Shown one piece after another: positions 1-57,102 of a stretch of DNA of 57,102 bases. The position numbers and the translations under genes were made by a program. Origin of the DNA: a virus; the IMG/VR virus record IMGVR_UViG_3300031774_000016, positions 1 to 57,102 of that record; one strand, written 5' to 3'. Within the stretch, counting starts at the first letter, position 1, and each line of letters begins with the position of its first letter. The notes beneath the pieces were generated by a model, which made no database searches, was not told the origin of the DNA, and worked only from the letters and a program-made list of their open reading frames with translations.

Positions 1-1169
1 CAACACAAGATGAAATAGATTATTTTAATGAATCAACTAAATCTTCTGAAAGTGGAACATTAGTAAGGATTATTGGAAAGGAAGTTTTGAACTCAGCCCC
101 AAAGGTGGCTAAGGCTAAGTTAGTAAAGGCCTTTAGTAGAAAGTTCCGTAGATATTTAATGGCTGGTAAAAATATGTATGTTAATAATATTAAAGTACCA
201 CCACACGATCCGATGTATTATTCTATCCCACTTGAATATCAAGGTAAAAAGCACCAATCAGAAATAATTGGAACGCTTGAATTTAATAACATAGAGTATA
301 CTGATAAGGATGGTAATCTAAAAAAAGATGGTCGTATAGTTTACACTGCGTACTCCGTATACAATCCCGGTGATAAGTCATTTGCTAGAAGTGAAAAACT
401 AAATGTTACCAATCAAGGTATTTATGTAATGAGAAACGATAGAGAGATTATGGCAGGAACATTTTTAGATTTACCAAAGGTAACAAAAAATCCTGGTTAT
501 AATTACTTTCGAGCCGAACTTGAATTTGGTGAAGAACTCGATGAATTATTTCAACTCAATATACAAAAAACCAATATCATTATAGATCAAGGAATAAAAG
601 ACAAGCTTGTTAAACAAGTTAAGTCAGATATTAAATTTGTTGATGGTTTAGCTGTAAAGGCAAAAGAATCTAAAATTCAAAAGAATCCTAAAGACATTGA
701 AAAGCTTCATAAATCTTTACAAGACCATGTGAATAGAAAAGGTAAGTTATTACCAAGAAATAAAAGAAAGAAAACTACTACAACAACAAAAAGACCAATT
801 CCTGATCCTAATAGAATAATTAAAAAACGGAAACAAAAGACATATAAACATTTTGTTATCACAACTGATGATACAATGGGAAGTAGAGATGCCGCCCATA
901 TTGGTAGATTAATTGACGATAGTAAGGATTTGATTGAACTAACATTCAATACTAACCACAAACAATGGCAACATCTATTATTACTCGATGAAGCATCTAA
1001 AAACTATTATTACCTTGAATTATATGCCTTGTACAAAGTAAGATTTGATTACTTGGTAGATGAGCATGGTGAAATAGATTATGATTTAATTGGTATGATG
1101 GACAATGTAATGGGAATGACGACAGACACATTGTTAGATGGAACTAAAAAACCAAATCTAGCAGCTTAA
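1..1169 (+). CDS. Partial GHKL-type (Hsp90/MORC-like) ATPase, C-terminal part
   Basis: The frame is open from base 3 with no stop before the first candidate start (TTG at 87), so the true start lies upstream of the window and this is a C-terminal fragment. Residues following the GIYVMRNDREI stretch, then the YNYFRAELEF and LDELFQLNIQKT stretches, resemble the transducer region that follows the ATP-binding domain in GHKL ATPases of the Hsp90/MutL/MORC kind; the nucleotide-binding motifs themselves would be outside the window. A Lys/Arg/Thr-rich linker (around 740-840) separates this from a C-terminal domain ending in a Met/Asp-rich tail. Family membership is an inference from a remembered pattern; the C-terminal domain is not recognised. 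Confidence 0.45.
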   Translation, partial: TQDEIDYFNESTKSSESGTLVRIIGKEVLNSAPKVAKAKLVKAFSRKFRRYLMAGKNMYVNNIKVPPHDPMYYSIPLEYQGKKHQSEIIGTLEFNNIEYTDKDGNLKKDGRIVYTAYSVYNPGDKSFARSEKLNVTNQGIYVMRNDREIMAGTFLDLPKVTKNPGYNYFRAELEFGEELDELFQLNIQKTNIIIDQGIKDKLVKQVKSDIKFVDGLAVKAKESKIQKNPKDIEKLHKSLQDHVNRKGKLLPRNKRKKTTTTTKRPIPDPNRIIKKRKQKTYKHFVITTDDTMGSRDAAHIGRLIDDSKDLIELTFNTNHKQWQHLLLLDEASKNYYYLELYALYKVRFDYLVDEHGEIDYDLIGMMDNVMGMTTDTLLDGTKKPNLAA

Positions 1170-1205
1170 ATTTAGCAAAATAAATGTGATGTTTTACTAA
1201 AGTAG

Positions 1206-1307
1206 ATGATATATATTACATATGAAAGTATTCGATGCTCAAATGAGGTCGATATCATAAACGAATATCAAGGTTCAAACGAAGTTGATATTCACCAAGT
1301 TGACTAA
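1206..1307 (+). CDS. Possible 33-aa peptide with duplicated SNEVDI motif
   Basis: This short frame starts with ATG at 1206, after an in-frame stop at 1203, and ends in TAA at 1305-1307, 22 bases before the hsp20 start. It encodes the hexapeptide SNEVDI twice, 36 bases apart. The two DNA copies (1239-1256 and 1275-1292) differ at four positions, all third codon positions and all synonymous, which argues for coding. No good ribosome binding site precedes the ATG, and the same stretch also forms an inverted repeat (GAATATC 1263-1269 with GATATTC 1287-1293), so it may instead be regulatory DNA in the hsp20 leader. Confidence 0.3.
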   Translation: MIYITYESIRCSNEVDIINEYQGSNEVDIHQVD

Positions 1308-1329
1308 CAAGTAACAAAGGAGAACAATA

Positions 1330-1803
1330 ATGACTAAAGTTCTATTTAAGCACAATCTTCCCTTTTTCGATAGGGATGACTTTTTAACACCATTCGATAA
1401 AATGTTTGACAATCTCGTGGAAACACAATTTCCAGAAGTTGTAAAACAAGTTGGAGTGAAACCATATCAAGGTTCAGCTTATCCAAAGGTTAATGTATAT
1501 GAATACGATGACAAGATTGGAATAGTAGCCGAGATACCTGGTTTGAATAAGAAACAACTTCAAGTAGATGTTGAAGAAGGTATATTAACTATCTCAGGTG
1601 ATAAACATAACACCTTTGAAGATGATGGAGCAAAAGTACTCCGTAAAGAGTTAAAACAATCTTCATTCAAGAGGTCTTTCGAATTAGGTGAACAATTAGA
1701 TGGAGATGATATCTCAGCTAATTTTAAAGATGGAGTTTTATCGGTAACTATTCCCAAGAAGGAACCAGTAATACCGAAGAAACATTCTGTAAAAATCTCG
1801 TAA
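1330..1803 (+). CDS. hsp20: Small heat shock protein, Hsp20/alpha-crystallin family
   Basis: 157 residues, normal length for the family. An N-terminal arm (about 1-50) precedes an alpha-crystallin domain (about 50-150) with a PKVNVYEYDD start, the IPGLNKKQLQVDVEEGILTI core and the DGVLSVTIPKK strand; the C-terminal tail carries an I-P-K-K/V-K-I type segment that docks neighbouring subunits in oligomers. It would act in the cytoplasm as an ATP-independent holdase for unfolding proteins. A good Shine-Dalgarno (AAAGGAG) precedes the ATG. Hsp20 genes are known in marine T4-like phages, where they are thought to help virion protein folding. The gene is followed by a strong terminator. Confidence 0.95.
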   Translation: MTKVLFKHNLPFFDRDDFLTPFDKMFDNLVETQFPEVVKQVGVKPYQGSAYPKVNVYEYDDKIGIVAEIPGLNKKQLQVDVEEGILTISGDKHNTFEDDGAKVLRKELKQSSFKRSFELGEQLDGDDISANFKDGVLSVTIPKKEPVIPKKHSVKIS

Positions 1804-1813
1804 ATAAATAATT

Positions 1814-1886
1814 AAAAGGGTTCTACCGTATTTTTAGTTTCCACTATATCAAAACTTAAAAAGACAACCGAACCCTTTTTTTTATG
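1814..1886 (+). terminator. Rho-independent terminator after hsp20
   Basis: AAAAGGGTTC at 1814-1823 pairs perfectly with GAACCCTTTT at 1870-1879 and is followed by a T-run to 1883. The loop is unusually long (about 46 bases). The next ATG is at 1889, directly after the T-run. Confidence 0.7.
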
Positions 1887-1888
1887 CA

Positions 1889-2083
1889 ATGAGTAAATTC
1901 AACCGATTAATTAGATTAAATAATATTGTATACGAGTGCTTAGGTGTTATGTCAGTAGAAAGTTCCTTAGAAAAGGGTACAGACTATTGGAAAAAGTGTT
2001 GGGGTGCTGATTATGTACTGAGAAATGGTAATGATTATTATTATTGTAGACTTGTAATTGATGCGGAATTTGAAGATATTTAA
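1889..2083 (+). CDS. Hypothetical 64-aa protein
   Basis: Small protein rich in aromatic residues and cysteine, with no recognised domain. The ATG lies only a few bases after the T-run of the hsp20 terminator, so no classical ribosome binding site is available; transcription reading through the terminator, or a start point within it, would be needed. Coding is plausible because it fits tightly between the terminator and the next promoter-like motif, but the support is modest. Confidence 0.5.
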   Translation: MSKFNRLIRLNNIVYECLGVMSVESSLEKGTDYWKKCWGADYVLRNGNDYYYCRLVIDAEFEDI

Positions 2084-2121
2084 AAAAATACCTATTTATA
2101 TGTATGTAGGAGATATAGTAT

Positions 2122-2334
2122 ATGTCAGATAAAAGATATTTTGAGGATTTAATCCGTAAAATGAAAGAGTTACGAGTTAGTGGTAGTGGAGAAATTATCG
2201 TAAATGATGATGACTCTATAAAATTTGTAGATACACAGGTACCATTTACACATAACGATTTCGCTAAATTAAGTAGTGAACAAAAAGAGGCGTTATTTAT
2301 CTGGTTAAATAAGGATAATATACCACAAGCATAG
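2122..2334 (+). CDS. Hypothetical 70-aa protein
   Basis: Acidic, soluble protein preceded by AGGAGAT at a good distance and by the TATTTATA element at 2093-2100. No recognised family. Its stop codon overlaps the GTG start of the J-domain gene, so the two are likely translationally coupled and may work together. Confidence 0.75.
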   Translation: MSDKRYFEDLIRKMKELRVSGSGEIIVNDDDSIKFVDTQVPFTHNDFAKLSSEQKEALFIWLNKDNIPQA

Positions 2335-2906
2335 TGAATGAGAAATTATTAAAATTACAACATAAAAAATTAGAACAACAAGTACTTTATTTACGAACAG
2401 AACTCGAAGAAACGCAGTGGATATTTCAAGATTGTTTAAAAGATTTTGATATTGAATTTAGAAAGTATTTTAAAGAACCTAATAAAAAACAAAAAGGTGA
2501 AGTAAATAGTAATTCCCCTACATACGACATCCCAGCAACAGATGTTAATTCGGTTTTTAAAAAGATAGCTAAACATACCCATCCAGACAAACTCGGAAAC
2601 CAAAACTTATCAGAACAGGAATATGATGCCAAAGTTGATATGTATAAAGAGGCACAACAATCTGTTAAGAATAGAGATTGGTCTAAGGTGGTAGAAATAG
2701 CAAGGGAATTGGGAATAGATATTTCAGATATCACAGGTGATGATAGTGATTATCTAAAAGAGAGTGTTGAGAAATTACAACAAAAAATAAAAGAATTAAA
2801 GATGACTTACGCATGGAAGTGGAGTCATACAAAAGATAATGAGAGAGAAGTCATGAAAGGGATGATTTTACAATCTCTCGGTTTAAGTCAAATAAAGGAG
2901 AAATAA
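2334..2906 (+). CDS. J-domain (DnaJ-like) protein
   Basis: 190 residues starting at a GTG that overlaps the preceding stop. Residues 1-45 are predicted coiled coil. A J-domain-like segment follows (about 65-130) with the diagnostic HPD at 83-85 between two helices, KKIAKHTHPDKL and the following KVDMYKEAQQSV. J domains stimulate the ATPase of Hsp70 (DnaK), so this protein could recruit host DnaK for phage protein folding or complex remodelling. The glycine-rich and zinc domains of full DnaJ are absent; the C-terminal 60 residues are helical and unassigned. Confidence 0.8.
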   Translation: MNEKLLKLQHKKLEQQVLYLRTELEETQWIFQDCLKDFDIEFRKYFKEPNKKQKGEVNSNSPTYDIPATDVNSVFKKIAKHTHPDKLGNQNLSEQEYDAKVDMYKEAQQSVKNRDWSKVVEIARELGIDISDITGDDSDYLKESVEKLQQKIKELKMTYAWKWSHTKDNEREVMKGMILQSLGLSQIKEK

Positions 2907-2907
2907 A

Positions 2908-3093
2908 ATGACTACATCAAAAGAGATACACGCAAAAATAAAAGAACTTTTTGAGGAATTTGATACGAATCATGAGGTACATGCTGAAAAAGGTAACAAA
3001 GCAGCTGGTGGTAGAGCAAGAAAAGCTATCGGTGAGGTAAAGAAATTGGTTACTTTATATAGACAAGCTTCAGTATCAGAATCAAAGAAATAA
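2908..3093 (+). CDS. Histone H1/Hc1-like DNA-associated protein
   Basis: 61 residues, lysine-rich, with a first helix followed by EKGNKAAGGRARKAIGEVKKL, the core pattern I associate with the short histone H1-like (Hc1-type) proteins of Bacteroidota. Such proteins bind DNA non-specifically. It starts two bases after the J-protein stop with a strong AAGGAG site. In a phage it might compact phage DNA or displace host nucleoid proteins (inference). The similarity is from memory of the family motif. Confidence 0.75.
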   Translation: MTTSKEIHAKIKELFEEFDTNHEVHAEKGNKAAGGRARKAIGEVKKLVTLYRQASVSESKK

Positions 3094-3105
3094 GAGTATA
3101 TATAA

Positions 3106-3113
3106 TATTTATA
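3106..3113 (+). promoter_or_regulatory. TATTTATA late-promoter-like element
   Basis: TATTTATA inside an AT-rich run, 10 bases before the 3124 ATG. It is one of about eleven copies of TATTTAT in gaps of this window (see findings). Proposed recognition site for the gp55-type sigma factor; inference. Confidence 0.35.
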
Positions 3114-3123
3114 GAGGTATAAT

Positions 3124-3315
3124 ATGTTACGAAAGGACACGATAGAAGATAAGCTCGGCCAACTACAATTAACCATTGATAGGTTGAGGTCAAGTTTGGT
3201 AGTACCACAAGATCCAGGTGATATTGGTACACCGATACAGACCGTAGTTAGAGTATTAGAGCAGGTTCAAAATCAGATTGACCAAATAGTTAATCTGATA
3301 GAGTTAGAAGATTAA
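3124..3315 (+). CDS. Hypothetical 63-aa helical protein
   Basis: Small protein with two amphipathic helices joined by a Pro/Gly linker (VVPQDPGDIGTP). Heptad spacing suggests a helical hairpin or coiled coil. Preceded by AGAGGT and the TATTTATA element. No known family. Confidence 0.65.
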   Translation: MLRKDTIEDKLGQLQLTIDRLRSSLVVPQDPGDIGTPIQTVVRVLEQVQNQIDQIVNLIELED

Positions 3316-3338
3316 TTAATAACTAACGGAGATAAAGT

Positions 3339-4331
3339 GTGGAAACAAAGAATAGTAGGTTTTTTCCATATTTAGTTGGATTATCCGCACTACTTGTTGC
3401 GGGAAGTGCAGCTTTTTATTCAGTATTCGGTTTAAGTAAGTTATTTAGTGGAGCTACAATGGCAGTTATTATAATGGCTGGTTCATTGGAGTTTGCTAAA
3501 TTAGTTAGTGCATCATTCCTATATAGGTATTGGGATGAGATAAATCGATTTATGAAAACTTATTTAATTATAGGAGTGGTAACTCTTGTGATGATAACGA
3601 GTGCCGGTATCTTTGGATTCTTATCCAATGCCTATCAAGGTGCTACGGTTTCATTCGAAAAAGAATCTACCGCCCTATTATATAAGGAAGATAGGTTAGA
3701 CCAATTATCAGACGATAAGAAATTCTTAAAGGAAGAATTAGAGGCTGCTGTTGCAGAACTACCCGATAACTATCGTACTGCCAAAAGAAAACTCAGAGAA
3801 GAATATCAACCAAAAATAAATGATATCAATATTACTATGATGACACTTAAACAAGAGATTGGTGATTTAAAGATAGCACTTGTTGAAACGGGTGTTGATG
3901 TAGGACCTGCAATTTATCTCGCACGAGTATTCGACACGGATGTTGATTCAATCGTTAAGTATTTTATCTTTATGTTAATTGCTGTTTTCGATCCTCTTGC
4001 TGTAGTTTTAGTTATAAGTTATAACCTAACGCTACAGGTTAGGATAAGAGATGACGAGAATCAGGGCCCTGTGTCTGGGAAAAACGGAAAAACGGAAAAA
4101 CAGAAAAAGAAACCAAAACGACTTGGACTATATAAAGAAGGTAAGAGTGTAATTGAGAAAGTTGTCAAGGAAACTTTTAAACCTGATAGTAAAATAGAAA
4201 AAAAGCATAAAGAGGTTATAGAAGAAGAACCAAGAGGTGGAATATTTGTACCTGAAAAAACGGTAAATACATCTGATATAGGTAAAGGTGGTATAGTAAA
4301 TTCCGAATATGTACCAAAGAATAAAATATAA
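3339..4331 (+). CDS. Membrane protein with cytoplasmic coiled coil
   Basis: 330 residues from a GTG start with ACGGAG upstream. Predicted order: three transmembrane helices in residues 10-105, a long charged coiled coil (about 110-190), a fourth transmembrane helix (KYFIFMLIAVFDPLAVVLVI, about 208-228), then a Lys-rich hydrophilic tail of about 100 residues. I know this general architecture from uncharacterised proteins of marine T4-like phages but no function. It may be a membrane anchor or a lysis/superinfection protein; undetermined. Confidence 0.75.
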   Translation: METKNSRFFPYLVGLSALLVAGSAAFYSVFGLSKLFSGATMAVIIMAGSLEFAKLVSASFLYRYWDEINRFMKTYLIIGVVTLVMITSAGIFGFLSNAYQGATVSFEKESTALLYKEDRLDQLSDDKKFLKEELEAAVAELPDNYRTAKRKLREEYQPKINDINITMMTLKQEIGDLKIALVETGVDVGPAIYLARVFDTDVDSIVKYFIFMLIAVFDPLAVVLVISYNLTLQVRIRDDENQGPVSGKNGKTEKQKKKPKRLGLYKEGKSVIEKVVKETFKPDSKIEKKHKEVIEEEPRGGIFVPEKTVNTSDIGKGGIVNSEYVPKNKI

Positions 4332-4489
4332 GTGAATTATAGCAATAAAGTTATGTATTCCAAAGGTTATTTAAATACTTATCAATGGAGATTTTCTTCA
4401 TTAAACATTTCACATACAATAAAACCAGCGGACAGGCAGCTGACACACCTGTGAAAAAATGTGTCTTAACCAAAAAGAGGAGAACGTTA

Positions 4490-7303
4490 ATGAATATACG
4501 TAATCTAACAATATCATTATTGATGACAACAGGATTGTTTGCACAAACTATCGTTGGGGTTGTTAATGGTGGTAGTGAACCATTGGTTGGAGCAAATGTT
4601 GCTGTTGTAGGAACTGATAAAGGTGGTGTAACAGATGAATCTGGTAAATACACTATCGATGTCGGAGCTGAAGGCACATACACATTAACTGCTTCATTCA
4701 TTGGATATTCACCTTTAACATTGGATGTTAAGGTGGGTGATATAGTTGGAACACTCAACTTCGATTTAGAAGAAGATGTTTTAGCTATGACAGCACTTGA
4801 GGTCTTGGCTTCAAGAGCTGATGAAAAGACACCTGTCGCATACACTAATGTGGTAAAAGAAGAATTGGAATTTCGTCTTGGTAGTCAAGATGTTCCAATG
4901 GCTTTGAATACTACACCAAGTGTTTATGCAACTCAACAAGGTGGTGGTGCGGGTGATGCTCGTATCAATGTTCGTGGGTTCAACCAACGAAATGTAGCCG
5001 TAATGATAAATGGTGTTCCCCAAAATGATATGGAGAACGGATGGGTTTATTGGTCTAATTGGGATGGAGTTGCAGATGCAGCACAATCAATTCAGATGCA
5101 AAGAGGTCTATCAGCTGTTAATCTAGCTACACCTTCAATCGGTGGAACTATGAACATTATTACTGATCCTGCTCAACACGAGAAGGGCGGTAAGTTCAAA
5201 CAAGAAACAGGCGCAGGTGGTTTTCTAAAAACTACTCTTAATTACAATAGTGGTTTGATTGGAGAAAAACTCGCGTTAAGTGGTACAATAGTACGAAAAA
5301 CAGGTGATGGACTCATCGACAAAACATGGACAGACGCTTGGGCATATTATTTTGGTGCGAGTTATCAAGCTAATAAAGATAACCGATTTGAATTATACGC
5401 TATCGGAGCTCCACAACGCCATGGTCAAAATCTATACAAACAGAATATCGGTGCTTATGACGCTGAATTTGCTGCGAGTATAGATGGATATGATGAAACA
5501 GCACTTGGAGAAGATGGTTCGTTCAAAGATGTTGGTCGATTCTTTAATCAGAATTGGTCACCTATTAGTTCAGACTATAAAGGAAAGCAATATTGGTATA
5601 TGTATGGTGATAAAACATCGGACAGATACAATCCTAACTTCCTAAATGAAAGAGAAAACTTCTTTCATAAACCATTGGTTAATCTTAACCATTTCCTAAA
5701 TATAAATGAAAAACTTCGTCTTTCATCTGTAGCTTATTGGAGTGGTGGATCTGGTGGTGGTACTGGTACTTATGGTAGGATTCCAACTCTCGACGCCGAT
5801 GGTGTTTTAGGGGGAGAAGATTATAAGTTTTATTATGGTCGTTCTCCTTGGACAAGAGATTGGAATACATTGGTTGCATACAACTCAGGTGACGCAGACA
5901 CAGTTTATGTTGATAAGAGAGTTCTACCAAGAACTCATGGTGATGGTAATAATCAATCAGTAGGTATTCTTCGTAACTCTATTAATCGTCAAAATACTCT
6001 CGGTTTAATCTCCAAATTAAACTACGAAGTTAATGATGATTTAGAGGTTCAAGTTGGTATTGATTGGAGAACTGCTAAAATCGAACACGCTCGTGAAGTT
6101 CGTGATTTGATGGGTGGTGATTACTATATGGATTACGCAGATGATAACTACGCAGATGGTAAAAGAGTTGGTTTAGGTGATATCATTGCATACCACAATC
6201 ATACTACGGTTGATTGGTTAGGTGGATTTGTTCAAGGTAATTATACTTTGGATAATTTAAACCTTTATGGTATGGGTGGTGTATCTAACATCAAGTATAC
6301 TTATCAAGATCATTTTACGGTTGAGAACGAGTTAATTGAAGCACCATCAATCACAACAATTCAAGCAAAAGGTGGAGCAGTTTACGATATAGATGATAAT
6401 GTTAGTGTATTTGCTAACGCTGGATATGTCGAAAAACCACCTATTATGGATAATGTGATTTACTTTGATGGTACGGTTGCACCAGATCCTGCTAATGAGA
6501 AATTCATTAGTTCAGAAGCTGGTGTTAATTTCAAATCTGATAAATTTGCTGTTAAGGCAAATGTATACAATACAGATTGGAAAGACCGAAACCTTACTAA
6601 ATCCGTAACCACAGGACAAGGTGATTCAGGTGATACTGATGTTATCTTCCTTAGTGGTATCCATCAAAAACATCAAGGACTTGAGATAGAAGCTTCTTCA
6701 CAAGTTCATTCAATGTTTAGGATAGACGCGGCACTTAGTTTTGGTAAATGGCAGTTCAATGGAGATGCTAGTGGTAATTATCAAGAAAACGAATATGATG
6801 AACAAGGTAATGTAAGTGGTTTGAAAACAACCAAATACAATTACGCACTTGATGGATTATTCGTAGGTGATATGCCTCAAACTTCATATGTCTTGGGTGG
6901 AACTCTAACTCCTGTTAAAGGACTTAGTATTCAAGCACTCTACAATATCTATGATGATAATTATAGTGATTGGAGTCCTGATTCTCGTGAGTATGATGTT
7001 GACGCAACAGACGATGATGGTAATTCAGTAGATGACGCAGATAGAGAACAAGTATGGATGGCACCTGGATATCAAAAAGTTGATATTCACGCTTCATATA
7101 AACTACCAACCGATTGGACTGGTGGATATGATGTGTCGTTGTCAGCACATTTGTTTAACGCTTTAGATGCTGTATTTGTACAAGATGCAGTAGATCACAG
7201 CCAATACAATAGTTATGGTGACAAAGTTCACGCAGCACACAACGCTGAAGTATTTCTTGGAACACCAAGATACTTTAACTTAGGATTGTCTGTTAATTTC
7301 TAA
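4490..7303 (+). CDS. TonB-dependent outer-membrane receptor
   Basis: The start is set at 4490 (not the in-frame ATG at 4385) because GAGGAGAA lies just upstream and the product then begins with a clear signal peptide ending LFAQ; 937 residues. Order: signal peptide (1-19), carboxypeptidase-regulatory-like beta domain (about 20-100: PLVGANVAVVGTDKGGVTDE), a plug domain (about 120-250, with INVRGFNQRNVAVMINGVPQ), then a 22-strand-type barrel ending in LGLSVNF with the terminal Phe used for BAM insertion. Such receptors import siderophores, vitamins or glycans using TonB energy. The gene is intact and lies alone between a 158-base gap and a strong terminator. Finding one in a phage is unusual. 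The substrate cannot be told from the sequence; no SusD partner follows. Confidence 0.93.
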   Translation: MNIRNLTISLLMTTGLFAQTIVGVVNGGSEPLVGANVAVVGTDKGGVTDESGKYTIDVGAEGTYTLTASFIGYSPLTLDVKVGDIVGTLNFDLEEDVLAMTALEVLASRADEKTPVAYTNVVKEELEFRLGSQDVPMALNTTPSVYATQQGGGAGDARINVRGFNQRNVAVMINGVPQNDMENGWVYWSNWDGVADAAQSIQMQRGLSAVNLATPSIGGTMNIITDPAQHEKGGKFKQETGAGGFLKTTLNYNSGLIGEKLALSGTIVRKTGDGLIDKTWTDAWAYYFGASYQANKDNRFELYAIGAPQRHGQNLYKQNIGAYDAEFAASIDGYDETALGEDGSFKDVGRFFNQNWSPISSDYKGKQYWYMYGDKTSDRYNPNFLNERENFFHKPLVNLNHFLNINEKLRLSSVAYWSGGSGGGTGTYGRIPTLDADGVLGGEDYKFYYGRSPWTRDWNTLVAYNSGDADTVYVDKRVLPRTHGDGNNQSVGILRNSINRQNTLGLISKLNYEVNDDLEVQVGIDWRTAKIEHAREVRDLMGGDYYMDYADDNYADGKRVGLGDIIAYHNHTTVDWLGGFVQGNYTLDNLNLYGMGGVSNIKYTYQDHFTVENELIEAPSITTIQAKGGAVYDIDDNVSVFANAGYVEKPPIMDNVIYFDGTVAPDPANEKFISSEAGVNFKSDKFAVKANVYNTDWKDRNLTKSVTTGQGDSGDTDVIFLSGIHQKHQGLEIEASSQVHSMFRIDAALSFGKWQFNGDASGNYQENEYDEQGNVSGLKTTKYNYALDGLFVGDMPQTSYVLGGTLTPVKGLSIQALYNIYDDNYSDWSPDSREYDVDATDDDGNSVDDADREQVWMAPGYQKVDIHASYKLPTDWTGGYDVSLSAHLFNALDAVFVQDAVDHSQYNSYGDKVHAAHNAEVFLGTPRYFNLGLSVNF

Positions 7304-7314
7304 ATAGTATAATT

Positions 7315-7342
7315 AAAGGGGGGTTTATACTCCCCTTTTTTT
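7315..7342 (+). terminator. Terminator after the TonB-dependent receptor
   Basis: AAAGGGG at 7315-7321 pairs with CCCCTTT at 7332-7338, followed by T's to 7342. It isolates the receptor gene from the early-gene block. Confidence 0.85.
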
Positions 7343-7368
7343 GTGCCAAAAATAATTAAAAAAAAGAC

Positions 7369-7397
7369 TTGACTCGTATTGATTTATTTCGTATATT
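7369..7397 (+). promoter_or_regulatory. Sigma70-like promoter P1
   Basis: TTGACT at 7369-7374, 17-base spacer, TATATT at 7392-7397. A 20-base segment from the -10 onward (7392-7411) is repeated exactly at the next promoter (7985-8004). It drives the 7424 gene and those after it. Confidence 0.75.
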
Positions 7398-7423
7398 CCA
7401 GTATAAGATAAAGGGAATAAATA

Positions 7424-7540
7424 ATGAAAACGGAAATAATAATTGAAATAGATGGTATAGTTAGAACAATGGATTTGGATGAGTATATAGAAATGGTTAG
7501 GGGTGGAAATCCACTTCATACAGTTAAAGGAGTTAAGTAA
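7424..7540 (+). CDS. Hypothetical 38-aa protein
   Basis: Short acidic peptide, first gene after promoter P1, preceded by AAGGGA. Its stop overlaps the ATG of the next gene by one base (TAATG), indicating coupled translation. No known family. Confidence 0.6.
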   Translation: MKTEIIIEIDGIVRTMDLDEYIEMVRGGNPLHTVKGVK

Positions 7541-7863
7541 TGACAAAAACACACGAGTTTATTTTAGGAAAGTATGATTCTTCAACAAATTATGAAGGAC
7601 ATATATTAGATGTTGAATATGTGGTATCAAGTGTTAGTGATGATATTAAGGTTGTAGATATGTGGAGATATTGGGATAGTAATAATCACAATCATTCAAC
7701 ACCTGATATGGATGAGATGATGAAATTAGATTGGTTGAGTGAAGATTTCAAGGAGAAGATGTTTGAGGAATTAAGACATATTGAATTTGGTGATTTTGAT
7801 TTGGATAAGTATTGTGAAGAAAATCCTGATTTCGATGAAGCTATGAATGGGATGTATAATTAA
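7540..7863 (+). CDS. Hypothetical acidic 107-aa protein
   Basis: Strongly acidic, Trp-containing soluble protein with a His/Asn-rich patch (NNHNHS). Coupled to both neighbours through TAATG overlaps. No recognised domain; very acidic small phage proteins are sometimes DNA mimics or host inhibitors, but nothing here proves that. Confidence 0.75.
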   Translation: MTKTHEFILGKYDSSTNYEGHILDVEYVVSSVSDDIKVVDMWRYWDSNNHNHSTPDMDEMMKLDWLSEDFKEKMFEELRHIEFGDFDLDKYCEENPDFDEAMNGMYN

Positions 7864-7952
7864 TGAGTTGTAATAAGTGTAAAAAAGTAAAAGCAGTTAT
7901 CAAGTACAAAGATGGTAAATATTGTACTTGGTATTGTGCGAAAAAAAAGTGA
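7863..7952 (+). CDS. 29-aa zinc-ribbon-like micropeptide
   Basis: The ATG overlaps the previous stop. The product starts MSCNKCKK and ends YCTWYCAKKK, giving two cysteine pairs (CxxC and CxxxC) about 15 residues apart, the spacing of a minimal zinc knuckle. Highly basic. Function unknown; nucleic-acid binding is possible. Confidence 0.55.
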   Translation: MSCNKCKKVKAVIKYKDGKYCTWYCAKKK

Positions 7953-7960
7953 GAAAAGAC

Positions 7961-7990
7961 TTGACTTGTATTGGTTTTTCATGTTATATT
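7961..7990 (+). promoter_or_regulatory. Sigma70-like promoter P2
   Basis: TTGACT at 7961-7966, 18-base spacer, TATATT at 7985-7990. The block closely resembles P1, including an identical 20-base stretch starting at the -10, so one promoter was probably copied from the other. Confidence 0.75.
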
Positions 7991-8022
7991 CCAGTATAAG
8001 ATAATTAAACAAAAGGAAAAGA

Positions 8023-8193
8023 ATGAGAAAAGTACACAGATTTGTTAATAGTAAACCAGTAATAATTACCGAAAAAGGTATTCAATACAAGGTTGTTGAT
8101 TTGGGTGGACATAAGATGAAGATTAGGATTAAATCAGACGAGGAAGTATCTCGTGATTCTAAACTATTTAAAGAAAGTAAGGAGAGTAAATAG
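8023..8193 (+). CDS. Hypothetical basic 56-aa protein
   Basis: First gene after promoter P2, with AAAAGGAAAAG as ribosome binding site. A small basic protein with alternating hydrophobic residues suggesting a beta-barrel fold. The last base of its TAG is the first base of the next GTG start. No known family. Confidence 0.65.
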   Translation: MRKVHRFVNSKPVIITEKGIQYKVVDLGGHKMKIRIKSDEEVSRDSKLFKESKESK

Positions 8194-8573
8194 TGATAAA
8201 AAGGGATAAAAATAAATTTAAAGAGAGGGTTGATATACTTCTCAAAAACATAGGTAAAGACTATGATTCTTGGACTGGAATAGAACCACTTCGTGAAATG
8301 GATGAATCATCTTTAAAGATTAAAAAAGAAAGTTCTGAGAGATTTAAAAAAGGACTTAAACTTTCGCATGGTAGGAAATACATCAAGGTTATGGAGAATA
8401 ACAGAGTTTGGGGTTTCATCGCAGCTACTGATGGAATACTCAAAGGAATACCTTACAAATTTGGTGATGTATTTAAAGCAGCTTCTTGGAGAGCACCAGC
8501 AAAGCATGTTAGAGGTTCTGTATTTTTGGATAGGACAGATTGGTTTCATTGGACAGGACCGATGTACATATAA
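8193..8573 (+). CDS. Hypothetical 126-aa protein
   Basis: GTG start preceded by AAGGAG, overlapping the previous stop. The C-terminal two thirds (residues 60-126) has a pattern of Trp and Gly (VWGFIAATDG, GDVFKAASWRAPAKHVRG, WFHWTGPMY) that looks like a compact conserved phage domain, unnamed to my knowledge. The stop overlaps the next ATG. Confidence 0.75.
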   Translation: MIKRDKNKFKERVDILLKNIGKDYDSWTGIEPLREMDESSLKIKKESSERFKKGLKLSHGRKYIKVMENNRVWGFIAATDGILKGIPYKFGDVFKAASWRAPAKHVRGSVFLDRTDWFHWTGPMYI

Positions 8574-8797
8574 TGAGTATTATTAGAAACCCTCAACCAA
8601 GAAAGAGAGAAATAAACCTTAATGGAACTCAAGGAAACGCTTACTTTCTTTTAGGAACAGCAAGAAATTTTGGAAAACAACTTGATTTGGATGTCGATAG
8701 TATTATCAAAGATATGGAATCAAGTGATTATGAACACCTTATCAAAGTATTCGATAAACACTTTGGTATGATTGTAGATTTAGTTTACAGGAGATAA
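8573..8797 (+). CDS. Hypothetical 74-aa protein
   Basis: Start chosen at 8573 (TAATG overlap with the previous stop) rather than the in-frame upstream ATG at 8540. Contains an N-terminal basic stretch and two helices. No known family. Confidence 0.7.
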   Translation: MSIIRNPQPRKREINLNGTQGNAYFLLGTARNFGKQLDLDVDSIIKDMESSDYEHLIKVFDKHFGMIVDLVYRR

Positions 8798-8798
8798 A

Positions 8799-8990
8799 AT
8801 GAAATATAAAGAAATATTAGATAAACTTTATGAGATAGAATGTCAGTTAGATGACGCTATGAATACTCTACCAGATTATAACTCTAATGTGGATTCACAA
8901 GGTTACATAGATGGTGCTAGATGTGATTTATATCATCTAAAGGATAATGTGGAAAGAGCCATATTAAATGAAAAAAGTGAAAAAAAATAA
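8799..8990 (+). CDS. Hypothetical 63-aa helical protein
   Basis: Begins two bases after the previous stop with AGGAGAT upstream. Acidic and helical with two Cys. No known family. It is the last gene of the P2 unit; promoter P3 follows at once. Confidence 0.7.
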   Translation: MKYKEILDKLYEIECQLDDAMNTLPDYNSNVDSQGYIDGARCDLYHLKDNVERAILNEKSEKK

Positions 8991-8999
8991 AAAAAACAC

Positions 9000-9028
9000 T
9001 TGACTTTCTCATTTATTCTTAGTATATT
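9000..9028 (+). promoter_or_regulatory. Sigma70-like promoter P3
   Basis: TTGACT at 9000-9005, 17-base spacer, TATATT at 9023-9028. An ATG at 9034 sits at the expected transcription start, in frame with the better-supported start at 9055. Confidence 0.7.
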
Positions 9029-9054
9029 CATATATGTTAAAAAAGGAAAAAACA

Positions 9055-9330
9055 ATGAACTTAAATGAATGGTTGGAAACAACTGAATTTACAACTAAAG
9101 ACTTAGCACTATTACCAAGTGTGGGTTGTGTTATCAATACTAAGAATGGAGATACATTCCCAATGATGGAAGATGACTCTATTGGTTTTGATGAACCTAT
9201 GAATATCATCGAGATGTATAACGATCCATTCAATAGTGAGGAATGGTTTAATTCACTACACACTTGTGATAAACCTGTTGTTAATGAAGTATTAAATAAC
9301 TTACTTCCAAATGAAGTAAAGGAGATATAA
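9055..9330 (+). CDS. Hypothetical acidic 91-aa protein
   Basis: The start at 9055 has an AAAGGAAAAAAC leader. The in-frame ATG at 9034 would add seven Lys-rich residues and would be leaderless, because it falls on the predicted start point of P3. Acidic, no recognised domain. The stop overlaps the next ATG (TAATG). Confidence 0.75.
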   Translation: MNLNEWLETTEFTTKDLALLPSVGCVINTKNGDTFPMMEDDSIGFDEPMNIIEMYNDPFNSEEWFNSLHTCDKPVVNEVLNNLLPNEVKEI

Positions 9331-9500
9331 TGAGAGATTTATTCGATAAAGAATTTCAACAAGAGATGGATGATTTTTTCCATTACATAGACCACGAGGT
9401 TTTGGGAAAACCATTACCAGAACCTGAGGTCGAGGAAGATATGACAGATGAAGAAGCAGAGTATTGGGAAATGAAAGCGGAGATACATAATGAATTATAA
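9330..9500 (+). CDS. Hypothetical acidic 56-aa protein
   Basis: The ATG overlaps the previous stop and is preceded by AAAGGAGAT. Nearly a third of residues are Asp/Glu, all helical. It overlaps the next gene by 11 bases in another frame. No known family. Confidence 0.65.
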   Translation: MRDLFDKEFQQEMDDFFHYIDHEVLGKPLPEPEVEEDMTDEEAEYWEMKAEIHNEL

Positions 9501-9828
9501 TGAAACTCTATATGGGAAACAATATTTACTTGGAACTGATGTTTACGAAGATGGGAAACATAAGATATTAAATGTTCCGTTGATTGATTTAATGGATAGG
9601 AATGGTTTTATACCCGAAGGTAAGTATAATGAGATTTACAATTTATCAGTTGTGTGGTATGAGGTTAATGAAGAAATTTTTGTTGAGAGTATTTATGATA
9701 CCGATAGTGGTGAAACTTATTGGACAGATAAACCAGCTAATGAGTGGACAGATAATGATGACGAACTTTTAACAGCACTTTTAATGTATGGTAATTTACA
9801 AGAAACAATAGGAGAGAATTATGTTTAG
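9490..9828 (+). CDS. Hypothetical acidic 112-aa protein
   Basis: Overlaps the preceding gene by 11 bases, with GCGGAG upstream of the ATG. Acidic, aromatic-rich and soluble. The last eight bases overlap the lipoprotein gene. No known family. Confidence 0.7.
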   Translation: MNYNETLYGKQYLLGTDVYEDGKHKILNVPLIDLMDRNGFIPEGKYNEIYNLSVVWYEVNEEIFVESIYDTDSGETYWTDKPANEWTDNDDELLTALLMYGNLQETIGENYV

Positions 9829-10378
9829 GTTTATTCCAATATTATTTTTATTTTTAATTGGTTGTGAAGATACATTGTATTTAGAACCAGTCGATGAATC
9901 TACAATTCAAGTTGAAGAGCCAAGGGTTGATGTTTATTATTTTGATAAACAACCTAATCTTAGTTTAGATGATAATGGATTTTACCATTTAGATATTGAT
10001 ACGACCAACTGGCAAACCTTACATAGACTCACGGGTTTTATTTCAGATTCAGCAACATCAGGACCTGTTGTAAATTGTAGGGTGGAGTGGGAATCATCTC
10101 ATTATTGGACTCTCGGAGATACATTAGGTTTTTGGATTAGACAAGGTTTAACCGATGATTTAGAATGGGTTAGTTATGATACATCTTATGTTATTGGTTT
10201 TGATGGACAAGAAGTACCTACAATTAATCCAGCAAGTTATAGCAACTCTGATGGAGAAGTTAATACAATGATAGCACCCGTACAATCTATGATTGGAGAT
10301 ACTATGACTATTTGGTATTCGTGGAGTGGTTGGTACGCTGGTGTGAATAATGATTCAATAAAAATTGTATTAGATTGA
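9821..10378 (+). CDS. Predicted lipoprotein, 185 aa
   Basis: N-terminus MFRFIPILFLFLIGC is a short signal peptide with a lipobox ending at Cys15, followed by acidic residues, so the mature protein should be lipid-anchored in the periplasm or on the outer membrane. The rest is beta-rich with several Trp and may be an immunoglobulin-like fold (GEVNTMIAPVQS). Phage lipoproteins at the host envelope often block superinfection, but no specific family is recognised. Confidence 0.75.
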   Translation: MFRFIPILFLFLIGCEDTLYLEPVDESTIQVEEPRVDVYYFDKQPNLSLDDNGFYHLDIDTTNWQTLHRLTGFISDSATSGPVVNCRVEWESSHYWTLGDTLGFWIRQGLTDDLEWVSYDTSYVIGFDGQEVPTINPASYSNSDGEVNTMIAPVQSMIGDTMTIWYSWSGWYAGVNNDSIKIVLD

Positions 10379-10387
10379 AAATAATAC

Positions 10388-10416
10388 TTGACTTTATCAC
10401 TATTTATTCGTAAGAT
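10388..10416 (+). promoter_or_regulatory. Sigma70-like promoter P4 (leaderless)
   Basis: TTGACT at 10388-10393, 17-base spacer, TAAGAT at 10411-10416. The ATG of the SWIM gene is at 10422, six bases after the -10, so the message should start on or next to the ATG with no leader. Confidence 0.75.
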
Positions 10417-10421
10417 CAATT

Positions 10422-10685
10422 ATGACAAATAAAGAATTACAAGATTTAATAATAAAAACATTTGATGGGATTATCATTGATGAGTATGACCGAGAGATTC
10501 ATAAGATTGATGGTAAATCATATGATATCACATTTGACAGAAGTAGAGTTGAATGGAGTTGTAGTTGTCCAGCATTTAAGTTTCGTAGACGACATAAGAT
10601 TTCTAAGTGTAAACATATAATTGAAATACAGAATAGAAAATTTAAGACATTGGTTGAAGGCCGAGCTGGTGTCCGAGTGGTCTAA
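10422..10685 (+). CDS. SWIM-type zinc-finger protein
   Basis: 87 residues. The centre carries CSCPAF followed 13 residues later by CKH, matching the SWIM zinc-binding pattern CxCx(n)CxH. SWIM fingers bind DNA or proteins and are found in transposases, SWI2/SNF2 proteins and phage proteins. No ribosome binding site is present and promoter P4 implies a leaderless mRNA. The final eight codons and stop lie inside the tRNA-Cys gene, so tRNA 5' processing would remove the stop codon. Confidence 0.8.
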   Translation: MTNKELQDLIIKTFDGIIIDEYDREIHKIDGKSYDITFDRSRVEWSCSCPAFKFRRRHKISKCKHIIEIQNRKFKTLVEGRAGVRVV

Positions 10686-10736
10686 GGAGATGGATTGCAA
10701 ACCCATTATTCGTGAGTTCGAATCTCACCCAGCTCT
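10663..10736 (+). tRNA. tRNA-Cys (GCA)
   Basis: Acceptor GAGCTGG (10663-10669) pairs with CCAGCTC (10729-10735) and T is the discriminator. The T arm GTGAG-TTCGAAT-CTCAC is perfect. The anticodon loop TTGCAAA gives anticodon GCA. The anticodon stem ATGGA/CCCAT has an A-C mismatch next to the loop, so four pairs remain. CCA is not encoded. The first 23 bases overlap the SWIM gene on the same strand. Confidence 0.85.
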
Positions 10737-10758
10737 CAAAAATAATTGAAAAAAAGAC

Positions 10759-10787
10759 TTGACTTTCTCGTTTTTTCTTCGTAAGAT
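10759..10787 (+). promoter_or_regulatory. Sigma70-like promoter P5
   Basis: TTGACT at 10759-10764, 17-base spacer, TAAGAT at 10782-10787. It lies just after the tRNA and, unlike P4, leaves a leader of about 25 bases with AAAGGGA before the next ATG. Confidence 0.75.
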
Positions 10788-10818
10788 CAAGTATTAATTA
10801 AATAAAGGGAAATAACAA

Positions 10819-11064
10819 ATGAATATTAAAAATGAAATTAGAAAATTAAGTAGTCTTTCAGAGTTGAATGACTTATCATCATTTATTAGTGAGTGTAAAA
10901 CTCTGTTAGGTAAATCATCACTTGGTGTTGGTTCTAAGGTTTGGGTGGTTCAAAAAACCAAAAAAACTGAAGGTGTTGTTACCAAAATGAACATCAAGAA
11001 AGCTCTTGTTGATATGAGGGGTAGGATTTATAGTGTTCCATTTTCAATGTTGGAATTAGCATAA
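10819..11064 (+). CDS. Hypothetical 81-aa protein with SH3/KOW-like barrel
   Basis: Helical N-terminus (1-35) followed by a basic beta-rich part, VGSKVWVVQKTKKTEGVVTK to VDMRGRIYSVPFSML, with the alternation of a small SH3/KOW-type barrel as found in nucleic-acid or ribosome-binding proteins. Assignment is tentative. It overlaps the next ATG by one base. Confidence 0.7.
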   Translation: MNIKNEIRKLSSLSELNDLSSFISECKTLLGKSSLGVGSKVWVVQKTKKTEGVVTKMNIKKALVDMRGRIYSVPFSMLELA

Positions 11065-11402
11065 TGGTATTGGAAACAGCAGCTGATGTTGGTAAAGATT
11101 TGAGAAAACAAATCGTTCCACTAATGAAATCCAAAGGATTTAATTTAAGGGTAACTACCAGCAAACAAAGTTATTACCACGATGGTAATGTAAATGTTAA
11201 GATAACAAAAGTTCCTACTAACTTTCCGGTTTGGATAGATGAGTATTCTAAGTGGAGAGTTACACCTAACGCCGAAAGATTAGTTCTAACTTTAAAAGAA
11301 AGAATTAAAAGTATAGTTGACCAACTTGATATAGATGTGTCGGTTGATTTTGATAGAAAAGTACCTTTCATAGAATATGAGGAGAATAAAAATGAAAACT
11401 AA
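11064..11402 (+). CDS. Hypothetical 112-aa protein, LPD29-like
   Basis: TAATG-coupled to the gene before. The first half (ADVGKDLRKQIVPLMKSKGF, then VNVKI strands) resembles the small alpha/beta domain called LPD29 found in phage polyvalent proteins; I hold this loosely. The 3' end overlaps the next gene by 11 bases. Confidence 0.65.
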   Translation: MVLETAADVGKDLRKQIVPLMKSKGFNLRVTTSKQSYYHDGNVNVKITKVPTNFPVWIDEYSKWRVTPNAERLVLTLKERIKSIVDQLDIDVSVDFDRKVPFIEYEENKNEN

Positions 11403-11724
11403 ATCTTGGTTACTATTAATGAGTCCCGATGAAAGGGGTGGTGGTGAAGAAATTAAAACCATATACCATAATAAATCAAGGGAAGAAATGGTAAAGATGA
11501 TGACCTTGTTACAAGATCTAAATGAACACTTGGTATTGTCTTTGGTAAGAATTAGTCCTAAATCAACTTATGATGATATAATTAGAATGGATGATTCAGA
11601 AATGTTTTTTATGGATTCTAAACGAAATTGGAATAATGGAAAAACATATGAAGAAGTACAAGACGACATACTTGAGGAAAAGGTTATGGAGTCTTTAATA
11701 AATGGCGATATGGGAGTCGCATAA
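11392..11724 (+). CDS. Hypothetical 110-aa protein
   Basis: Start at 11392 chosen because GAGGAGAAT lies directly upstream; an in-frame ATG at 11377 lacks a site. Acidic alpha/beta protein without a recognised family. Confidence 0.7.
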   Translation: MKTKSWLLLMSPDERGGGEEIKTIYHNKSREEMVKMMTLLQDLNEHLVLSLVRISPKSTYDDIIRMDDSEMFFMDSKRNWNNGKTYEEVQDDILEEKVMESLINGDMGVA

Positions 11725-11740
11725 ATAAAGAGAGAGTAAA

Positions 11741-12187
11741 ATGAAACAAAGTACATTTGAAAAAAATGGTGGTTACTTCATCGGTGGAGTAGCGTATATG
11801 GATTGTAAAATCACAGGTGAACCTGTAAAGAATGTCAGTACAGATTGTAAGTCTGTAATTGGTAGTAGGGCACTAACAGGATTACTTCACAAGAAGTTTC
11901 CCGAAACAAATAAACCAGCATACAAACCAACAGGACGACCAGCTGGTTGGCATTGGATGAAAGAGTTTGTAGATAAAGATGGAACGGTTTACCATATGGG
12001 TAAGGAACAACCTAAGTTAAAGGGAACTAAAAAACCTACTAAGGTTAAACCTGTAAAGAAGAAAGCTACTAAACGGAGAACTAAAGAAGAAATTCTTTTA
12101 GCCCGTGAAGTAGAAAAAAGAGCAGAACTAAAGAAAGCTGTAAAGAAACAGAAAGATTTTTTAAACCACCAATTTGGAAATAAGTAA
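11741..12187 (+). CDS. Hypothetical 148-aa protein with basic tail
   Basis: Residues 1-90 form a compact domain with Cys at the DCKITGEP and DCKSVIG positions and Gly/Trp-rich segments; residues 95-148 are a very basic Lys/Arg/Glu helix. This split suggests nucleic-acid binding. Preceded by AGAGAG; the stop overlaps the next ATG. No named family. Confidence 0.75.
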   Translation: MKQSTFEKNGGYFIGGVAYMDCKITGEPVKNVSTDCKSVIGSRALTGLLHKKFPETNKPAYKPTGRPAGWHWMKEFVDKDGTVYHMGKEQPKLKGTKKPTKVKPVKKKATKRRTKEEILLAREVEKRAELKKAVKKQKDFLNHQFGNK

Positions 12188-12342
12188 TGTTTGAATCTTT
12201 AATACATTTTTTCAAACATTTTTTAGGATTGTGTGGAGAATCACACCCAAGCGTTTTAGTAAGTGGGTTTGGACTCTTTACAATACTAGCAATTTACATT
12301 AGTGATATTATACATTACATAAAGGATAAAATAAATGTCTAA
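12187..12342 (+). CDS. 51-aa single-span membrane protein
   Basis: Coupled by TAATG to the previous gene. An amphipathic N-terminus, then one hydrophobic helix (VLVSGFGLFTILAIYISDII) and a short charged tail. First of a run of micro-membrane proteins. Function unknown. Confidence 0.6.
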   Translation: MFESLIHFFKHFLGLCGESHPSVLVSGFGLFTILAIYISDIIHYIKDKINV

Positions 12343-12460
12343 GAAAAGTAAAGGTCAATGGAAAGACTATAAAACATTCACTCTTAGTGATGGTACTAAG
12401 TTTTTAGCTCGTGATGAGAAAGACGCTAAACTTTACAAAGAAAAAGTTGGTGACAAATAA
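12335..12460 (+). CDS. Hypothetical basic 41-aa protein
   Basis: Overlaps the previous gene by eight bases and shares its stop with the next ATG. Lys-rich with the pattern DGTKFLARDEKDAKLYKEK. AAAGGAT supplies a ribosome binding site. No known family. Confidence 0.6.
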   Translation: MSKKSKGQWKDYKTFTLSDGTKFLARDEKDAKLYKEKVGDK

Positions 12461-12558
12461 TGATAGAGTTTACCATTTTGTTTGTAGGTGTTTTAGTAAT
12501 GGGTTATCTTGTAGAGAAGGAATCCAAACGAATACAGAAGAAGAATAAAAATGTTTGA
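12460..12558 (+). CDS. 32-aa membrane micropeptide
   Basis: TAATG start. One N-terminal hydrophobic helix (FTILFVGVLVMGYLV) followed by a basic tail, oriented with the tail in the cytoplasm by the positive-inside rule. Function unknown. Confidence 0.55.
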   Translation: MIEFTILFVGVLVMGYLVEKESKRIQKKNKNV

Positions 12559-12631
12559 ATTCTTAGTGGTGTGTATTTTAATATACATAGCATATCATGT
12601 TTCAGAAAATAATAATAAACCAAAATTCTAA
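12551..12631 (+). CDS. 26-aa membrane micropeptide
   Basis: Overlaps the previous frame by eight bases. A hydrophobic helix (FLVVCILIYIAYHV) with a short polar tail rich in Asn. Support is limited to its position in a tightly packed series. Confidence 0.45.
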   Translation: MFEFLVVCILIYIAYHVSENNNKPKF

Positions 12632-12640
12632 GGAGATAGA

Positions 12641-12823
12641 ATGACAAGAAAAGAAGCACTCCAAGCTCAAAGTGAGTTTTCAATTTATGGAGTTTTTAGA
12701 TTTACCGCATACTTACTTGCTTCAATAGCAATGTATAGTGGTGAATTACAAATAGCAGGAATAGCGTTTGGGTTCGGAGCCACACTTGGTTTTGTTCGTA
12801 GATTAGCTAGGATATGGGAGTAA
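12641..12823 (+). CDS. 60-aa two-span membrane protein
   Basis: AAGGAGAT precedes the ATG. Two hydrophobic helices (about 16-33 and 38-53) with basic ends (VRRLARIWE). Size and topology would suit a small holin-like or regulatory membrane protein, but nothing specific is seen. Confidence 0.7.
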   Translation: MTRKEALQAQSEFSIYGVFRFTAYLLASIAMYSGELQIAGIAFGFGATLGFVRRLARIWE

Positions 12824-12827
12824 CAAA

Positions 12828-13058
12828 ATGAGCACACATCCAATGAAACCTATAACCAAACCAGGTGAAGGTAAGAAACGCCAAAAGTATGTTACACAGG
12901 AACGATATTTAGAAGAACGATATGAAATTTCTCGTGGTCTAAAAGGACCCAAGAGATTAGAAAACGAATCATTCGAAGATTTTCATACTCGTAGAAAAGC
13001 AGAAAATGGTCTGTTGAAAGAATACCTTCGTGGTGTTTGGATAAAGAAAGAAGATTGA
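12828..13058 (+). CDS. Hypothetical basic 76-aa protein
   Basis: Very basic, with repeated Arg/Glu/Tyr clusters (RYLEERYEISRG, FEDFHTRRKAENG). Likely nucleic-acid associated but no family is recognised. The stop overlaps the TTG start proposed for the next gene. Confidence 0.65.
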   Translation: MSTHPMKPITKPGEGKKRQKYVTQERYLEERYEISRGLKGPKRLENESFEDFHTRRKAENGLLKEYLRGVWIKKED

Positions 13059-13336
13059 CAGAGATTCATAAAAAGATAAAACATCTAAACCATACTCTGA
13101 TTGTATGGGCAGAGGATAACAAATATAAAAATAATCGTGGTGGTGATTATATCATACCACCACGAGTTGAAAATGATGTGGTTATGTCTGAGTGGAAAGA
13201 TGATTTAAAGTTTGTATCTAAGTTAGATTTTATGTTAGGTGATGGTAAGACTTTGACAAAGAAAGAACTTCAGATGTCTAATCAACTATATGAATTTTAT
13301 AGTCAAATGTCTATGAAAAATTTACTAAGGAAATAA
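13055..13336 (+). CDS. Hypothetical 93-aa protein
   Basis: Start placed at the TTG at 13055 (TTGA overlap with the previous stop, AAAGAAAGAAG upstream); an in-frame TTG at 13037 is an alternative. Charged, helical protein with a Trp-containing N-terminal helix. No known family. Confidence 0.6.
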   Translation: MTEIHKKIKHLNHTLIVWAEDNKYKNNRGGDYIIPPRVENDVVMSEWKDDLKFVSKLDFMLGDGKTLTKKELQMSNQLYEFYSQMSMKNLLRK

Positions 13337-13441
13337 ATGTATAATATATTTTTAATACTACTTATGTTACAATGGAACTCGTGTTCTCCGATACCTGAAC
13401 CTACTTACATTGATGATGTGAATATGGAGAATTATGCGTAA
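13337..13441 (+). CDS. 34-aa lipoprotein-like micropeptide
   Basis: N-terminus MYNIFLILLMLQWNSC is a short hydrophobic segment ending at a cysteine, then a short acidic, Pro-containing tail. This looks like a very small lipoprotein, the size class of Rz1-like outer-membrane spanins, but it lacks the long Pro-rich region, so spanin function is only a thought. Overlaps the deformylase start by eight bases. Confidence 0.5.
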   Translation: MYNIFLILLMLQWNSCSPIPEPTYIDDVNMENYA

Positions 13442-14084
13442 AGTAATTGATTGTTTTAAAGAAGATAATCCAGTAATAAATAAAAAACTAAGAGAGGTTT
13501 CAGTTGAAGAAGGAAACATTATTGCCACAGAATTATTTCAGATACTTAACGAAAGAAAAGACGGCATTGGGTTGGCAGCGAATCAAGTGGGAATTGATGC
13601 ACAAGTGGCCGTTATCAATGTTATTGAACCTTTGGTTCTCATTAACCCAAAGATTGAAGAACAATGGGATGAAATTCCCTACTACGAAGGATGTTTGAGT
13701 TTTCCAAAACAAGGTATTCATACTAAAAGATATAGGAATATTGTTATCAAAACCGAACAGGCAGAAAGTGGTTGGTACTTTAGTGGGGCAGAAACTACAC
13801 AAGAGGCTAAAGGTAGTTGGGAACAAGACAATAAAGAACAGGATCAAGAACAAAGATTATTAGAAGCTATATGTGTTCAACACGAGATAGACCATTTAAA
13901 TGGAATAACTATACACGATAGAGAAGATAAACCAAAACCAATTATATCTAAAAAGGGATACGGAAGAAACGAAAGAGTTATGATTACCAATGGTAAAGAA
14001 ACACAAGAATTAAAATACAAAAAAGCAAAACCACTTATAGATAGTGGAAAATGGGAAATCTACATAGGAGGCCCGATAACTTAA
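13434..14084 (+). CDS. def: Peptide deformylase with C-terminal extension
   Basis: 216 residues. All three deformylase motifs are present: GIGLAANQ (about 44-51), EGCLS (85-89) and QHEIDHL (149-155), giving the Cys, two His metal ligands and the catalytic Glu. It removes formyl groups from nascent proteins at the ribosome exit. A Glu/Gln-rich insert lies between motifs 2 and 3 (about 105-140), and after the core there is an extra basic tail of about 45 residues (GRNERVMITNGKETQELKYKKAK) not found in ordinary deformylases. Phage deformylases are known in marine phages. An eight-base overlap with the gene before suggests coupling. Confidence 0.95.
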   Translation: MRKVIDCFKEDNPVINKKLREVSVEEGNIIATELFQILNERKDGIGLAANQVGIDAQVAVINVIEPLVLINPKIEEQWDEIPYYEGCLSFPKQGIHTKRYRNIVIKTEQAESGWYFSGAETTQEAKGSWEQDNKEQDQEQRLLEAICVQHEIDHLNGITIHDREDKPKPIISKKGYGRNERVMITNGKETQELKYKKAKPLIDSGKWEIYIGGPIT

Positions 14085-14085
14085 A

Positions 14086-14340
14086 ATGAGAAAACTAAAA
14101 ATGAAAAAGAAAGTAACAAAACCAATCAGAAGAAAATGTCATAATTGTGGGAAGATGGCAACTAATCCAGTTCAATATCATTTAGTTCCATCAATACCTT
14201 ATGGTGAACCGATGCCAATATGGTCAAAGAGTGGCCCTAAAACCAAGAGGGTTGATTTGAAAGGTGATATGAAAATAACAGCCAAAAACTATTGTGATAG
14301 AGAGTGTATGGCTGAAGGTAGGTCTAAGCTCGGTGTCTAA
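14086..14340 (+). CDS. Zinc-finger-like 84-aa protein
   Basis: Basic N-terminus followed by a CHNCGK pair and, 50 residues later, CDREC, a four-cysteine set that could bind one zinc. Follows the deformylase by one base. The central part is Pro-rich. Likely nucleic-acid or protein binding; no named family. Confidence 0.65.
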   Translation: MRKLKMKKKVTKPIRRKCHNCGKMATNPVQYHLVPSIPYGEPMPIWSKSGPKTKRVDLKGDMKITAKNYCDRECMAEGRSKLGV

Positions 14341-14479
14341 AAAACCCACTAAAGAGAAACCTAAATACTCTAACGCTGGAAAGGGTGATAAGAATAGAGT
14401 ATCAAATATTAACAAGTATGCTGAAAATTGGGAAAAGATTTTTGGTAAAAAGAAAGTTAAGGAGAAATCTAAGAAGTGA
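14333..14479 (+). CDS. Hypothetical basic 48-aa protein
   Basis: GTG at 14333 overlaps the end of the preceding gene by eight bases; the in-frame ATG at 14294 lies inside the preceding gene and is less likely. Pattern KYSNAGKGDKNRV then a Trp-containing helix and Lys-rich end. Function unknown. Confidence 0.6.
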   Translation: MSKKPTKEKPKYSNAGKGDKNRVSNINKYAENWEKIFGKKKVKEKSKK

Positions 14480-14577
14480 TAGAATCAATGGTTATGTTAG
14501 TTTTAATGATTACATTCGGAATGATATCATTAGTAGTTATGATTTCAATAGATAAAAATGAAAAAGATAAGACATAG
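14476..14577 (+). CDS. 33-aa membrane micropeptide
   Basis: GTGA overlap with the previous stop and GGAGAAA upstream. One long Met-rich hydrophobic helix (MVMLVLMITFGMISLVVMI) and a charged tail. Function unknown. Confidence 0.5.
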   Translation: MIESMVMLVLMITFGMISLVVMISIDKNEKDKT

Positions 14578-14782
14578 TAAATTACCGATTACACTATCGA
14601 GTTCTGATACATTAGATTATGAAATGTTACACGCAATACAATTAAACTTAATGTATGATGAAAACGATAGTAGAGAAGAAAATCAAGGTTGTTGGAATGC
14701 TTGGGTTGGTGAAGATGGTAATTGGTTCAACCCGTATAAACCTAATAAAAATCAAATGGAGTTATTTAATGAAGAAGAATAA
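14558..14782 (+). CDS. Hypothetical 74-aa protein
   Basis: Overlaps the micropeptide gene by 20 bases. Acidic, with a Trp/Gly-rich segment (CWNAWVGEDGNWFNPY). No clear ribosome binding site and no known family. Confidence 0.6.
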   Translation: MKKIRHSKLPITLSSSDTLDYEMLHAIQLNLMYDENDSREENQGCWNAWVGEDGNWFNPYKPNKNQMELFNEEE

Positions 14783-14921
14783 AAAGATGGAGTTATTAAA
14801 AAAGGCTGAGAAAGTAAATTATGTATTTGAGAAGATGGATAAGGAAACACAAGACGCTGTAAAAAGTCTTATTAACCATATGATGGTAGAAAAAACTAAA
14901 AAGGATAATCACATAGTTTGA
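14769..14921 (+). CDS. Hypothetical 50-aa helical protein
   Basis: Starts inside the end of the previous gene; an internal ATG at 14787 is an alternative start. Lys-rich and helical. Its stop overlaps the TTG start of the IMP dehydrogenase-like gene (TTGA). Confidence 0.55.
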   Translation: MKKNKKMELLKKAEKVNYVFEKMDKETQDAVKSLINHMMVEKTKKDNHIV

Positions 14922-16102
14922 AAAAATATTTAACATATGATGATGTAAACATAGTTCCAAAGTACTCGGAGTTAAAATCTCGTGATGATGTAGATCTTAC
15001 CACACGATTTACCAAGAATAGAAAACTACACATCCCAATAGTAGCCTCACCGATGGATACCGTAACTGAAGAAGATATGGCCATAGAGATGATGGAAAGG
15101 GGTGCCGTAGGTGTTATACATAGATTTATGTCTATTAAAAAACAATCTCGTATGATGCAATCATTACATTATAAATGGGATAGTTTTTTTAATATAGGTG
15201 ATGGTAAAGAAAGAAGTGCCGATAATGATTATGATGAGTGGTATAAGAAACTAAGTAATAAAAGTAAAATATCCAAATCAGATTGGGAGGATTTTAAAGA
15301 TTACGGAATGTTCACAGATGATATGGCAGAAACCGATAGGATGTGGAGAAACCTACCCTTATGTGCAGCAGTTGGTGTTACAGGAGATTATTTAGAAAGA
15401 GCGAAAGAATTGGTATTAAACGGATGTAATGTACTACTTATAGATGTAGCACACGGCCACCATAAAAATGTAGGAGACGCTATTGAAGAAATCAAGAGTA
15501 AAATATCAAACATCGAAGTCATTGCGGGAAACATTGCGACAAGAGATGGAGCAGAGTTTCTCTGTGAAAAAGGTGCTGACGGCATCAGAGTGGGAATCGG
15601 TAACGGCTCATTATGTGAAACAAGAATCAGGACTGGCGTTGGATTACCTCAGGTTAGTGTTCTTCTTGATGTGTATTCCGTTTGTGACGATTGGGATGTT
15701 CCTATTATTGCTGATGGTGGTATTCGGAATGTGGGTGATGTGGCTAAAGGACTTGGTTGCGGAGCTGACACCATCATGGTTGGTTCGTTACTTTCGGGCA
15801 CCAAAGAGAGTCCAGGTCAAATAGAAAAACAAGGTGAGTGGCCTAACGAAAAATTATTTAAAAAGTACAGAGGTTCTGCATCAAGAGATTCAAAAGGAAA
15901 CGATAAGAATGTTGAGGGAAATCATAAAGTGATTCCTTACAAGGGTAAAGTAAATAGAATACTTAGTGATATAGAAGATGGAATAAAAAGTTCGTGTTCC
16001 TATGTAGGGGCAAATAATCTTGCAGAATATAGATCTTTAGTAGAATTTGTAGAAGTAACAAATGCAGGTCAAGTAGAGGCTCGACCACATTTATTAAGTT
16101 AA
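14918..16102 (+). CDS. guaB: IMP dehydrogenase-like enzyme
   Basis: 394 residues from a TTG start. IMP dehydrogenase oxidises IMP to XMP with NAD, the committed step to guanine nucleotides. The TIM-barrel pattern is clear: LTYDDV start, ASPMDTVTE, IDVAHGHH, the catalytic loop GIGNGSLCETR with Cys233, GVGLPQ, IADGGIR and MVGSLLSGT, then KYRGSAS. The IADGGIR/GTKESPG pattern favours IMPDH over GMP reductase. The two regulatory CBS domains are missing; in their place (about 75-150) is an unrelated charged insert. Loss of CBS would free it from nucleotide feedback. The phage may use it to raise dGTP supply (inference). Confidence 0.88.
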   Translation: MKKYLTYDDVNIVPKYSELKSRDDVDLTTRFTKNRKLHIPIVASPMDTVTEEDMAIEMMERGAVGVIHRFMSIKKQSRMMQSLHYKWDSFFNIGDGKERSADNDYDEWYKKLSNKSKISKSDWEDFKDYGMFTDDMAETDRMWRNLPLCAAVGVTGDYLERAKELVLNGCNVLLIDVAHGHHKNVGDAIEEIKSKISNIEVIAGNIATRDGAEFLCEKGADGIRVGIGNGSLCETRIRTGVGLPQVSVLLDVYSVCDDWDVPIIADGGIRNVGDVAKGLGCGADTIMVGSLLSGTKESPGQIEKQGEWPNEKLFKKYRGSASRDSKGNDKNVEGNHKVIPYKGKVNRILSDIEDGIKSSCSYVGANNLAEYRSLVEFVEVTNAGQVEARPHLLS

Positions 16103-16115
16103 AGGAAAATTATAA

Positions 16116-16712
16116 ATGGTATTAGATAGTTTATTAGCAGGTGTAATGTTATTCAGTTCATTCGCCGCAAGAACACCAAATGTACAACCAAATCCAGATG
16201 ACTACGAGGTTAGTATTGGGATAAATCATAATAACTTTCATTTCAATCGTCAATGGGAAAGAGAACTTGGTGAGTTCTATATAGATGATTTGTTTTGGGC
16301 CAAGTTTGATAATGGTATTTATTTTAAACCTGAGTATATGAATAAGGAAAGTCAAGGAGTTAGATATTTGAAGATTGACTCAAGACGAAGTTGGAAAGGT
16401 TTTTCTTTTGGATTCACAAGCCGTAATGATGATAGTGATGTGTTCAGTTCTAACTTTGTAACATTTATATCTTTTGGTGGAAGTACAAAGAAAAAGTATT
16501 GGGAAAAAGTAGATGTTGAATTTTCTTTTGATGGATACTTGCCACCAAGTGAAGAAGAAGGTAGAGATACTTTTGAGTTTGAAAATAAATTTAAAACATC
16601 ATATCCACTAACAGAAAAACTTAGGTTGTATAATATAGGTGAAATATCTAAACTTCAAGGTAAACAATTTTACAAGGCTAAAATTGGATTTGAATATTTA
16701 TTTAAAAAGTAA
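16116..16712 (+). CDS. Predicted secreted beta-barrel-like protein, 198 aa
   Basis: N-terminal hydrophobic segment (LLAGVMLFSSFAA) suits a signal peptide. The rest is alternating beta strands rich in aromatic residues and Gly (YEVSIGIN, GFSFGFTS, FVTFISFGG), ending in a strand close to a barrel signature (KIGFEYLFKK). Probably an outer-membrane or periplasmic protein made in the host. No family named. Confidence 0.6.
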   Translation: MVLDSLLAGVMLFSSFAARTPNVQPNPDDYEVSIGINHNNFHFNRQWERELGEFYIDDLFWAKFDNGIYFKPEYMNKESQGVRYLKIDSRRSWKGFSFGFTSRNDDSDVFSSNFVTFISFGGSTKKKYWEKVDVEFSFDGYLPPSEEEGRDTFEFENKFKTSYPLTEKLRLYNIGEISKLQGKQFYKAKIGFEYLFKK

Positions 16713-16723
16713 CGGAGAAAAAA

Positions 16724-16972
16724 ATGAATAAATTTTATACTGCAGCTTTAAGTCATTGGGAATCACAGAGAGATGAGGCTTTAGCTACATTAGATTTATA
16801 TTTTAATAAATCAGTAGGTATCGGAGAACACTCTAAAATATTAGATGAAATACATATATGGACTCATAAACTATCTGAGGCTACTGAAAATATAAGCTCA
16901 CTTAAAACATTTTTTGATGAATATGGTGATGTAAAAGACAACAATAAAACGAAAAAATTATTAAATGATTAA
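16724..16972 (+). CDS. Hypothetical 82-aa helical protein
   Basis: Preceded by ACGGAG. Entirely helical and acidic, overlapping the next gene by eight bases. No known family. Confidence 0.65.
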   Translation: MNKFYTAALSHWESQRDEALATLDLYFNKSVGIGEHSKILDEIHIWTHKLSEATENISSLKTFFDEYGDVKDNNKTKKLLND

Positions 16973-17285
16973 AATTTTAATATCATATCTTTTGGCATTA
17001 ACTATAATAGGTAGTGGGGTATTTTTATTTTGTGCCTTGGTTAGTTTACCTTTTTGGTTAATGTGGAATTGGTTAATTCCAGATATATTTGGATTACCAA
17101 TCATAACTTGGTTACAGGCATTTGGTCTTTGGACTTTTATAGTATTGATAAGATCAAGTAATTTTAATTATGCTAAAACATTTAATCCCTCAAAAATTTC
17201 AGAAGATGGTACAGAATTATCACCTTTTGGTGATAATACTTGGAATCAATGGGTTGAACAAATTAAGAAAAATTATCGTGCATAA
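16965..17285 (+). CDS. 106-aa two-span membrane protein
   Basis: Two hydrophobic helices in residues 3-33 and about 38-55, then a polar tail. The topology would suit a holin or membrane anchor, but there is no specific signature. Confidence 0.65.
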   Translation: MIKILISYLLALTIIGSGVFLFCALVSLPFWLMWNWLIPDIFGLPIITWLQAFGLWTFIVLIRSSNFNYAKTFNPSKISEDGTELSPFGDNTWNQWVEQIKKNYRA

Positions 17286-17327
17286 TTATATTTTTGATAC
17301 TTATCTTAAATTATGGAGATGACTAAA

Positions 17328-17489
17328 ATGGACATAACTAAGATTATTCAGACATTGAGTGAGGCATTAGATGATAAAGATTGGGATTTGGTAAAAGAAT
17401 TGTTAGAAGAATTAATTTATGAAGATGATAATCCTATCCAAGAATACGAGAAGGATAAGGATGTGGATAATGAAAATTTATGGGGCTGA
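17328..17489 (+). CDS. Hypothetical acidic 53-aa protein ending inside the tmRNA gene
   Basis: ATG at 17328 with TGGAGAT upstream. A helical, very acidic peptide. Its last two codons and TGA fall in the first eight bases of the tmRNA gene, so 5' processing of the tmRNA precursor would leave this reading frame without a stop codon. No known family. Confidence 0.65.
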   Translation: MDITKIIQTLSEALDDKDWDLVKELLEELIYEDDNPIQEYEKDKDVDNENLWG

Positions 17490-17896
17490 CTTGGAAATCG
17501 ACTGGTGTTATTCGATACTAAAGTGCAGCAGAGTTTGAGTAGACTCTTAAATAAGACTCAACGAAACCTAAATGGCGATACATCGCTAGACGGGTTGGAC
17601 ATTGATTGGCATTTAGCTAATCTTGAAATGGGATTCGACAATTTTGTTGAACCTGTTCAAAATGACCAACCATCTTACGCCTACGCGGCATAAGTTACTG
17701 AGTTGTCTAACACTCGGTCATAAAATAAGTTAGACATCAACTCCTCATGTTATGAGTATAAAAGAACATACGGAGCTATCCAAAAAAATAGTCGGTGGTT
17801 TGTAGGTAACTTCTCGGAGGGTAGTAACCTAACTAAGCTGTAAATGACTTTGTAAAGAAGGCAAACAGGACGGGAGTTCGAATCTCCCCAGCTCCA
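17482..17896 (+). ncRNA. ssrA: tmRNA (transfer-messenger RNA)
   Basis: 415 bases. Acceptor GGGGCTG (17482-17488) pairs with CAGCTCC (17889-17895), with the G3-U70-type wobble that marks it for alanylation, and A is the discriminator. The 5' GGGGCTGACTTGG and the GGGAGTTCGAATCTCCC T arm are classical. Pseudoknot 1: AGAGT 17530-17534 with ACTCT 17543-17547, and TTGAGT 17535-17540 with ACTCAA 17556-17561. A second pseudoknot uses 17697-17703 with 17712-17718 and 17705-17711 with 17729-17735. The tag frame ends SYAYAA then TAA (17691-17693), a normal protease-signal ending. It rescues ribosomes stalled on broken messages. CCA is not encoded in full. Confidence 0.95.
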
Positions 17897-17916
17897 CAAA
17901 ATTAGCAAGAAAGTAC

Positions 17917-17945
17917 TTGTAAATGGTTATAAAGGGTTGTAAGAT
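17917..17945 (+). promoter_or_regulatory. Sigma70-like promoter P6 (leaderless)
   Basis: TTGTAA at 17917-17922, 17-base spacer, TAAGAT at 17940-17945. The methyltransferase ATG at 17952 is exactly where transcription should start, so this message is probably leaderless, like that of P4. Confidence 0.65.
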
Positions 17946-17951
17946 CAATAT

Positions 17952-19388
17952 ATGAAAAAATACTATTATGAAAGAAGTAATCTTCTTGAGAGTGATGTGA
18001 ACATCAACTTTGATGAATTACTATACATGAATGAAGAAGAAACTTCTAAATGGATTGAAAAACTTAGAAGTTTTATTATTTCAGAATGGGATGATAAAGG
18101 TATTCCACCTACAATCGGAGCCAATACTTCAGATATAAAAAAGAACTTTAAGAAACTACGAGAGTATGATGTTCATAATAAGTTTTTGGTTCGTGATGAT
18201 GATGGCAATGAAAATGTTATTAAGAATTACAATAAACATGCCAGTAGTGTTAATCAGTTCTTTCCAACTATGTTAAAGACTCGTGTTCAGAATGGTAGTA
18301 TTTATGATTGGTTTACGGATGAGTATAAAGATAAATTTCAAAAGGTTATAAAGAGAATATTAAAAAGAGATTCAATGTATAATTGGTCTAAATGTATTTT
18401 AGATGGTGAAGATATACCAGAGAATTTCTTTATTGTCCAACATAAACATAATGCTGTAGAGAGTAAGTACAAGACTTTATCAGTTGAAGAAGTAGAGAAG
18501 TTAGATGATAAACATAAAACTAATCTACCAAAGGAGTTAGATGGTGATACATATAAATTCTTGGTTAGGGATTTTCAGTTAGGACAAAAGTTATTTCCAG
18601 CTGGTATTCAGGCATTTCGTTTAGGACTTGGACAACCAGCCGTAAACTTTCCACCATTAACCGCTAGATATTTGTATGAAAGATTTACAGACCATATTAA
18701 TATCGATGAACTCGAACCCAAACAATTAAATATTTATGATCCTTCAAGTGGTTGGGGTGGTAGAATACTTGGAGCTATGTCCTCGTTGAAAAGAATACAT
18801 TATATTGGAACAGACCCGAACACCGATAACTATATTGATGAGGTGGGTATATCAAGATATGAATATGTAGCTAACTTTTTTAACAATGAGGTATTGGAAA
18901 CTAATCCATTTTGGGAAGAAGAAAAAAATACATTTCACTATTTTCAAGAAGGTTCAGAACACATCGGAAACCATCCTGAATTCCAACAATATAAAGGTAA
19001 GTTGGATATGGTATTTACATCACCACCTTATTTTGATAGGGAACAATATTCAGAAGATGAGGAACAATCATTTAAGGCATATCCTAAATATGATGATTGG
19101 AGAGATAATTTTCTCAATCCCACATTGACCAATGCTTTTAATAGTTTACGAAAAGATAGATATTTATTATGGAACATAGCTGATATAAAAATCGGAAAAG
19201 ATAAATACCATCCTCTTGAACAAGATAGTATCGATGTAATCGAAAACCTCGGTGGTGAGTATCAAGGTAAACTCAAAATGTTGATGACTTCAATGGTTGG
19301 AGTAGACCAATCAAATGTTAAAAACTCGGTTAAAATAAATGGAACTTATTTAAAGTATGAACCAATATTCATTTTTTACAAGAAATGA
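17952..19388 (+). CDS. DNA methyltransferase (TSPPY type)
   Basis: 478 residues. The C-terminal half has the S-adenosylmethionine motif as DPSSGWGGR (about 263-271) and the catalytic motif TSPPYF (about 356-361), the order and form of N4-cytosine/N6-adenine DNA methyltransferases. The N-terminal 220 residues are a phage-specific region that may recognise the target. It would modify phage DNA, possibly to escape restriction or mark its own genome. No restriction enzyme gene is adjacent. The translation start has no ribosome binding site, consistent with a leaderless message. Confidence 0.85.
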   Translation: MKKYYYERSNLLESDVNINFDELLYMNEEETSKWIEKLRSFIISEWDDKGIPPTIGANTSDIKKNFKKLREYDVHNKFLVRDDDGNENVIKNYNKHASSVNQFFPTMLKTRVQNGSIYDWFTDEYKDKFQKVIKRILKRDSMYNWSKCILDGEDIPENFFIVQHKHNAVESKYKTLSVEEVEKLDDKHKTNLPKELDGDTYKFLVRDFQLGQKLFPAGIQAFRLGLGQPAVNFPPLTARYLYERFTDHINIDELEPKQLNIYDPSSGWGGRILGAMSSLKRIHYIGTDPNTDNYIDEVGISRYEYVANFFNNEVLETNPFWEEEKNTFHYFQEGSEHIGNHPEFQQYKGKLDMVFTSPPYFDREQYSEDEEQSFKAYPKYDDWRDNFLNPTLTNAFNSLRKDRYLLWNIADIKIGKDKYHPLEQDSIDVIENLGGEYQGKLKMLMTSMVGVDQSNVKNSVKINGTYLKYEPIFIFYKK

Positions 19389-19389
19389 C

Positions 19390-19418
19390 TTGACTTTTAC
19401 TGCAAATTGTCGTAAGAT
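19390..19418 (+). promoter_or_regulatory. Sigma70-like promoter P7
   Basis: TTGACT at 19390-19395, 17-base spacer, TAAGAT at 19413-19418; the leader then has AAAGGA before the ATG at 19445. Confidence 0.75.
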
Positions 19419-19444
19419 CAAGAGTAATTCGAAAGGAAAATAGT

Positions 19445-19981
19445 ATGATAAGTACAAGAACAGCAATTGCGGGAGTTGTGTTCGTAACAATGGTTAATGG
19501 GTTTATATCCATTAATATGTTTAAGAATCAATCCAAATTCTACTCAAATGAAGTAGATAAATTGCTACAGAGCAATGAACAACTACATACAGAACTTCAA
19601 GAATTTTATCAGTTCGGTATTGAGGTTGATGTAACGATGTATCAACCTGTTTATCCACAAACAGATAATTCACCTGATATCACAGCTGATGGAACAAAGA
19701 TTCGTATCCATAAGGCAAGTGAGTATAAGTTTGTAGCTCTATCACGAAATCTATTATCAAGATGGGGAGGCCCATTTAACTATGGAGATTTTATATACAT
19801 CAAGGGAACAAAAGATAAAGATGGAGTGTATCAAGTAAGGGATACAATGAATCCTAAATGGGTTAATGTCGTGGATATATTAGAATCTACGCATGTAAGT
19901 CCATACAAATATGAAAATGTTCACATCTACAAGATGAATTGGACAGATAATTTAACACTATTAGAAGATAAAAAGTCATAA
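19445..19981 (+). CDS. 3D-domain protein, candidate peptidoglycan lytic enzyme
   Basis: 178 residues: an N-terminal transmembrane or signal-anchor helix (TAIAGVVFVTMVNGFISI, about 6-23), a short coiled coil, then a double-psi barrel domain resembling the 3D (Asp-Asp-Asp) domain of MltA/RpfB-type enzymes: VTMYQP, DITADGT, NYGDFIYIKG, VRDTMNPKWVNVVDI. The Asp residues at these points match the catalytic set. It could be a signal-anchored endolysin or a lytic transglycosylase. Its position after a strong early-type promoter is unusual for a lysin. Confidence 0.65.
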   Translation: MISTRTAIAGVVFVTMVNGFISINMFKNQSKFYSNEVDKLLQSNEQLHTELQEFYQFGIEVDVTMYQPVYPQTDNSPDITADGTKIRIHKASEYKFVALSRNLLSRWGGPFNYGDFIYIKGTKDKDGVYQVRDTMNPKWVNVVDILESTHVSPYKYENVHIYKMNWTDNLTLLEDKKS

Positions 19982-19998
19982 ATAATAAAGGAGAAACA

Positions 19999-20187
19999 AT
20001 GGACAAAAAGAAAACCGAAATAAAAGTTGGTGATTGGGTTCATGTATTATTAGTAGGATTAGATTCAGGAAACGAACCTGCATATCAAATCGAAAAGATT
20101 GAGGGAGATGATTACTATGTTGTACAGACCGAAGGTACATATCAACATAGGATGAAAACCAAAAAGAATAGATTGAAAAAGTTATAA
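19999..20187 (+). CDS. Hypothetical 62-aa SH3/KOW-like protein
   Basis: AAGGAG upstream. Basic and beta-rich, with IKVGDWVHVLLVG and YYVVQTEGTYQHRM strands typical of a small SH3-like barrel. No named family. Confidence 0.65.
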   Translation: MDKKKTEIKVGDWVHVLLVGLDSGNEPAYQIEKIEGDDYYVVQTEGTYQHRMKTKKNRLKKL

Positions 20188-20202
20188 AATAAGAGGTTAT
20201 AA

Positions 20203-21003
20203 ATGAAACAACTTACAGAAGAACAATTACTTGGTAATTGGGAAAAGTTGTTGCAACTTGTAGAAGATACATTCGAGGGAGAACGAAAAGAGAAACTCTT
20301 GGAAATGTATAAGTTCTTTGAAGATAGAATGATAGTTGCACCAGCGAGTGGTAAAGAAGAATATCACTATTGTTATGCAGGTGGTTATGTAAATCATGTA
20401 CTGCATGTTTGTGAAACGGCATTAGAAGTATCCAAGACCTATGAAAAGGTTGGTGGGTATAAAGATTGGACAGATGAAGAACTCATCTTTTCTGCTATGC
20501 ACCACGACTTAGGTAAGGTCGGAGATTTACTTGGGGAGTATTACATTCCACAAGATAATGATTGGAGAAGAAAGACTCTCGGTGAGATATTCACACACAA
20601 TACAGAAATAGATAATATGAGAGTTACCGATAGGGCGTTGTTTTTACTGCAACACTTTGGGGTAAAGGTCAATCTAAAAGAAACTCTTGCTATCAAGGTA
20701 TCTGATGGACTCTATGACGAAGCTAACACCTACTATATGAAAGTGTTTGACGCAAGTCGTTCCTTAAAAAATCATATGCCGTACATCATACATTGGGCTG
20801 ACCATATGGCTACACAAGCTGAATTTGATGAGTGGAAACGAGAAGATGAGGATAACAAAGAGGAAATGGAAAGTAGGTTAAGTAATATTAAAAATATTAG
20901 CGTCGGTAAAAAAGAATCAAAACCTAAAACCAAACAAAAAGATAAAGTTTTAGAATCAAAACATCAAGATTTATTTGATGAATTATTTGGAGATGATAAA
21001 TGA
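20203..21003 (+). CDS. HD-domain phosphohydrolase
   Basis: 266 residues. The HD signature is complete: His at YVNHVLHV, the MHHDLGK doublet (about 99-105) and a late Asp at HWADHMA. HD enzymes hydrolyse phosphate esters of nucleotides (dNTPs, cyclic nucleotides, ppGpp-like compounds). A Lys-rich tail follows the core. The substrate is unknown; candidates are nucleotide pool control or removal of signalling nucleotides. Its end overlaps the next gene by four bases. Confidence 0.8.
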   Translation: MKQLTEEQLLGNWEKLLQLVEDTFEGERKEKLLEMYKFFEDRMIVAPASGKEEYHYCYAGGYVNHVLHVCETALEVSKTYEKVGGYKDWTDEELIFSAMHHDLGKVGDLLGEYYIPQDNDWRRKTLGEIFTHNTEIDNMRVTDRALFLLQHFGVKVNLKETLAIKVSDGLYDEANTYYMKVFDASRSLKNHMPYIIHWADHMATQAEFDEWKREDEDNKEEMESRLSNIKNISVGKKESKPKTKQKDKVLESKHQDLFDELFGDDK

Positions 21004-21260
21004 TAATAGAAATAGTATTAGGATTAGTAATTCTTGTTGAATCATATGTAATATGGAATTTAATGAGAAAAACAGAACTACTTGAAACTTGGGTAGAGAA
21101 CTTTACCGATAGGGTAAATAAAGTCCAACAAGAGTTAAGTGAAATAGACTCAACTGGTCATTTTGAATCAGATGACGAAGTGGGTTCTATATTCACATCA
21201 ATAAAAGAAGTAATAAACGATTTAAACAATAATACCGAACAGGAGTTAATTAGTGAGTAA
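21000..21260 (+). CDS. 86-aa single-span membrane protein with coiled coil
   Basis: N-terminal transmembrane helix (IEIVLGLVILVESYVIW) then an acidic coiled coil. ATGA overlap with the HD gene and an eight-base overlap with gp55. Function unknown; position suggests a membrane adaptor. Confidence 0.65.
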   Translation: MIIEIVLGLVILVESYVIWNLMRKTELLETWVENFTDRVNKVQQELSEIDSTGHFESDDEVGSIFTSIKEVINDLNNNTEQELISE

Positions 21261-21987
21261 AGCAACTAAACCAGTAAAGAAGAAGAAAAAACCTAAAAAT
21301 TATTATTTTAATCAGACAACTGAAAATGCTATCATTCGTTACAACAAAACAGATAGTGCTAGGTTAAAGAATAAAATATATACTGAACATATTGCATATG
21401 CTTTTGATAAGTTAGCTGAGAATATTATTCATACATTTAAGTTTTATTATTTTGATGTTCCATCAGAACAAGTAAAACACGAAGTAGTTTCGTTTCTTGT
21501 TATGAATATGCACAAGTTTAAAGAAGGTAAAGGTAAGGCCTTTTCTTATTTTAGTATTGTAGCAAAGAATTATTTAATACTACATAATAATAAAAACTAT
21601 AAGAATTATAAGATTCACGATAAGATGGATGTTCTTGATTATAGTAGAAATATTCGTGAATCTCAAGATATGAAAGATGTTGCAGATTTTAATGAAGAAT
21701 ATGTAAATCAAATGCTAGAGTATTGGGAAGAAAATCTAACTAATATATTTAGACGACAAAAAGATATATTAGTTGCAGATTCTGTATTAGAAATGTTTAG
21801 ACGAAGGGATAATATAGAAAACTTTAATAAGAAAGCTTTATATATTCTTATTCGTGAGATGACTGGTTCTAAAACTCAACACATCACTCGTATAGTTAAT
21901 ATTATGAAAAAATATAATAATCAACTAACAAGAGAGTTTCAACAGACTGGTCAATTAGATACTGCTAACACAGGATCATTTTTGTAA
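21253..21987 (+). CDS. T4 gp55-like late sigma factor
   Basis: 244 residues from a GTG start. After a Lys-rich start, residues 75-125 have the sigma region 2-like pattern of gp55 relatives: EVVSFLVMNMHKFKEGKGKAF followed by SYFSIVAKNYLI and a basic Lys/Asn stretch. In T4, gp55 joins host RNA polymerase and, with gp33 and the sliding clamp, reads late promoters that have only a -10 element. This supports the proposal that the AT-rich elements before structural genes are late promoters. Downstream is a strong terminator. Confidence 0.8.
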   Translation: MSKATKPVKKKKKPKNYYFNQTTENAIIRYNKTDSARLKNKIYTEHIAYAFDKLAENIIHTFKFYYFDVPSEQVKHEVVSFLVMNMHKFKEGKGKAFSYFSIVAKNYLILHNNKNYKNYKIHDKMDVLDYSRNIRESQDMKDVADFNEEYVNQMLEYWEENLTNIFRRQKDILVADSVLEMFRRRDNIENFNKKALYILIREMTGSKTQHITRIVNIMKKYNNQLTREFQQTGQLDTANTGSFL

Positions 21988-22060
21988 CAATTTGTTATGT
22001 AGTGTTACACATTTGTGTTACGAAATGATACACTCTTAAAAAACTTCTAAAAAATAAAAG

Positions 22061-22088
22061 ACCTCATTTTTTGAATGGGGTTTTTTTG
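22061..22088 (+). terminator. Terminator after the gp55-like gene
   Basis: ACCTCATT (22061-22068) pairs with AATGGGGT (22074-22081), with one G-T pair, followed by seven T's. It separates the gp55 operon from the prepilin cassette. Confidence 0.85.
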
Positions 22089-22188
22089 TGCCCTTGTAAC
22101 TTCATACATATAGACACTTAAAATTATTTTTATTTTTTTTCTCAAAATAGGGTAGTTTGGTATAGTTCTTGTAGTATATAGGTAGAGA

Positions 22189-22205
22189 TAGATTATTCGA
22201 ATCTA
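22189..22205 (+). promoter_or_regulatory. Inverted repeat in the prepilin leader
   Basis: TAGATT (22189-22194) and AATCTA (22200-22205) flank a five-base loop, 29 bases before the prepilin ATG. It may be a hairpin that protects the mRNA or an operator. The 146-base stretch between the terminator and the prepilin gene must hold the promoter, but I cannot place a convincing one. Confidence 0.35.
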
Positions 22206-22234
22206 TTAAAACGAAATAATAAAGGAGAACTGAA

Positions 22235-22903
22235 ATGTTCGAAACTATAAAAAAACTCGTAAAATCTTTTATGAGAAAACTCAAGAGTACTAATGGTAAT
22301 TCACTAGCTGAATTCGCTGTTACTACTGCAATGATGGCAACACTTGCTACAACAGCCGCACCAAAATTTGGACAAGTTGGAGCAGGAGCTAAAGAAAAGA
22401 AAACAATGAATAACATTGACAAAATTCTTACAGTTGCTAATAACTTTTACAACCAAACATTGTCTGAAGAAGGTAAAGGAAGATTTCCTGGACAAGAGAA
22501 GTATGATGTCGCTGTAGGTGGTGTCACTTTAGCTGAAGGAGCTTCTACTGATGAAACTCTTGAAGCTTATGTGGAAACAATACTTGACCAAAAAGTATCT
22601 TATACATCAGAGTTAGGTGAGTTCGTTTATGTATTTTCACCAGCATCAGATGATGATGACGCATTACAAGGTGATTGGATGAGTTTAGAATCATCAGTTG
22701 GTTACGATGGTAACGATGAAATTGGTGCTCTTGACTTCAAACAAGACTTTGGTAACAATGGTATGACAAGTCCATTTCAGGATGGTTCATACGCATATTT
22801 AGTAATACCAGGAAGTGGTAGTGGTACATCCGCACAAGCTCCTGTTCTTGTAGTAATAGATACTGAGAATCCATCTAAACTACATAAAACTTTAGTACCT
22901 TAA
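22235..22903 (+). CDS. Type IV prepilin-like protein 1
   Basis: 222 residues. A basic leader of 21 residues ends in Gly and is followed by NSLAEFAVTTAMMATLATTA; counting from the cleavage site, Glu is at +5 and Pro at +22, the two landmark positions of type IV pilins. The mature domain (about 195 residues) is acidic and beta-rich with a Pro/Gly/Ser-rich end. AAGGAG lies upstream. Prepilin peptidase (PilD) of the host would be needed, as none is encoded here. Probably assembled into, or interfering with, a host pilus or type II secretion pseudopilus. Confidence 0.78.
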   Translation: MFETIKKLVKSFMRKLKSTNGNSLAEFAVTTAMMATLATTAAPKFGQVGAGAKEKKTMNNIDKILTVANNFYNQTLSEEGKGRFPGQEKYDVAVGGVTLAEGASTDETLEAYVETILDQKVSYTSELGEFVYVFSPASDDDDALQGDWMSLESSVGYDGNDEIGALDFKQDFGNNGMTSPFQDGSYAYLVIPGSGSGTSAQAPVLVVIDTENPSKLHKTLVP

Positions 22904-22935
22904 TCGAAAATAAAAAAACACCGAAAGGAAAAACA

Positions 22936-23376
22936 ATGAAGAACATATTAAAAAATACATCGAAAGGTTTCACATTGATTGAACTTGTAATGGTTACAAT
23001 CATATTAGGAATCTTAGCAGCTGTAGCAATTCCAAGATATCAACAAACGGTTGATAACGCAGAAGCAACAGCAGAAAAGGCATTTGTAGATATGGTATGG
23101 GCAGGAGTAGAACAAGAAGCTTCTGAAAGACTAACAGATGATGGACTTGAAGCATGGCCTTACAATCCACTAACAGTTATTGGTAGAAGCCGTAACATAT
23201 CAGTTACTCTATTTGAAGGAGTACCTGATGAGGATAATGAATGGCAGTTTAGTGTAGATGCAGCTGGTGAACCAGCAATCTTTCATCATAGAAGAAATGA
23301 CGAAATCTACTACTACAAATACGATTCATTGACATTTGAGTTAGACGAAGAACCTACACTTTACACAAACGAATAA
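22936..23376 (+). CDS. Type IV prepilin/pseudopilin-like protein 2
   Basis: 146 residues. The leader MKNILKNTSKG is followed by FTLIELVMVTIILGILAAVA, a textbook class III signal with Phe+1, Glu+5 and Pro+22. The globular part is about 100 residues, short and acidic, as in minor pilins or pseudopilins. It has its own AAAGGAA site and lies 32 bases after prepilin 1. No assembly ATPase, peptidase or secretin is encoded in the window, so it must use host machinery. Confidence 0.92.
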   Translation: MKNILKNTSKGFTLIELVMVTIILGILAAVAIPRYQQTVDNAEATAEKAFVDMVWAGVEQEASERLTDDGLEAWPYNPLTVIGRSRNISVTLFEGVPDEDNEWQFSVDAAGEPAIFHHRRNDEIYYYKYDSLTFELDEEPTLYTNE

Positions 23377-23381
23377 TTAAT

Positions 23382-23405
23382 GGGGGATTTGAAAATCATT
23401 TCCCC
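23382..23405 (+). terminator. Weak hairpin after prepilin 2
   Basis: GGGGGA (23382-23387) can pair with TCCCC (23401-23405) over a 13-base loop, followed by TATTTATTA, which is also a candidate late element (23406-23414). It may be an attenuator rather than a full terminator. Confidence 0.4.
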
Positions 23406-23426
23406 TATTTATTATAAAGAGGTATT

Positions 23427-23870
23427 ATGAGATTTAAACTCACAAATGATATTTTAGAAATTATCTTATTTGGATCAATAATGGTTACTTTAGGGTTCGT
23501 ATTTCTTAACGATGACGAACCCATTAAAGTGCAAAGTGAACCATCAGTTGAAAATTTTGATGACTATCCATTACAAGCATGGCAAACCTTAGATAGAAAA
23601 GGTGGAGAATGTGTAAAGGTTCGTTATCGTGTAGAGAAAAATAAAACTCGTTTATATATGATAAATGCCGATGGAAAGAAAGTTCACACACAACCAATAT
23701 CTTTAAGTCCACACAGAGATGGTAGGGATAGGATAGAAACATATGTTTGGAAACTCTATCGAACCGAGTGGACGGATAAGATAGCACCAGGTGAATACTT
23801 AATCATAGTGGGAACAGAGCATGATAAATCAGCATCAAGAAATCTTACTCTTGAAATCGACATAATGTAA
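23427..23870 (+). CDS. Membrane-anchored 147-aa protein of the prepilin cassette
   Basis: One transmembrane helix (ILEIILFGSIMVTLGFVFL, about 9-27) and a periplasmic beta-rich domain of about 110 residues with YRVEKNKTRLYMIN and APGEYLIIVG strands, reminiscent of a cohesin- or fibronectin-like sandwich. The stop overlaps the next ATG. The place in the cassette suggests an envelope role beside the pilins; no family is named. Confidence 0.7.
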   Translation: MRFKLTNDILEIILFGSIMVTLGFVFLNDDEPIKVQSEPSVENFDDYPLQAWQTLDRKGGECVKVRYRVEKNKTRLYMINADGKKVHTQPISLSPHRDGRDRIETYVWKLYRTEWTDKIAPGEYLIIVGTEHDKSASRNLTLEIDIM

Positions 23871-23989
23871 TGTGGATGCCATTTGTTATAATAACATTAG
23901 GTGTTTGTTTGATTTGGGAATTAGATGAAAGACAAACAATAAAAAAATATAAGAAGAAAAAAAGAATTGAACAACAGAGAGAAAAATGA
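23870..23989 (+). CDS. 39-aa membrane micropeptide
   Basis: TAATG start. A hydrophobic helix (MPFVIITLGVCLIW) followed by a very basic tail (KKYKKKKRIEQQ) that should stay in the cytoplasm. Overlaps the next gene's ATG by four bases. Confidence 0.55.
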   Translation: MWMPFVIITLGVCLIWELDERQTIKKYKKKKRIEQQREK

Positions 23990-24618
23990 AATACTTATCA
24001 ATTGTATTATCAATAAGTGTTATATATTCACAAGTAGACGAACAAGTCTTTGCAGACCAAGGCATCGAAAGAACATCTGAATTTAAACGAGGTAAAGCCT
24101 ACGGACAAGATTGTGATGATACAGAATACAGAGATTACAAAGGGTATCCTGCTTGGAAAGGTTATGGTGGATGGATATCTGAATGTGATTCAATTCGTAC
24201 CGTAAATTTAGACAGAGAGTTTGCTGAAAAAGATAAAATCAGACAAAGAGAAAAGGCTATACAAGATAGTATTGATATGAAAGAAGCATTAGTAGAGATA
24301 GATAATTTAGATTTAGATGCTATGTGGGAAAATACGGTTTGGGTTGAGATAACAGATATAGAAGATACTATATATGGAGAAGTAGAACAGATTACAGCTG
24401 TTGCTGGTGTTCGTGGAGCGGAAGCAGAGGACGAGGCATTGAATCATTTATATTATAGAAGAAGTATGAAAGGTCTTGCTCTAATAGACCTACAAAAGGC
24501 CTATGGTAAATTAAAAATAAAAAGAGATAACTTAATTAAAACAAATCCTAAACATCCAAAGTTAGAAAAATTTGACAACCTCTTGTCACAATTACAAATT
24601 AAAATAAATAAATCATAA
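23986..24618 (+). CDS. Secreted 210-aa coiled-coil protein
   Basis: Signal peptide MKYLSIVLSISVIYSQ with cleavage before or after Gln, typical of FCB-group exports. The mature part has two Cys (DCDD and SECD) that may form a disulfide, a Tyr/Gly-rich segment, then long charged helices. Probably periplasmic. No named family. Confidence 0.7.
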   Translation: MKYLSIVLSISVIYSQVDEQVFADQGIERTSEFKRGKAYGQDCDDTEYRDYKGYPAWKGYGGWISECDSIRTVNLDREFAEKDKIRQREKAIQDSIDMKEALVEIDNLDLDAMWENTVWVEITDIEDTIYGEVEQITAVAGVRGAEAEDEALNHLYYRRSMKGLALIDLQKAYGKLKIKRDNLIKTNPKHPKLEKFDNLLSQLQIKINKS

Positions 24619-24665
24619 ACTAACAAAAAAGTTGTGTTGTTTCTAAATGTTTAAGATATTTAGTA

Positions 24666-24688
24666 TTGGAAGATGATGACACTTCCAA
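24666..24688 (+). repeat. Hairpin before the TonB-domain gene
   Basis: TTGGAAG (24666-24672) and CTTCCAA (24682-24688) form a perfect seven-pair stem with a nine-base loop, without a T-run. It sits 37 bases before the ATG at 24725 and may set mRNA stability or processing in the cassette. Confidence 0.45.
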
Positions 24689-24724
24689 CAAAATAGTAAC
24701 TTATCATTTAAAAAGGAGACACAC

Positions 24725-25051
24725 ATGAAGCGACTAATGTGTATGTTCTTAATGGGCTTGATTTCCGCTCAAACATTAAAAACAGCACTACCACAACCAA
24801 AAGAACCTTTCGTTCTTACTTACTACGACATTAGAGAAGATATACTTTTAAAGACGCCACACGGTAAAATAACAGTAGATTTTTTTATAAATGAGAGAGG
24901 AGAAGTAGAGGATCCAGTTATCAAGGATACTTTCAATATCAACCTTAATGAAGTAGTGTTGGATAAATTAAAAGAAACATCTTATTATCCAGCAACTCAG
25001 AATGGACGACCAGTTCGAATCAAATATACATTACCAATAGTATTTAAATAA
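24725..25051 (+). CDS. Stand-alone periplasmic TonB C-terminal domain
   Basis: 108 residues. Signal peptide MKRLMCMFLMGLISAQ, then a domain with the TonB C-terminal order: TVDFFINERGEVEDPVIKDT, a helix VVLDKLKETSYYPA, and NGRPVRIKYTLPIVF at the end. In TonB this domain grips the TonB box of outer-membrane receptors. Here there is no N-terminal membrane anchor for ExbBD and no Pro-rich spacer, so if the signal peptide is cleaved it would be a free periplasmic receptor-binding domain that cannot transmit energy. The phage also encodes a TonB-dependent receptor. Confidence 0.75.
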   Translation: MKRLMCMFLMGLISAQTLKTALPQPKEPFVLTYYDIREDILLKTPHGKITVDFFINERGEVEDPVIKDTFNINLNEVVLDKLKETSYYPATQNGRPVRIKYTLPIVFK

Positions 25052-25061
25052 CGGAGGCAAA

Positions 25062-25379
25062 ATGTTAGAATACTTTTTATTGGGAGTTTTAGCACCTATC
25101 TTTCTAAATCTTATGCACCTATGTGTAGGAATATATGTAGTAATTCAAAGAGGAAATATGATGTCATTGGGATTTTCAGGTATGGGATTTATAACCAAAA
25201 CCATAGGGATGATATTTCTCACTTGGTTAGGAATAGTTAAGCTGAATATGGATTTTCAAATCTATGTTCCGTTATTAACATTCTTTTGGTTCTTCACTCA
25301 TATCGTAGAAGCCTTTGTGATTAATCATTATATGAAAGAGAACGTACCAAAATTTCTACAAGACATACAACTCAATTAG
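25062..25379 (+). CDS. 105-aa membrane protein
   Basis: ACGGAGG precedes the ATG. Three hydrophobic helices (about 3-28, 45-62, 68-90) with few charges. Last gene of the envelope cassette, ending before the bidirectional terminator. No known family. Confidence 0.7.
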   Translation: MLEYFLLGVLAPIFLNLMHLCVGIYVVIQRGNMMSLGFSGMGFITKTIGMIFLTWLGIVKLNMDFQIYVPLLTFFWFFTHIVEAFVINHYMKENVPKFLQDIQLN

Positions 25380-25395
25380 TAAATAACTATTAAGC

Positions 25396-25426
25396 AAAAA
25401 AAAGGGGAACAATAGTTCCCCTTTTT
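25396..25426. terminator. Bidirectional terminator
   Basis: GGGGAAC (25404-25410) and GTTCCCC (25415-25421) form a strong stem flanked by A's on the left and T's on the right, so it can end transcripts from both directions. It lies between the plus-strand cassette and the convergent minus-strand gene. Confidence 0.9.
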
Positions 25427-25442
25427 CATTATCCGATAATAG

Positions 25443-25664
25443 CTATTTACGAAATAAACCCACCAACACCAATAATGCGACTAATCCAGCGAAACCGGAT
25501 TCGCCGAAGTTATTTATGATTGATGTCAGGTTACCAATAACATTTACGCCAAAGATTCCACTCCCAAACAATACTTCGCTTACAGCTCCGATTGCTATGA
25601 AAGAGGCGAGTAGTTGAGCGATATCATCTACCCAACCTTTGACTAATGTGATGACTTCCTTCAT
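25443..25664 (-). CDS. 73-aa two-span membrane protein, possible holin
   Basis: One of only two genes on the minus strand. GGGAGAT is placed before the ATG on that strand. Two hydrophobic helices (about 17-36 and 55-70) separated by a Gly/Asn-rich loop and ending in a basic tip (LFRK). Small size, two helices and a separate, opposite-strand control region at the border of the late genes would fit a lysis-timing protein, but this is topology only. Confidence 0.65.
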   Translation of the reverse strand: MKEVITLVKGWVDDIAQLLASFIAIGAVSEVLFGSGIFGVNVIGNLTSIINNFGESGFAGLVALLVLVGLFRK

Positions 25665-25866
25665 TAGTTATCTCCCGTTGTTTTTTCTTATCATTTAACA
25701 AAAAAGGGATATTTAACTTCCGTTTTCTGTGTCGAATAAAATCCGACATATATAATTATAGTATATACAAATTTTTTGTTAGCAATATATATGCACCGAT
25801 TTTTCAGTTAGTTAATATTTATTTATGAGTTATAATATCTATTTTTAATCAATATAAGGAAATAAA
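25665..25866. promoter_or_regulatory. Divergent control region
   Basis: About 200 very AT-rich bases between the minus-strand membrane gene and the structural operon. They contain TATTTATT at 25816-25823, one of the recurrent late elements, and several TATATA runs usable as -10 sites on the minus strand. No operator repeat is obvious. This is the probable main entry point for late transcription of the baseplate genes. Confidence 0.45.
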
Positions 25867-26259
25867 ATGGCACAAGATTATGAATTATTTGAGGGTAAGT
25901 CACTATCATCATTGTTCAAAGATATTTACGATAATTCCAAACACAATAAAACACAACTTGAAATATTAGTAAAAGAAGTTGCTGGATATATTAAAGATGG
26001 GGATATGGCTATTCAGTTAATTCCTATGATAAAAGAGTATTTGGAAATCAATGTAAAGAACGATGAACAACTTGTCAAACTGGCAACGGTTGTACAGAGG
26101 TTAATTGCCGCTGAAGGTAAGGGTAGTAGTGAATCCGAATTTGGTTTATCAGAGAAAGAAAAGGCTCAATTACTCACAAGTATAGATGATGTAGTGGTTG
26201 ATATGCAAAAAAAATCAGATAGTCTTACACAAGATATAAAGTCAGTTAAGGATAATTAA
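25867..26259 (+). CDS. Hypothetical 130-aa helical protein of the structural operon
   Basis: Acidic, all-helical, first gene of the late block, with AAGGAAAT upstream and a TAATG overlap with the gp5-like gene. It may be a baseplate hub assembly factor given its place, but no family is recognised. Confidence 0.65.
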   Translation: MAQDYELFEGKSLSSLFKDIYDNSKHNKTQLEILVKEVAGYIKDGDMAIQLIPMIKEYLEINVKNDEQLVKLATVVQRLIAAEGKGSSESEFGLSEKEKAQLLTSIDDVVVDMQKKSDSLTQDIKSVKDN

Positions 26260-27764
26260 TGTCATATTGGGGCAAAAATGAGGATGCCGGCACAGATACT
26301 AAACGAGATAACTCTGTAAGTCAAGAGAAGGCATCTGGTGGTGTTCTTACCAGTGCAGCCATTAGAGCTCTAATTAAATCTTCTGTACCTAATTTTAAAG
26401 ATAATACTTTTTATGAATTAGAAATGGCAGAAGTTATGGGGGTACTTTTAGATGAAAAAGACTTACCAGATTTAGCAGATGGAAGTGGAAAAAATTGGTC
26501 TTTGATGGGTTCTATATCTGCTAGAATGATTAATAGTGAAAAAGATGCACCTATACAAAATACAAGTACGATAAAATCATTAAATCCATTTGAACAACAA
26601 TATCCAATACGAGGAGAATATGTTGTAGTTGTAACTTATAATAAAGTTCAATTTTACATTAGTGGTATTAATATATTTAATAATCCTAATAGTAATGTTA
26701 AACCAGGTTTAAGTGGATATAGACCTGATGAGCTTATAGAAGAAGATTTTATTTATGAAAATTTTGAAATAGATAATGAAATCAGAAGATTATTTCCGTA
26801 TCAAGGGGATAGTATTTTACAAGGTAGATGGGGAAATACTATACGATTTGGAAGTAATATTGTACCAGATTCTCACGGAGATGAGGATACTAAACAAGAT
26901 TCACCAAACATTCTTATTAGGGCAGGACAACTATTCGACGCTTCAGATTTTGGTAAAAGTGGGGAAGTACAAAATTTAATAGATAGTCCAAAGAAACCTG
27001 TAAAAGAAGATATCAACGCCGATGGTAGTTCGATATGGGTGACTACCGACCAATCAGTAAAACTTAATATTGCAACTACAAATGCAATAAGTCATAAGTA
27101 TATGACTGCTAACCATCAAGACGACCAACCACAAGAGGGTGGGAAACAAATTACACTTAATTCCGATAGGATAACCTTTAATACAAAAAAAGGAAAACTA
27201 CTCGGATTCAGTAATGATGGTATAGGATTTTCTACACAAAAAAGTTTTACGGTTGATGCAGATAATGGAGTTGCTATGAATTCGGGCGGAGGAACTTCTA
27301 TGGCTATGGTTCCAGGTGGTATAAGTTTAGTCACTCCAGGAAATTCAAGACTTGATTTAGGTGGTGGTGAAACAGGTGATGCAGATAAGATTACTTTATC
27401 AAGTGAGTGTCCATCATTTTTAATACTTGATGATAAGGCACATTTAGAATCTTGTGATGGTGCAAAAATACATCTTGATGATTGTGCCGGAATGGAAGAT
27501 GACCAAGGTTCGTTTCTAAGAATAGGTGGTAAAGCACAAGGTGTGACAGGATATGTACTTGGTAGAGATGATATGGGACAACAACATCTCGTTTATGGAG
27601 AAGCATTAACTGATATATTAGATGAACTTATTACATCTATTTTAAATATAACGGCAATTCCAACTGGAGCAGGACCAAGTGGACCTGTAAGTGCAACACC
27701 ATCACTTGCAGATTTTGAAAGTGTTCGTGCAAAACTTTGTGATTTATTAATGAAACCAGAATAA
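26259..27764 (+). CDS. Baseplate hub protein, gp5-like (OB-fold, no lysozyme)
   Basis: 501 residues. The pattern RRLFPYQGDSILQGRWGNTIRFGS (about 173-195) is the hallmark I associate with gp5-type hub/spike proteins of marine T4-like phages, where an OB-fold domain precedes a beta-helical spike. The central region (280-350) has Gly/Ser-rich strand repeats. The lysozyme domain of T4 gp5 is not seen. C-terminal region: LVYGEALTDILDELI, as in other phage spike proteins. It would sit at the centre of the baseplate and pierce the outer membrane. Confidence 0.75.
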   Translation: MSYWGKNEDAGTDTKRDNSVSQEKASGGVLTSAAIRALIKSSVPNFKDNTFYELEMAEVMGVLLDEKDLPDLADGSGKNWSLMGSISARMINSEKDAPIQNTSTIKSLNPFEQQYPIRGEYVVVVTYNKVQFYISGINIFNNPNSNVKPGLSGYRPDELIEEDFIYENFEIDNEIRRLFPYQGDSILQGRWGNTIRFGSNIVPDSHGDEDTKQDSPNILIRAGQLFDASDFGKSGEVQNLIDSPKKPVKEDINADGSSIWVTTDQSVKLNIATTNAISHKYMTANHQDDQPQEGGKQITLNSDRITFNTKKGKLLGFSNDGIGFSTQKSFTVDADNGVAMNSGGGTSMAMVPGGISLVTPGNSRLDLGGGETGDADKITLSSECPSFLILDDKAHLESCDGAKIHLDDCAGMEDDQGSFLRIGGKAQGVTGYVLGRDDMGQQHLVYGEALTDILDELITSILNITAIPTGAGPSGPVSATPSLADFESVRAKLCDLLMKPE

Positions 27765-28339
27765 TGGCACTTGATAAAAATACTTTAAGGGATAACTTAG
27801 TTGATAATTTTACTACAATTAGAGATGATACTACGGGTAAGTTAACTAAACAAGATTCTGCAAATGGATTTGCAACAGCAATTGTAGATTACGCAAAAGA
27901 AGCCGAAGTTCAGATTCCAGCTCCTATATCATTATTTATAACTGCGGCCGGTCCTGATCCATCAGTAGCTGGTATGAAATTAAAAGTAAGTGGAATAGAG
28001 ACTGCTAAACCAGCACTTGTAGCTCAGATTATGTCGAGTTATACATTAATGGACCCGACTATGAATTTAATCTCATTGGGTATAGTAACTTTTACAGCAT
28101 TAATGATAAATTTTAGTAATTCACTTAAAACTGTAAATGCAATAGGAACAACTATAATGGCAGTACCACCAATATTTCTACCCTCAACTAAGAAAGGTAT
28201 GGATGGTGGAAGTATAGAAAATGTTTGTGATGAGATGGCAAAAGTAATACATACATCATTCTCAGCAAGTGTATTTACTGGAGTAGGAACTAATGTAACA
28301 GCCGTATCAACTGGTCCTGTTGCAGGAAAATTAGTGTAA
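27764..28339 (+). CDS. Virion-associated 191-aa protein
   Basis: TAATG-coupled to the gp5-like gene. Mostly small and hydrophobic residues (Ala, Thr, Gly, Ile), with long weakly hydrophobic stretches (SLGIVTFTALMINFSNSL). Probably a structural protein of the hub. No recognised family. Confidence 0.65.
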   Translation: MALDKNTLRDNLVDNFTTIRDDTTGKLTKQDSANGFATAIVDYAKEAEVQIPAPISLFITAAGPDPSVAGMKLKVSGIETAKPALVAQIMSSYTLMDPTMNLISLGIVTFTALMINFSNSLKTVNAIGTTIMAVPPIFLPSTKKGMDGGSIENVCDEMAKVIHTSFSASVFTGVGTNVTAVSTGPVAGKLV

Positions 28340-28382
28340 AAATAAAAACAAAATATTTATTAGAAGAATAAAGGAGTTTATA

Positions 28383-28892
28383 ATGAAAAAACAAGAACTA
28401 ATAAAGATAATCGAACTTGTAGTTCGTAAAGAAGTGAAGAAACAGGTTAACGAGATATTTATTAACGAGAATAAGTTATCTCAAGAACCATCACTTACCG
28501 AATTAGTTTCAGAACCAATACCTAAAAAAGTACAAAAACCTAAAAAGAAGGTTCAATATACTTCAAATAAAACTTTAAATGAAGTTTTAAATGAAACGGT
28601 TGGATTAACTGGTAAAGGTAGTACACCAAATTCACAAGTAGATGAATTTGAAACTTTAGGGGGTGGAGTATTTGACCAATCAAAAATGGCTGAAATGATG
28701 GGATATGGTGGAGTAAACTCATCCGGCAATGAAGAACAGCGAAGAAAAATAGCAGCGGTAGATTCAATCAAAAAGGCTGGTGTTAAAGTTGACCAAGTTC
28801 CAGATCATGTAACGGATGCATTAACAAAAGATTATCGTGGTGTATTAAAGGCCATTGATAATAAAAAGAATGGAGGAGGATTCCGTCCATAA
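28383..28892 (+). CDS. Hypothetical 169-aa baseplate-region protein
   Basis: AAAGGAG upstream and a TATTTATTA element at 28354-28362. Basic helical N-terminus, a Lys/Pro linker (KKVQKPKKKVQ) and a flexible Gly-rich middle. The end (KNGGGFRP) is also Gly-rich. Likely a chaperone, scaffold or virion component; unnamed. Confidence 0.6.
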   Translation: MKKQELIKIIELVVRKEVKKQVNEIFINENKLSQEPSLTELVSEPIPKKVQKPKKKVQYTSNKTLNEVLNETVGLTGKGSTPNSQVDEFETLGGGVFDQSKMAEMMGYGGVNSSGNEEQRRKIAAVDSIKKAGVKVDQVPDHVTDALTKDYRGVLKAIDNKKNGGGFRP

Positions 28893-28904
28893 TGGAGTTA
28901 GTAA

Positions 28905-29333
28905 ATGGGTAGAGCACGAAGTGCATTAGAATTAGATTTAGATCCAGATGTAACAATCGGTTTGGGTTTACCTATGCAACACGATGATAATAATGGATTT
29001 TTTCCAGGTACTCAAACAACTCTTTCACAGACTGGTAGTAATATTAGAAATCTTTTATTAACCAATAAGGGTGAGAGGGTTGGACAACCAACTTTTGGTG
29101 CAGATTTAATGAAGGTTTTATTTGAACCTATGAGTGATGATTTAATTTCACAAGTTGAACAGAGTATTGGAGAATCTATGGCGCAGTGGTTACCGCATGT
29201 TACTGTAAAAAAATTAGAAGTAGAGGCAAATGATGTCAAACCAAATCAGTTAGATATAAATCTTCAATTTGCACTTGCTATGAACCCAACGGTTCATGAA
29301 ACCATAACCCTAAGTTTTCTTACGGGTACATAA
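28905..29333 (+). CDS. Baseplate wedge protein, gp25-like
   Basis: 142 residues, near the T4 gp25 length. Conserved gp25/W-type pattern: TQTTLSQTGSNIRNLLLTNKGERVGQPTFG and then LMKVLFEP and SIGESMAQWLPHV. gp25 is a wedge component at the inner baseplate that starts sheath assembly. Directly followed by the gp6-like gene, as in other T4-like phages. Confidence 0.9.
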   Translation: MGRARSALELDLDPDVTIGLGLPMQHDDNNGFFPGTQTTLSQTGSNIRNLLLTNKGERVGQPTFGADLMKVLFEPMSDDLISQVEQSIGESMAQWLPHVTVKKLEVEANDVKPNQLDINLQFALAMNPTVHETITLSFLTGT

Positions 29334-29349
29334 TTAGTGGAGAAACAGA

Positions 29350-31359
29350 ATGGCAAATAGAGTCCAAAAGGATGTAAGATATTTAAACAAAGACTTTGGT
29401 GCCTTTAGAGAAAGTTTAATAGAGTTTGCAAAAACTTATTATCCAAATACATATAATGACTTTAATGAGGCATCACCTGGTATGATGTTCATAGAAATGG
29501 CATCTTATGTAGGAGATGTCCTTTCTTACTATGTTGATAGTCAGTTTAAAGAGATGTTATTAGCATATGCCGAAGATAGAAAAACTATCTATGAAATGGC
29601 ACAAGTATATGGATATAAACCTAAAGTAACACGACCAGCATTTACAACAGCTGATGTTTTTCAGACTGTACCAGCACGAGGAACTGGTACTAATGTTAAA
29701 CCAGATATGAATTACGCATTAACTATCAATGAAGGTACACAAGTTAGTGCAAATAATGGTACTACCTTTAGAACATTAGAAGATGTAAATTTTAAATTTT
29801 CAAGTTCTTTTGACCCGTTACAAATAGATGTATTTGAAGTCAACCCAACTAATAAAGTTCCGTCATTATATTTGTTAAAAAAATCAGTTAAGTTAGGAAG
29901 TGGAACTATACAATCTGAAACTTTTGATTTTAGTTCTGCAGAATCATATCCAAGAATAAAATTAGCAAAACAAAATGTAATCGAAATACTTTCTGTTACA
30001 GATAGTGATAGTAATAAATGGTATGAAGTTCCATACTTAGCACAAGATACATTATTTACAGATGTAGAAAATACAGCAGCAACTGATCCAGATTTAGTTC
30101 AATACAACGACACCGTTCCGTATCTTTTAAAATTAAAAAAGACACCAAGAAGATTTGTTACTTACATTGTACAAGATGGTTCAACTGAATTAAGATTTGG
30201 TTCAGGTATATCCGATAGTCCAGATGAGGAAATAGTTCCAAACCCAAGTACGGTTGGTTCGAGTTTACCTGGTAGTCCAAATAAACTTGATACATTTTTT
30301 GATCCTGCAAACTTTCTTAAAACTGAAGCTTATGGTCAGGCACCAGCAAATACTACACTTACTATAAAATATGCATATGGTGGTGGTATAGAAGATAATG
30401 TAGCCGTAAATAGTATATCAAATATTTCCGAAGTTTCATTTACAGTAGAAGAAGATAATCTTGTAGCAAGTACATTACTAACTACCAAGAATTCAGTAGC
30501 AATTGCAAATCCATATCCAGCTACTGGTGGTAAATCGGCAGAATCTACCGAGGAGATTAAACAAAACGCATTAGCTTATTTTCAAGCACAAGGTAGAGTT
30601 GTGACTAAAGAAGATTATATAACACGAACATATGCTATGGGTAACAAATATGGTGCAGTTGCAAAGGCATACATTGTACAAGACGAACAATTAAATATAC
30701 CAAATATGCAATTAGAAACTTCTCCAGGATCTGGATTGTTTGTAGACGAGAGAAATATAGACCAACTTAGGTCTAAAGATTTAGTTTCTTCTAAAACAAA
30801 ATTAGATAATCCTATGGCATTAAATTTATATACACTCGGATATAATGAGAATAAACATTTGACTCAATTAAACACCGCAGTAAAACAGAATTTAAAAACA
30901 TATTTATCTCAGTATAGATTGGTGACAGATGCAATCAATATTAAAAATGCTTGGATTATAAATATTGGAGTTAAATTTAGTTTTATAGCTAGACGAGGAT
31001 TTAATAAAAATGAAATTACTTTAAGGGCAATAGAATCAATTAAAGAATTTTTCCGAATAGATAAGTGGCAAATAAATCAACCTATTGTGGTTGCAGAATT
31101 AGCACAAATTATTTCACAAGTGGAAGGAATAGGAGCCATTGTTCCACCAGCAGAAAACAATCCTAATAAATTACCACTATTAATTACTAATAAATTTCAA
31201 GAATCGGATGGTTATTCGGGTAACATATATGATATAAATTATGCCACAAAAGATGGTATTATTTATCCGTCATTAGATCCAAGTATTTTTGAATTAAAAT
31301 ATCCAAATACAGATATCGAAGGTAGGTCGGTTGGTGATTCTGTTGGTGTGGCGTATTAA
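29350..31359 (+). CDS. Baseplate wedge protein, gp6-like
   Basis: 669 residues, similar to T4 gp6. N-terminus VRYLNKDFGAFRESLIEFAKTY and EASPGMMFIEMASYVGDVLSYYVD, and later GRVVTKEDYITRTYAMG, are typical of the gp6/J-type wedge protein. It forms the ring of the baseplate that ties the wedges together. AGTGGAG precedes the ATG, 16 bases after the gp25-like gene. Confidence 0.9.
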   Translation: MANRVQKDVRYLNKDFGAFRESLIEFAKTYYPNTYNDFNEASPGMMFIEMASYVGDVLSYYVDSQFKEMLLAYAEDRKTIYEMAQVYGYKPKVTRPAFTTADVFQTVPARGTGTNVKPDMNYALTINEGTQVSANNGTTFRTLEDVNFKFSSSFDPLQIDVFEVNPTNKVPSLYLLKKSVKLGSGTIQSETFDFSSAESYPRIKLAKQNVIEILSVTDSDSNKWYEVPYLAQDTLFTDVENTAATDPDLVQYNDTVPYLLKLKKTPRRFVTYIVQDGSTELRFGSGISDSPDEEIVPNPSTVGSSLPGSPNKLDTFFDPANFLKTEAYGQAPANTTLTIKYAYGGGIEDNVAVNSISNISEVSFTVEEDNLVASTLLTTKNSVAIANPYPATGGKSAESTEEIKQNALAYFQAQGRVVTKEDYITRTYAMGNKYGAVAKAYIVQDEQLNIPNMQLETSPGSGLFVDERNIDQLRSKDLVSSKTKLDNPMALNLYTLGYNENKHLTQLNTAVKQNLKTYLSQYRLVTDAINIKNAWIINIGVKFSFIARRGFNKNEITLRAIESIKEFFRIDKWQINQPIVVAELAQIISQVEGIGAIVPPAENNPNKLPLLITNKFQESDGYSGNIYDINYATKDGIIYPSLDPSIFELKYPNTDIEGRSVGDSVGVAY

Positions 31360-31372
31360 AGGGAGATAGTAA

Positions 31373-32494
31373 ATGCATTATTTTGAATTTCCAACAAAAG
31401 ATACTACATTATATGAAGATAGTGGAAGTAGAAATACAGGATTAGATGAAATTCTCGAAGTTCGTAAAGATATGAATGCTGATGGCAGTGTGGTTACGGT
31501 ATCGAGAGCTTTAATTAAATTTGATTTAACTTATATTTCATCATCTGTACATAGTGGTTTAATACCATCTAACGCAAAATACTATCTAAATTTATTTGAT
31601 GCAAATTCATCTGAATTGAATGTAGAACAAACATTATACGCATATCCAATTAGTCAATCTTGGACAAATGGTTCTGGAAAACATGATTCTAATCCTACTA
31701 TCGAAGATGGATGTAGTTGGAAATGGAAAGATGGTGTTACTGGAAAAACTCAATGGAATGAAGTTTCACAATCGGGTGGAACTTGGTATAGTGGAAGTGG
31801 ATATATTGCTTCTCAATCATTTACTAACGAAGCTGCAGATGTAAGAATGAATGTTACAGATATTGTTAACAAGTGGATAGGTGGTAGTGGTTATGTACCA
31901 AATGAAGGTTTTATGTTAAAGCGTAGTGGAAGTATAGGTAATACTGATACAAGTCTTGATGAGGGTAATACTACAAGATTTGGAAACTTTAGTTTCTTTT
32001 CAAGAGAAACTCATACAATTTACCCACCTAAGTTAGAAGTGGTGTGGGATGATTCTAAATGGAATACTGGATCATTAAGTCCTTTAACATCCGATAATTT
32101 AGAAGATATGGTTTTGTATATGAGAGGATTACGACCTGAATATAAAGAAAAATCAAAAGTAAAATTTAGAGTTGTTGGTCGAGAAAGATATCCTGAACGG
32201 ACATATTCATCAACAAATTTATATGAAACAGGACACAACACTGCAAAATATCTACCAAGTGGAAGTACCTATTATGAAATAAAAGATGCATATACTGAAG
32301 ATGTACTTGTACCATTTGGAAGTGGTTCTGTTGTAAGTTGTGATTCTACTGGAAACTATTTTAATTTTTGGTTGAATGGATTACAAGCAGAAAGATTTTA
32401 TAGAATAAATTATAAAATTGTAAGTGGTAGTGGAACTGCCGAAGAAACTATTCAATATTTTGATGAGAAGAATTCATTTAAAGTAACGAGATAA
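31373..32494 (+). CDS. DNRLRE-like beta-sandwich structural protein
   Basis: 373 residues. Residues 1-230 follow the DNRLRE-type domain: DTTLYEDSGSRNTG, RALIKFDLTYI, an inner YYLNLFDANSS strand, and VTDIVNKWI then GFMLKRSG and TIYPPKLEVVW. This fold is used as a stalk or carbohydrate-binding unit in surface proteins. C-terminal 140 residues are another beta domain. Probably part of the baseplate rim or a fibre base; coupled after the gp6-like gene. Confidence 0.7.
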   Translation: MHYFEFPTKDTTLYEDSGSRNTGLDEILEVRKDMNADGSVVTVSRALIKFDLTYISSSVHSGLIPSNAKYYLNLFDANSSELNVEQTLYAYPISQSWTNGSGKHDSNPTIEDGCSWKWKDGVTGKTQWNEVSQSGGTWYSGSGYIASQSFTNEAADVRMNVTDIVNKWIGGSGYVPNEGFMLKRSGSIGNTDTSLDEGNTTRFGNFSFFSRETHTIYPPKLEVVWDDSKWNTGSLSPLTSDNLEDMVLYMRGLRPEYKEKSKVKFRVVGRERYPERTYSSTNLYETGHNTAKYLPSGSTYYEIKDAYTEDVLVPFGSGSVVSCDSTGNYFNFWLNGLQAERFYRINYKIVSGSGTAEETIQYFDEKNSFKVTR

Positions 32495-32497
32495 CAT

Positions 32498-32830
32498 ATG
32501 CCGTACACAAAAAAAGAACTAAAAGAAAACGAGTTTTGGCAAAAATTACATGAACAAGATAGAGTTGAGTATGAACACAAATTACAACAAGCTATCGATT
32601 TACAAGATGTAGTTGAAGTAGTCGATGAAAAACTTGGAAAACTTCCTTTAGAAAAAACTAAACCATTGAGAAACGATTCTGGTACTTTTTTGGCATTTGA
32701 AAATCCTGATACTGGATTAAATTATGATAGACCAGACCAATACATTTCAGTAGAAAAATTATCACCTCAGTACCATAGTGGTGAAATAAGAGATAAAGTT
32801 TTAGATACAGAGATAAAGGAACTCGTATAA
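32498..32830 (+). CDS. Hypothetical 110-aa structural-operon protein
   Basis: Charged, with a helical N-terminal half (ENEFWQKLHEQDRVEYEH) and a Pro-rich second half. It lies tightly between two structural genes. May be a connector or chaperone; not recognised. Confidence 0.6.
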   Translation: MPYTKKELKENEFWQKLHEQDRVEYEHKLQQAIDLQDVVEVVDEKLGKLPLEKTKPLRNDSGTFLAFENPDTGLNYDRPDQYISVEKLSPQYHSGEIRDKVLDTEIKELV

Positions 32831-32831
32831 T

Positions 32832-34784
32832 ATGGGCCGTAAATTAACACAACTTAGTGATAAAGATTATCAGCTTCTAAAGAAAGAAACTCCTACAATA
32901 TTAGGTGAAAACGGACAACATTTTCCTACATTTGGAAACAACATGGAAGATTATGTAAAGTTCTGTATTTACAATGTAAATGATGAGTATATTAAATCTG
33001 GTATTAGTGAAGATTTTGAAAATAGTGGAGAATCAATAAAGTTAAAACCAGGAAATGATTTACGAAAGGCTGGTTTTACTCGTGGTGATTACAAAATTAA
33101 ATATTTCTTTCATAGAAGAATTGGTGGTGCTGATGAAATGGTTCTCACCAAAACTGTCGGAAGTGAATCAGGAATAATTCATAGTAGTAATCCACAGCTT
33201 ACTGGTGTACCTATGGGTGAGTTTTATATAGAAGAAGATGGTAAAGTTTATATGGGTTCTAATAAACCAACCGATGGAAGTAAACCACAAGAACTTGATG
33301 TAAAAGAATATAAATATTTTATAGATGAAATTTCTGCAGATAGAACTGAGGTAAGACTTGCAACTCAAATGATTAATTTAAAAAAATATAAAGATGAATT
33401 TTATGAATTGTCAAATACGGTTGGTACATATACATCTATAACAGATGATTCTGGAAAAGGATTTGGTGAAATAGCAAATAAAAATAACCCAAGATTTGAA
33501 ATTAACGCCAAAGATGGAAATGATTTAGGATTTGAAAGTAAATATATCGGTGGACAAGTCCAAGTAGATAACGCCTTTATTGTCGGATATAACAATAAAA
33601 CAAATACAACACAAAATGATAATTGGTCACCAAGTGATCCTATACCAGCAGCATATATTGAAGCATATGATTTAAAAGATGCTGGTTTTCCTATGGCAGT
33701 TAGATATGTGGTAAAAGATGAACAAACAGAATTAACCTTGTTAGGACATGATTTTGTAGGTTATCAACCTATACCAAATTTAGTAACTCCTGGATTAAAA
33801 TATCTTTTTGATTTTGGTTGTGGACACACAGAGATGACCGATGCACCTTTTGCTAATCATACATATGATACAATAGGAAATTATAATCCTACCGTAACCA
33901 TAATGACACCTGATTTCACATCAGTTGTTGATGAGGTTTACAAAAATACAGGCATATCACAAGACGGGCCTGGATTAAGAGGTAGTAAATTAAGTGGATT
34001 TACACCGACACCTGCAGATTCAACACCAGGAACTTCAACACCAGATGTTCCGAGTATATCTGCATTAGATGGAAAGGTAATCAGGTGGGATGGTAATGCA
34101 CAGAGTCAAGGAATACCACAAAAAATCGTTGGTGAACCTGCAGCCTCAACTACAAGATGGTATATTCAAAATGGATATAGAAGGTGGATTACAAGTGATT
34201 ACAATATAAGTTTGTTAAGAGAGACATTAGGATTAGATGAAGTAAATGATTTTCAATTATACACAAATTTAATTAATTCAATACCTGTAGGTCCTAATAT
34301 ATCAGGACTTACTTTTACTACGGGTACACCAAATTTAACCGATACAATAACAGAGGCTGATTACGGAGTTTTAATATTACCAAGCTATGAAGAAGATGAA
34401 ACCGAAGAAGAAACTGATGATAGTGATTCCGATGATAGTTCTGAATCAAATGAAATGTACACCTTAGAACTTAACTTAGAGGCATTTTTGGGAGGAAATG
34501 TAGAACAATTACCATATAATGATGATGATGATGATAATCAAGGTACATCGTTAGATGCAAGTTGGTTAGTAAATGGACAGCCAGTAAATTCTTACTACTC
34601 CAGTCAAATGTTTGAGGCAGGTACAAGTGTTGAGGTTCAGGTGGTTGTAGAATCATATCCACCTCAAGAATATGATTTTATAAATTGGACAACTGGTGGT
34701 CAAAATGTTAGGTACTCAAATCCAAGAACTTTTATAATGAATAATGATAAGTCCACCACAGCTCAAGTTGGGATACCATTCTAA
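32832..34784 (+). CDS. Virion protein with PKD-like and InlB-repeat-like domains
   Basis: 650 residues. N-terminal 300: beta-rich region unique to this phage type. A PKD-like segment is visible near 315-375 (YLFDFGCGHTEMTD, NHTYDTIGNYNPTVTI). A flexible Thr/Pro/Ser linker follows, then a run of acidic residues (about 518-540). The C-terminal 75 residues (FEAGTSVEVQVV to INWTTGG and TFIMNNDKSTTAQV) resemble the beta-repeat of bacterial adhesins. Such domains bind host-surface sugars or proteins; likely a baseplate or fibre protein. Confidence 0.7.
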   Translation: MGRKLTQLSDKDYQLLKKETPTILGENGQHFPTFGNNMEDYVKFCIYNVNDEYIKSGISEDFENSGESIKLKPGNDLRKAGFTRGDYKIKYFFHRRIGGADEMVLTKTVGSESGIIHSSNPQLTGVPMGEFYIEEDGKVYMGSNKPTDGSKPQELDVKEYKYFIDEISADRTEVRLATQMINLKKYKDEFYELSNTVGTYTSITDDSGKGFGEIANKNNPRFEINAKDGNDLGFESKYIGGQVQVDNAFIVGYNNKTNTTQNDNWSPSDPIPAAYIEAYDLKDAGFPMAVRYVVKDEQTELTLLGHDFVGYQPIPNLVTPGLKYLFDFGCGHTEMTDAPFANHTYDTIGNYNPTVTIMTPDFTSVVDEVYKNTGISQDGPGLRGSKLSGFTPTPADSTPGTSTPDVPSISALDGKVIRWDGNAQSQGIPQKIVGEPAASTTRWYIQNGYRRWITSDYNISLLRETLGLDEVNDFQLYTNLINSIPVGPNISGLTFTTGTPNLTDTITEADYGVLILPSYEEDETEEETDDSDSDDSSESNEMYTLELNLEAFLGGNVEQLPYNDDDDDNQGTSLDASWLVNGQPVNSYYSSQMFEAGTSVEVQVVVESYPPQEYDFINWTTGGQNVRYSNPRTFIMNNDKSTTAQVGIPF

Positions 34785-37700
34785 TGAAAAATAAACGAAT
34801 CATATATTGGGGTGGAACACATCAAACTACAATTCCTCGAATGGGGGCATGTGGTGATGGAGTGGAAGTCAATCCTGCAGAGGGAGCTGGTGGAGGACCA
34901 GGAAAACCAGCAGCGTCAGCTTCAGCACCAGACGGGCCAGGATTATTTGATAAACTTAAAGGATTATTACCTGCATTAGCACTCGGAGCTTTAGCTATAG
35001 CTGCAATAGCTGGTGTGGCATTTATGTTAAAAAAGAATCGAGAGCCAGATGGTGGTCTTGATTTAGATTTTGATGCCAGTTTATCTGATGAGGAGAATTT
35101 CGCAAATCTTGGGCTTGATATACAAGGGGCAACATCTGTAGCCCGTGCAGGAAACGATGGAAAACCTGGATTTGATTCTAATGGATTATCAATCCCACCT
35201 GCATTTGTTGGACAACAAGTAATAGATGAAGATGGTAATCTTTGGGTATATAAAGATCCACCAGGAATGTGGATTATGTTTGATGATGCAGAACCAAGAT
35301 ATATTAGTGATGGTGATGAAAATTTACCAATTTATGCACCTTATGTTGCAAATATAACAGATGTTTTAAATCCTGTAACTATTACGGTTGATAAAACTTG
35401 GGCGGAAGCTTCATCAGAAATAGATAACCAAAAGAATTTTCACCCTACCCATCCATCTTGGAAAGTTTTATTTCCAAAGGATAAAGATTTATACACATAT
35501 CTACAATTTGATGGAGATAAACAAAGTTTAACAATTAATTTTTCAAAGGATACTGAAAATTATAAAGAATATCCTAACTCATTAGTTTATAAATTATATG
35601 AACCATTACCTGATGGAATAGAAAAGGGTGATTTAACATATGTGGTTAAGGAGATGGCATCACCTTATACTGAAACGGTCGAGTTGGTAGATTTTGTAGA
35701 AGAAGATATAGATGCTGTATTATTGAGAAACCCTAAGTGGGATAATGAAACTCATCAATCAAGTTATTTTAGTCCTCGTGATACTAAATTTAAAAATTAT
35801 GATGAATTAGTTACGAGTGATTCTAACATAAAAGAACAGATTGAAAATGAAATTATAAGTGGTAGTTTTATGGATAGCATAGAACTTTCAGGAATAGATT
35901 ATAGAAGATGGGATAACTTTGTTCATTTTAGTTCGATTGAAGATAGACTTGTAAATTTTAAAACTAAATTACAAAAAATTGAATTATTTGAAAGTCAGAG
36001 TAAAAGTTTATTTGGTATATCTGGCTCATTAACATATACACAAACTTCAAGTTTATCAACAAAAGTTAAAAAAATTAAAAATGAATTTACACCTTTTGAA
36101 AACTATATGTATTTTCAATCTTCATCTTATATATCAAGTTCTCTTGGAGAATTTTTTGACAATACTTGGCCAAAGAATGGTGGAAGTGGAACTAAATTAA
36201 ACGCATATAGTTTATATCCAGTTACATCATCTAAGGCAACATCTTGGTATAATGAACAAATAACATCAGCATCCCTTTTTGATAGAAATAATAGAAATAG
36301 ATTATTGACTAATATACCAGACCACATTACAAATGATAATAGAAATGTAGCGTTTCACACTTTTATTAATATGGCTGGAGAGCACTTTGATGGTATATGG
36401 TCATACATAGAACAGATACCACAAATATATGATAGACGACAACCATTAAATGAGGGACTATCTAAAGATTTAATTTATGCAGTTGGTAGGTCATTAGGGT
36501 TTTATTTAAATGACGGACAAGATTTAATTGAACTTCCAAAATTATATCTTGGTCAAGAGGCTACTGGTTCTGATGCTAGTGTTTTTAGCCAACATTCTTC
36601 TGTAGCACAAAAAGATATATCGAGAGAAATTTGGAAAAGAATGATAAACAATATGCCATTCTTTTTAAAGACAAGAGGAACTCTGAGGTCGTTTAAAGGA
36701 TTAATAAGTTGTTATGGTATACCATCAACAATATTAAGAGTTAAGGAGTATGGAGGACCCGATCCAGCACCTGATGCACAGCCATCATATTTTATAGATA
36801 AAAATTTTACTAAGGCATTAGATTTTAAAGGTGAACAATATGTATTGACAACTTGGGCAAACGATACCAATAGTGGTAGAAAACCTGATACAATAGAATT
36901 TAGATTTCGTTCTCAAGCAGCAAGTGGTTCGTTTCAAACATTATTACAGGCAGGGGCAAATCCTGGTGGATTCGCTATAGGTATAAAGGAAGATACGAAC
37001 TCATCAAGTGATAATTATGGACACGTCGCATTCAGACTTGCACATGGTTCGGATTCAAGTAAAGGTTATGCCGAACTTTCTTCATCATCACTTCCTGTTC
37101 ATGACGGAGAATTTTATTCTGTAGCATTAACTCGTGTATCTTCAAGTGGTGCACAATTAAGTGTTGATACCACATCTCAAAGAATACAATACAGATTGAT
37201 GGTTAAGAAGTATGACGAGGGTAGGAGTAAAATTTATTTAGATTCTGATGAAACTATGATTGTAAATGGTGCGGTTAGTTCATCGTGGAATGGTTCGTTT
37301 ACAGGAAACGAAACTGCTTATATTGGTGGGGCACCTGATAATTCGTTTGGTAATCAGATGACTGGTTCTATGATGGAATTTCGTTATTGGAACACAGCTT
37401 TATCTGAATCTAACTTTGATAATCATGTAAGGTCACCAAAATCATTTAATGGAAATCACCCATCTGCATCTTGGACAGATTTAGTATTACGATATTCGTT
37501 TGATGATAATAAAGCATTGAATAGTGATGGTGATATTCGTGATACAAGTGCAGACCAATCTTATATTCAGTCAGGAAGTGCACAAGGATATACATCTGGT
37601 ACATTACCACATTTCCGTTCAGTTGTAGACGAAGAACAGATGAGAATTCCTAACTTAGGCCCAAATAGACGAGTATCAAATAAGATTAGATTAGAAAATA

Positions 37701-38746
37701 GTAAATTAGTTTATGGTAATTTAAGTCATAACAAACGAGTTGAATTAAGTGCATACGATACTGCAGCTTTAGATAGTAATAAGTTGGGAATTTATTTTTC
37801 ACCAACTGATGTAATTAATGAAGATATTATTCGTTCTATAGCAGACTTAGATTTTGACCAATACATAGGTGATCCTCGTGACCAATATAAATTAAGATAT
37901 AGACAACTCGAAGATATAGGATTACAATATTGGCAAAAGTACTTATCACCAAATAATTTTTGGGATTATATAAGATTAATAAAATATTATGATACTTCTT
38001 TATTTGAACAACTAAGGTCATTTGTACCTGCAAGGGCCAGAGCAAATGTTGGTTTATTAATTGAACCAAATATACTTGAGAGAAAGAAAGAAGTTGTAGG
38101 TGAACCACCTAATTTTGATGATTTGTATATTGAAGGAGATGCAAACGCATTAACATATTCTTCATCAGCCGTTCCTGAAGCATATGCAGTTTCAATGTCA
38201 GGATATGCAGTTACCATAAGTGGTTCATATCCAGTTTATCGAAGTGCGATAAGTATGTCGAGTTACATCAACCCAAGTGGTTCGTTTGATTCATACGAAG
38301 GTACAATTACAAGTTCATTTCACGAACCATCTAAATATATCTTAACTCAGTCAATCAACTCGGATTATGGATATAAAATATATGATATCACAGTAGGTGG
38401 TCCTGCTCATGTATTTGAGGAAGCATTACAACCTACAATAACAGGTTCAAGAATATCTGAACATAATTATGAGTATAGGTTCTTCTATACATCTTCAAGA
38501 GATGCCTTAAAGGATCACGGATATACTTTTGATTCACAGAAAAATAATTTTCATTCTTCTTCTTTTCATAGAAGTGAAATACAAAGTGTGGGATATGATA
38601 ATTCATACTTTAGATTGGCATACTTAGGATGTCAGCAAACAAAATATACTACTACGGACAAAGAACCTCCAGTTTCTATAACTGTAACTTCACCAACAAC
38701 ATTGGTAACACAGGAACCTGGAGAATCTAAGTTAAAAGTAAAGTAA
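34784..38746 (+). CDS. 1320-aa tail/baseplate protein with LamG-like domain
   Basis: Overlaps the previous stop by one base. Residues 1-55 are Gly/Ala/Pro-rich, followed by a hydrophobic helix (LPALALGALAIAAIAGVAFM, about 63-85), an odd feature for a virion protein that might cross or enter membranes. A concanavalin/LamG-like domain is visible at about 670-900 (FTKALDFKGEQY, TIEFRFRS, VAFRLAHG, AYIGGAPDN). After that, FVPARARANVGLLIEPNILE is a helix-rich joint I recall in marine phage structural proteins. The end is Ser/Tyr-rich. Probably a baseplate-to-fibre component. Confidence 0.75.
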   Translation: MKNKRIIYWGGTHQTTIPRMGACGDGVEVNPAEGAGGGPGKPAASASAPDGPGLFDKLKGLLPALALGALAIAAIAGVAFMLKKNREPDGGLDLDFDASLSDEENFANLGLDIQGATSVARAGNDGKPGFDSNGLSIPPAFVGQQVIDEDGNLWVYKDPPGMWIMFDDAEPRYISDGDENLPIYAPYVANITDVLNPVTITVDKTWAEASSEIDNQKNFHPTHPSWKVLFPKDKDLYTYLQFDGDKQSLTINFSKDTENYKEYPNSLVYKLYEPLPDGIEKGDLTYVVKEMASPYTETVELVDFVEEDIDAVLLRNPKWDNETHQSSYFSPRDTKFKNYDELVTSDSNIKEQIENEIISGSFMDSIELSGIDYRRWDNFVHFSSIEDRLVNFKTKLQKIELFESQSKSLFGISGSLTYTQTSSLSTKVKKIKNEFTPFENYMYFQSSSYISSSLGEFFDNTWPKNGGSGTKLNAYSLYPVTSSKATSWYNEQITSASLFDRNNRNRLLTNIPDHITNDNRNVAFHTFINMAGEHFDGIWSYIEQIPQIYDRRQPLNEGLSKDLIYAVGRSLGFYLNDGQDLIELPKLYLGQEATGSDASVFSQHSSVAQKDISREIWKRMINNMPFFLKTRGTLRSFKGLISCYGIPSTILRVKEYGGPDPAPDAQPSYFIDKNFTKALDFKGEQYVLTTWANDTNSGRKPDTIEFRFRSQAASGSFQTLLQAGANPGGFAIGIKEDTNSSSDNYGHVAFRLAHGSDSSKGYAELSSSSLPVHDGEFYSVALTRVSSSGAQLSVDTTSQRIQYRLMVKKYDEGRSKIYLDSDETMIVNGAVSSSWNGSFTGNETAYIGGAPDNSFGNQMTGSMMEFRYWNTALSESNFDNHVRSPKSFNGNHPSASWTDLVLRYSFDDNKALNSDGDIRDTSADQSYIQSGSAQGYTSGTLPHFRSVVDEEQMRIPNLGPNRRVSNKIRLENSKLVYGNLSHNKRVELSAYDTAALDSNKLGIYFSPTDVINEDIIRSIADLDFDQYIGDPRDQYKLRYRQLEDIGLQYWQKYLSPNNFWDYIRLIKYYDTSLFEQLRSFVPARARANVGLLIEPNILERKKEVVGEPPNFDDLYIEGDANALTYSSSAVPEAYAVSMSGYAVTISGSYPVYRSAISMSSYINPSGSFDSYEGTITSSFHEPSKYILTQSINSDYGYKIYDITVGGPAHVFEEALQPTITGSRISEHNYEYRFFYTSSRDALKDHGYTFDSQKNNFHSSSFHRSEIQSVGYDNSYFRLAYLGCQQTKYTTTDKEPPVSITVTSPTTLVTQEPGESKLKVK

Positions 38747-38771
38747 AAATACGAAAAATTAGAGTTTGATA

Positions 38772-38779
38772 TATTTATA
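38772..38779 (+). promoter_or_regulatory. TATTTATA late-promoter-like element
   Basis: TATTTATA in the 118-base gap between the 1320-aa gene and the next structural gene, 85 bases before the ATG. The gap otherwise has AT-rich sequence and an AGGAG site. Proposed gp55-type start site for the second structural block; inference. Confidence 0.4.
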
Positions 38780-38864
38780 GTTGAGAAAGTTTTATTCACG
38801 ATTATATTTAAACTCCAGTTTAAAAGAACAAAAACAATAAATTATCTTTATTTAGGAGACAAAA

Positions 38865-39536
38865 ATGGGATTTCTAAACAACACAACGATTACAATCGAT
38901 GCTATTCTAACCAAAAGAGGTAGAGAATTATTAGCTAGAGGTAGAAACGAATTTAAAGTAACAAAATTCGCATTAGCAGATGATGAGGTTGATTATCGTC
39001 TATGGGATACATCGCATCCAAACGGAACTAATTTTTATGGAGCTGTTATTGAAAACATGCCAATATTAGAACCTGTACCAGATGAAACACAAGTATTAAA
39101 ATATAAACTTGTTACCTTACCAAAGGAAACTTCAAGATTACCAATACTTGATGTTTCTATTAGTTCACTAAACTTTACTTCGGGACTAGCAAGTGCAGAA
39201 ATTGTTGCACCAGGAACATTAAACTCAACAGATGCAGAACAAGGGTATACATTTATCATACACGATACATCGGTAGCTAAACTTGAAGTAAATCAAGCAG
39301 CACCAAGTCCTTCTGCACCATTAATTCCAGTCGCTTTAAGTGGTGATGAATTAACACAGAGTCAGAATACAACTGGTTTATCAGCAAAAATATTACCACA
39401 AACATTTACTACACCTACGAAGAAATCAACACAATTGACTATCGTGGGTAATCAGACAGGAGCAACAACTACGGTAACTGTTTCGGTCAACAAAACACAA
39501 TTAGGAAGTCCGGCATCAGCAGCGGGTTCAATCTAA
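38865..39536 (+). CDS. Virion structural protein, 223 aa
   Basis: Starts MGFLNNTTITIDAILTKRGR with ELLARG, FKVTKFALADDEVDY and LWD, a pattern I recall from tail/baseplate proteins conserved in marine T4-like phages (function unassigned). The second half is Ser/Thr/Pro-rich and beta-rich. Preceded by AGGAG. Confidence 0.65.
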   Translation: MGFLNNTTITIDAILTKRGRELLARGRNEFKVTKFALADDEVDYRLWDTSHPNGTNFYGAVIENMPILEPVPDETQVLKYKLVTLPKETSRLPILDVSISSLNFTSGLASAEIVAPGTLNSTDAEQGYTFIIHDTSVAKLEVNQAAPSPSAPLIPVALSGDELTQSQNTTGLSAKILPQTFTTPTKKSTQLTIVGNQTGATTTVTVSVNKTQLGSPASAAGSI

Positions 39537-39558
39537 AGAATTATACAAGGAGTTAGAA

Positions 39559-40605
39559 ATGGCATTATCAGGCGCATATAAAGCATTTAATGATGATAAC
39601 GATATAGTAAAAAACATTAAAAGCGTAATCTCATCAGGAATATGGAGTACAGGAGCGAATACTTTAACGGCCTTCTATACTCAATCCGCACAAAGTTCAA
39701 GTACTGGAAAGTATTTTTACGATGTATATAAAACAGACCATACCGATACTGAAAGAGAAGTTCAGTTTTCGATAACTTATGGTCATATACACGGAAGTGG
39801 TTCTTTAGGAACTGCGGGAGCCGCGACTGGTAATAGAGCATCAGCTGCGATACACGCACAATTTGTTAATTTACTATTAGGACCTAATGTAGAAAAATTT
39901 ACATATGGTGGTGATGTAACTTCAAAACATTTTTACGCATTATCTTTACGAAGAGCTCGTATGAGAGAAAAAGTAGATCCAGGAAATTGGGAACTACATT
40001 TAAGTGGTAGTGATGTAGCACTGCTACCAGGTACCGATTCACTTATTAAGTTAATTGACGATAGTGGAGCAACAACCAATCCAACCACAGGAGTTGGTGG
40101 TCGAGTATTTAATGTTGTTAGTGGTTCAATATCCACTGGAACAGCAGCTACCAATTTAGCAGCAGCATCTCAACCGGGTGGTGGATACGGATTATTCTAT
40201 CCTGATTTAGGACTCATCGTACTGAACGCTGACATACTACATGCGTCAGGTGGTATAGCAACAGTTACAGGTTCAAATACCGAAGGTGGTAATGTTAGTA
40301 AATTTTTCTCTATGATAGAAGGTGGTGGTAAATTCCAAGCCCGTAGAGAAGAAAGAATATCATCGACACATTATTTCTGTCGAGCAGGAAACAAAGAATT
40401 TAACTTTTCTAACAATCCAACATTCTTCACAGGTTCAACTGGTGAATTTACTCAACCTACATACTTTAAAGATCCAAAGTCGTACATTACAACCGTAGGT
40501 CTTTATAATGATTCTAACGAACTTTTAGCAGTAGCCAAGTTGAGTAAACCCGTTCTTAAATCTTTTTCAAGGGAAGCTCTTATCAAAGTAAAGTTAGATT
40601 TCTAA
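39559..40605 (+). CDS. Virion structural protein A (paralogue pair)
   Basis: 348 residues, Gly/Ser-rich. Its final 45 residues (YITTVGLYNDSNELLAVAKL and following LSKPVLKSF) match the end of the next protein, so the two share a C-terminal assembly domain. The N-terminal parts differ. Probably baseplate-arm or fibre proteins. Confidence 0.7.
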   Translation: MALSGAYKAFNDDNDIVKNIKSVISSGIWSTGANTLTAFYTQSAQSSSTGKYFYDVYKTDHTDTEREVQFSITYGHIHGSGSLGTAGAATGNRASAAIHAQFVNLLLGPNVEKFTYGGDVTSKHFYALSLRRARMREKVDPGNWELHLSGSDVALLPGTDSLIKLIDDSGATTNPTTGVGGRVFNVVSGSISTGTAATNLAAASQPGGGYGLFYPDLGLIVLNADILHASGGIATVTGSNTEGGNVSKFFSMIEGGGKFQARREERISSTHYFCRAGNKEFNFSNNPTFFTGSTGEFTQPTYFKDPKSYITTVGLYNDSNELLAVAKLSKPVLKSFSREALIKVKLDF

Positions 40606-40624
40606 TAGATAAGGAGCAAAACAT

Positions 40625-41710
40625 ATGTTAGGAAATGTCCATCCGCAAGACGTTTCAGTAGAACCATTCAAAGTCCATAAACGATTTCAATTTAGGACTG
40701 CCGATACAGGTAGTGGAGTTTATGCTTTAAAAGGAGTTAGTGGAAGTTTTCATAATTTCATGACAGGTTCTGCAAATTCTCAGAGCTTTGGTGTTTATAA
40801 TTCCATATCTGAAAGTATGGACAAACCAAAATCTACTTGGTATAGCCTTGGAACATATTACGAACTACCATTATATTATAGCATTAATCATTTGTATTAT
40901 GAAAAATTTAGTGGTAATCCAAAATTACCACACATGAATGAACAACCACAACCATATCTGAGTTGGGGTCCCTCTAATAGAAACAAAATGAATAGAGAAT
41001 TACACGACAGATGTTCAGTAATTTCGTTACCACAATCTTTAATCGGTGAAAGAATAAAACCTGGTTCTGTAAAAATACTTGATGATTCTAAAGATATAAC
41101 TTTAGATATAAGAGATGACGGAGATGGTAATTTATATGATTTTGCATTTAGTTCATCATATGCATCACATAGGTCAGCAAGTTTCGATACGGGTGTTGGT
41201 ATAACAGCACAAGGTAGTGGTAGTGTTGTCGGTAATGTATTTTATGATACTGGAATGGTAGTAATGACAAATACAGGTTCAAGTTATGTAAATGCATTTT
41301 TAGGATCAGGTACAGACGGATTTGAAATAGATTATAGAGCAACTCATACAATTTATCAACACGAATATACTGTAATTGCACCAGCAGGTAGATTCAGTAA
41401 TTCAAAAAATATAAGTGTTACACACCAAAGGAGTGGTAGTATAACCGTAAAAGAAGGGGCAAGTCCTCACTCTCTTTTTCCACCAGGAGATAATCCATCT
41501 GCAGCCGCAGGAAGCGGTTCGTTTAATAGTTCTTATGAGGCAACTGAATTTGTAAATTCTTTTGTAACTCATTCTCAGTTTGCACCCTATGTAACAACAA
41601 TAGGTCTCTACAACGAAAATAATGAACTATTGGTGATTGGAAAAACATCAAGACCTATAAGAAATGAACCAGATTTAGATATGTCATTTGTTTTACGATT
41701 TGATGTCTAA
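40625..41710 (+). CDS. Virion structural protein B (paralogue pair)
   Basis: 361 residues. Ends YVTTIGLYNENNELLVIGKT and SRPI, the same ending motif as protein A. Internal Gly/Ser-rich strands and Tyr-rich parts suggest a beta-rich fibre-like body. Follows protein A by 19 bases, with AAGGAG. Confidence 0.7.
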   Translation: MLGNVHPQDVSVEPFKVHKRFQFRTADTGSGVYALKGVSGSFHNFMTGSANSQSFGVYNSISESMDKPKSTWYSLGTYYELPLYYSINHLYYEKFSGNPKLPHMNEQPQPYLSWGPSNRNKMNRELHDRCSVISLPQSLIGERIKPGSVKILDDSKDITLDIRDDGDGNLYDFAFSSSYASHRSASFDTGVGITAQGSGSVVGNVFYDTGMVVMTNTGSSYVNAFLGSGTDGFEIDYRATHTIYQHEYTVIAPAGRFSNSKNISVTHQRSGSITVKEGASPHSLFPPGDNPSAAAGSGSFNSSYEATEFVNSFVTHSQFAPYVTTIGLYNENNELLVIGKTSRPIRNEPDLDMSFVLRFDV

Positions 41711-41745
41711 TTCGCCATATATATAATATTTATTATAGAATAAAA

Positions 41746-41760
41746 GAGACTGAAAGTCTC
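41746..41760 (+). promoter_or_regulatory. Small hairpin in the leader of the 41774 gene
   Basis: GAGACT-GAA-AGTCTC is a perfect six-pair hairpin with a three-base loop, about six bases upstream of the AAAGGAG site. A TATTTATTA element lies at 41727-41735. It may protect the 5' end of a message starting at the element. Confidence 0.45.
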
Positions 41761-41773
41761 AGAAAGGAGTAAT

Positions 41774-42154
41774 ATGATAGGATTACTCGAATTATTAGTA
41801 GGTATTGTATTGGGTATTGGTATTTCAGATGCATTAGATAGTGCTAAACCAATCTACCCAAATGATTCCACTAAAGTTAGTACAGAATATTATATAATTT
41901 ATCAAGATAGATATTTTGGTAGAAGATATGGATATTCTTTGTTTAATGACTATTGGTGGCACACACCAAATAATTATCATTATGGATACCGCACTCAAAG
42001 AGGAACTGATGTTCCATTAAGAACTTGGGGTGGTACAAGTAAAGGTAGAAAAAGTGGTGAATATACCAAACCTAAAACTCGTAGAGACGGAGAGGGGGGT
42101 GGTAAAGGTCGACATCACGGAGGTAAAGGAAATAAAGGAAGAAAGAAAAACTAA
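41774..42154 (+). CDS. 126-aa membrane-anchored Gly/Lys-rich protein
   Basis: Hydrophobic N-terminal helix (GLLELLVGIVLGIGISDAL), a Tyr/Trp-rich middle (YYIIYQDRYFGRRYGY, FNDYWWH) and a very basic Gly/Lys/His tail (GGGKGRHHGGKGNKGRKK). The tail may bind nucleic acid or negatively charged envelope polymers. No family. Confidence 0.65.
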   Translation: MIGLLELLVGIVLGIGISDALDSAKPIYPNDSTKVSTEYYIIYQDRYFGRRYGYSLFNDYWWHTPNNYHYGYRTQRGTDVPLRTWGGTSKGRKSGEYTKPKTRRDGEGGGKGRHHGGKGNKGRKKN

Positions 42155-42169
42155 AATAGGAGAATAATC

Positions 42170-42520
42170 GTGGACAACCAAACACAAGGTCTTGTCGAAG
42201 GGTTGATAGGACAATATGGTTGGTTATTTATTGTGGGTGTAATAACACTCATCTTTCAAAATACCATAAGAGAGGCAGTAGATGGTTTCATGGTCTTTTT
42301 GGGTAATGATTACAACGAAGATGATGTCGTAGAAGTTGATGGAGAACCAGGAAGAATAGTAAGAGTGAGTATGTGGAAAACCGTATTCTTTATCTATCAT
42401 ATAGTTGAGGGTAAAGTTGTCGGTGGTTCAAAGTTGGTAGTGGCAAATTCAAAGTTGAAAGATTTGAAAATAGAAAAACCATTAGCTAATCTTGATTTAT
42501 CTAAATATTCAAAAAAATAG
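42170..42520 (+). CDS. Truncated MscS-like membrane protein
   Basis: 116 residues: one transmembrane helix (YGWLFIVGVITLIFQNTI, about 15-33) followed by the small MscS beta domain (about 44-100), with DYNEDDVVEVDGEPGRIVRV and the strand leading to LVVANSKLKDL that corresponds to the IPN-type loop of MscS. A full channel has three or more helices and a larger C-terminal cage, so this is a minimal form. It could co-assemble with or poison host mechanosensitive channels (inference). Confidence 0.65.
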   Translation: MDNQTQGLVEGLIGQYGWLFIVGVITLIFQNTIREAVDGFMVFLGNDYNEDDVVEVDGEPGRIVRVSMWKTVFFIYHIVEGKVVGGSKLVVANSKLKDLKIEKPLANLDLSKYSKK

Positions 42521-42570
42521 TATTGTGATATTTATAATTGTTAAGTAACGCTAGCAATATGGAGATATAA

Positions 42571-43857
42571 ATGAAAAAAATATTGATTGGTCTGTTAATT
42601 AGTGTAAATTTATTATCAGCCGAAAATGAACTTTGGAAATTTTTTAAGTATTCGACTGCATACGCAAGTTTCAGTTTGAATGCACCAAGACACCAAGATG
42701 ATAGGTTTGCTATTATAGGTGGGTTGAGTACAGGACAATTACAAGTCGGTAGAACCGAAAGAGAATTAAAACCTGATTTTCAAACATCATTTGGATTAAG
42801 AAAAATTGGTAGATTTAATTATGAACCAAAACGAGGTGTTAAGAATGCTGGAGTTGGTGGAACTTGGTATGATGGTTCAGAATCTAATGCTAATGAAAGT
42901 GCTACATTTGGTCCTGTTCAAGGATGGGAATATCTAATTAAATGGTCAGAAGGTAGACAATGGGGTAACGAATATTTAAATCAAGAGTATTGGGTAAGAT
43001 ACACAAGTGATTGGTGGATGGCTAAAATAGGTTGGACGGAGTTAGGATTAGAAGAACTTGAATATGGTCAAGGTGAATTAAGATTTAAATGGACACCACC
43101 TGTTTTAGATGACAAAATAAATTTAAGTATTGGTGTAAAACATAGACAACATCCTGTTTATGGATTTGATGCTATGGTATTGGATACGACTTGGTACAAA
43201 GGACAATGGTGGAATTTCGCAGAAGATGCCTTTGGTATTGATGATAATGCTTGGTTTACAGAAGATTATCATTTAAATGGTGACCGAGATATTCAACTAT
43301 ATGAAATAGATCCTGAAACTGGTGAGTTAAGACCGATTGAAGGTGGTGGTCCTTTTTGGAATGATGATGGTAGATTTGTCGGTGTTGATTGGCTGTGGAG
43401 AGATGAGAATGGTAAAATATTTGCATATACAGATAGAGAATATTTCTTATATCACTTTCCAAGAATGTTAGAAAAGTATATTGGTGGTGTCAAACAAGAA
43501 ATAGGATATCAAAGAGAAACTTCAATAGTATTGGGAGCTGATTTTTATCATTATGATGATTATTGGTGGTTACATGCTTGGGGTAATTGGTTACCTTACC
43601 ACTTTGGACACGATAAATATTCATATCATAACGGAGCACATTACCAAACTCATTTAGAAGAAGGTGGTGAACCAAATGAATTTAAATTTAAAGACGCGAT
43701 GTGGCATAATTGGCACGATTATGATTTTGGAGCAATTTTTGGTGTAAAAATTAAAGATAACTTAGGTGTGTTCGCAGAAGGTCGTTATTTAAATTATTGG
43801 GAAAGACCAGCATACGATATTAAGTTCGGTATAAATTATCAATTTATGGGATTTTAG
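42571..43857 (+). CDS. Secreted outer-membrane-like protein, 428 aa
   Basis: Signal peptide MKKILIGLLISVNLLSA, then a beta-rich protein with many Trp, Tyr and Gly (WWMAKIGWTELG, GVFAEGRYLNYWE) ending in DIKFGINYQFMGF, close to a terminal barrel strand. Most likely an outer-membrane barrel made in the infected host. A TATTTATAA element is at 42529-42537. It opens a cassette of exported and membrane proteins. Confidence 0.65.
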   Translation: MKKILIGLLISVNLLSAENELWKFFKYSTAYASFSLNAPRHQDDRFAIIGGLSTGQLQVGRTERELKPDFQTSFGLRKIGRFNYEPKRGVKNAGVGGTWYDGSESNANESATFGPVQGWEYLIKWSEGRQWGNEYLNQEYWVRYTSDWWMAKIGWTELGLEELEYGQGELRFKWTPPVLDDKINLSIGVKHRQHPVYGFDAMVLDTTWYKGQWWNFAEDAFGIDDNAWFTEDYHLNGDRDIQLYEIDPETGELRPIEGGGPFWNDDGRFVGVDWLWRDENGKIFAYTDREYFLYHFPRMLEKYIGGVKQEIGYQRETSIVLGADFYHYDDYWWLHAWGNWLPYHFGHDKYSYHNGAHYQTHLEEGGEPNEFKFKDAMWHNWHDYDFGAIFGVKIKDNLGVFAEGRYLNYWERPAYDIKFGINYQFMGF

Positions 43858-43867
43858 GAGAAAACTT

Positions 43868-43999
43868 ATGAGAGATTGTGAATGTAATGGTTGTCAATGT
43901 GAGTATGCATGTGAATGTGGATGTTGTTGTGAATGTGAATGTGAAGCATGTGCATGTGTAGTGATATGTGAATGTGAGTGTTGTAAAGACACCGAGTAG
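43868..43999 (+). CDS. 43-aa cysteine-rich (metallothionein-like) peptide
   Basis: ATG at 43868 with a strong TAGGAGA site overlapping the previous stop. Of 43 residues 17 are Cys, mostly in CxC, CC and CCC groups alternating with Glu; only three Lys/Arg and no His. This is the composition of a metallothionein, which would chelate soft metals such as Zn, Cu or Cd. No signal peptide, so cytoplasmic. The DNA is built largely of TGTGAA-like hexamers, so origin by repeat expansion is possible. I know no family match. The small size explains why gene finders would miss it. Confidence 0.7.
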   Translation: MRDCECNGCQCEYACECGCCCECECEACACVVICECECCKDTE

Positions 44000-44011
44000 A
44001 AAGGGAAAAAA

Positions 44012-44614
44012 ATGTTAAAAAAAGTATTGACTTTACTGAGTATTATATTTATATTCAGTTGTGATGATAGAATAGAAGAAATAGGACCTCAAATAATCAA
44101 TATGTGGATTGATGGTGAAGTTGTGAATGTGGAAGAAAGATACAAACAAATAACCACTTATGGTTCAAGAGATACTTATATAGATTCAATTGGTTCAGAC
44201 GGAACTTGGATTGTAGAACAAAAAACGAAAAAGATTTTCGTAATACATTTTCAAGTAGAAGATGGTAGAGTTCTTGCATTAAATGAACATTATGCACTTA
44301 TTTTTGTTGATTGGGATGCAGCAAACTACACCACAAGTTTAATTAACGAAGGATTTTATAGTAACCCACATACAGATGATAAAGAAGTATTGTTACAAAT
44401 TGTAGGACCTTATGATTACACAATAGGTGCACAAGCATCTATTACTGAGTTGAAAATGATTTCATCAGGACAATATGCAACTGGTAGATGTGAAGGAAGT
44501 TTTTATAATCCATTTACTGATTCTGTAATGGAAGGTGTATTGGAATTTGAAAATGTAAGAATAAGTACAGATGAAGCTAATACTACTTATTTTGATATCA
44601 CTCGTGATAATTAA
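44012..44614 (+). CDS. Predicted lipoprotein, 200 aa
   Basis: MLKKVLTLLSIIFIFSC is a lipoprotein signal with the lipidated Cys at position 17, followed by Asp residues. The rest is a beta-rich soluble domain. 12 bases after the Cys-rich peptide gene. It should face the periplasm or outside. No family. Confidence 0.75.
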   Translation: MLKKVLTLLSIIFIFSCDDRIEEIGPQIINMWIDGEVVNVEERYKQITTYGSRDTYIDSIGSDGTWIVEQKTKKIFVIHFQVEDGRVLALNEHYALIFVDWDAANYTTSLINEGFYSNPHTDDKEVLLQIVGPYDYTIGAQASITELKMISSGQYATGRCEGSFYNPFTDSVMEGVLEFENVRISTDEANTTYFDITRDN

Positions 44615-44643
44615 GAAAGTAGTATAAAACACGGAGAAAAGTA

Positions 44644-45237
44644 ATGGCAGATCAAGCCAGAACAAAACAAGGACAGAGATTGGGAGAATTGTTATTGGAT
44701 GCGGATATCGTAACCAAACGACAACTTGCCAAAGCTGCTCAAGCACAAGTAAAGGGTGATAAAAGAAAAATAGGTGAAATACTTGTAGAATTAGGATTTT
44801 GTACAATAGAAGATTTAACAGACGCGATGTTAGATACACATCACGAAGAAGTAAAGGAAGAAGTAGTGAATAAACCAACAGAAATTAGTGAAGAAAAAGT
44901 ATTAGGTACTAAATTCACTTTATCAGTTCAAACAATGGTAGCTGCAGGAACAGGATTAGCCTCATTGATTGGTATGTGGTATGCCTTGCAAGCTGAAATA
45001 CAAGAAGCTAAAGAATTACCGAGTTTAGAAAGTTTATATTCTGCGGAATACCCATCAAGACCAGAGGGATATAATTGGCCAAGATCTTACGAACAATATA
45101 AAGACCAAGTAGGTTCACTTCAAGAAGATATGGATGATGTGTATGATAAATTGGATGAATATGAAGAAACGATTGAAGAACTTGAGAAACTCGTAGCAGA
45201 TTTACGAGTCGAAGTTGCAAAGAAAAGGAATAAATAG
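44644..45237 (+). CDS. GspE-N/MshEN-like domain protein with membrane helix and coiled coil
   Basis: 197 residues. Residues 12-65 carry two tandem motifs, RLGELLLDADIVTKRQLAKA and KIGEILVELGFCTIEDL, the arrangement of the GspE N-terminal (MshEN) domain, which binds cyclic di-GMP in several pilus and secretion ATPases. One Gly of the first motif is Asp, and the spacer is six rather than five residues. Then a hydrophobic helix (about 97-117) and a C-terminal coiled coil. The ATPase part of GspE is absent. Could be a second-messenger sensor or a decoy of the pilus/secretion motor. Confidence 0.65.
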   Translation: MADQARTKQGQRLGELLLDADIVTKRQLAKAAQAQVKGDKRKIGEILVELGFCTIEDLTDAMLDTHHEEVKEEVVNKPTEISEEKVLGTKFTLSVQTMVAAGTGLASLIGMWYALQAEIQEAKELPSLESLYSAEYPSRPEGYNWPRSYEQYKDQVGSLQEDMDDVYDKLDEYEETIEELEKLVADLRVEVAKKRNK

Positions 45238-45239
45238 TT

Positions 45240-45680
45240 ATGAATAATGGAAAATTAATTAAAATTACTTTTAAAACATTATGTGTCATGGGATTAGCAT
45301 TTATACTATGTGGTAATGTTGTAAATGGTCAAGATAAAAAACCAAAGGTAGAAGTTATCAATGATGATAATTTTAAGAAATCAATATCAAAGGGATTTTT
45401 TCTTATAAAATTTACATCTGGTTATCAAATGACTACACTTGATAAGAAATTATTTGATGGAGTTAGTGGATTTGAAGGTTGTAAAATAATCGAAGTTGAT
45501 GCGGGAAATGCAAAAAAAGTAATTAAAAAACTTAGAATACGAAACTATCCATCTTTAGCATTATTTCACAACGGAAAAAAGAAAGAAGTTTGGAAGGCCG
45601 ATATGGATGGTGTTGTAGATATTAATAATAAAGATATCAAAAAGGCTATTTCAAATGCGATAGCAGGTGATGTGTTTTAA
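45240..45680 (+). CDS. Exported thioredoxin-fold protein lacking the active-site cysteines
   Basis: Signal-like N-terminus (LCVMGLAFILCGNVVNGQ). The thioredoxin fold is visible in FLIKFTSGYQMTTLDKKLF, IIEVDAGNAKKVIKKLRIRN and YPSLALFHNGKK with the cis-Pro before Ser. The CxxC site is replaced by SGYQMT, so it cannot do thiol exchange. It may act as a protein-binding module in the periplasm. Starts two bases after the previous stop. Confidence 0.75.
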   Translation: MNNGKLIKITFKTLCVMGLAFILCGNVVNGQDKKPKVEVINDDNFKKSISKGFFLIKFTSGYQMTTLDKKLFDGVSGFEGCKIIEVDAGNAKKVIKKLRIRNYPSLALFHNGKKKEVWKADMDGVVDINNKDIKKAISNAIAGDVF

Positions 45681-45683
45681 TGT

Positions 45684-46340
45684 ATGAACATCGCAACGAT
45701 AGCTGGACATTTAGCATTTGGGTTAATAGCATTTTCGTTTCTTGTAAAGGATATACTATATCTTAGACTACTTTCAATTTTAGCAAGTCTATTCTCAGTA
45801 TTTTATAATTTTTATATACCAGACCAACCCATGTGGTTGGCAATCAATTGGAACATTGTCTTTGTTCTTGTAAACCTTTATCACATCGCTGTTATCATAT
45901 ATGAAAAACGACCTGTCCACATGGACGATAAGAATAATGAGTTATACGAAACCCTATTTAAAGATTTAACACAAGTAGAGTATTTAAAAATTAGTAAGGC
46001 TGCTATTTGGAAAACATTTCAACCTAATGAATTTATTACAAGACAAACACATCTTGTTCCAGATTTAGTATTGATATACAATGGAACAATAGATGTATTA
46101 GTAAATGGTAAAAAGGTGGCACAATTAAAAGATGGACAATTTGTTGGTGAGATGTCATTCCTTACAGAGAAATCAGCAACTGCAACTTGTATTGTAAAAC
46201 ATCCGTGTGAATGTTTAGTTTGGAAACAAAGGGAGTTTAAAGAATTGTTAAAAAGAAACCCATCATTATATTTCACACTTCAAACTCTGTTGAGTGCACA
46301 AGTTTCAGATAATCTTGTAAGTAGTTCAAAATCTGAATAG
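45684..46340 (+). CDS. Popeye-like membrane protein with cyclic-nucleotide-binding domain
   Basis: 218 residues. Three transmembrane helices in residues 5-75, then a cyclic-nucleotide-binding beta roll (about 110-200): a long strand region, then GQFVGEMSFLTEKSATATCIV, which matches the phosphate-binding cassette (FGE followed by ALL and R-S/A-A). The usual Arg of the cassette is Lys here. The whole layout equals the Popeye family. It should sense or bind cAMP/cGMP-type molecules at the inner membrane. Confidence 0.82.
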   Translation: MNIATIAGHLAFGLIAFSFLVKDILYLRLLSILASLFSVFYNFYIPDQPMWLAINWNIVFVLVNLYHIAVIIYEKRPVHMDDKNNELYETLFKDLTQVEYLKISKAAIWKTFQPNEFITRQTHLVPDLVLIYNGTIDVLVNGKKVAQLKDGQFVGEMSFLTEKSATATCIVKHPCECLVWKQREFKELLKRNPSLYFTLQTLLSAQVSDNLVSSSKSE

Positions 46341-46344
46341 TCTA

Positions 46345-46353
46345 TATTTATTA
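46345..46353 (+). promoter_or_regulatory. TATTTATTA late-promoter-like element
   Basis: TATATTTATTA directly before the ATG at 46356; if TATATT (46343-46348) acts as a -10, the start point is on the ATG and the message would be leaderless. No Shine-Dalgarno is present. Confidence 0.4.
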
Positions 46354-46355
46354 AT

Positions 46356-46748
46356 ATGTTAAAACTCAAAGACCTACTCGTAGAAAGAATTGATTATGAA
46401 GATACTGCCCGTATGTTGGTCAAAAAATATGGCCTTCGTTCCAAAGTAAGATTTGGTAAAGTCAAGGGACAAAACGAAGCAGATTACGATTGGATTAAAG
46501 ATGTTATAAATTTAAAACGAAAATACCCAAATGTCAAAGAATTTGTTGTATCGGTTTTACACGAGATAGACCACGCAAAGATGAGATATAAAATGGGAGC
46601 TAAAAAATACGAACACGAATACACGATGGCTGGACAGGACGCAGTAGAAAAAGGTGGTGATTTCCACGATGATAATTTCTACGAAGAACAGGCTGAAAAG
46701 TGGGCACAAAACGAATATAGAAGAAAATGGAAGCGAAAATTTAAATGA
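46356..46748 (+). CDS. Predicted zinc metallopeptidase (HExxH)
   Basis: 130 residues. SVLHEIDHAKM holds the HExxH zinc site at about 69-73; a downstream Glu-rich helix (FYEEQAEKWAQNE) provides a possible third ligand, the SprT/minigluzincin-like order. Basic C-terminus. I recall similar small proteins in marine T4-like phages, without known function; capsid or head maturation or host-protein cleavage are possible. Confidence 0.7.
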   Translation: MLKLKDLLVERIDYEDTARMLVKKYGLRSKVRFGKVKGQNEADYDWIKDVINLKRKYPNVKEFVVSVLHEIDHAKMRYKMGAKKYEHEYTMAGQDAVEKGGDFHDDNFYEEQAEKWAQNEYRRKWKRKFK

Positions 46749-46770
46749 TTTGAGAAATTTAGGTTATACT

Positions 46771-46778
46771 TATTTATA
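46771..46778 (+). promoter_or_regulatory. TATTTATA element abutting the nuclease ATG
   Basis: The element runs into the ATG at 46778. TATACT at 46765-46770 would be a -10 at the right distance for a leaderless start. No ribosome binding site is present for the nuclease gene. Confidence 0.35.
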
Positions 46779-47110
46779 TGAAAACAAGATCTGCCAAGAA
46801 TAAAGGTAAAAGGTTACAAAATAATATTCGAGATATTCTTCTCGAAAACTTCAAAGAATTAGAGCCTGATGATATTAAATCCACTACTATGGGAGAAAGT
46901 GGAGAGGATATTCAGTTATCACCTGCTGCTCGTAAATTAATTCCATATGCTATTGAATGTAAGAATCAAGAAAAATTAAACATATGGGAATCATTAAAAC
47001 AGGCAGAGTCTAATAGTGAGAAAGGTAAACCTGTTTTAATATTTAAGAGAAATCGTAGTAAAACCTACGCTGTTTTAGAAATTCAAGACTTTATAAACTT
47101 AATAAAATAA
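46778..47110 (+). CDS. PD-(D/E)XK nuclease-like protein
   Basis: 110 residues. Basic N-terminus (RSAKNKGKRLQNNIRDIL), then GEDIQLSPAARK and AIECKNQEKL, giving the Asp and ExK of the PD-(D/E)XK site, followed by a helix and a QAES segment. The layout resembles Holliday-junction resolvase-like phage nucleases. It stands before glycosyltransferases and replication genes. Confidence 0.7.
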   Translation: MKTRSAKNKGKRLQNNIRDILLENFKELEPDDIKSTTMGESGEDIQLSPAARKLIPYAIECKNQEKLNIWESLKQAESNSEKGKPVLIFKRNRSKTYAVLEIQDFINLIK

Positions 47111-47111
47111 T

Positions 47112-47978
47112 ATGAATACTGATATAGGATTTGATAAAACTTATGTCATCAGTTTAAAATCACGACAGGCTAGGCGTGATACAATAAAACAAACACTAAA
47201 TGGAATTGATTATGAGTTTGTTGATGCAATAAATGGTAAAAATCTTAAAATAAGAAAATTAATTAAGGATGGTATATTAAATACAGAGTATTATGATCCA
47301 GGTGGAACTTGTAATCGTAGTATTATAGGTTGTAGTTTATCTCATATAAAAACATGGAAAAAATTTTTAAAAAGTGGACTCGATACTTGTTTAATATTAG
47401 AAGATGATATTTTTTTGACCAAAGAAATTGTTAGGTCACAGATGGATGTGGAATATGGAAAGCCACGAAATGAATATCAAATGATACTTGATGAAATAAA
47501 TTCATTAGATACTTGGGATGTTATTTTTTTAGGAAAAAAAACCGAAGATGTAGATGGTGAGAGAATTACGGATAATTTAATTAAACCAATATTTGGAACT
47601 TCACGATATGGTGCACATGCATATATCATAAACAAAAATAGTGTGAAAAAATTACTTGATAGTTATGTACCAATAACTTATGCAGTGGATGTTTTTATGG
47701 ATGAGACATTATCTAATTTAGATATAGTTTCAGTTAAAAAGTCTTTTATTAGACAAAGGGGTGATTTGGTAGAAGATGAACTTTTACTTAATCCACAACC
47801 AAAAAACACACCAGATTCCGATACATTTTGGAATCTATTATATAAAGGAAAATTAACTACTTGTTCCGTTGATGATATAGTAGAATCAATAGAATTTTCT
47901 AATTACAAAAAGAGTTCAAATCATTTAAAAGTAGGAAACCAACCAATGGTTAGCATGAAACTTAGGACTTATGGTTAA
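47112..47978 (+). CDS. Glycosyltransferase family 25-like
   Basis: 288 residues. YVISLKSRQARRDTIKQTL, FVDAINGKNL, GCSLSHIKTWKKF, and LILEDDIFL (Asp-Asp of the metal/sugar-nucleotide site, about 94-102), then AHAYIINKNSVKKLL: all five points of the LPS-type GT25 family. It transfers sugars to LPS or to proteins. The end overlaps the next gene by eight bases, so the two probably act in series, perhaps to modify host LPS or virion proteins or the phage DNA. Confidence 0.85.
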   Translation: MNTDIGFDKTYVISLKSRQARRDTIKQTLNGIDYEFVDAINGKNLKIRKLIKDGILNTEYYDPGGTCNRSIIGCSLSHIKTWKKFLKSGLDTCLILEDDIFLTKEIVRSQMDVEYGKPRNEYQMILDEINSLDTWDVIFLGKKTEDVDGERITDNLIKPIFGTSRYGAHAYIINKNSVKKLLDSYVPITYAVDVFMDETLSNLDIVSVKKSFIRQRGDLVEDELLLNPQPKNTPDSDTFWNLLYKGKLTTCSVDDIVESIEFSNYKKSSNHLKVGNQPMVSMKLRTYG

Positions 47979-49131
47979 TTTTGACGAAGAATACGATGTC
48001 TACGTGGCATCAGAAGTACGTGATTTTTCTATCGGTGGGGTTTCATTTTGGGTAGATAGTTGGATTAGGTATGTCGTTCCATATTTAAGAGTAAAACCAA
48101 TTCTTATTATAGAAGTAGAACCAACAGATAAGTGGATGAATTATGCATCACAATTTGTATCGGTTATAGACCGACCAGGTTCTAAACATAAATACGAATG
48201 TAGTTATCCATCAATTGGAGTAGAAAATTATTTTTCTTTACCTGATACAAAATATACAAATGAGATAATAAAAAAATCAAGGAGAGTTCACATTTTATCG
48301 TGTCCATATGGTTCGTTGTATAAGAAAAAAGTAAAAAGTGTGTTAAATAAATATGGTATTATAGACACTGCAATTATACATAGTTTGGAAACCCAATCAG
48401 TATCTACGAGTAGCAAATATTTTAACATAAGTAAAAGAAAAACTAAAAATCAAGAACGTTCATTAGAATTACAAGAAAATATAAATAATACAGCAAATGA
48501 AACTATATGGATAGGTATAAATAAAGAAAGTGATATCACACACCATATCCCAAATTTTTACAACTTTACAGAAAATTATGAAAAAGAATCATGTATGAGT
48601 AATGTTGTTGGTTATGCGGCAAGGTCGGAAGCTAGAAAGAATTTTTATTACTTACAAAAATTAGAATCTAAGGCGTTTACTGCTGATGATATTATTACTT
48701 ATTGGGAAACAAGTTTTAAAAGTAAGATAAAATTTGATAATGTTGAAGTTATACCATATTCACGAGATGGAGTACACGATTTTTTCTCAAGAACTGATTG
48801 GGGGATTTTTCATGGGGCATATGAAAACGAACCTTTTGGATATTCAATATTTCAGGCATTAGATTATAATAAAATTCCTATTATATCTAAAGATTGGTGT
48901 GTAGATTATGAGTATCCGTTTAGGTCATCTACACAAAAAGAATTTGAAGAACAAGTTGCTAAAATATCTAAGTTATCACAGAAAGAACGTGATACTTATA
49001 TAAGAGGCTTTAAAGTACATTTATCTAAATATACAAATACAAATGAATGGAGAGATAAACTATTGAGTATATACAATAAGTCAGAAAATGAGACTTGGTT
49101 ACCTGGTAGTTTACAACCAAGTAATTCATAA
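47971..49131 (+). CDS. GT-B glycosyltransferase-like protein
   Basis: 386 residues. The C-terminal part has the donor-site pattern of GT4-type enzymes: GIFHGAYENEPFGYSIFQAL and IPIISKDW. N-terminal domain (about 1-200) is divergent. Coupled to the GT25-like gene upstream and TAATG-coupled to the primase gene. The acceptor is unknown. Confidence 0.7.
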   Translation: MVNFDEEYDVYVASEVRDFSIGGVSFWVDSWIRYVVPYLRVKPILIIEVEPTDKWMNYASQFVSVIDRPGSKHKYECSYPSIGVENYFSLPDTKYTNEIIKKSRRVHILSCPYGSLYKKKVKSVLNKYGIIDTAIIHSLETQSVSTSSKYFNISKRKTKNQERSLELQENINNTANETIWIGINKESDITHHIPNFYNFTENYEKESCMSNVVGYAARSEARKNFYYLQKLESKAFTADDIITYWETSFKSKIKFDNVEVIPYSRDGVHDFFSRTDWGIFHGAYENEPFGYSIFQALDYNKIPIISKDWCVDYEYPFRSSTQKEFEEQVAKISKLSQKERDTYIRGFKVHLSKYTNTNEWRDKLLSIYNKSENETWLPGSLQPSNS

Positions 49132-50081
49132 TGATAGATCAAAACAAATTAATATATCTGATTGACAGAACGATAGGTTCTAAAGGTCAGAAGCTTAAAA
49201 AACAAAATGAGTATATGTATTGGTCACCCTTTACTTCTCATCACAAACCAAAATTACAAATCAATATCATTACTCAAAAATGGCATTGTTGGATTAGTAA
49301 TCAAGGCGGTCATAAGCTATATCAGTTATTTAAGAAGGTAAATGCTACTTACGAACAGCTAACAGAGTTACGAGAAATTGTAGGAGATACTCGGCCACTA
49401 TCATCAAATAATGAGAAAGTCAAGGAAAAAGTTTGTGTATTACCAAAAGAATTTTTATCATTAGAACATAAACATTCTTCTACGGCATATAAACACTCGA
49501 TGTTATATTTGAATAGGAGAGGAATAACTCGTGAAGATATATTAAAATATGGTATTGGTTATTGTGAAGAAGGAATGTACACAAATAGAATTATTATTCC
49601 ATCATATGATGGTAATGGACAATTAAATTTCTTTGTAGGTAGAGATATATTTGAAAGTAAAATGAAATATAGAAACTCTCCCACACAAAAAGATATCATA
49701 GGATTTGATTTATTCATCAATTGGGATGAACCAATAGTACTTTGTGAAGGTCCTTTTGATGCTATTGCCATCAAAAGAAACGCCATTCCATTGTTTGGTA
49801 AAACCATATTACCAAAATTAAAATTAAAAATTATAGAGAAAAAAGTAAAAACTATATATATATCATTAGACACGGACGCAATAGGAGATGCAATGAAGAT
49901 GGTTGAAGATTTCATGAATCATAATATTGACGTCTACTTTGTTAAACTAACGGAGAAGGACCCATCGGATTTAGGATTTGAAAAAGTTACAAAACTTCTT
50001 AAAGAAACTGATAAGATGAGGTTTTCAGATTTGATGAGGATGAAATTAAATGGTAGAACAAGAAAATATATGGAAATTTAA
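49131..50081 (+). CDS. DNA primase-like TOPRIM protein
   Basis: 316 residues. The TOPRIM domain has VLCEGPFDAIA (about 204-214) with the catalytic Glu and, later, SLDTDAIG (about 245-252) with the DxD. N-terminal part resembles the DnaG zinc domain (YWSPFTSHHKPKL, WHCWISNQGG) but all but one of the zinc Cys are gone. Makes RNA primers on the lagging strand. Matching helicase is not in the window. The 3' end overlaps the next gene by 32 bases. Confidence 0.82.
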   Translation: MIDQNKLIYLIDRTIGSKGQKLKKQNEYMYWSPFTSHHKPKLQINIITQKWHCWISNQGGHKLYQLFKKVNATYEQLTELREIVGDTRPLSSNNEKVKEKVCVLPKEFLSLEHKHSSTAYKHSMLYLNRRGITREDILKYGIGYCEEGMYTNRIIIPSYDGNGQLNFFVGRDIFESKMKYRNSPTQKDIIGFDLFINWDEPIVLCEGPFDAIAIKRNAIPLFGKTILPKLKLKIIEKKVKTIYISLDTDAIGDAMKMVEDFMNHNIDVYFVKLTEKDPSDLGFEKVTKLLKETDKMRFSDLMRMKLNGRTRKYMEI

Positions 50082-50271
50082 TGATGAAGAATGGAAGATT
50101 CATATTAGTGATGAATCGTTGAAGGTAAAAGTGCAAGAAAAATTTAATATTGAGAAACCAGGTACTATTTATTATGGTAATGGTAATTTTCAAGAAGAAA
50201 CATCTTGGGATTTAATTATTCCTAATGCTCTCATAAACAAAGTAAACAAGTACATCAAGGATAATAGTTGA
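50050..50271 (+). CDS. Hypothetical 73-aa protein
   Basis: Begins within the end of the primase gene and overlaps the nuclease start by four bases. Acidic alpha/beta peptide with two Trp near the N-terminus. No known family, but its coupling to both replication genes suggests a replication role. Confidence 0.65.
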   Translation: MVEQENIWKFNDEEWKIHISDESLKVKVQEKFNIEKPGTIYYGNGNFQEETSWDLIIPNALINKVNKYIKDNS

Positions 50272-53200
50272 TAAAAAATGTTGTAAAAGTTCCTTTTCGA
50301 AAACTTAAACACATACATCACATATCGGATATTCAAATCCGAAATCTTAAGCGACATACAGAATACGAAGAAGTATTCAATCGTCTTTATGAAAAGGTCA
50401 AAGAAAACAAAGACAATGCTGTTGCTTATATAGGTGGTGATATAGCACACTCAAAAACAGAGATGTCACCTGAATTGGTAGACCAACTCTCAAGGTTATT
50501 TAAGAATCTATCTGATATAGTACCGACAATAATTATTGCTGGTAATCACGATTGTAATCTAAACAATCGTTCTCGGATGGATGTACTCACTCCAATAGTA
50601 CAGAATTTAAATCATCCTAATTTACACTACCTCAAAGATAGTGGTATCTATACTTGTGCCGATGTACAATTCGTAGTATGGGATTGTTGGACAGATGAAA
50701 AAGATTTTATCACTGCCGACCAAGTTGAAGGTGATACTAAGATTGTATTGTTTCATGGAACGGTAGATAAATGTGAAACTGATTTAGGATTCAATTTACC
50801 TTCTGATGTCAAGATTCATAAGTTTGATGGATATGATATGGGATTACTTGGTGATATTCATAAACGTCAACATCTTAACAAAGAGGGAACTATATCTTAT
50901 TGTGGTTCATTGGTTCAACAGAATCATGGTGAAGGATTAGATCACGGATACTTGTTATGGGATGTTCCAAAGAGAAAATCTACATATATTCAAGTACCAA
51001 ACGATTATGGTTATTACACAATAGACATCAAAGATGGTAAGTTTCCTGATTGTCCTGATATGCCCAAAAAGGCCAGGTTAAGAGTAAGGGTATCTGATAC
51101 CGACTCTGTACAATTAAAGAAGGCCTTGAGTGTAATACAGACCAAATATGGTATAAAGGAGATAGCTGTTAATCGTACAGATAGATTGACAGAAAGAGTT
51201 CGTGATGGACAAATTGTTGATGTTGGAGATGTTCAGAATCCAGAATATCAATATGAGTTAATTGAGGATTACATTGGTAGAAATCATATTGTAGATGAAA
51301 AAACATTATTAAAAATTAAAGAAATAAATGATGATTTAAATAGAAACTTACCAGCGGAAGAAATATCTCGTAATGTGTTTTGGAAGATAAAGAAATTTGA
51401 ATGGTCGAATATGTTTAGTTATGGAGAAGATAATGTAGTGGACTTCACAAAACTAAATGGTATCATTGGAATGTTTGCACCAAACGCAAGTGGTAAATCA
51501 GCATTATTAGATTCACTTTCATTCTGTTTGTTTGATACATCGGCAAGAGCATTTAAGGCCGATAGGGTTATCAATAATAAAAAAGGTAGTTTTAGTTGTA
51601 AGGTAAATTTTGAAATAAACGAAACAGATTATTTTATTGAAAGAAAAGGTAAACGATTAAGTAATGGACACGTCAAAGTTAATGTAGAGTTTTGGATGTT
51701 AGATGATGCAGGTGATATTGTTTCTTTAAATGGTGATCAACGAAGAACTACAAACTACGCTATAAAAAAGGTTATTGGTTCTTATGAAGATTTTGTTTTA
51801 ACTGCACTTTCTCTACAAAACAATTCTACGGTATTCATAGACAAGACTCAAAAGGAAAGAAAAGATTTATTGGCTCAGTTTATGGGTATGGGAATCTTTG
51901 ATAGACTTTATACAAGTGCTAATGATAATATATCTGATATAACTGCTTTATTGAGAGACTTTAACAAGACAGATTATGATGTTGATTTAGCTGATATTGA
52001 TAAAAGTGATACTCAATATAAGGAAGTACAAGTAGATTTAAGAAGTCAAAAGAAAAGTCTTACCGATAGGAAGAAAGAATTGACAACTCAGACATTTAAA
52101 TTAACCAAGAAGTTAAGGCCTGTTGATGAATCAGTTACTAATATCAAGAAGTTAGAAAATGATAGGTTAGAATCTGAAAATTCTCTTGATTCAATAGATA
52201 CAAGATTAGGTTCACTCGAATCCACAAAGGAAGAAAATAAAACTAAACTTACAGAATTTAAAAATAGAATACAAACTTATACCGAATCAAATATAAATCA
52301 ACTATACACCGACCTTTCTGAATTAGAAGTTCAACAAACGGAAAGTCAAATTGAGATTGATAAGTTAAAAATAGAAGTTCGTTCTAAATTAGATAAAATT
52401 GATAAGTTAGGTAATTTAGAATGGGATGAGGATTGTGATTTTTGTATGAGTAATCCATTTACATTAGATGCCATAGATACAAAAGAAAAACTAAACGAAG
52501 ATAAAGTATTGGCTGGTCAATTTGTTAGTTCGTTAGATTCAATTGTAAATAAGATTGATGAACTTGGTAATGTAAAAAATGATAAATTAGATTATGACAA
52601 CACCATAGAAAAATTGAAGAATGTTGAAATTAATCAAAACAAATTAGAATCAGAAGAAGTGTTATTAACCGAGAGAAAAAAACATACCCTTTCTCAGATA
52701 GCAATTCAAGAAGATAAGATTGAAAAGTATCATGAGAGTAAGAATGACATCGTTTACAATAAACAAATAGAAGAAGAAATAGAAAGTCTTAAAAATTCTA
52801 TTGATGATTTAGATTATCAAGTCGATACAATAGATAAGAAGATACAAACTATTCATGGTGAGATACAGATTAACGCTACCAAAAAGAAAACTATTATGGA
52901 AACAATGAAACGTGTTCAAGATTTAGAAACAGAACACGAAGCTTACAAGTATTATCTTGACTCTATTAAACGAGATGGTATTCCCTACGAGTTAATAGAA
53001 AAGGCCTTACCTACAATTGAGGGTGAGGTTAATGATATATTGGCTCAAATGGTAGACTTTGGTATTGTGTTAGAAATGGATGGTAAGAATATCAATACAT
53101 ATCTAGCCTATGATGATGACAACGTGTGGCCTTTAGAATTATCAAGTGGTATGGAACGATTCATATCAAGTCTTGCAATGAGAGTTGGTTTGATTAATGT

Positions 53201-53417
53201 TTGTAATTTACCACGGGCTAACTTTTTAGCCATTGATGAAGGTTTTGGAAACATGGATTCTGATAATCTTAACTCTATTTATATGCTGTTTCAATATTTA
53301 AAATCTCAATTCCAATTTGCATTTGTAGTATCTCATATAGAATCTATGAGAGATACCGTGGATTCACTTCTTGAAATATCAAAAATTGATGGATTTAGTA
53401 ATGTGGACTTTAATTAG
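50268..53417 (+). CDS. SbcD-SbcC (Mre11-Rad50, gp47-gp46) fusion nuclease
   Basis: 1049 residues in one uninterrupted frame from a TTG start. The N-terminal 340 residues are a Mre11/SbcD-type phosphoesterase: HHISDIQI (His18/Asp21), GGDIAH (56-61), AGNHD (91-95), and LLGDIHKRQ with the late His pair. The remaining 700 are a Rad50/SbcC ATPase: Walker A at APNASGKSA (about 404-412), a long coiled coil split by the zinc hook CDFC (about 723-726), signature ELSSGMER (about 957-964) and Walker B FLAIDEGFGN (about 986-995). In T4 and most bacteria these are two proteins. It processes DNA ends for recombination-dependent replication. Confidence 0.93.
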   Translation: MIKNVVKVPFRKLKHIHHISDIQIRNLKRHTEYEEVFNRLYEKVKENKDNAVAYIGGDIAHSKTEMSPELVDQLSRLFKNLSDIVPTIIIAGNHDCNLNNRSRMDVLTPIVQNLNHPNLHYLKDSGIYTCADVQFVVWDCWTDEKDFITADQVEGDTKIVLFHGTVDKCETDLGFNLPSDVKIHKFDGYDMGLLGDIHKRQHLNKEGTISYCGSLVQQNHGEGLDHGYLLWDVPKRKSTYIQVPNDYGYYTIDIKDGKFPDCPDMPKKARLRVRVSDTDSVQLKKALSVIQTKYGIKEIAVNRTDRLTERVRDGQIVDVGDVQNPEYQYELIEDYIGRNHIVDEKTLLKIKEINDDLNRNLPAEEISRNVFWKIKKFEWSNMFSYGEDNVVDFTKLNGIIGMFAPNASGKSALLDSLSFCLFDTSARAFKADRVINNKKGSFSCKVNFEINETDYFIERKGKRLSNGHVKVNVEFWMLDDAGDIVSLNGDQRRTTNYAIKKVIGSYEDFVLTALSLQNNSTVFIDKTQKERKDLLAQFMGMGIFDRLYTSANDNISDITALLRDFNKTDYDVDLADIDKSDTQYKEVQVDLRSQKKSLTDRKKELTTQTFKLTKKLRPVDESVTNIKKLENDRLESENSLDSIDTRLGSLESTKEENKTKLTEFKNRIQTYTESNINQLYTDLSELEVQQTESQIEIDKLKIEVRSKLDKIDKLGNLEWDEDCDFCMSNPFTLDAIDTKEKLNEDKVLAGQFVSSLDSIVNKIDELGNVKNDKLDYDNTIEKLKNVEINQNKLESEEVLLTERKKHTLSQIAIQEDKIEKYHESKNDIVYNKQIEEEIESLKNSIDDLDYQVDTIDKKIQTIHGEIQINATKKKTIMETMKRVQDLETEHEAYKYYLDSIKRDGIPYELIEKALPTIEGEVNDILAQMVDFGIVLEMDGKNINTYLAYDDDNVWPLELSSGMERFISSLAMRVGLINVCNLPRANFLAIDEGFGNMDSDNLNSIYMLFQYLKSQFQFAFVVSHIESMRDTVDSLLEISKIDGFSNVDFN

Positions 53418-53583
53418 AATATAAAACATTTTTTGGGGCGGGACGACCTTCTCGTTCTCGTTTTAAATTTAAAATATATTGATTGATAAGGGCGGACATA
53501 GTAGTATGTTCGTCCTTTGAGTGCAATCGAAACCAACCGATTAAATCTTTATCTATCGTAAAAGATACTTTTTCTTTTTTCAT
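53410..53583 (-). CDS. Ribbon-helix-helix DNA-binding protein
   Basis: 57 residues on the minus strand, start at MKKEK (ATG complement at 53581-53583) because GGAGA is suitably placed; an in-frame upstream ATG at 53598 would use the site as codons. KVSFTIDKDLIGWF is the DNA-contact strand and SALINQYILNL is the second helix of an Arc/CopG-type fold. It is convergent with the nuclease gene (eight-base overlap) and divergent from the fibre gene, so it may repress the fibre promoter or its own. Confidence 0.8.
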   Translation of the reverse strand: MKKEKVSFTIDKDLIGWFRLHSKDEHTTMSALINQYILNLKREREGRPAPKNVLYSN

Positions 53584-53639
53584 ACTGATATTCTCCATAT
53601 TTTATACCGACAATAAATATTAAGAATTTTTGCATTTGA

Positions 53640-53648
53640 TATTTATAA
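53640..53648 (+). promoter_or_regulatory. TATTTATAA late-promoter-like element before the fibre gene
   Basis: Lies 25 bases before the ATG at 53674 in the divergent gap beside the ribbon-helix-helix gene. CGGAGAA serves as the ribosome binding site. Proposed late promoter; inference. Confidence 0.45.
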
Positions 53649-53673
53649 ATGAATAAATCTATTCGGAGAACAA

Positions 53674-56600
53674 ATGGCAATACTTAGAAGATATAACAAA
53701 TATCAAGGATTAAAGGATATCGATGTCCTTATTGAAGATGATGCGCCAATCTCACAATATTTTAATGTTGCAGAAGTTCCAGATATTATCTCACAAGGTC
53801 GTAGTTCATTTTTAGTTGGTGGTTCATCATTATTAAAAAATGGTGTAGAGTTAAAATTTGAATTAATAAATGATGCTACTGGTAAAACTATTTATTTAGA
53901 ACCAGTTTCAAATTATCTTGAAGGTGATGCCCGTAGAATATCAGTTGAAATATATGATGACGCCGAAACCTTTGGTGATGCCACTTTATATTGTCTTGGT
54001 GAATTAAACCCAAATGAAGTAGATGTACCAGCCGAATGGAGAGATATTTATAATGTTCGTTGGTATCGAAAAATTTATATTAGTGGTGCGGGTACAAATT
54101 CAGAACCAATATATTTTTATAATCAACCATCCATGTGGGTTGGAGAAATAGTAAAAGGTTTTGTAGAAACATCGTTTCCGACTGGTTCAGTACAGCAAAC
54201 TGGAGAAGTTAGTGGAGAACCATTACCAGGAACAGAAGGTACAAATCCATCAACTGAAGAAGTAAGTAGTATAAAGGTTTTACAAAAGGGATTTAAATCT
54301 AAAGTATTTGGTGGTGGTGGAAAAAATGCTGGTGTTAGTCGTAGAGGTAGAAAGGCAAGACGAGCCTCTCCTGAAGTTGATAAATTTAGTTTCTCCATTG
54401 AAGATGAAACATCAAAGTCTGATGTAAGACACGTTGGTGCAACATTTAAAGTAAACAATCCCCAACCTGCAGAGTCATTTGAATTAGAATCATATCATGA
54501 AGTTCCAACTATATATGAAACGGATATTGTAGATGTAAAAACTGATAAACAATTAGTTCCTGCAAAAGAATTTGTTATAACGGATACAAGATTTCCTGAA
54601 GATGATGAAAGACGAAAGGTAATAGTTCCTTTAGCAAAGTCGCCATATACGATGTCGTTTCAACCAGCACCTACTCATTCAGTAAGTACGGTTAATTTCC
54701 GTTCTTTTGCAGATGTAAGAATATCTAAAATGAGAACATTTAGTGGTGATGTTCATAGAGTAAAATTATATGCAAAAAACAAAGATGCGTTTGGTGATTT
54801 TGAATTAATAGCAGACACTCCAATAGAAAGTCCTGAAATATTATTTGATGTATTTAGTTCGGCTGGTTCAAAAAGAATTGGTTATTTTAATGACCAAAGT
54901 ACACTTGATGATTATTGGAGTAGTGCATCAAATACTACTGCATCTTTAAATTCTACATATGTTCTTGATTCTGTTCATATATCTGGTTCAAATAGTCAAC
55001 CTAATGAATTATTAAAATTTCAAATTACAGGATCAAGACCGATAGAATTTTATAAAGGTATTGATTATTCAATTAGGGCAAGAATAATTGGAGAGGCAGG
55101 TCCTAAATCTTTTACCGATGGAGAAGCATTAACTTCATTTGGTGAACTTGGTATTTTCTTATCGGGTTCATCTTTTGAAACTAATCACAATTTTGGTAAT
55201 GAATATGGATTTCAATTAACACCACCCGGAGAAAGCACTCCTGGTTCATTAACCATTGAATCAGTAGATGGTCCTGGTTTAAAAGATTTTGGAATAGTAG
55301 AGGAAGTTTTTACACCACTTCGTAATGGTGAAGATAATGTTTTACAATTTGGTATTCCAGCTGGTAATTTTTATATATCTGATATTTCTATAACACCAGT
55401 AGCAGATACAGGATTTTCACCTGATTGGATTAAAATAGTAGCTCCTGTTCCACCATTTTCACAAGAAAGGCCTGATGATTATGAATTTATGGCAGAGTTT
55501 TATGATGTAAATAATAATGTAGCCGATACCGTAACTCATGTTAGTGCATCTACTTTTGTGGGGGCAAATAATTACATAGTTGGTTCTGATAATGTATTAA
55601 GTGGTTCTATGTTTATTGGAAGTGCAATTGGTAGTGGTATAGAAATGGCTGGAGTTAGTTCAGGATTTATTCGTAGTATAGGATACAAAGGATTTACAAG
55701 TGCGTCCGCATACCCAACTCAAGGTCCTGGATTCTTAATGTATAGTGGTTCTGTATTAACTGATGTAACAGATGATTATAGTAATGGTGGAATTGGATTA
55801 GAATTAGTAGGTCATAGTGGTAGTTATCTTAGATTTCGAACTAATCCAAGTGAACTTGATATAAGAACCGATGCATTCTTTATAGGACAAGAACCACTTC
55901 AATATATTAGTGGTTCGGAAGGTAATATAGAAATTAGTTCTTCATTATTTCATCTCGATCCTAAAAATGAACGATTAGTAATTGGTGCAGATGCTACAAT
56001 TAATGCTGATTTAACAGTAAATAATATACGAACACCTGCACAAATAGGTGGAGCTCCATCTACATTTGCAAATGCATCTGCTTCTATAACTTCACAAGGT
56101 AATGTGGTATTTAGGTCGGGTTCTATTGCAAATTGGAAAATATTTGGTAGTAAACTATCAGGTTCAAACGCCACATTAGATGCCGATGGGGCAGCATTAT
56201 ATATGTCTGATAAAGGACCTAATACTGATAATTCCGCGACATTTGATATTCAAAGGGATGAGTATTATATTGACTTTACACCTGCAGACCAAGGTAACGA
56301 CAGAAATTATTATGTTAAGTTTGGTCCTAATTTTGCAGTAGATAGTGATGGAGTTTTAATTGCTAGTGGGGCAGTATTTGAAGGGCAAATAACTGCTTCT
56401 ACTGGATTAATTGGTGGAGCAAGTATAGAAAGTGCATCTTTAGCCTATTCACCATTTTGGAGAATATCCTCATCAGCAGACCAAACTGATCCTACATCGT
56501 TTATTTCATCAAGTGAATTTAAAGTATCGGCTGGTGGATTAGTTACGGGTTCTGCCATCTTATTAGGTGATAAAGGTGGTGGAAATTATTTACAATTCAT

Positions 56601-57102
56601 AGATGATACTTTGACGGTTGAAGGTAATATTACGGTTAATAGTATTAAGACACCTGCTACAATCGGTGGAGTTGCATCAACTACTCTAAATTCATCAGCT
56701 AGTATAGAATCTGATGGATTTGCCTCATTTAAATCTGCTTCCATAGGTGGATTTCATGTTTCTTCGGATACCATAAACGATACAAATGATAGATTGATAT
56801 TAAAATCAAGTGGTCAGATAACTGGTTCAAAAGTATTATTTAGTGGTGGTAATATTGGTGGATGGACTATTAATGAAACGAATATAACAAGTCCAGGAGC
56901 TGGAATTAGACTTAATGCAAATGGAGATAATTCAGAAATATCCATAAACTCTCATACCTTCGCAAATGAAGGAATACAATTAGGATTCAATGGTGGAAGT
57001 CCAAGATTTTACGCTGGTGATGGGGCCCAAAACTTTTTAAGATATGATTCGAGTAATGGTGTATCAATTAAGACAACTTTATTTGAATTAGATACACCTA
57101 CA
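53674..57102 (+). CDS. Giant tail-fibre-like protein (3' end outside window)
   Basis: Open from ATG at 53674 to the last base, 1143 codons with no stop, so truncated by the window. N-terminal 150 residues look like an attachment domain (beta-rich, YNVRWYRKIYISG), followed by an Arg/Lys-rich linker (RRGRKARRAS, about 225-234). From about residue 300 it is Gly/Ser/Thr-rich beta sequence with repeats: a block TVNNIRTPAQIGG near 56014 recurs as TVNSIKTPATIGG near 56632, 206 codons apart. This is a repeat architecture of long fibres or bacteriocin-like fibres. Likely determines receptor binding. No chaperone is visible. Confidence 0.85.
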   Translation, partial: MAILRRYNKYQGLKDIDVLIEDDAPISQYFNVAEVPDIISQGRSSFLVGGSSLLKNGVELKFELINDATGKTIYLEPVSNYLEGDARRISVEIYDDAETFGDATLYCLGELNPNEVDVPAEWRDIYNVRWYRKIYISGAGTNSEPIYFYNQPSMWVGEIVKGFVETSFPTGSVQQTGEVSGEPLPGTEGTNPSTEEVSSIKVLQKGFKSKVFGGGGKNAGVSRRGRKARRASPEVDKFSFSIEDETSKSDVRHVGATFKVNNPQPAESFELESYHEVPTIYETDIVDVKTDKQLVPAKEFVITDTRFPEDDERRKVIVPLAKSPYTMSFQPAPTHSVSTVNFRSFADVRISKMRTFSGDVHRVKLYAKNKDAFGDFELIADTPIESPEILFDVFSSAGSKRIGYFNDQSTLDDYWSSASNTTASLNSTYVLDSVHISGSNSQPNELLKFQITGSRPIEFYKGIDYSIRARIIGEAGPKSFTDGEALTSFGELGIFLSGSSFETNHNFGNEYGFQLTPPGESTPGSLTIESVDGPGLKDFGIVEEVFTPLRNGEDNVLQFGIPAGNFYISDISITPVADTGFSPDWIKIVAPVPPFSQERPDDYEFMAEFYDVNNNVADTVTHVSASTFVGANNYIVGSDNVLSGSMFIGSAIGSGIEMAGVSSGFIRSIGYKGFTSASAYPTQGPGFLMYSGSVLTDVTDDYSNGGIGLELVGHSGSYLRFRTNPSELDIRTDAFFIGQEPLQYISGSEGNIEISSSLFHLDPKNERLVIGADATINADLTVNNIRTPAQIGGAPSTFANASASITSQGNVVFRSGSIANWKIFGSKLSGSNATLDADGAALYMSDKGPNTDNSATFDIQRDEYYIDFTPADQGNDRNYYVKFGPNFAVDSDGVLIASGAVFEGQITASTGLIGGASIESASLAYSPFWRISSSADQTDPTSFISSSEFKVSAGGLVTGSAILLGDKGGGNYLQFIDDTLTVEGNITVNSIKTPATIGGVASTTLNSSASIESDGFASFKSASIGGFHVSSDTINDTNDRLILKSSGQITGSKVLFSGGNIGGWTINETNITSPGAGIRLNANGDNSEISINSHTFANEGIQLGFNGGSPRFYAGDGAQNFLRYDSSNGVSIKTTLFELDTPT

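Follow-up and report, generated by a model that had tools for sequence, protein, structure and literature searches.

Pili are classic phage receptors, and pilins encoded by phages are already known. Pseudomonas phage MD8 is reported to carry a pilin, gp11, with relatives in phages JBD68 and PAN70 and also in host chromosomes (PMC8508860). MD8 differs from the phages described here in being temperate and in having one described pilin gene, which lies beside transposases (PMC8508860). D3112, DMS3 and Pf4 act on the host pilus, achieving superinfection exclusion by inactivating the host pilus machine, and are reported to supply no pilin subunit (PMC11436027). Annotated pilin genes are also present in the cyanophages S-CAM7 and ACG-2014f; they share a pilin-like N-terminus with P2, the smaller of the two pilins studied here, and match it weakly (E 0.03-0.1) over 23-29% of its length.

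The lineage to which we compare this locus is SAR406, an abundant uncultured ocean lineage that we take to be the Marinimicrobia. When pilin levels drop in Pseudomonas, PilR and the pilin promoter become active, and in this PilS-PilR-RpoN control of pilA an NtrC-type activator and sigma-54 drive the pilin gene (PMC6058289). By comparison, the SAR406-type control is a prediction from sequence, and the phage copy would use host factors. Judging by titles and abstract openings in searches of an open-access library, we found neither a multi-pilin phage cassette under host sigma-54 control nor anything on SAR406 phage pilins; within that scope the host-wired multi-pilin cassette appears to be the new part.

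The pilin pair in the window

The window, that is the whole 57,102-nt stretch of IMG/VR record IMGVR_UViG_3300031774_000016 that was analyzed, carries two adjacent pilin genes exactly where the original prediction had placed a pair of prepilin-like genes, and the ORF list agrees:

22235-22903, + strand: P1, a large (222 aa) pilin-like protein; class III signal G/NSLAE (slash, cut), Pro at +22
22936-23376, + strand: P2, a type IV pilin (146 aa) belonging to the phage-only clade 'P2last'; class III signal G/FTLIE
23379-23409, + strand: hairpin after P2, RNA fold -15.4 kcal/mol, z -2.78; a possible terminator, with few T behind it and absent from the simple terminator scan

Both proteins have the complete class III signal that had been read from the sequence. 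The P1 leader is 21 aa long with 6 K/R and is cut after Gly21, with Asn at +1, Glu at +5 and Pro at +22, and the P2 leader is 11 aa long with 3 K/R and is cut after Gly11, with Phe at +1, Glu at +5 and Pro at +22. All of 39 P1 and all of 35 P2 sequences have Gly -1, Glu +5 and Pro +22, and dN/dS is low (0.09-0.16 in 8 comparisons for P1, 0.05-0.18 in 6 comparisons for P2), indicating that these signals go beyond chance.

By Pfam and NCBIfam, P2 is a type IV pilin, because it matches N_methyl (E 3.3e-7, 30 bits, cut-off 21.2) and TIGR02532 (28.4 bits, cut-off 16.3). Its matches to GspG, GspH and GspI are below cut-off, and it is not an equivalog of GspG, the type II secretion major pseudopilin (37.8 bits versus a curated cut-off of 88.85). 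P1 is atypical for a pilin, with Asn at +1 and without any Pfam match; N_methyl was found in 0 of 39 aligned P1 relatives, which rules out recognition through that model. Its probable place in the pilin family comes from matches of the P1 alignment profile to the solved chains of geopilin (E 3.5e-4) and MshA (E 0.0022), and from the alignment of the P1 and P2 profiles by hhalign (probability 91, E 9e-7). The AlphaFold model of P2 (mean pLDDT 84) consists of a 56-residue helix (residues 14-69) followed by a small sheet of four strands and is weakly pilin-like: compared with solved structures (VIA), PAK pilin came top (Z 5.3, 105 residues, 3.4 Å) and FimA next (Z 4.2), with the best unrelated row close behind (Z 3.9). 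Foldseek returned nothing significant, the best pilin-type protein among the 50 matches listed being the pseudopilin complex 5bw0 at rank 35. The P1 model (mean pLDDT 52) was too poor for a structure search, and fold evidence for P1 was dropped.

The gene preceding the pair (21253-21987) had been described as a gp55-like sigma factor, an identity that we abandoned since neither profiles nor solved structures gave a sigma-factor match; it has relatives without named function in 6 phage records. The predicted link to a baseplate operon downstream is weaker too: five ORFs (73-210 aa) separate the pilins from position 25867, at which the genes towards the baseplate start, and 29350-31359 encodes a relative of a baseplate wedge protein (one baseplate gene checked). 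Among these ORFs, a small hydrophobic one of 73 aa on the opposite strand (25443-25664, - strand; present in 36 of 94 P1 loci) sits behind a two-way terminator-like hairpin (25404-25421). Elsewhere in the window, a full-length tmRNA gene was found by Rfam (17482-17899, + strand, 81.6 bits), which is unusual for a phage and for which ARAGORN reported none, as well as a tRNA-Cys (GCA) gene (10663-10737, + strand). PADLOC gave no match for six proteins from the pilin region.

The location of the pilins a few genes ahead of the baseplate region in the window context is what could be expected if they acted in the particle, or in the envelope at lysis, and not in a host filament. We consider such a role very improbable, because the position of the cassette shifts among at least four contexts, its control region is of host type (both described below), and proteins with class III signals are targeted to the inner membrane.

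A recurrent cassette and its bacterial relatives

Relatives of the pair are accompanied by further genes, which in the window are the following:

23427-23870, + strand: a147, N-terminal membrane anchor (by eye) and globular domain
23986-24618, + strand: b210, exported protein with a signal peptide by eye, cassette companion
24725-25051, + strand: TonB C-terminal-domain protein, Pfam TonB_C E 2.6e-9, signal peptide by eye

The cassette unit consists of P1, one or three P2-like pilins, usually b210 and often a147; many relatives have P1 and then three P2-like pilins instead of one. Across the 94 P1-holding loci of 104 examined (counts that include overlapping loci and contig ends), b210 accompanies P1 in 81 and a147 in 68, and the TonB_C-only protein is a less constant neighbor (35 of 94). 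dN/dS is 0.13-0.28 for b210 (4 comparisons) and 0.17-0.20 for a147 (2 comparisons). Scanning IMG/VR gave 63 loci with the P2 query and 46 with the P1 query; counted by contig name these are 84 contigs (63 + 21), the loci of the two scans overlapping. A scan with the P1 alignment gave 186 relatives, of which the best 80 were used. In 50,697 phage records, neither a P1 nor a b210 relative was found.

The upstream neighbor of the cassette is the 21253-21987 gene in 38 loci and homologs of window genes 44012-46340 in others (e.g., L006, L031, L037, L060 and L086). In L016, L041 and L088 a homolog of window gene 9821-10378 lies a few genes away, in L010 and L011 the cassette is beside a pair encoding 538 and 135 aa, and L029 and L033 have other neighbors again. 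The cassette is thus found in at least four genome contexts, and this variation shows that it occupies different phage genomes and positions. Ten ORFs from the other insertion contexts gave a single match in PHROGs, to an SbcC-like protein. The features of a moron or accessory cassette, an own control region and a variable genome position, are present.

That these genes were phage genes and not stray host sequence had been argued from their position alone, and the pair now recurs in many related contigs. Full-length relatives do exist in bacterial genomes, as would be the case if the locus were a product of chimeric assembly or host DNA sorted wrongly into a viral record. However, many contigs carry this cassette between phage-contig genes that they have in common, and most phage copies fall into their own clades. 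With 84 contigs, at least four contexts and purifying selection, we find a chimeric or stray origin hardly credible and rejected it. One short contig (L106) has the same P1 gene at each end, in opposite orientations, probably an amplification artefact.

When bacterial genomes were scanned with the P1 alignment, 26 loci were recovered. The record title is Marinimicrobia or Neomarinimicrobiota for 14 of them and no more than 'bacterium' for 8, and the remaining 4 are labelled Alphaproteobacteria, Balneolaceae, Euryarchaeota and Crocinitomicaceae. The Alphaproteobacteria-labelled one (L107) is phage-like sequence that ends at the contig end. In L122, which is titled 'bacterium' and by eye is close to Marinimicrobia locus L114, Pfam identified in this order a receiver, PilD (1492-2310), PilB/GspE (T2SSE and MshEN), an NtrC-type activator (Sigma54_activat and Fis) and PilC/GspF (T2SSF); P1 and further pilins come after an Mrr-like gene. 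An unusually long array of eight P2-like pilins in a row is present in this bacterial genome (MED-G177, L122 9647-13541). In Neomarinimicrobiota locus L108, the activator (5126-6580) was confirmed by Pfam and the other genes were placed by order and length. Several host loci contain more than one P1 paralog, followed by P2first, P2midB and pilins that we call GspH/I/J-like from their position and N-terminus.

These Marinimicrobia-type operons (L108, L114, L122 and L109) resemble the phage cassettes in several respects. The order P1, P2first, P2midB (L108, L109) is shared with many four-pilin phage cassettes, a sigma-54-type promoter and TGTWACA-type half-sites precede P1 as in the phages, and the host gene cluster holds a b210 relative. 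The C-terminal half of b210 matches a protein from the host pilus/secretin gene cluster and has relatives in 10 of the 12 bacterial genomes searched, 7 of which are titled Marinimicrobia or Neomarinimicrobiota; in 7 of these 10 genomes the relative shares a contig with PilB or a secretin (one of the seven being a contig-end fragment), and in G001 and G002 the relative and the secretin belong to one run of genes, with the secretin upstream. The phages differ by adding the P2last clade and a147, and by the apparent absence of PilD, motor, full activator and, on inspection, GspH/I/J-like pilins. A likeness to the MSHA-type pilus and the type II pseudopilus is also seen, in the MshEN domain of the L122 ATPase and the sub-cut-off Gsp matches of P2, with the difference that the phage carries subunits only. 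Because the P1 relatives lie in a Marinimicrobia-type operon with PilD, PilB, activator and PilC, the host of this marine virus is most likely an uncultured ocean bacterium of SAR406 type, an assignment resting on pilin ancestry.

The assembly machinery shows the same division between phage and host. PilD was found in 0 of 17 virus records versus 11 of 12 bacterial genomes, the motor T2SSE over cut-off in 0 of 17 versus 11 of 12, and RpoN in 0 of 17 versus 9 of 12, none of the virus records being known to be complete; for RpoN, 3 bacterial genomes gave no match and a fourth, counted within the 9, gave a weak and partial one. A secretin is present in 10 of the 12 bacterial genomes and was not found in the window, where the absence of prepilin peptidase, motor and secretin matches agrees with the original prediction. 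In 10 of the 12 bacterial genomes the activator lies within 5 kb of PilB. This distribution suggests that the phage pilins depend on the host.

Sub-cut-off T2SSE matches were present in 8 of the 17 virus records, 7 of them in the same ORFs as matches to Sigma54_activat, which exceeded its cut-off only just (23.5-28 bits) in 11 of the 17 records and fell below it in one more. We dropped a phage-encoded activator because the four ORFs inspected look by eye like MoxR/CobS-type AAA proteins without GAFTGA; the host activators in L108 and L122 carry GSFTGA. The AAA ATPase of about 400 aa in L227-L230 is MoxR/CobS-like by eye, with weak matches to the sigma-54 activator family in several phages. No integrase match was found in the 17 virus records (none known to be complete), and a temperate reading was dropped.

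Phage P1 proteins do not form a single group. In a careful tree of 58 proteins (three long host rows dropped, 23 of 39 phage rows kept), the phage rows fall into three groups: a main clade of 16 rows that includes the window (support 100/100) and lies on a long branch (0.99), five phages beside Neomarinimicrobiota L108 (99/96), and L029 together with L033 (100/99). Forcing all phage P1 into one clade costs 28 log units and was rejected (p-AU 0.0126), a quick tree having been viewed before this test. That quick tree had 77 rows and excluded L107, host rows below 80 bits or 190 aa and three rows without the motif. The rejection of a single clade suggests at least two captures of P1 by phages; alternatively, transfer from phage to host could have split the phage clade.

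In a quick P2 tree based on few columns (P2last rows of phages thinned and L105 left out, 133 rows reduced to 101), the window P2 falls in a phage-only clade, and the other cassette pilins group with or beside host pilins. The recurrence of this P2last clade across cassettes would fit phage pilins that obstruct or cap the filament from within the assembly platform, as would the finding of a147 relatives in 0 of 12 bacterial genomes (in a search without positive control) and the fact that other phages disable pili by other means (PMC11436027). Jamming of this kind appears improbable to us, since P1 retains its class III signature in full, purifying selection acts on its exposed domain, and up to four pilins are not obviously needed by a blocker.

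The control region upstream of P1

Three elements were located upstream of P1 in the window:

21983-22032, + strand: three TGTWACA-type half-sites (21983 TGTAACA, 22003 TGTTACA, 22026 TGATACA), at which the host sigma-54 activator may bind
22056-22086, + strand: hairpin, its 3' arm rich in T, RNA fold -12.8 kcal/mol, z -3.48; it probably terminates the preceding gene and is absent from the simple terminator scan
22157-22173, + strand: sigma-54-type -24/-12 element TTGGTATAGTTCTTGTA, which relatives conserve at this place

Aligning the upstream regions of P1 revealed a conserved TTGGTAC-N5-TTGTA element, the spacing of which we take to be that of sigma-54 promoters (consensus GG-N10-G[CT]). The window element has GT at -12 where the consensus has GC, and relatives L018 and L088 carry TTGGCATACTTTTTGCA. 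The pattern TTGGNAN6TTGYA occurs 3 times in the window versus 0.49 expected. A simple sigma-70 and terminator scan gave nothing above shuffles.

We then compared P1 upstream regions with other phage DNA, using backgrounds (random and elsewhere) that came from overlapping loci. A -24/-12 element scoring at least 9/12 precedes P1 in 59 of 70 distinct phage upstreams versus 2.8% of random phage stretches, the other 11 being under this threshold, and at least 2 half-sites are present in 59 of 70 versus 1.0%; promoter and half-sites occur together in 0 of 5000 random phage stretches. With the stricter threshold of at least 10/12 the element is less distinctive, as 29 distinct sites precede P1 and 24 lie at other places in approximately 719 kb of phage DNA. 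Among 13 held-out upstreams, 11 have the promoter (at least 9/12) and all 13 have at least 2 half-sites. The half-sites (TGTAACA, TGTTACA, TGTATCA and TGATACA) were chosen from k-mers of host upstreams, with TGTTACA visible in the phage list too, and their density upstream of P1 is 8.8 per kb in phages (57 regions) versus 0.55 elsewhere and 6.7 per kb in hosts (44 regions) versus 0.56 elsewhere. In the bacterial loci the element (at least 9/12) precedes 40 of 49 P1-like rows and none of the listed P2-type rows. The pattern points to a putative sigma-54 function of the phage element.

Control of this type is also relevant to the idea that the phage pilins stand in for host pilins whose synthesis has ceased, which would keep secretion, attachment or nutrient uptake by the host filament going until lysis. 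A host-like control region would supply pilin as the host pool falls, like PilS-PilR in Pseudomonas (PMC6058289), and the retention of ordered pilin sets and of an exported cluster protein, together with purifying selection on the cassette, would suit such filament upkeep. But the window P2 belongs to a phage-only clade and the main P1 clade is long-branched, unlike simple replacement copies, and the GspH/I/J-like pilins of the host operons were not noticed in the cassettes when these were inspected without profiles for those pilins. As an explanation of the cassette we regard upkeep as rather unlikely.

Possible consequences of phage-supplied pilins

The reading that we prefer, and which we judge to be probably correct if only by a little, is that of a moron-like cassette from SAR406-type hosts, the host-driven pilins of which enter and alter the host filament. 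During infection, host RpoN and the activator borne on the host operon would switch the phage cassette on, host PilD would cut the leaders of the phage pilins, and the host PilB/PilC machine would insert the phage subunits into the host filament. A filament built with phage subunits would show a changed surface, since the N-terminal assembly region is host-like, the exposed domain differs and the window P2 is in a phage-only clade. Identity of the window P1 to the 16 nearest among 38 host rows is 67-78% over the first 55 mature residues (40-78% for all 38), compared with 36-49% (33-49%) over the remainder. This would suit subunits still able to assemble yet presenting a different face, but such a gradient is usual among pilins. 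If SAR406-type hosts have a PilR-like feedback, it may be speculated that the phage copy is made as host pilin runs short.

The benefit to the phage would most likely be the altering of a filament used by other phages or by progeny, that is, superinfection exclusion, with filament upkeep close behind. The split phage clades of P1, the several insertion contexts and dN/dS values well below 1 suggest that the cassette is valuable to phages. We put forward the fuller account only tentatively, as possible without being probable: phages without a detectable integrase would have captured host pilins along with the RpoN/activator region more than once, and the host circuit would make phage subunits, one of them phage-only, from which the filament is rebuilt to the benefit of the phage. 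Beyond the original prediction, which was limited to the two genes and their possible effects on a host pilus, the present analysis adds a source and likely host, a sigma-54-type and half-site control, a larger cassette, its mobility and its repeated capture, at the strengths given above.

If this explanation is true, supplying subunits through a host alternative-sigma circuit would be a tactic unlike the pilus-disabling counter-measures that have been reviewed (PMC11436027), and more than one capture suggests that the tactic pays. It would link at least 84 IMG/VR contigs as a group to SAR406, with a promoter and a pilin set that are directly testable.
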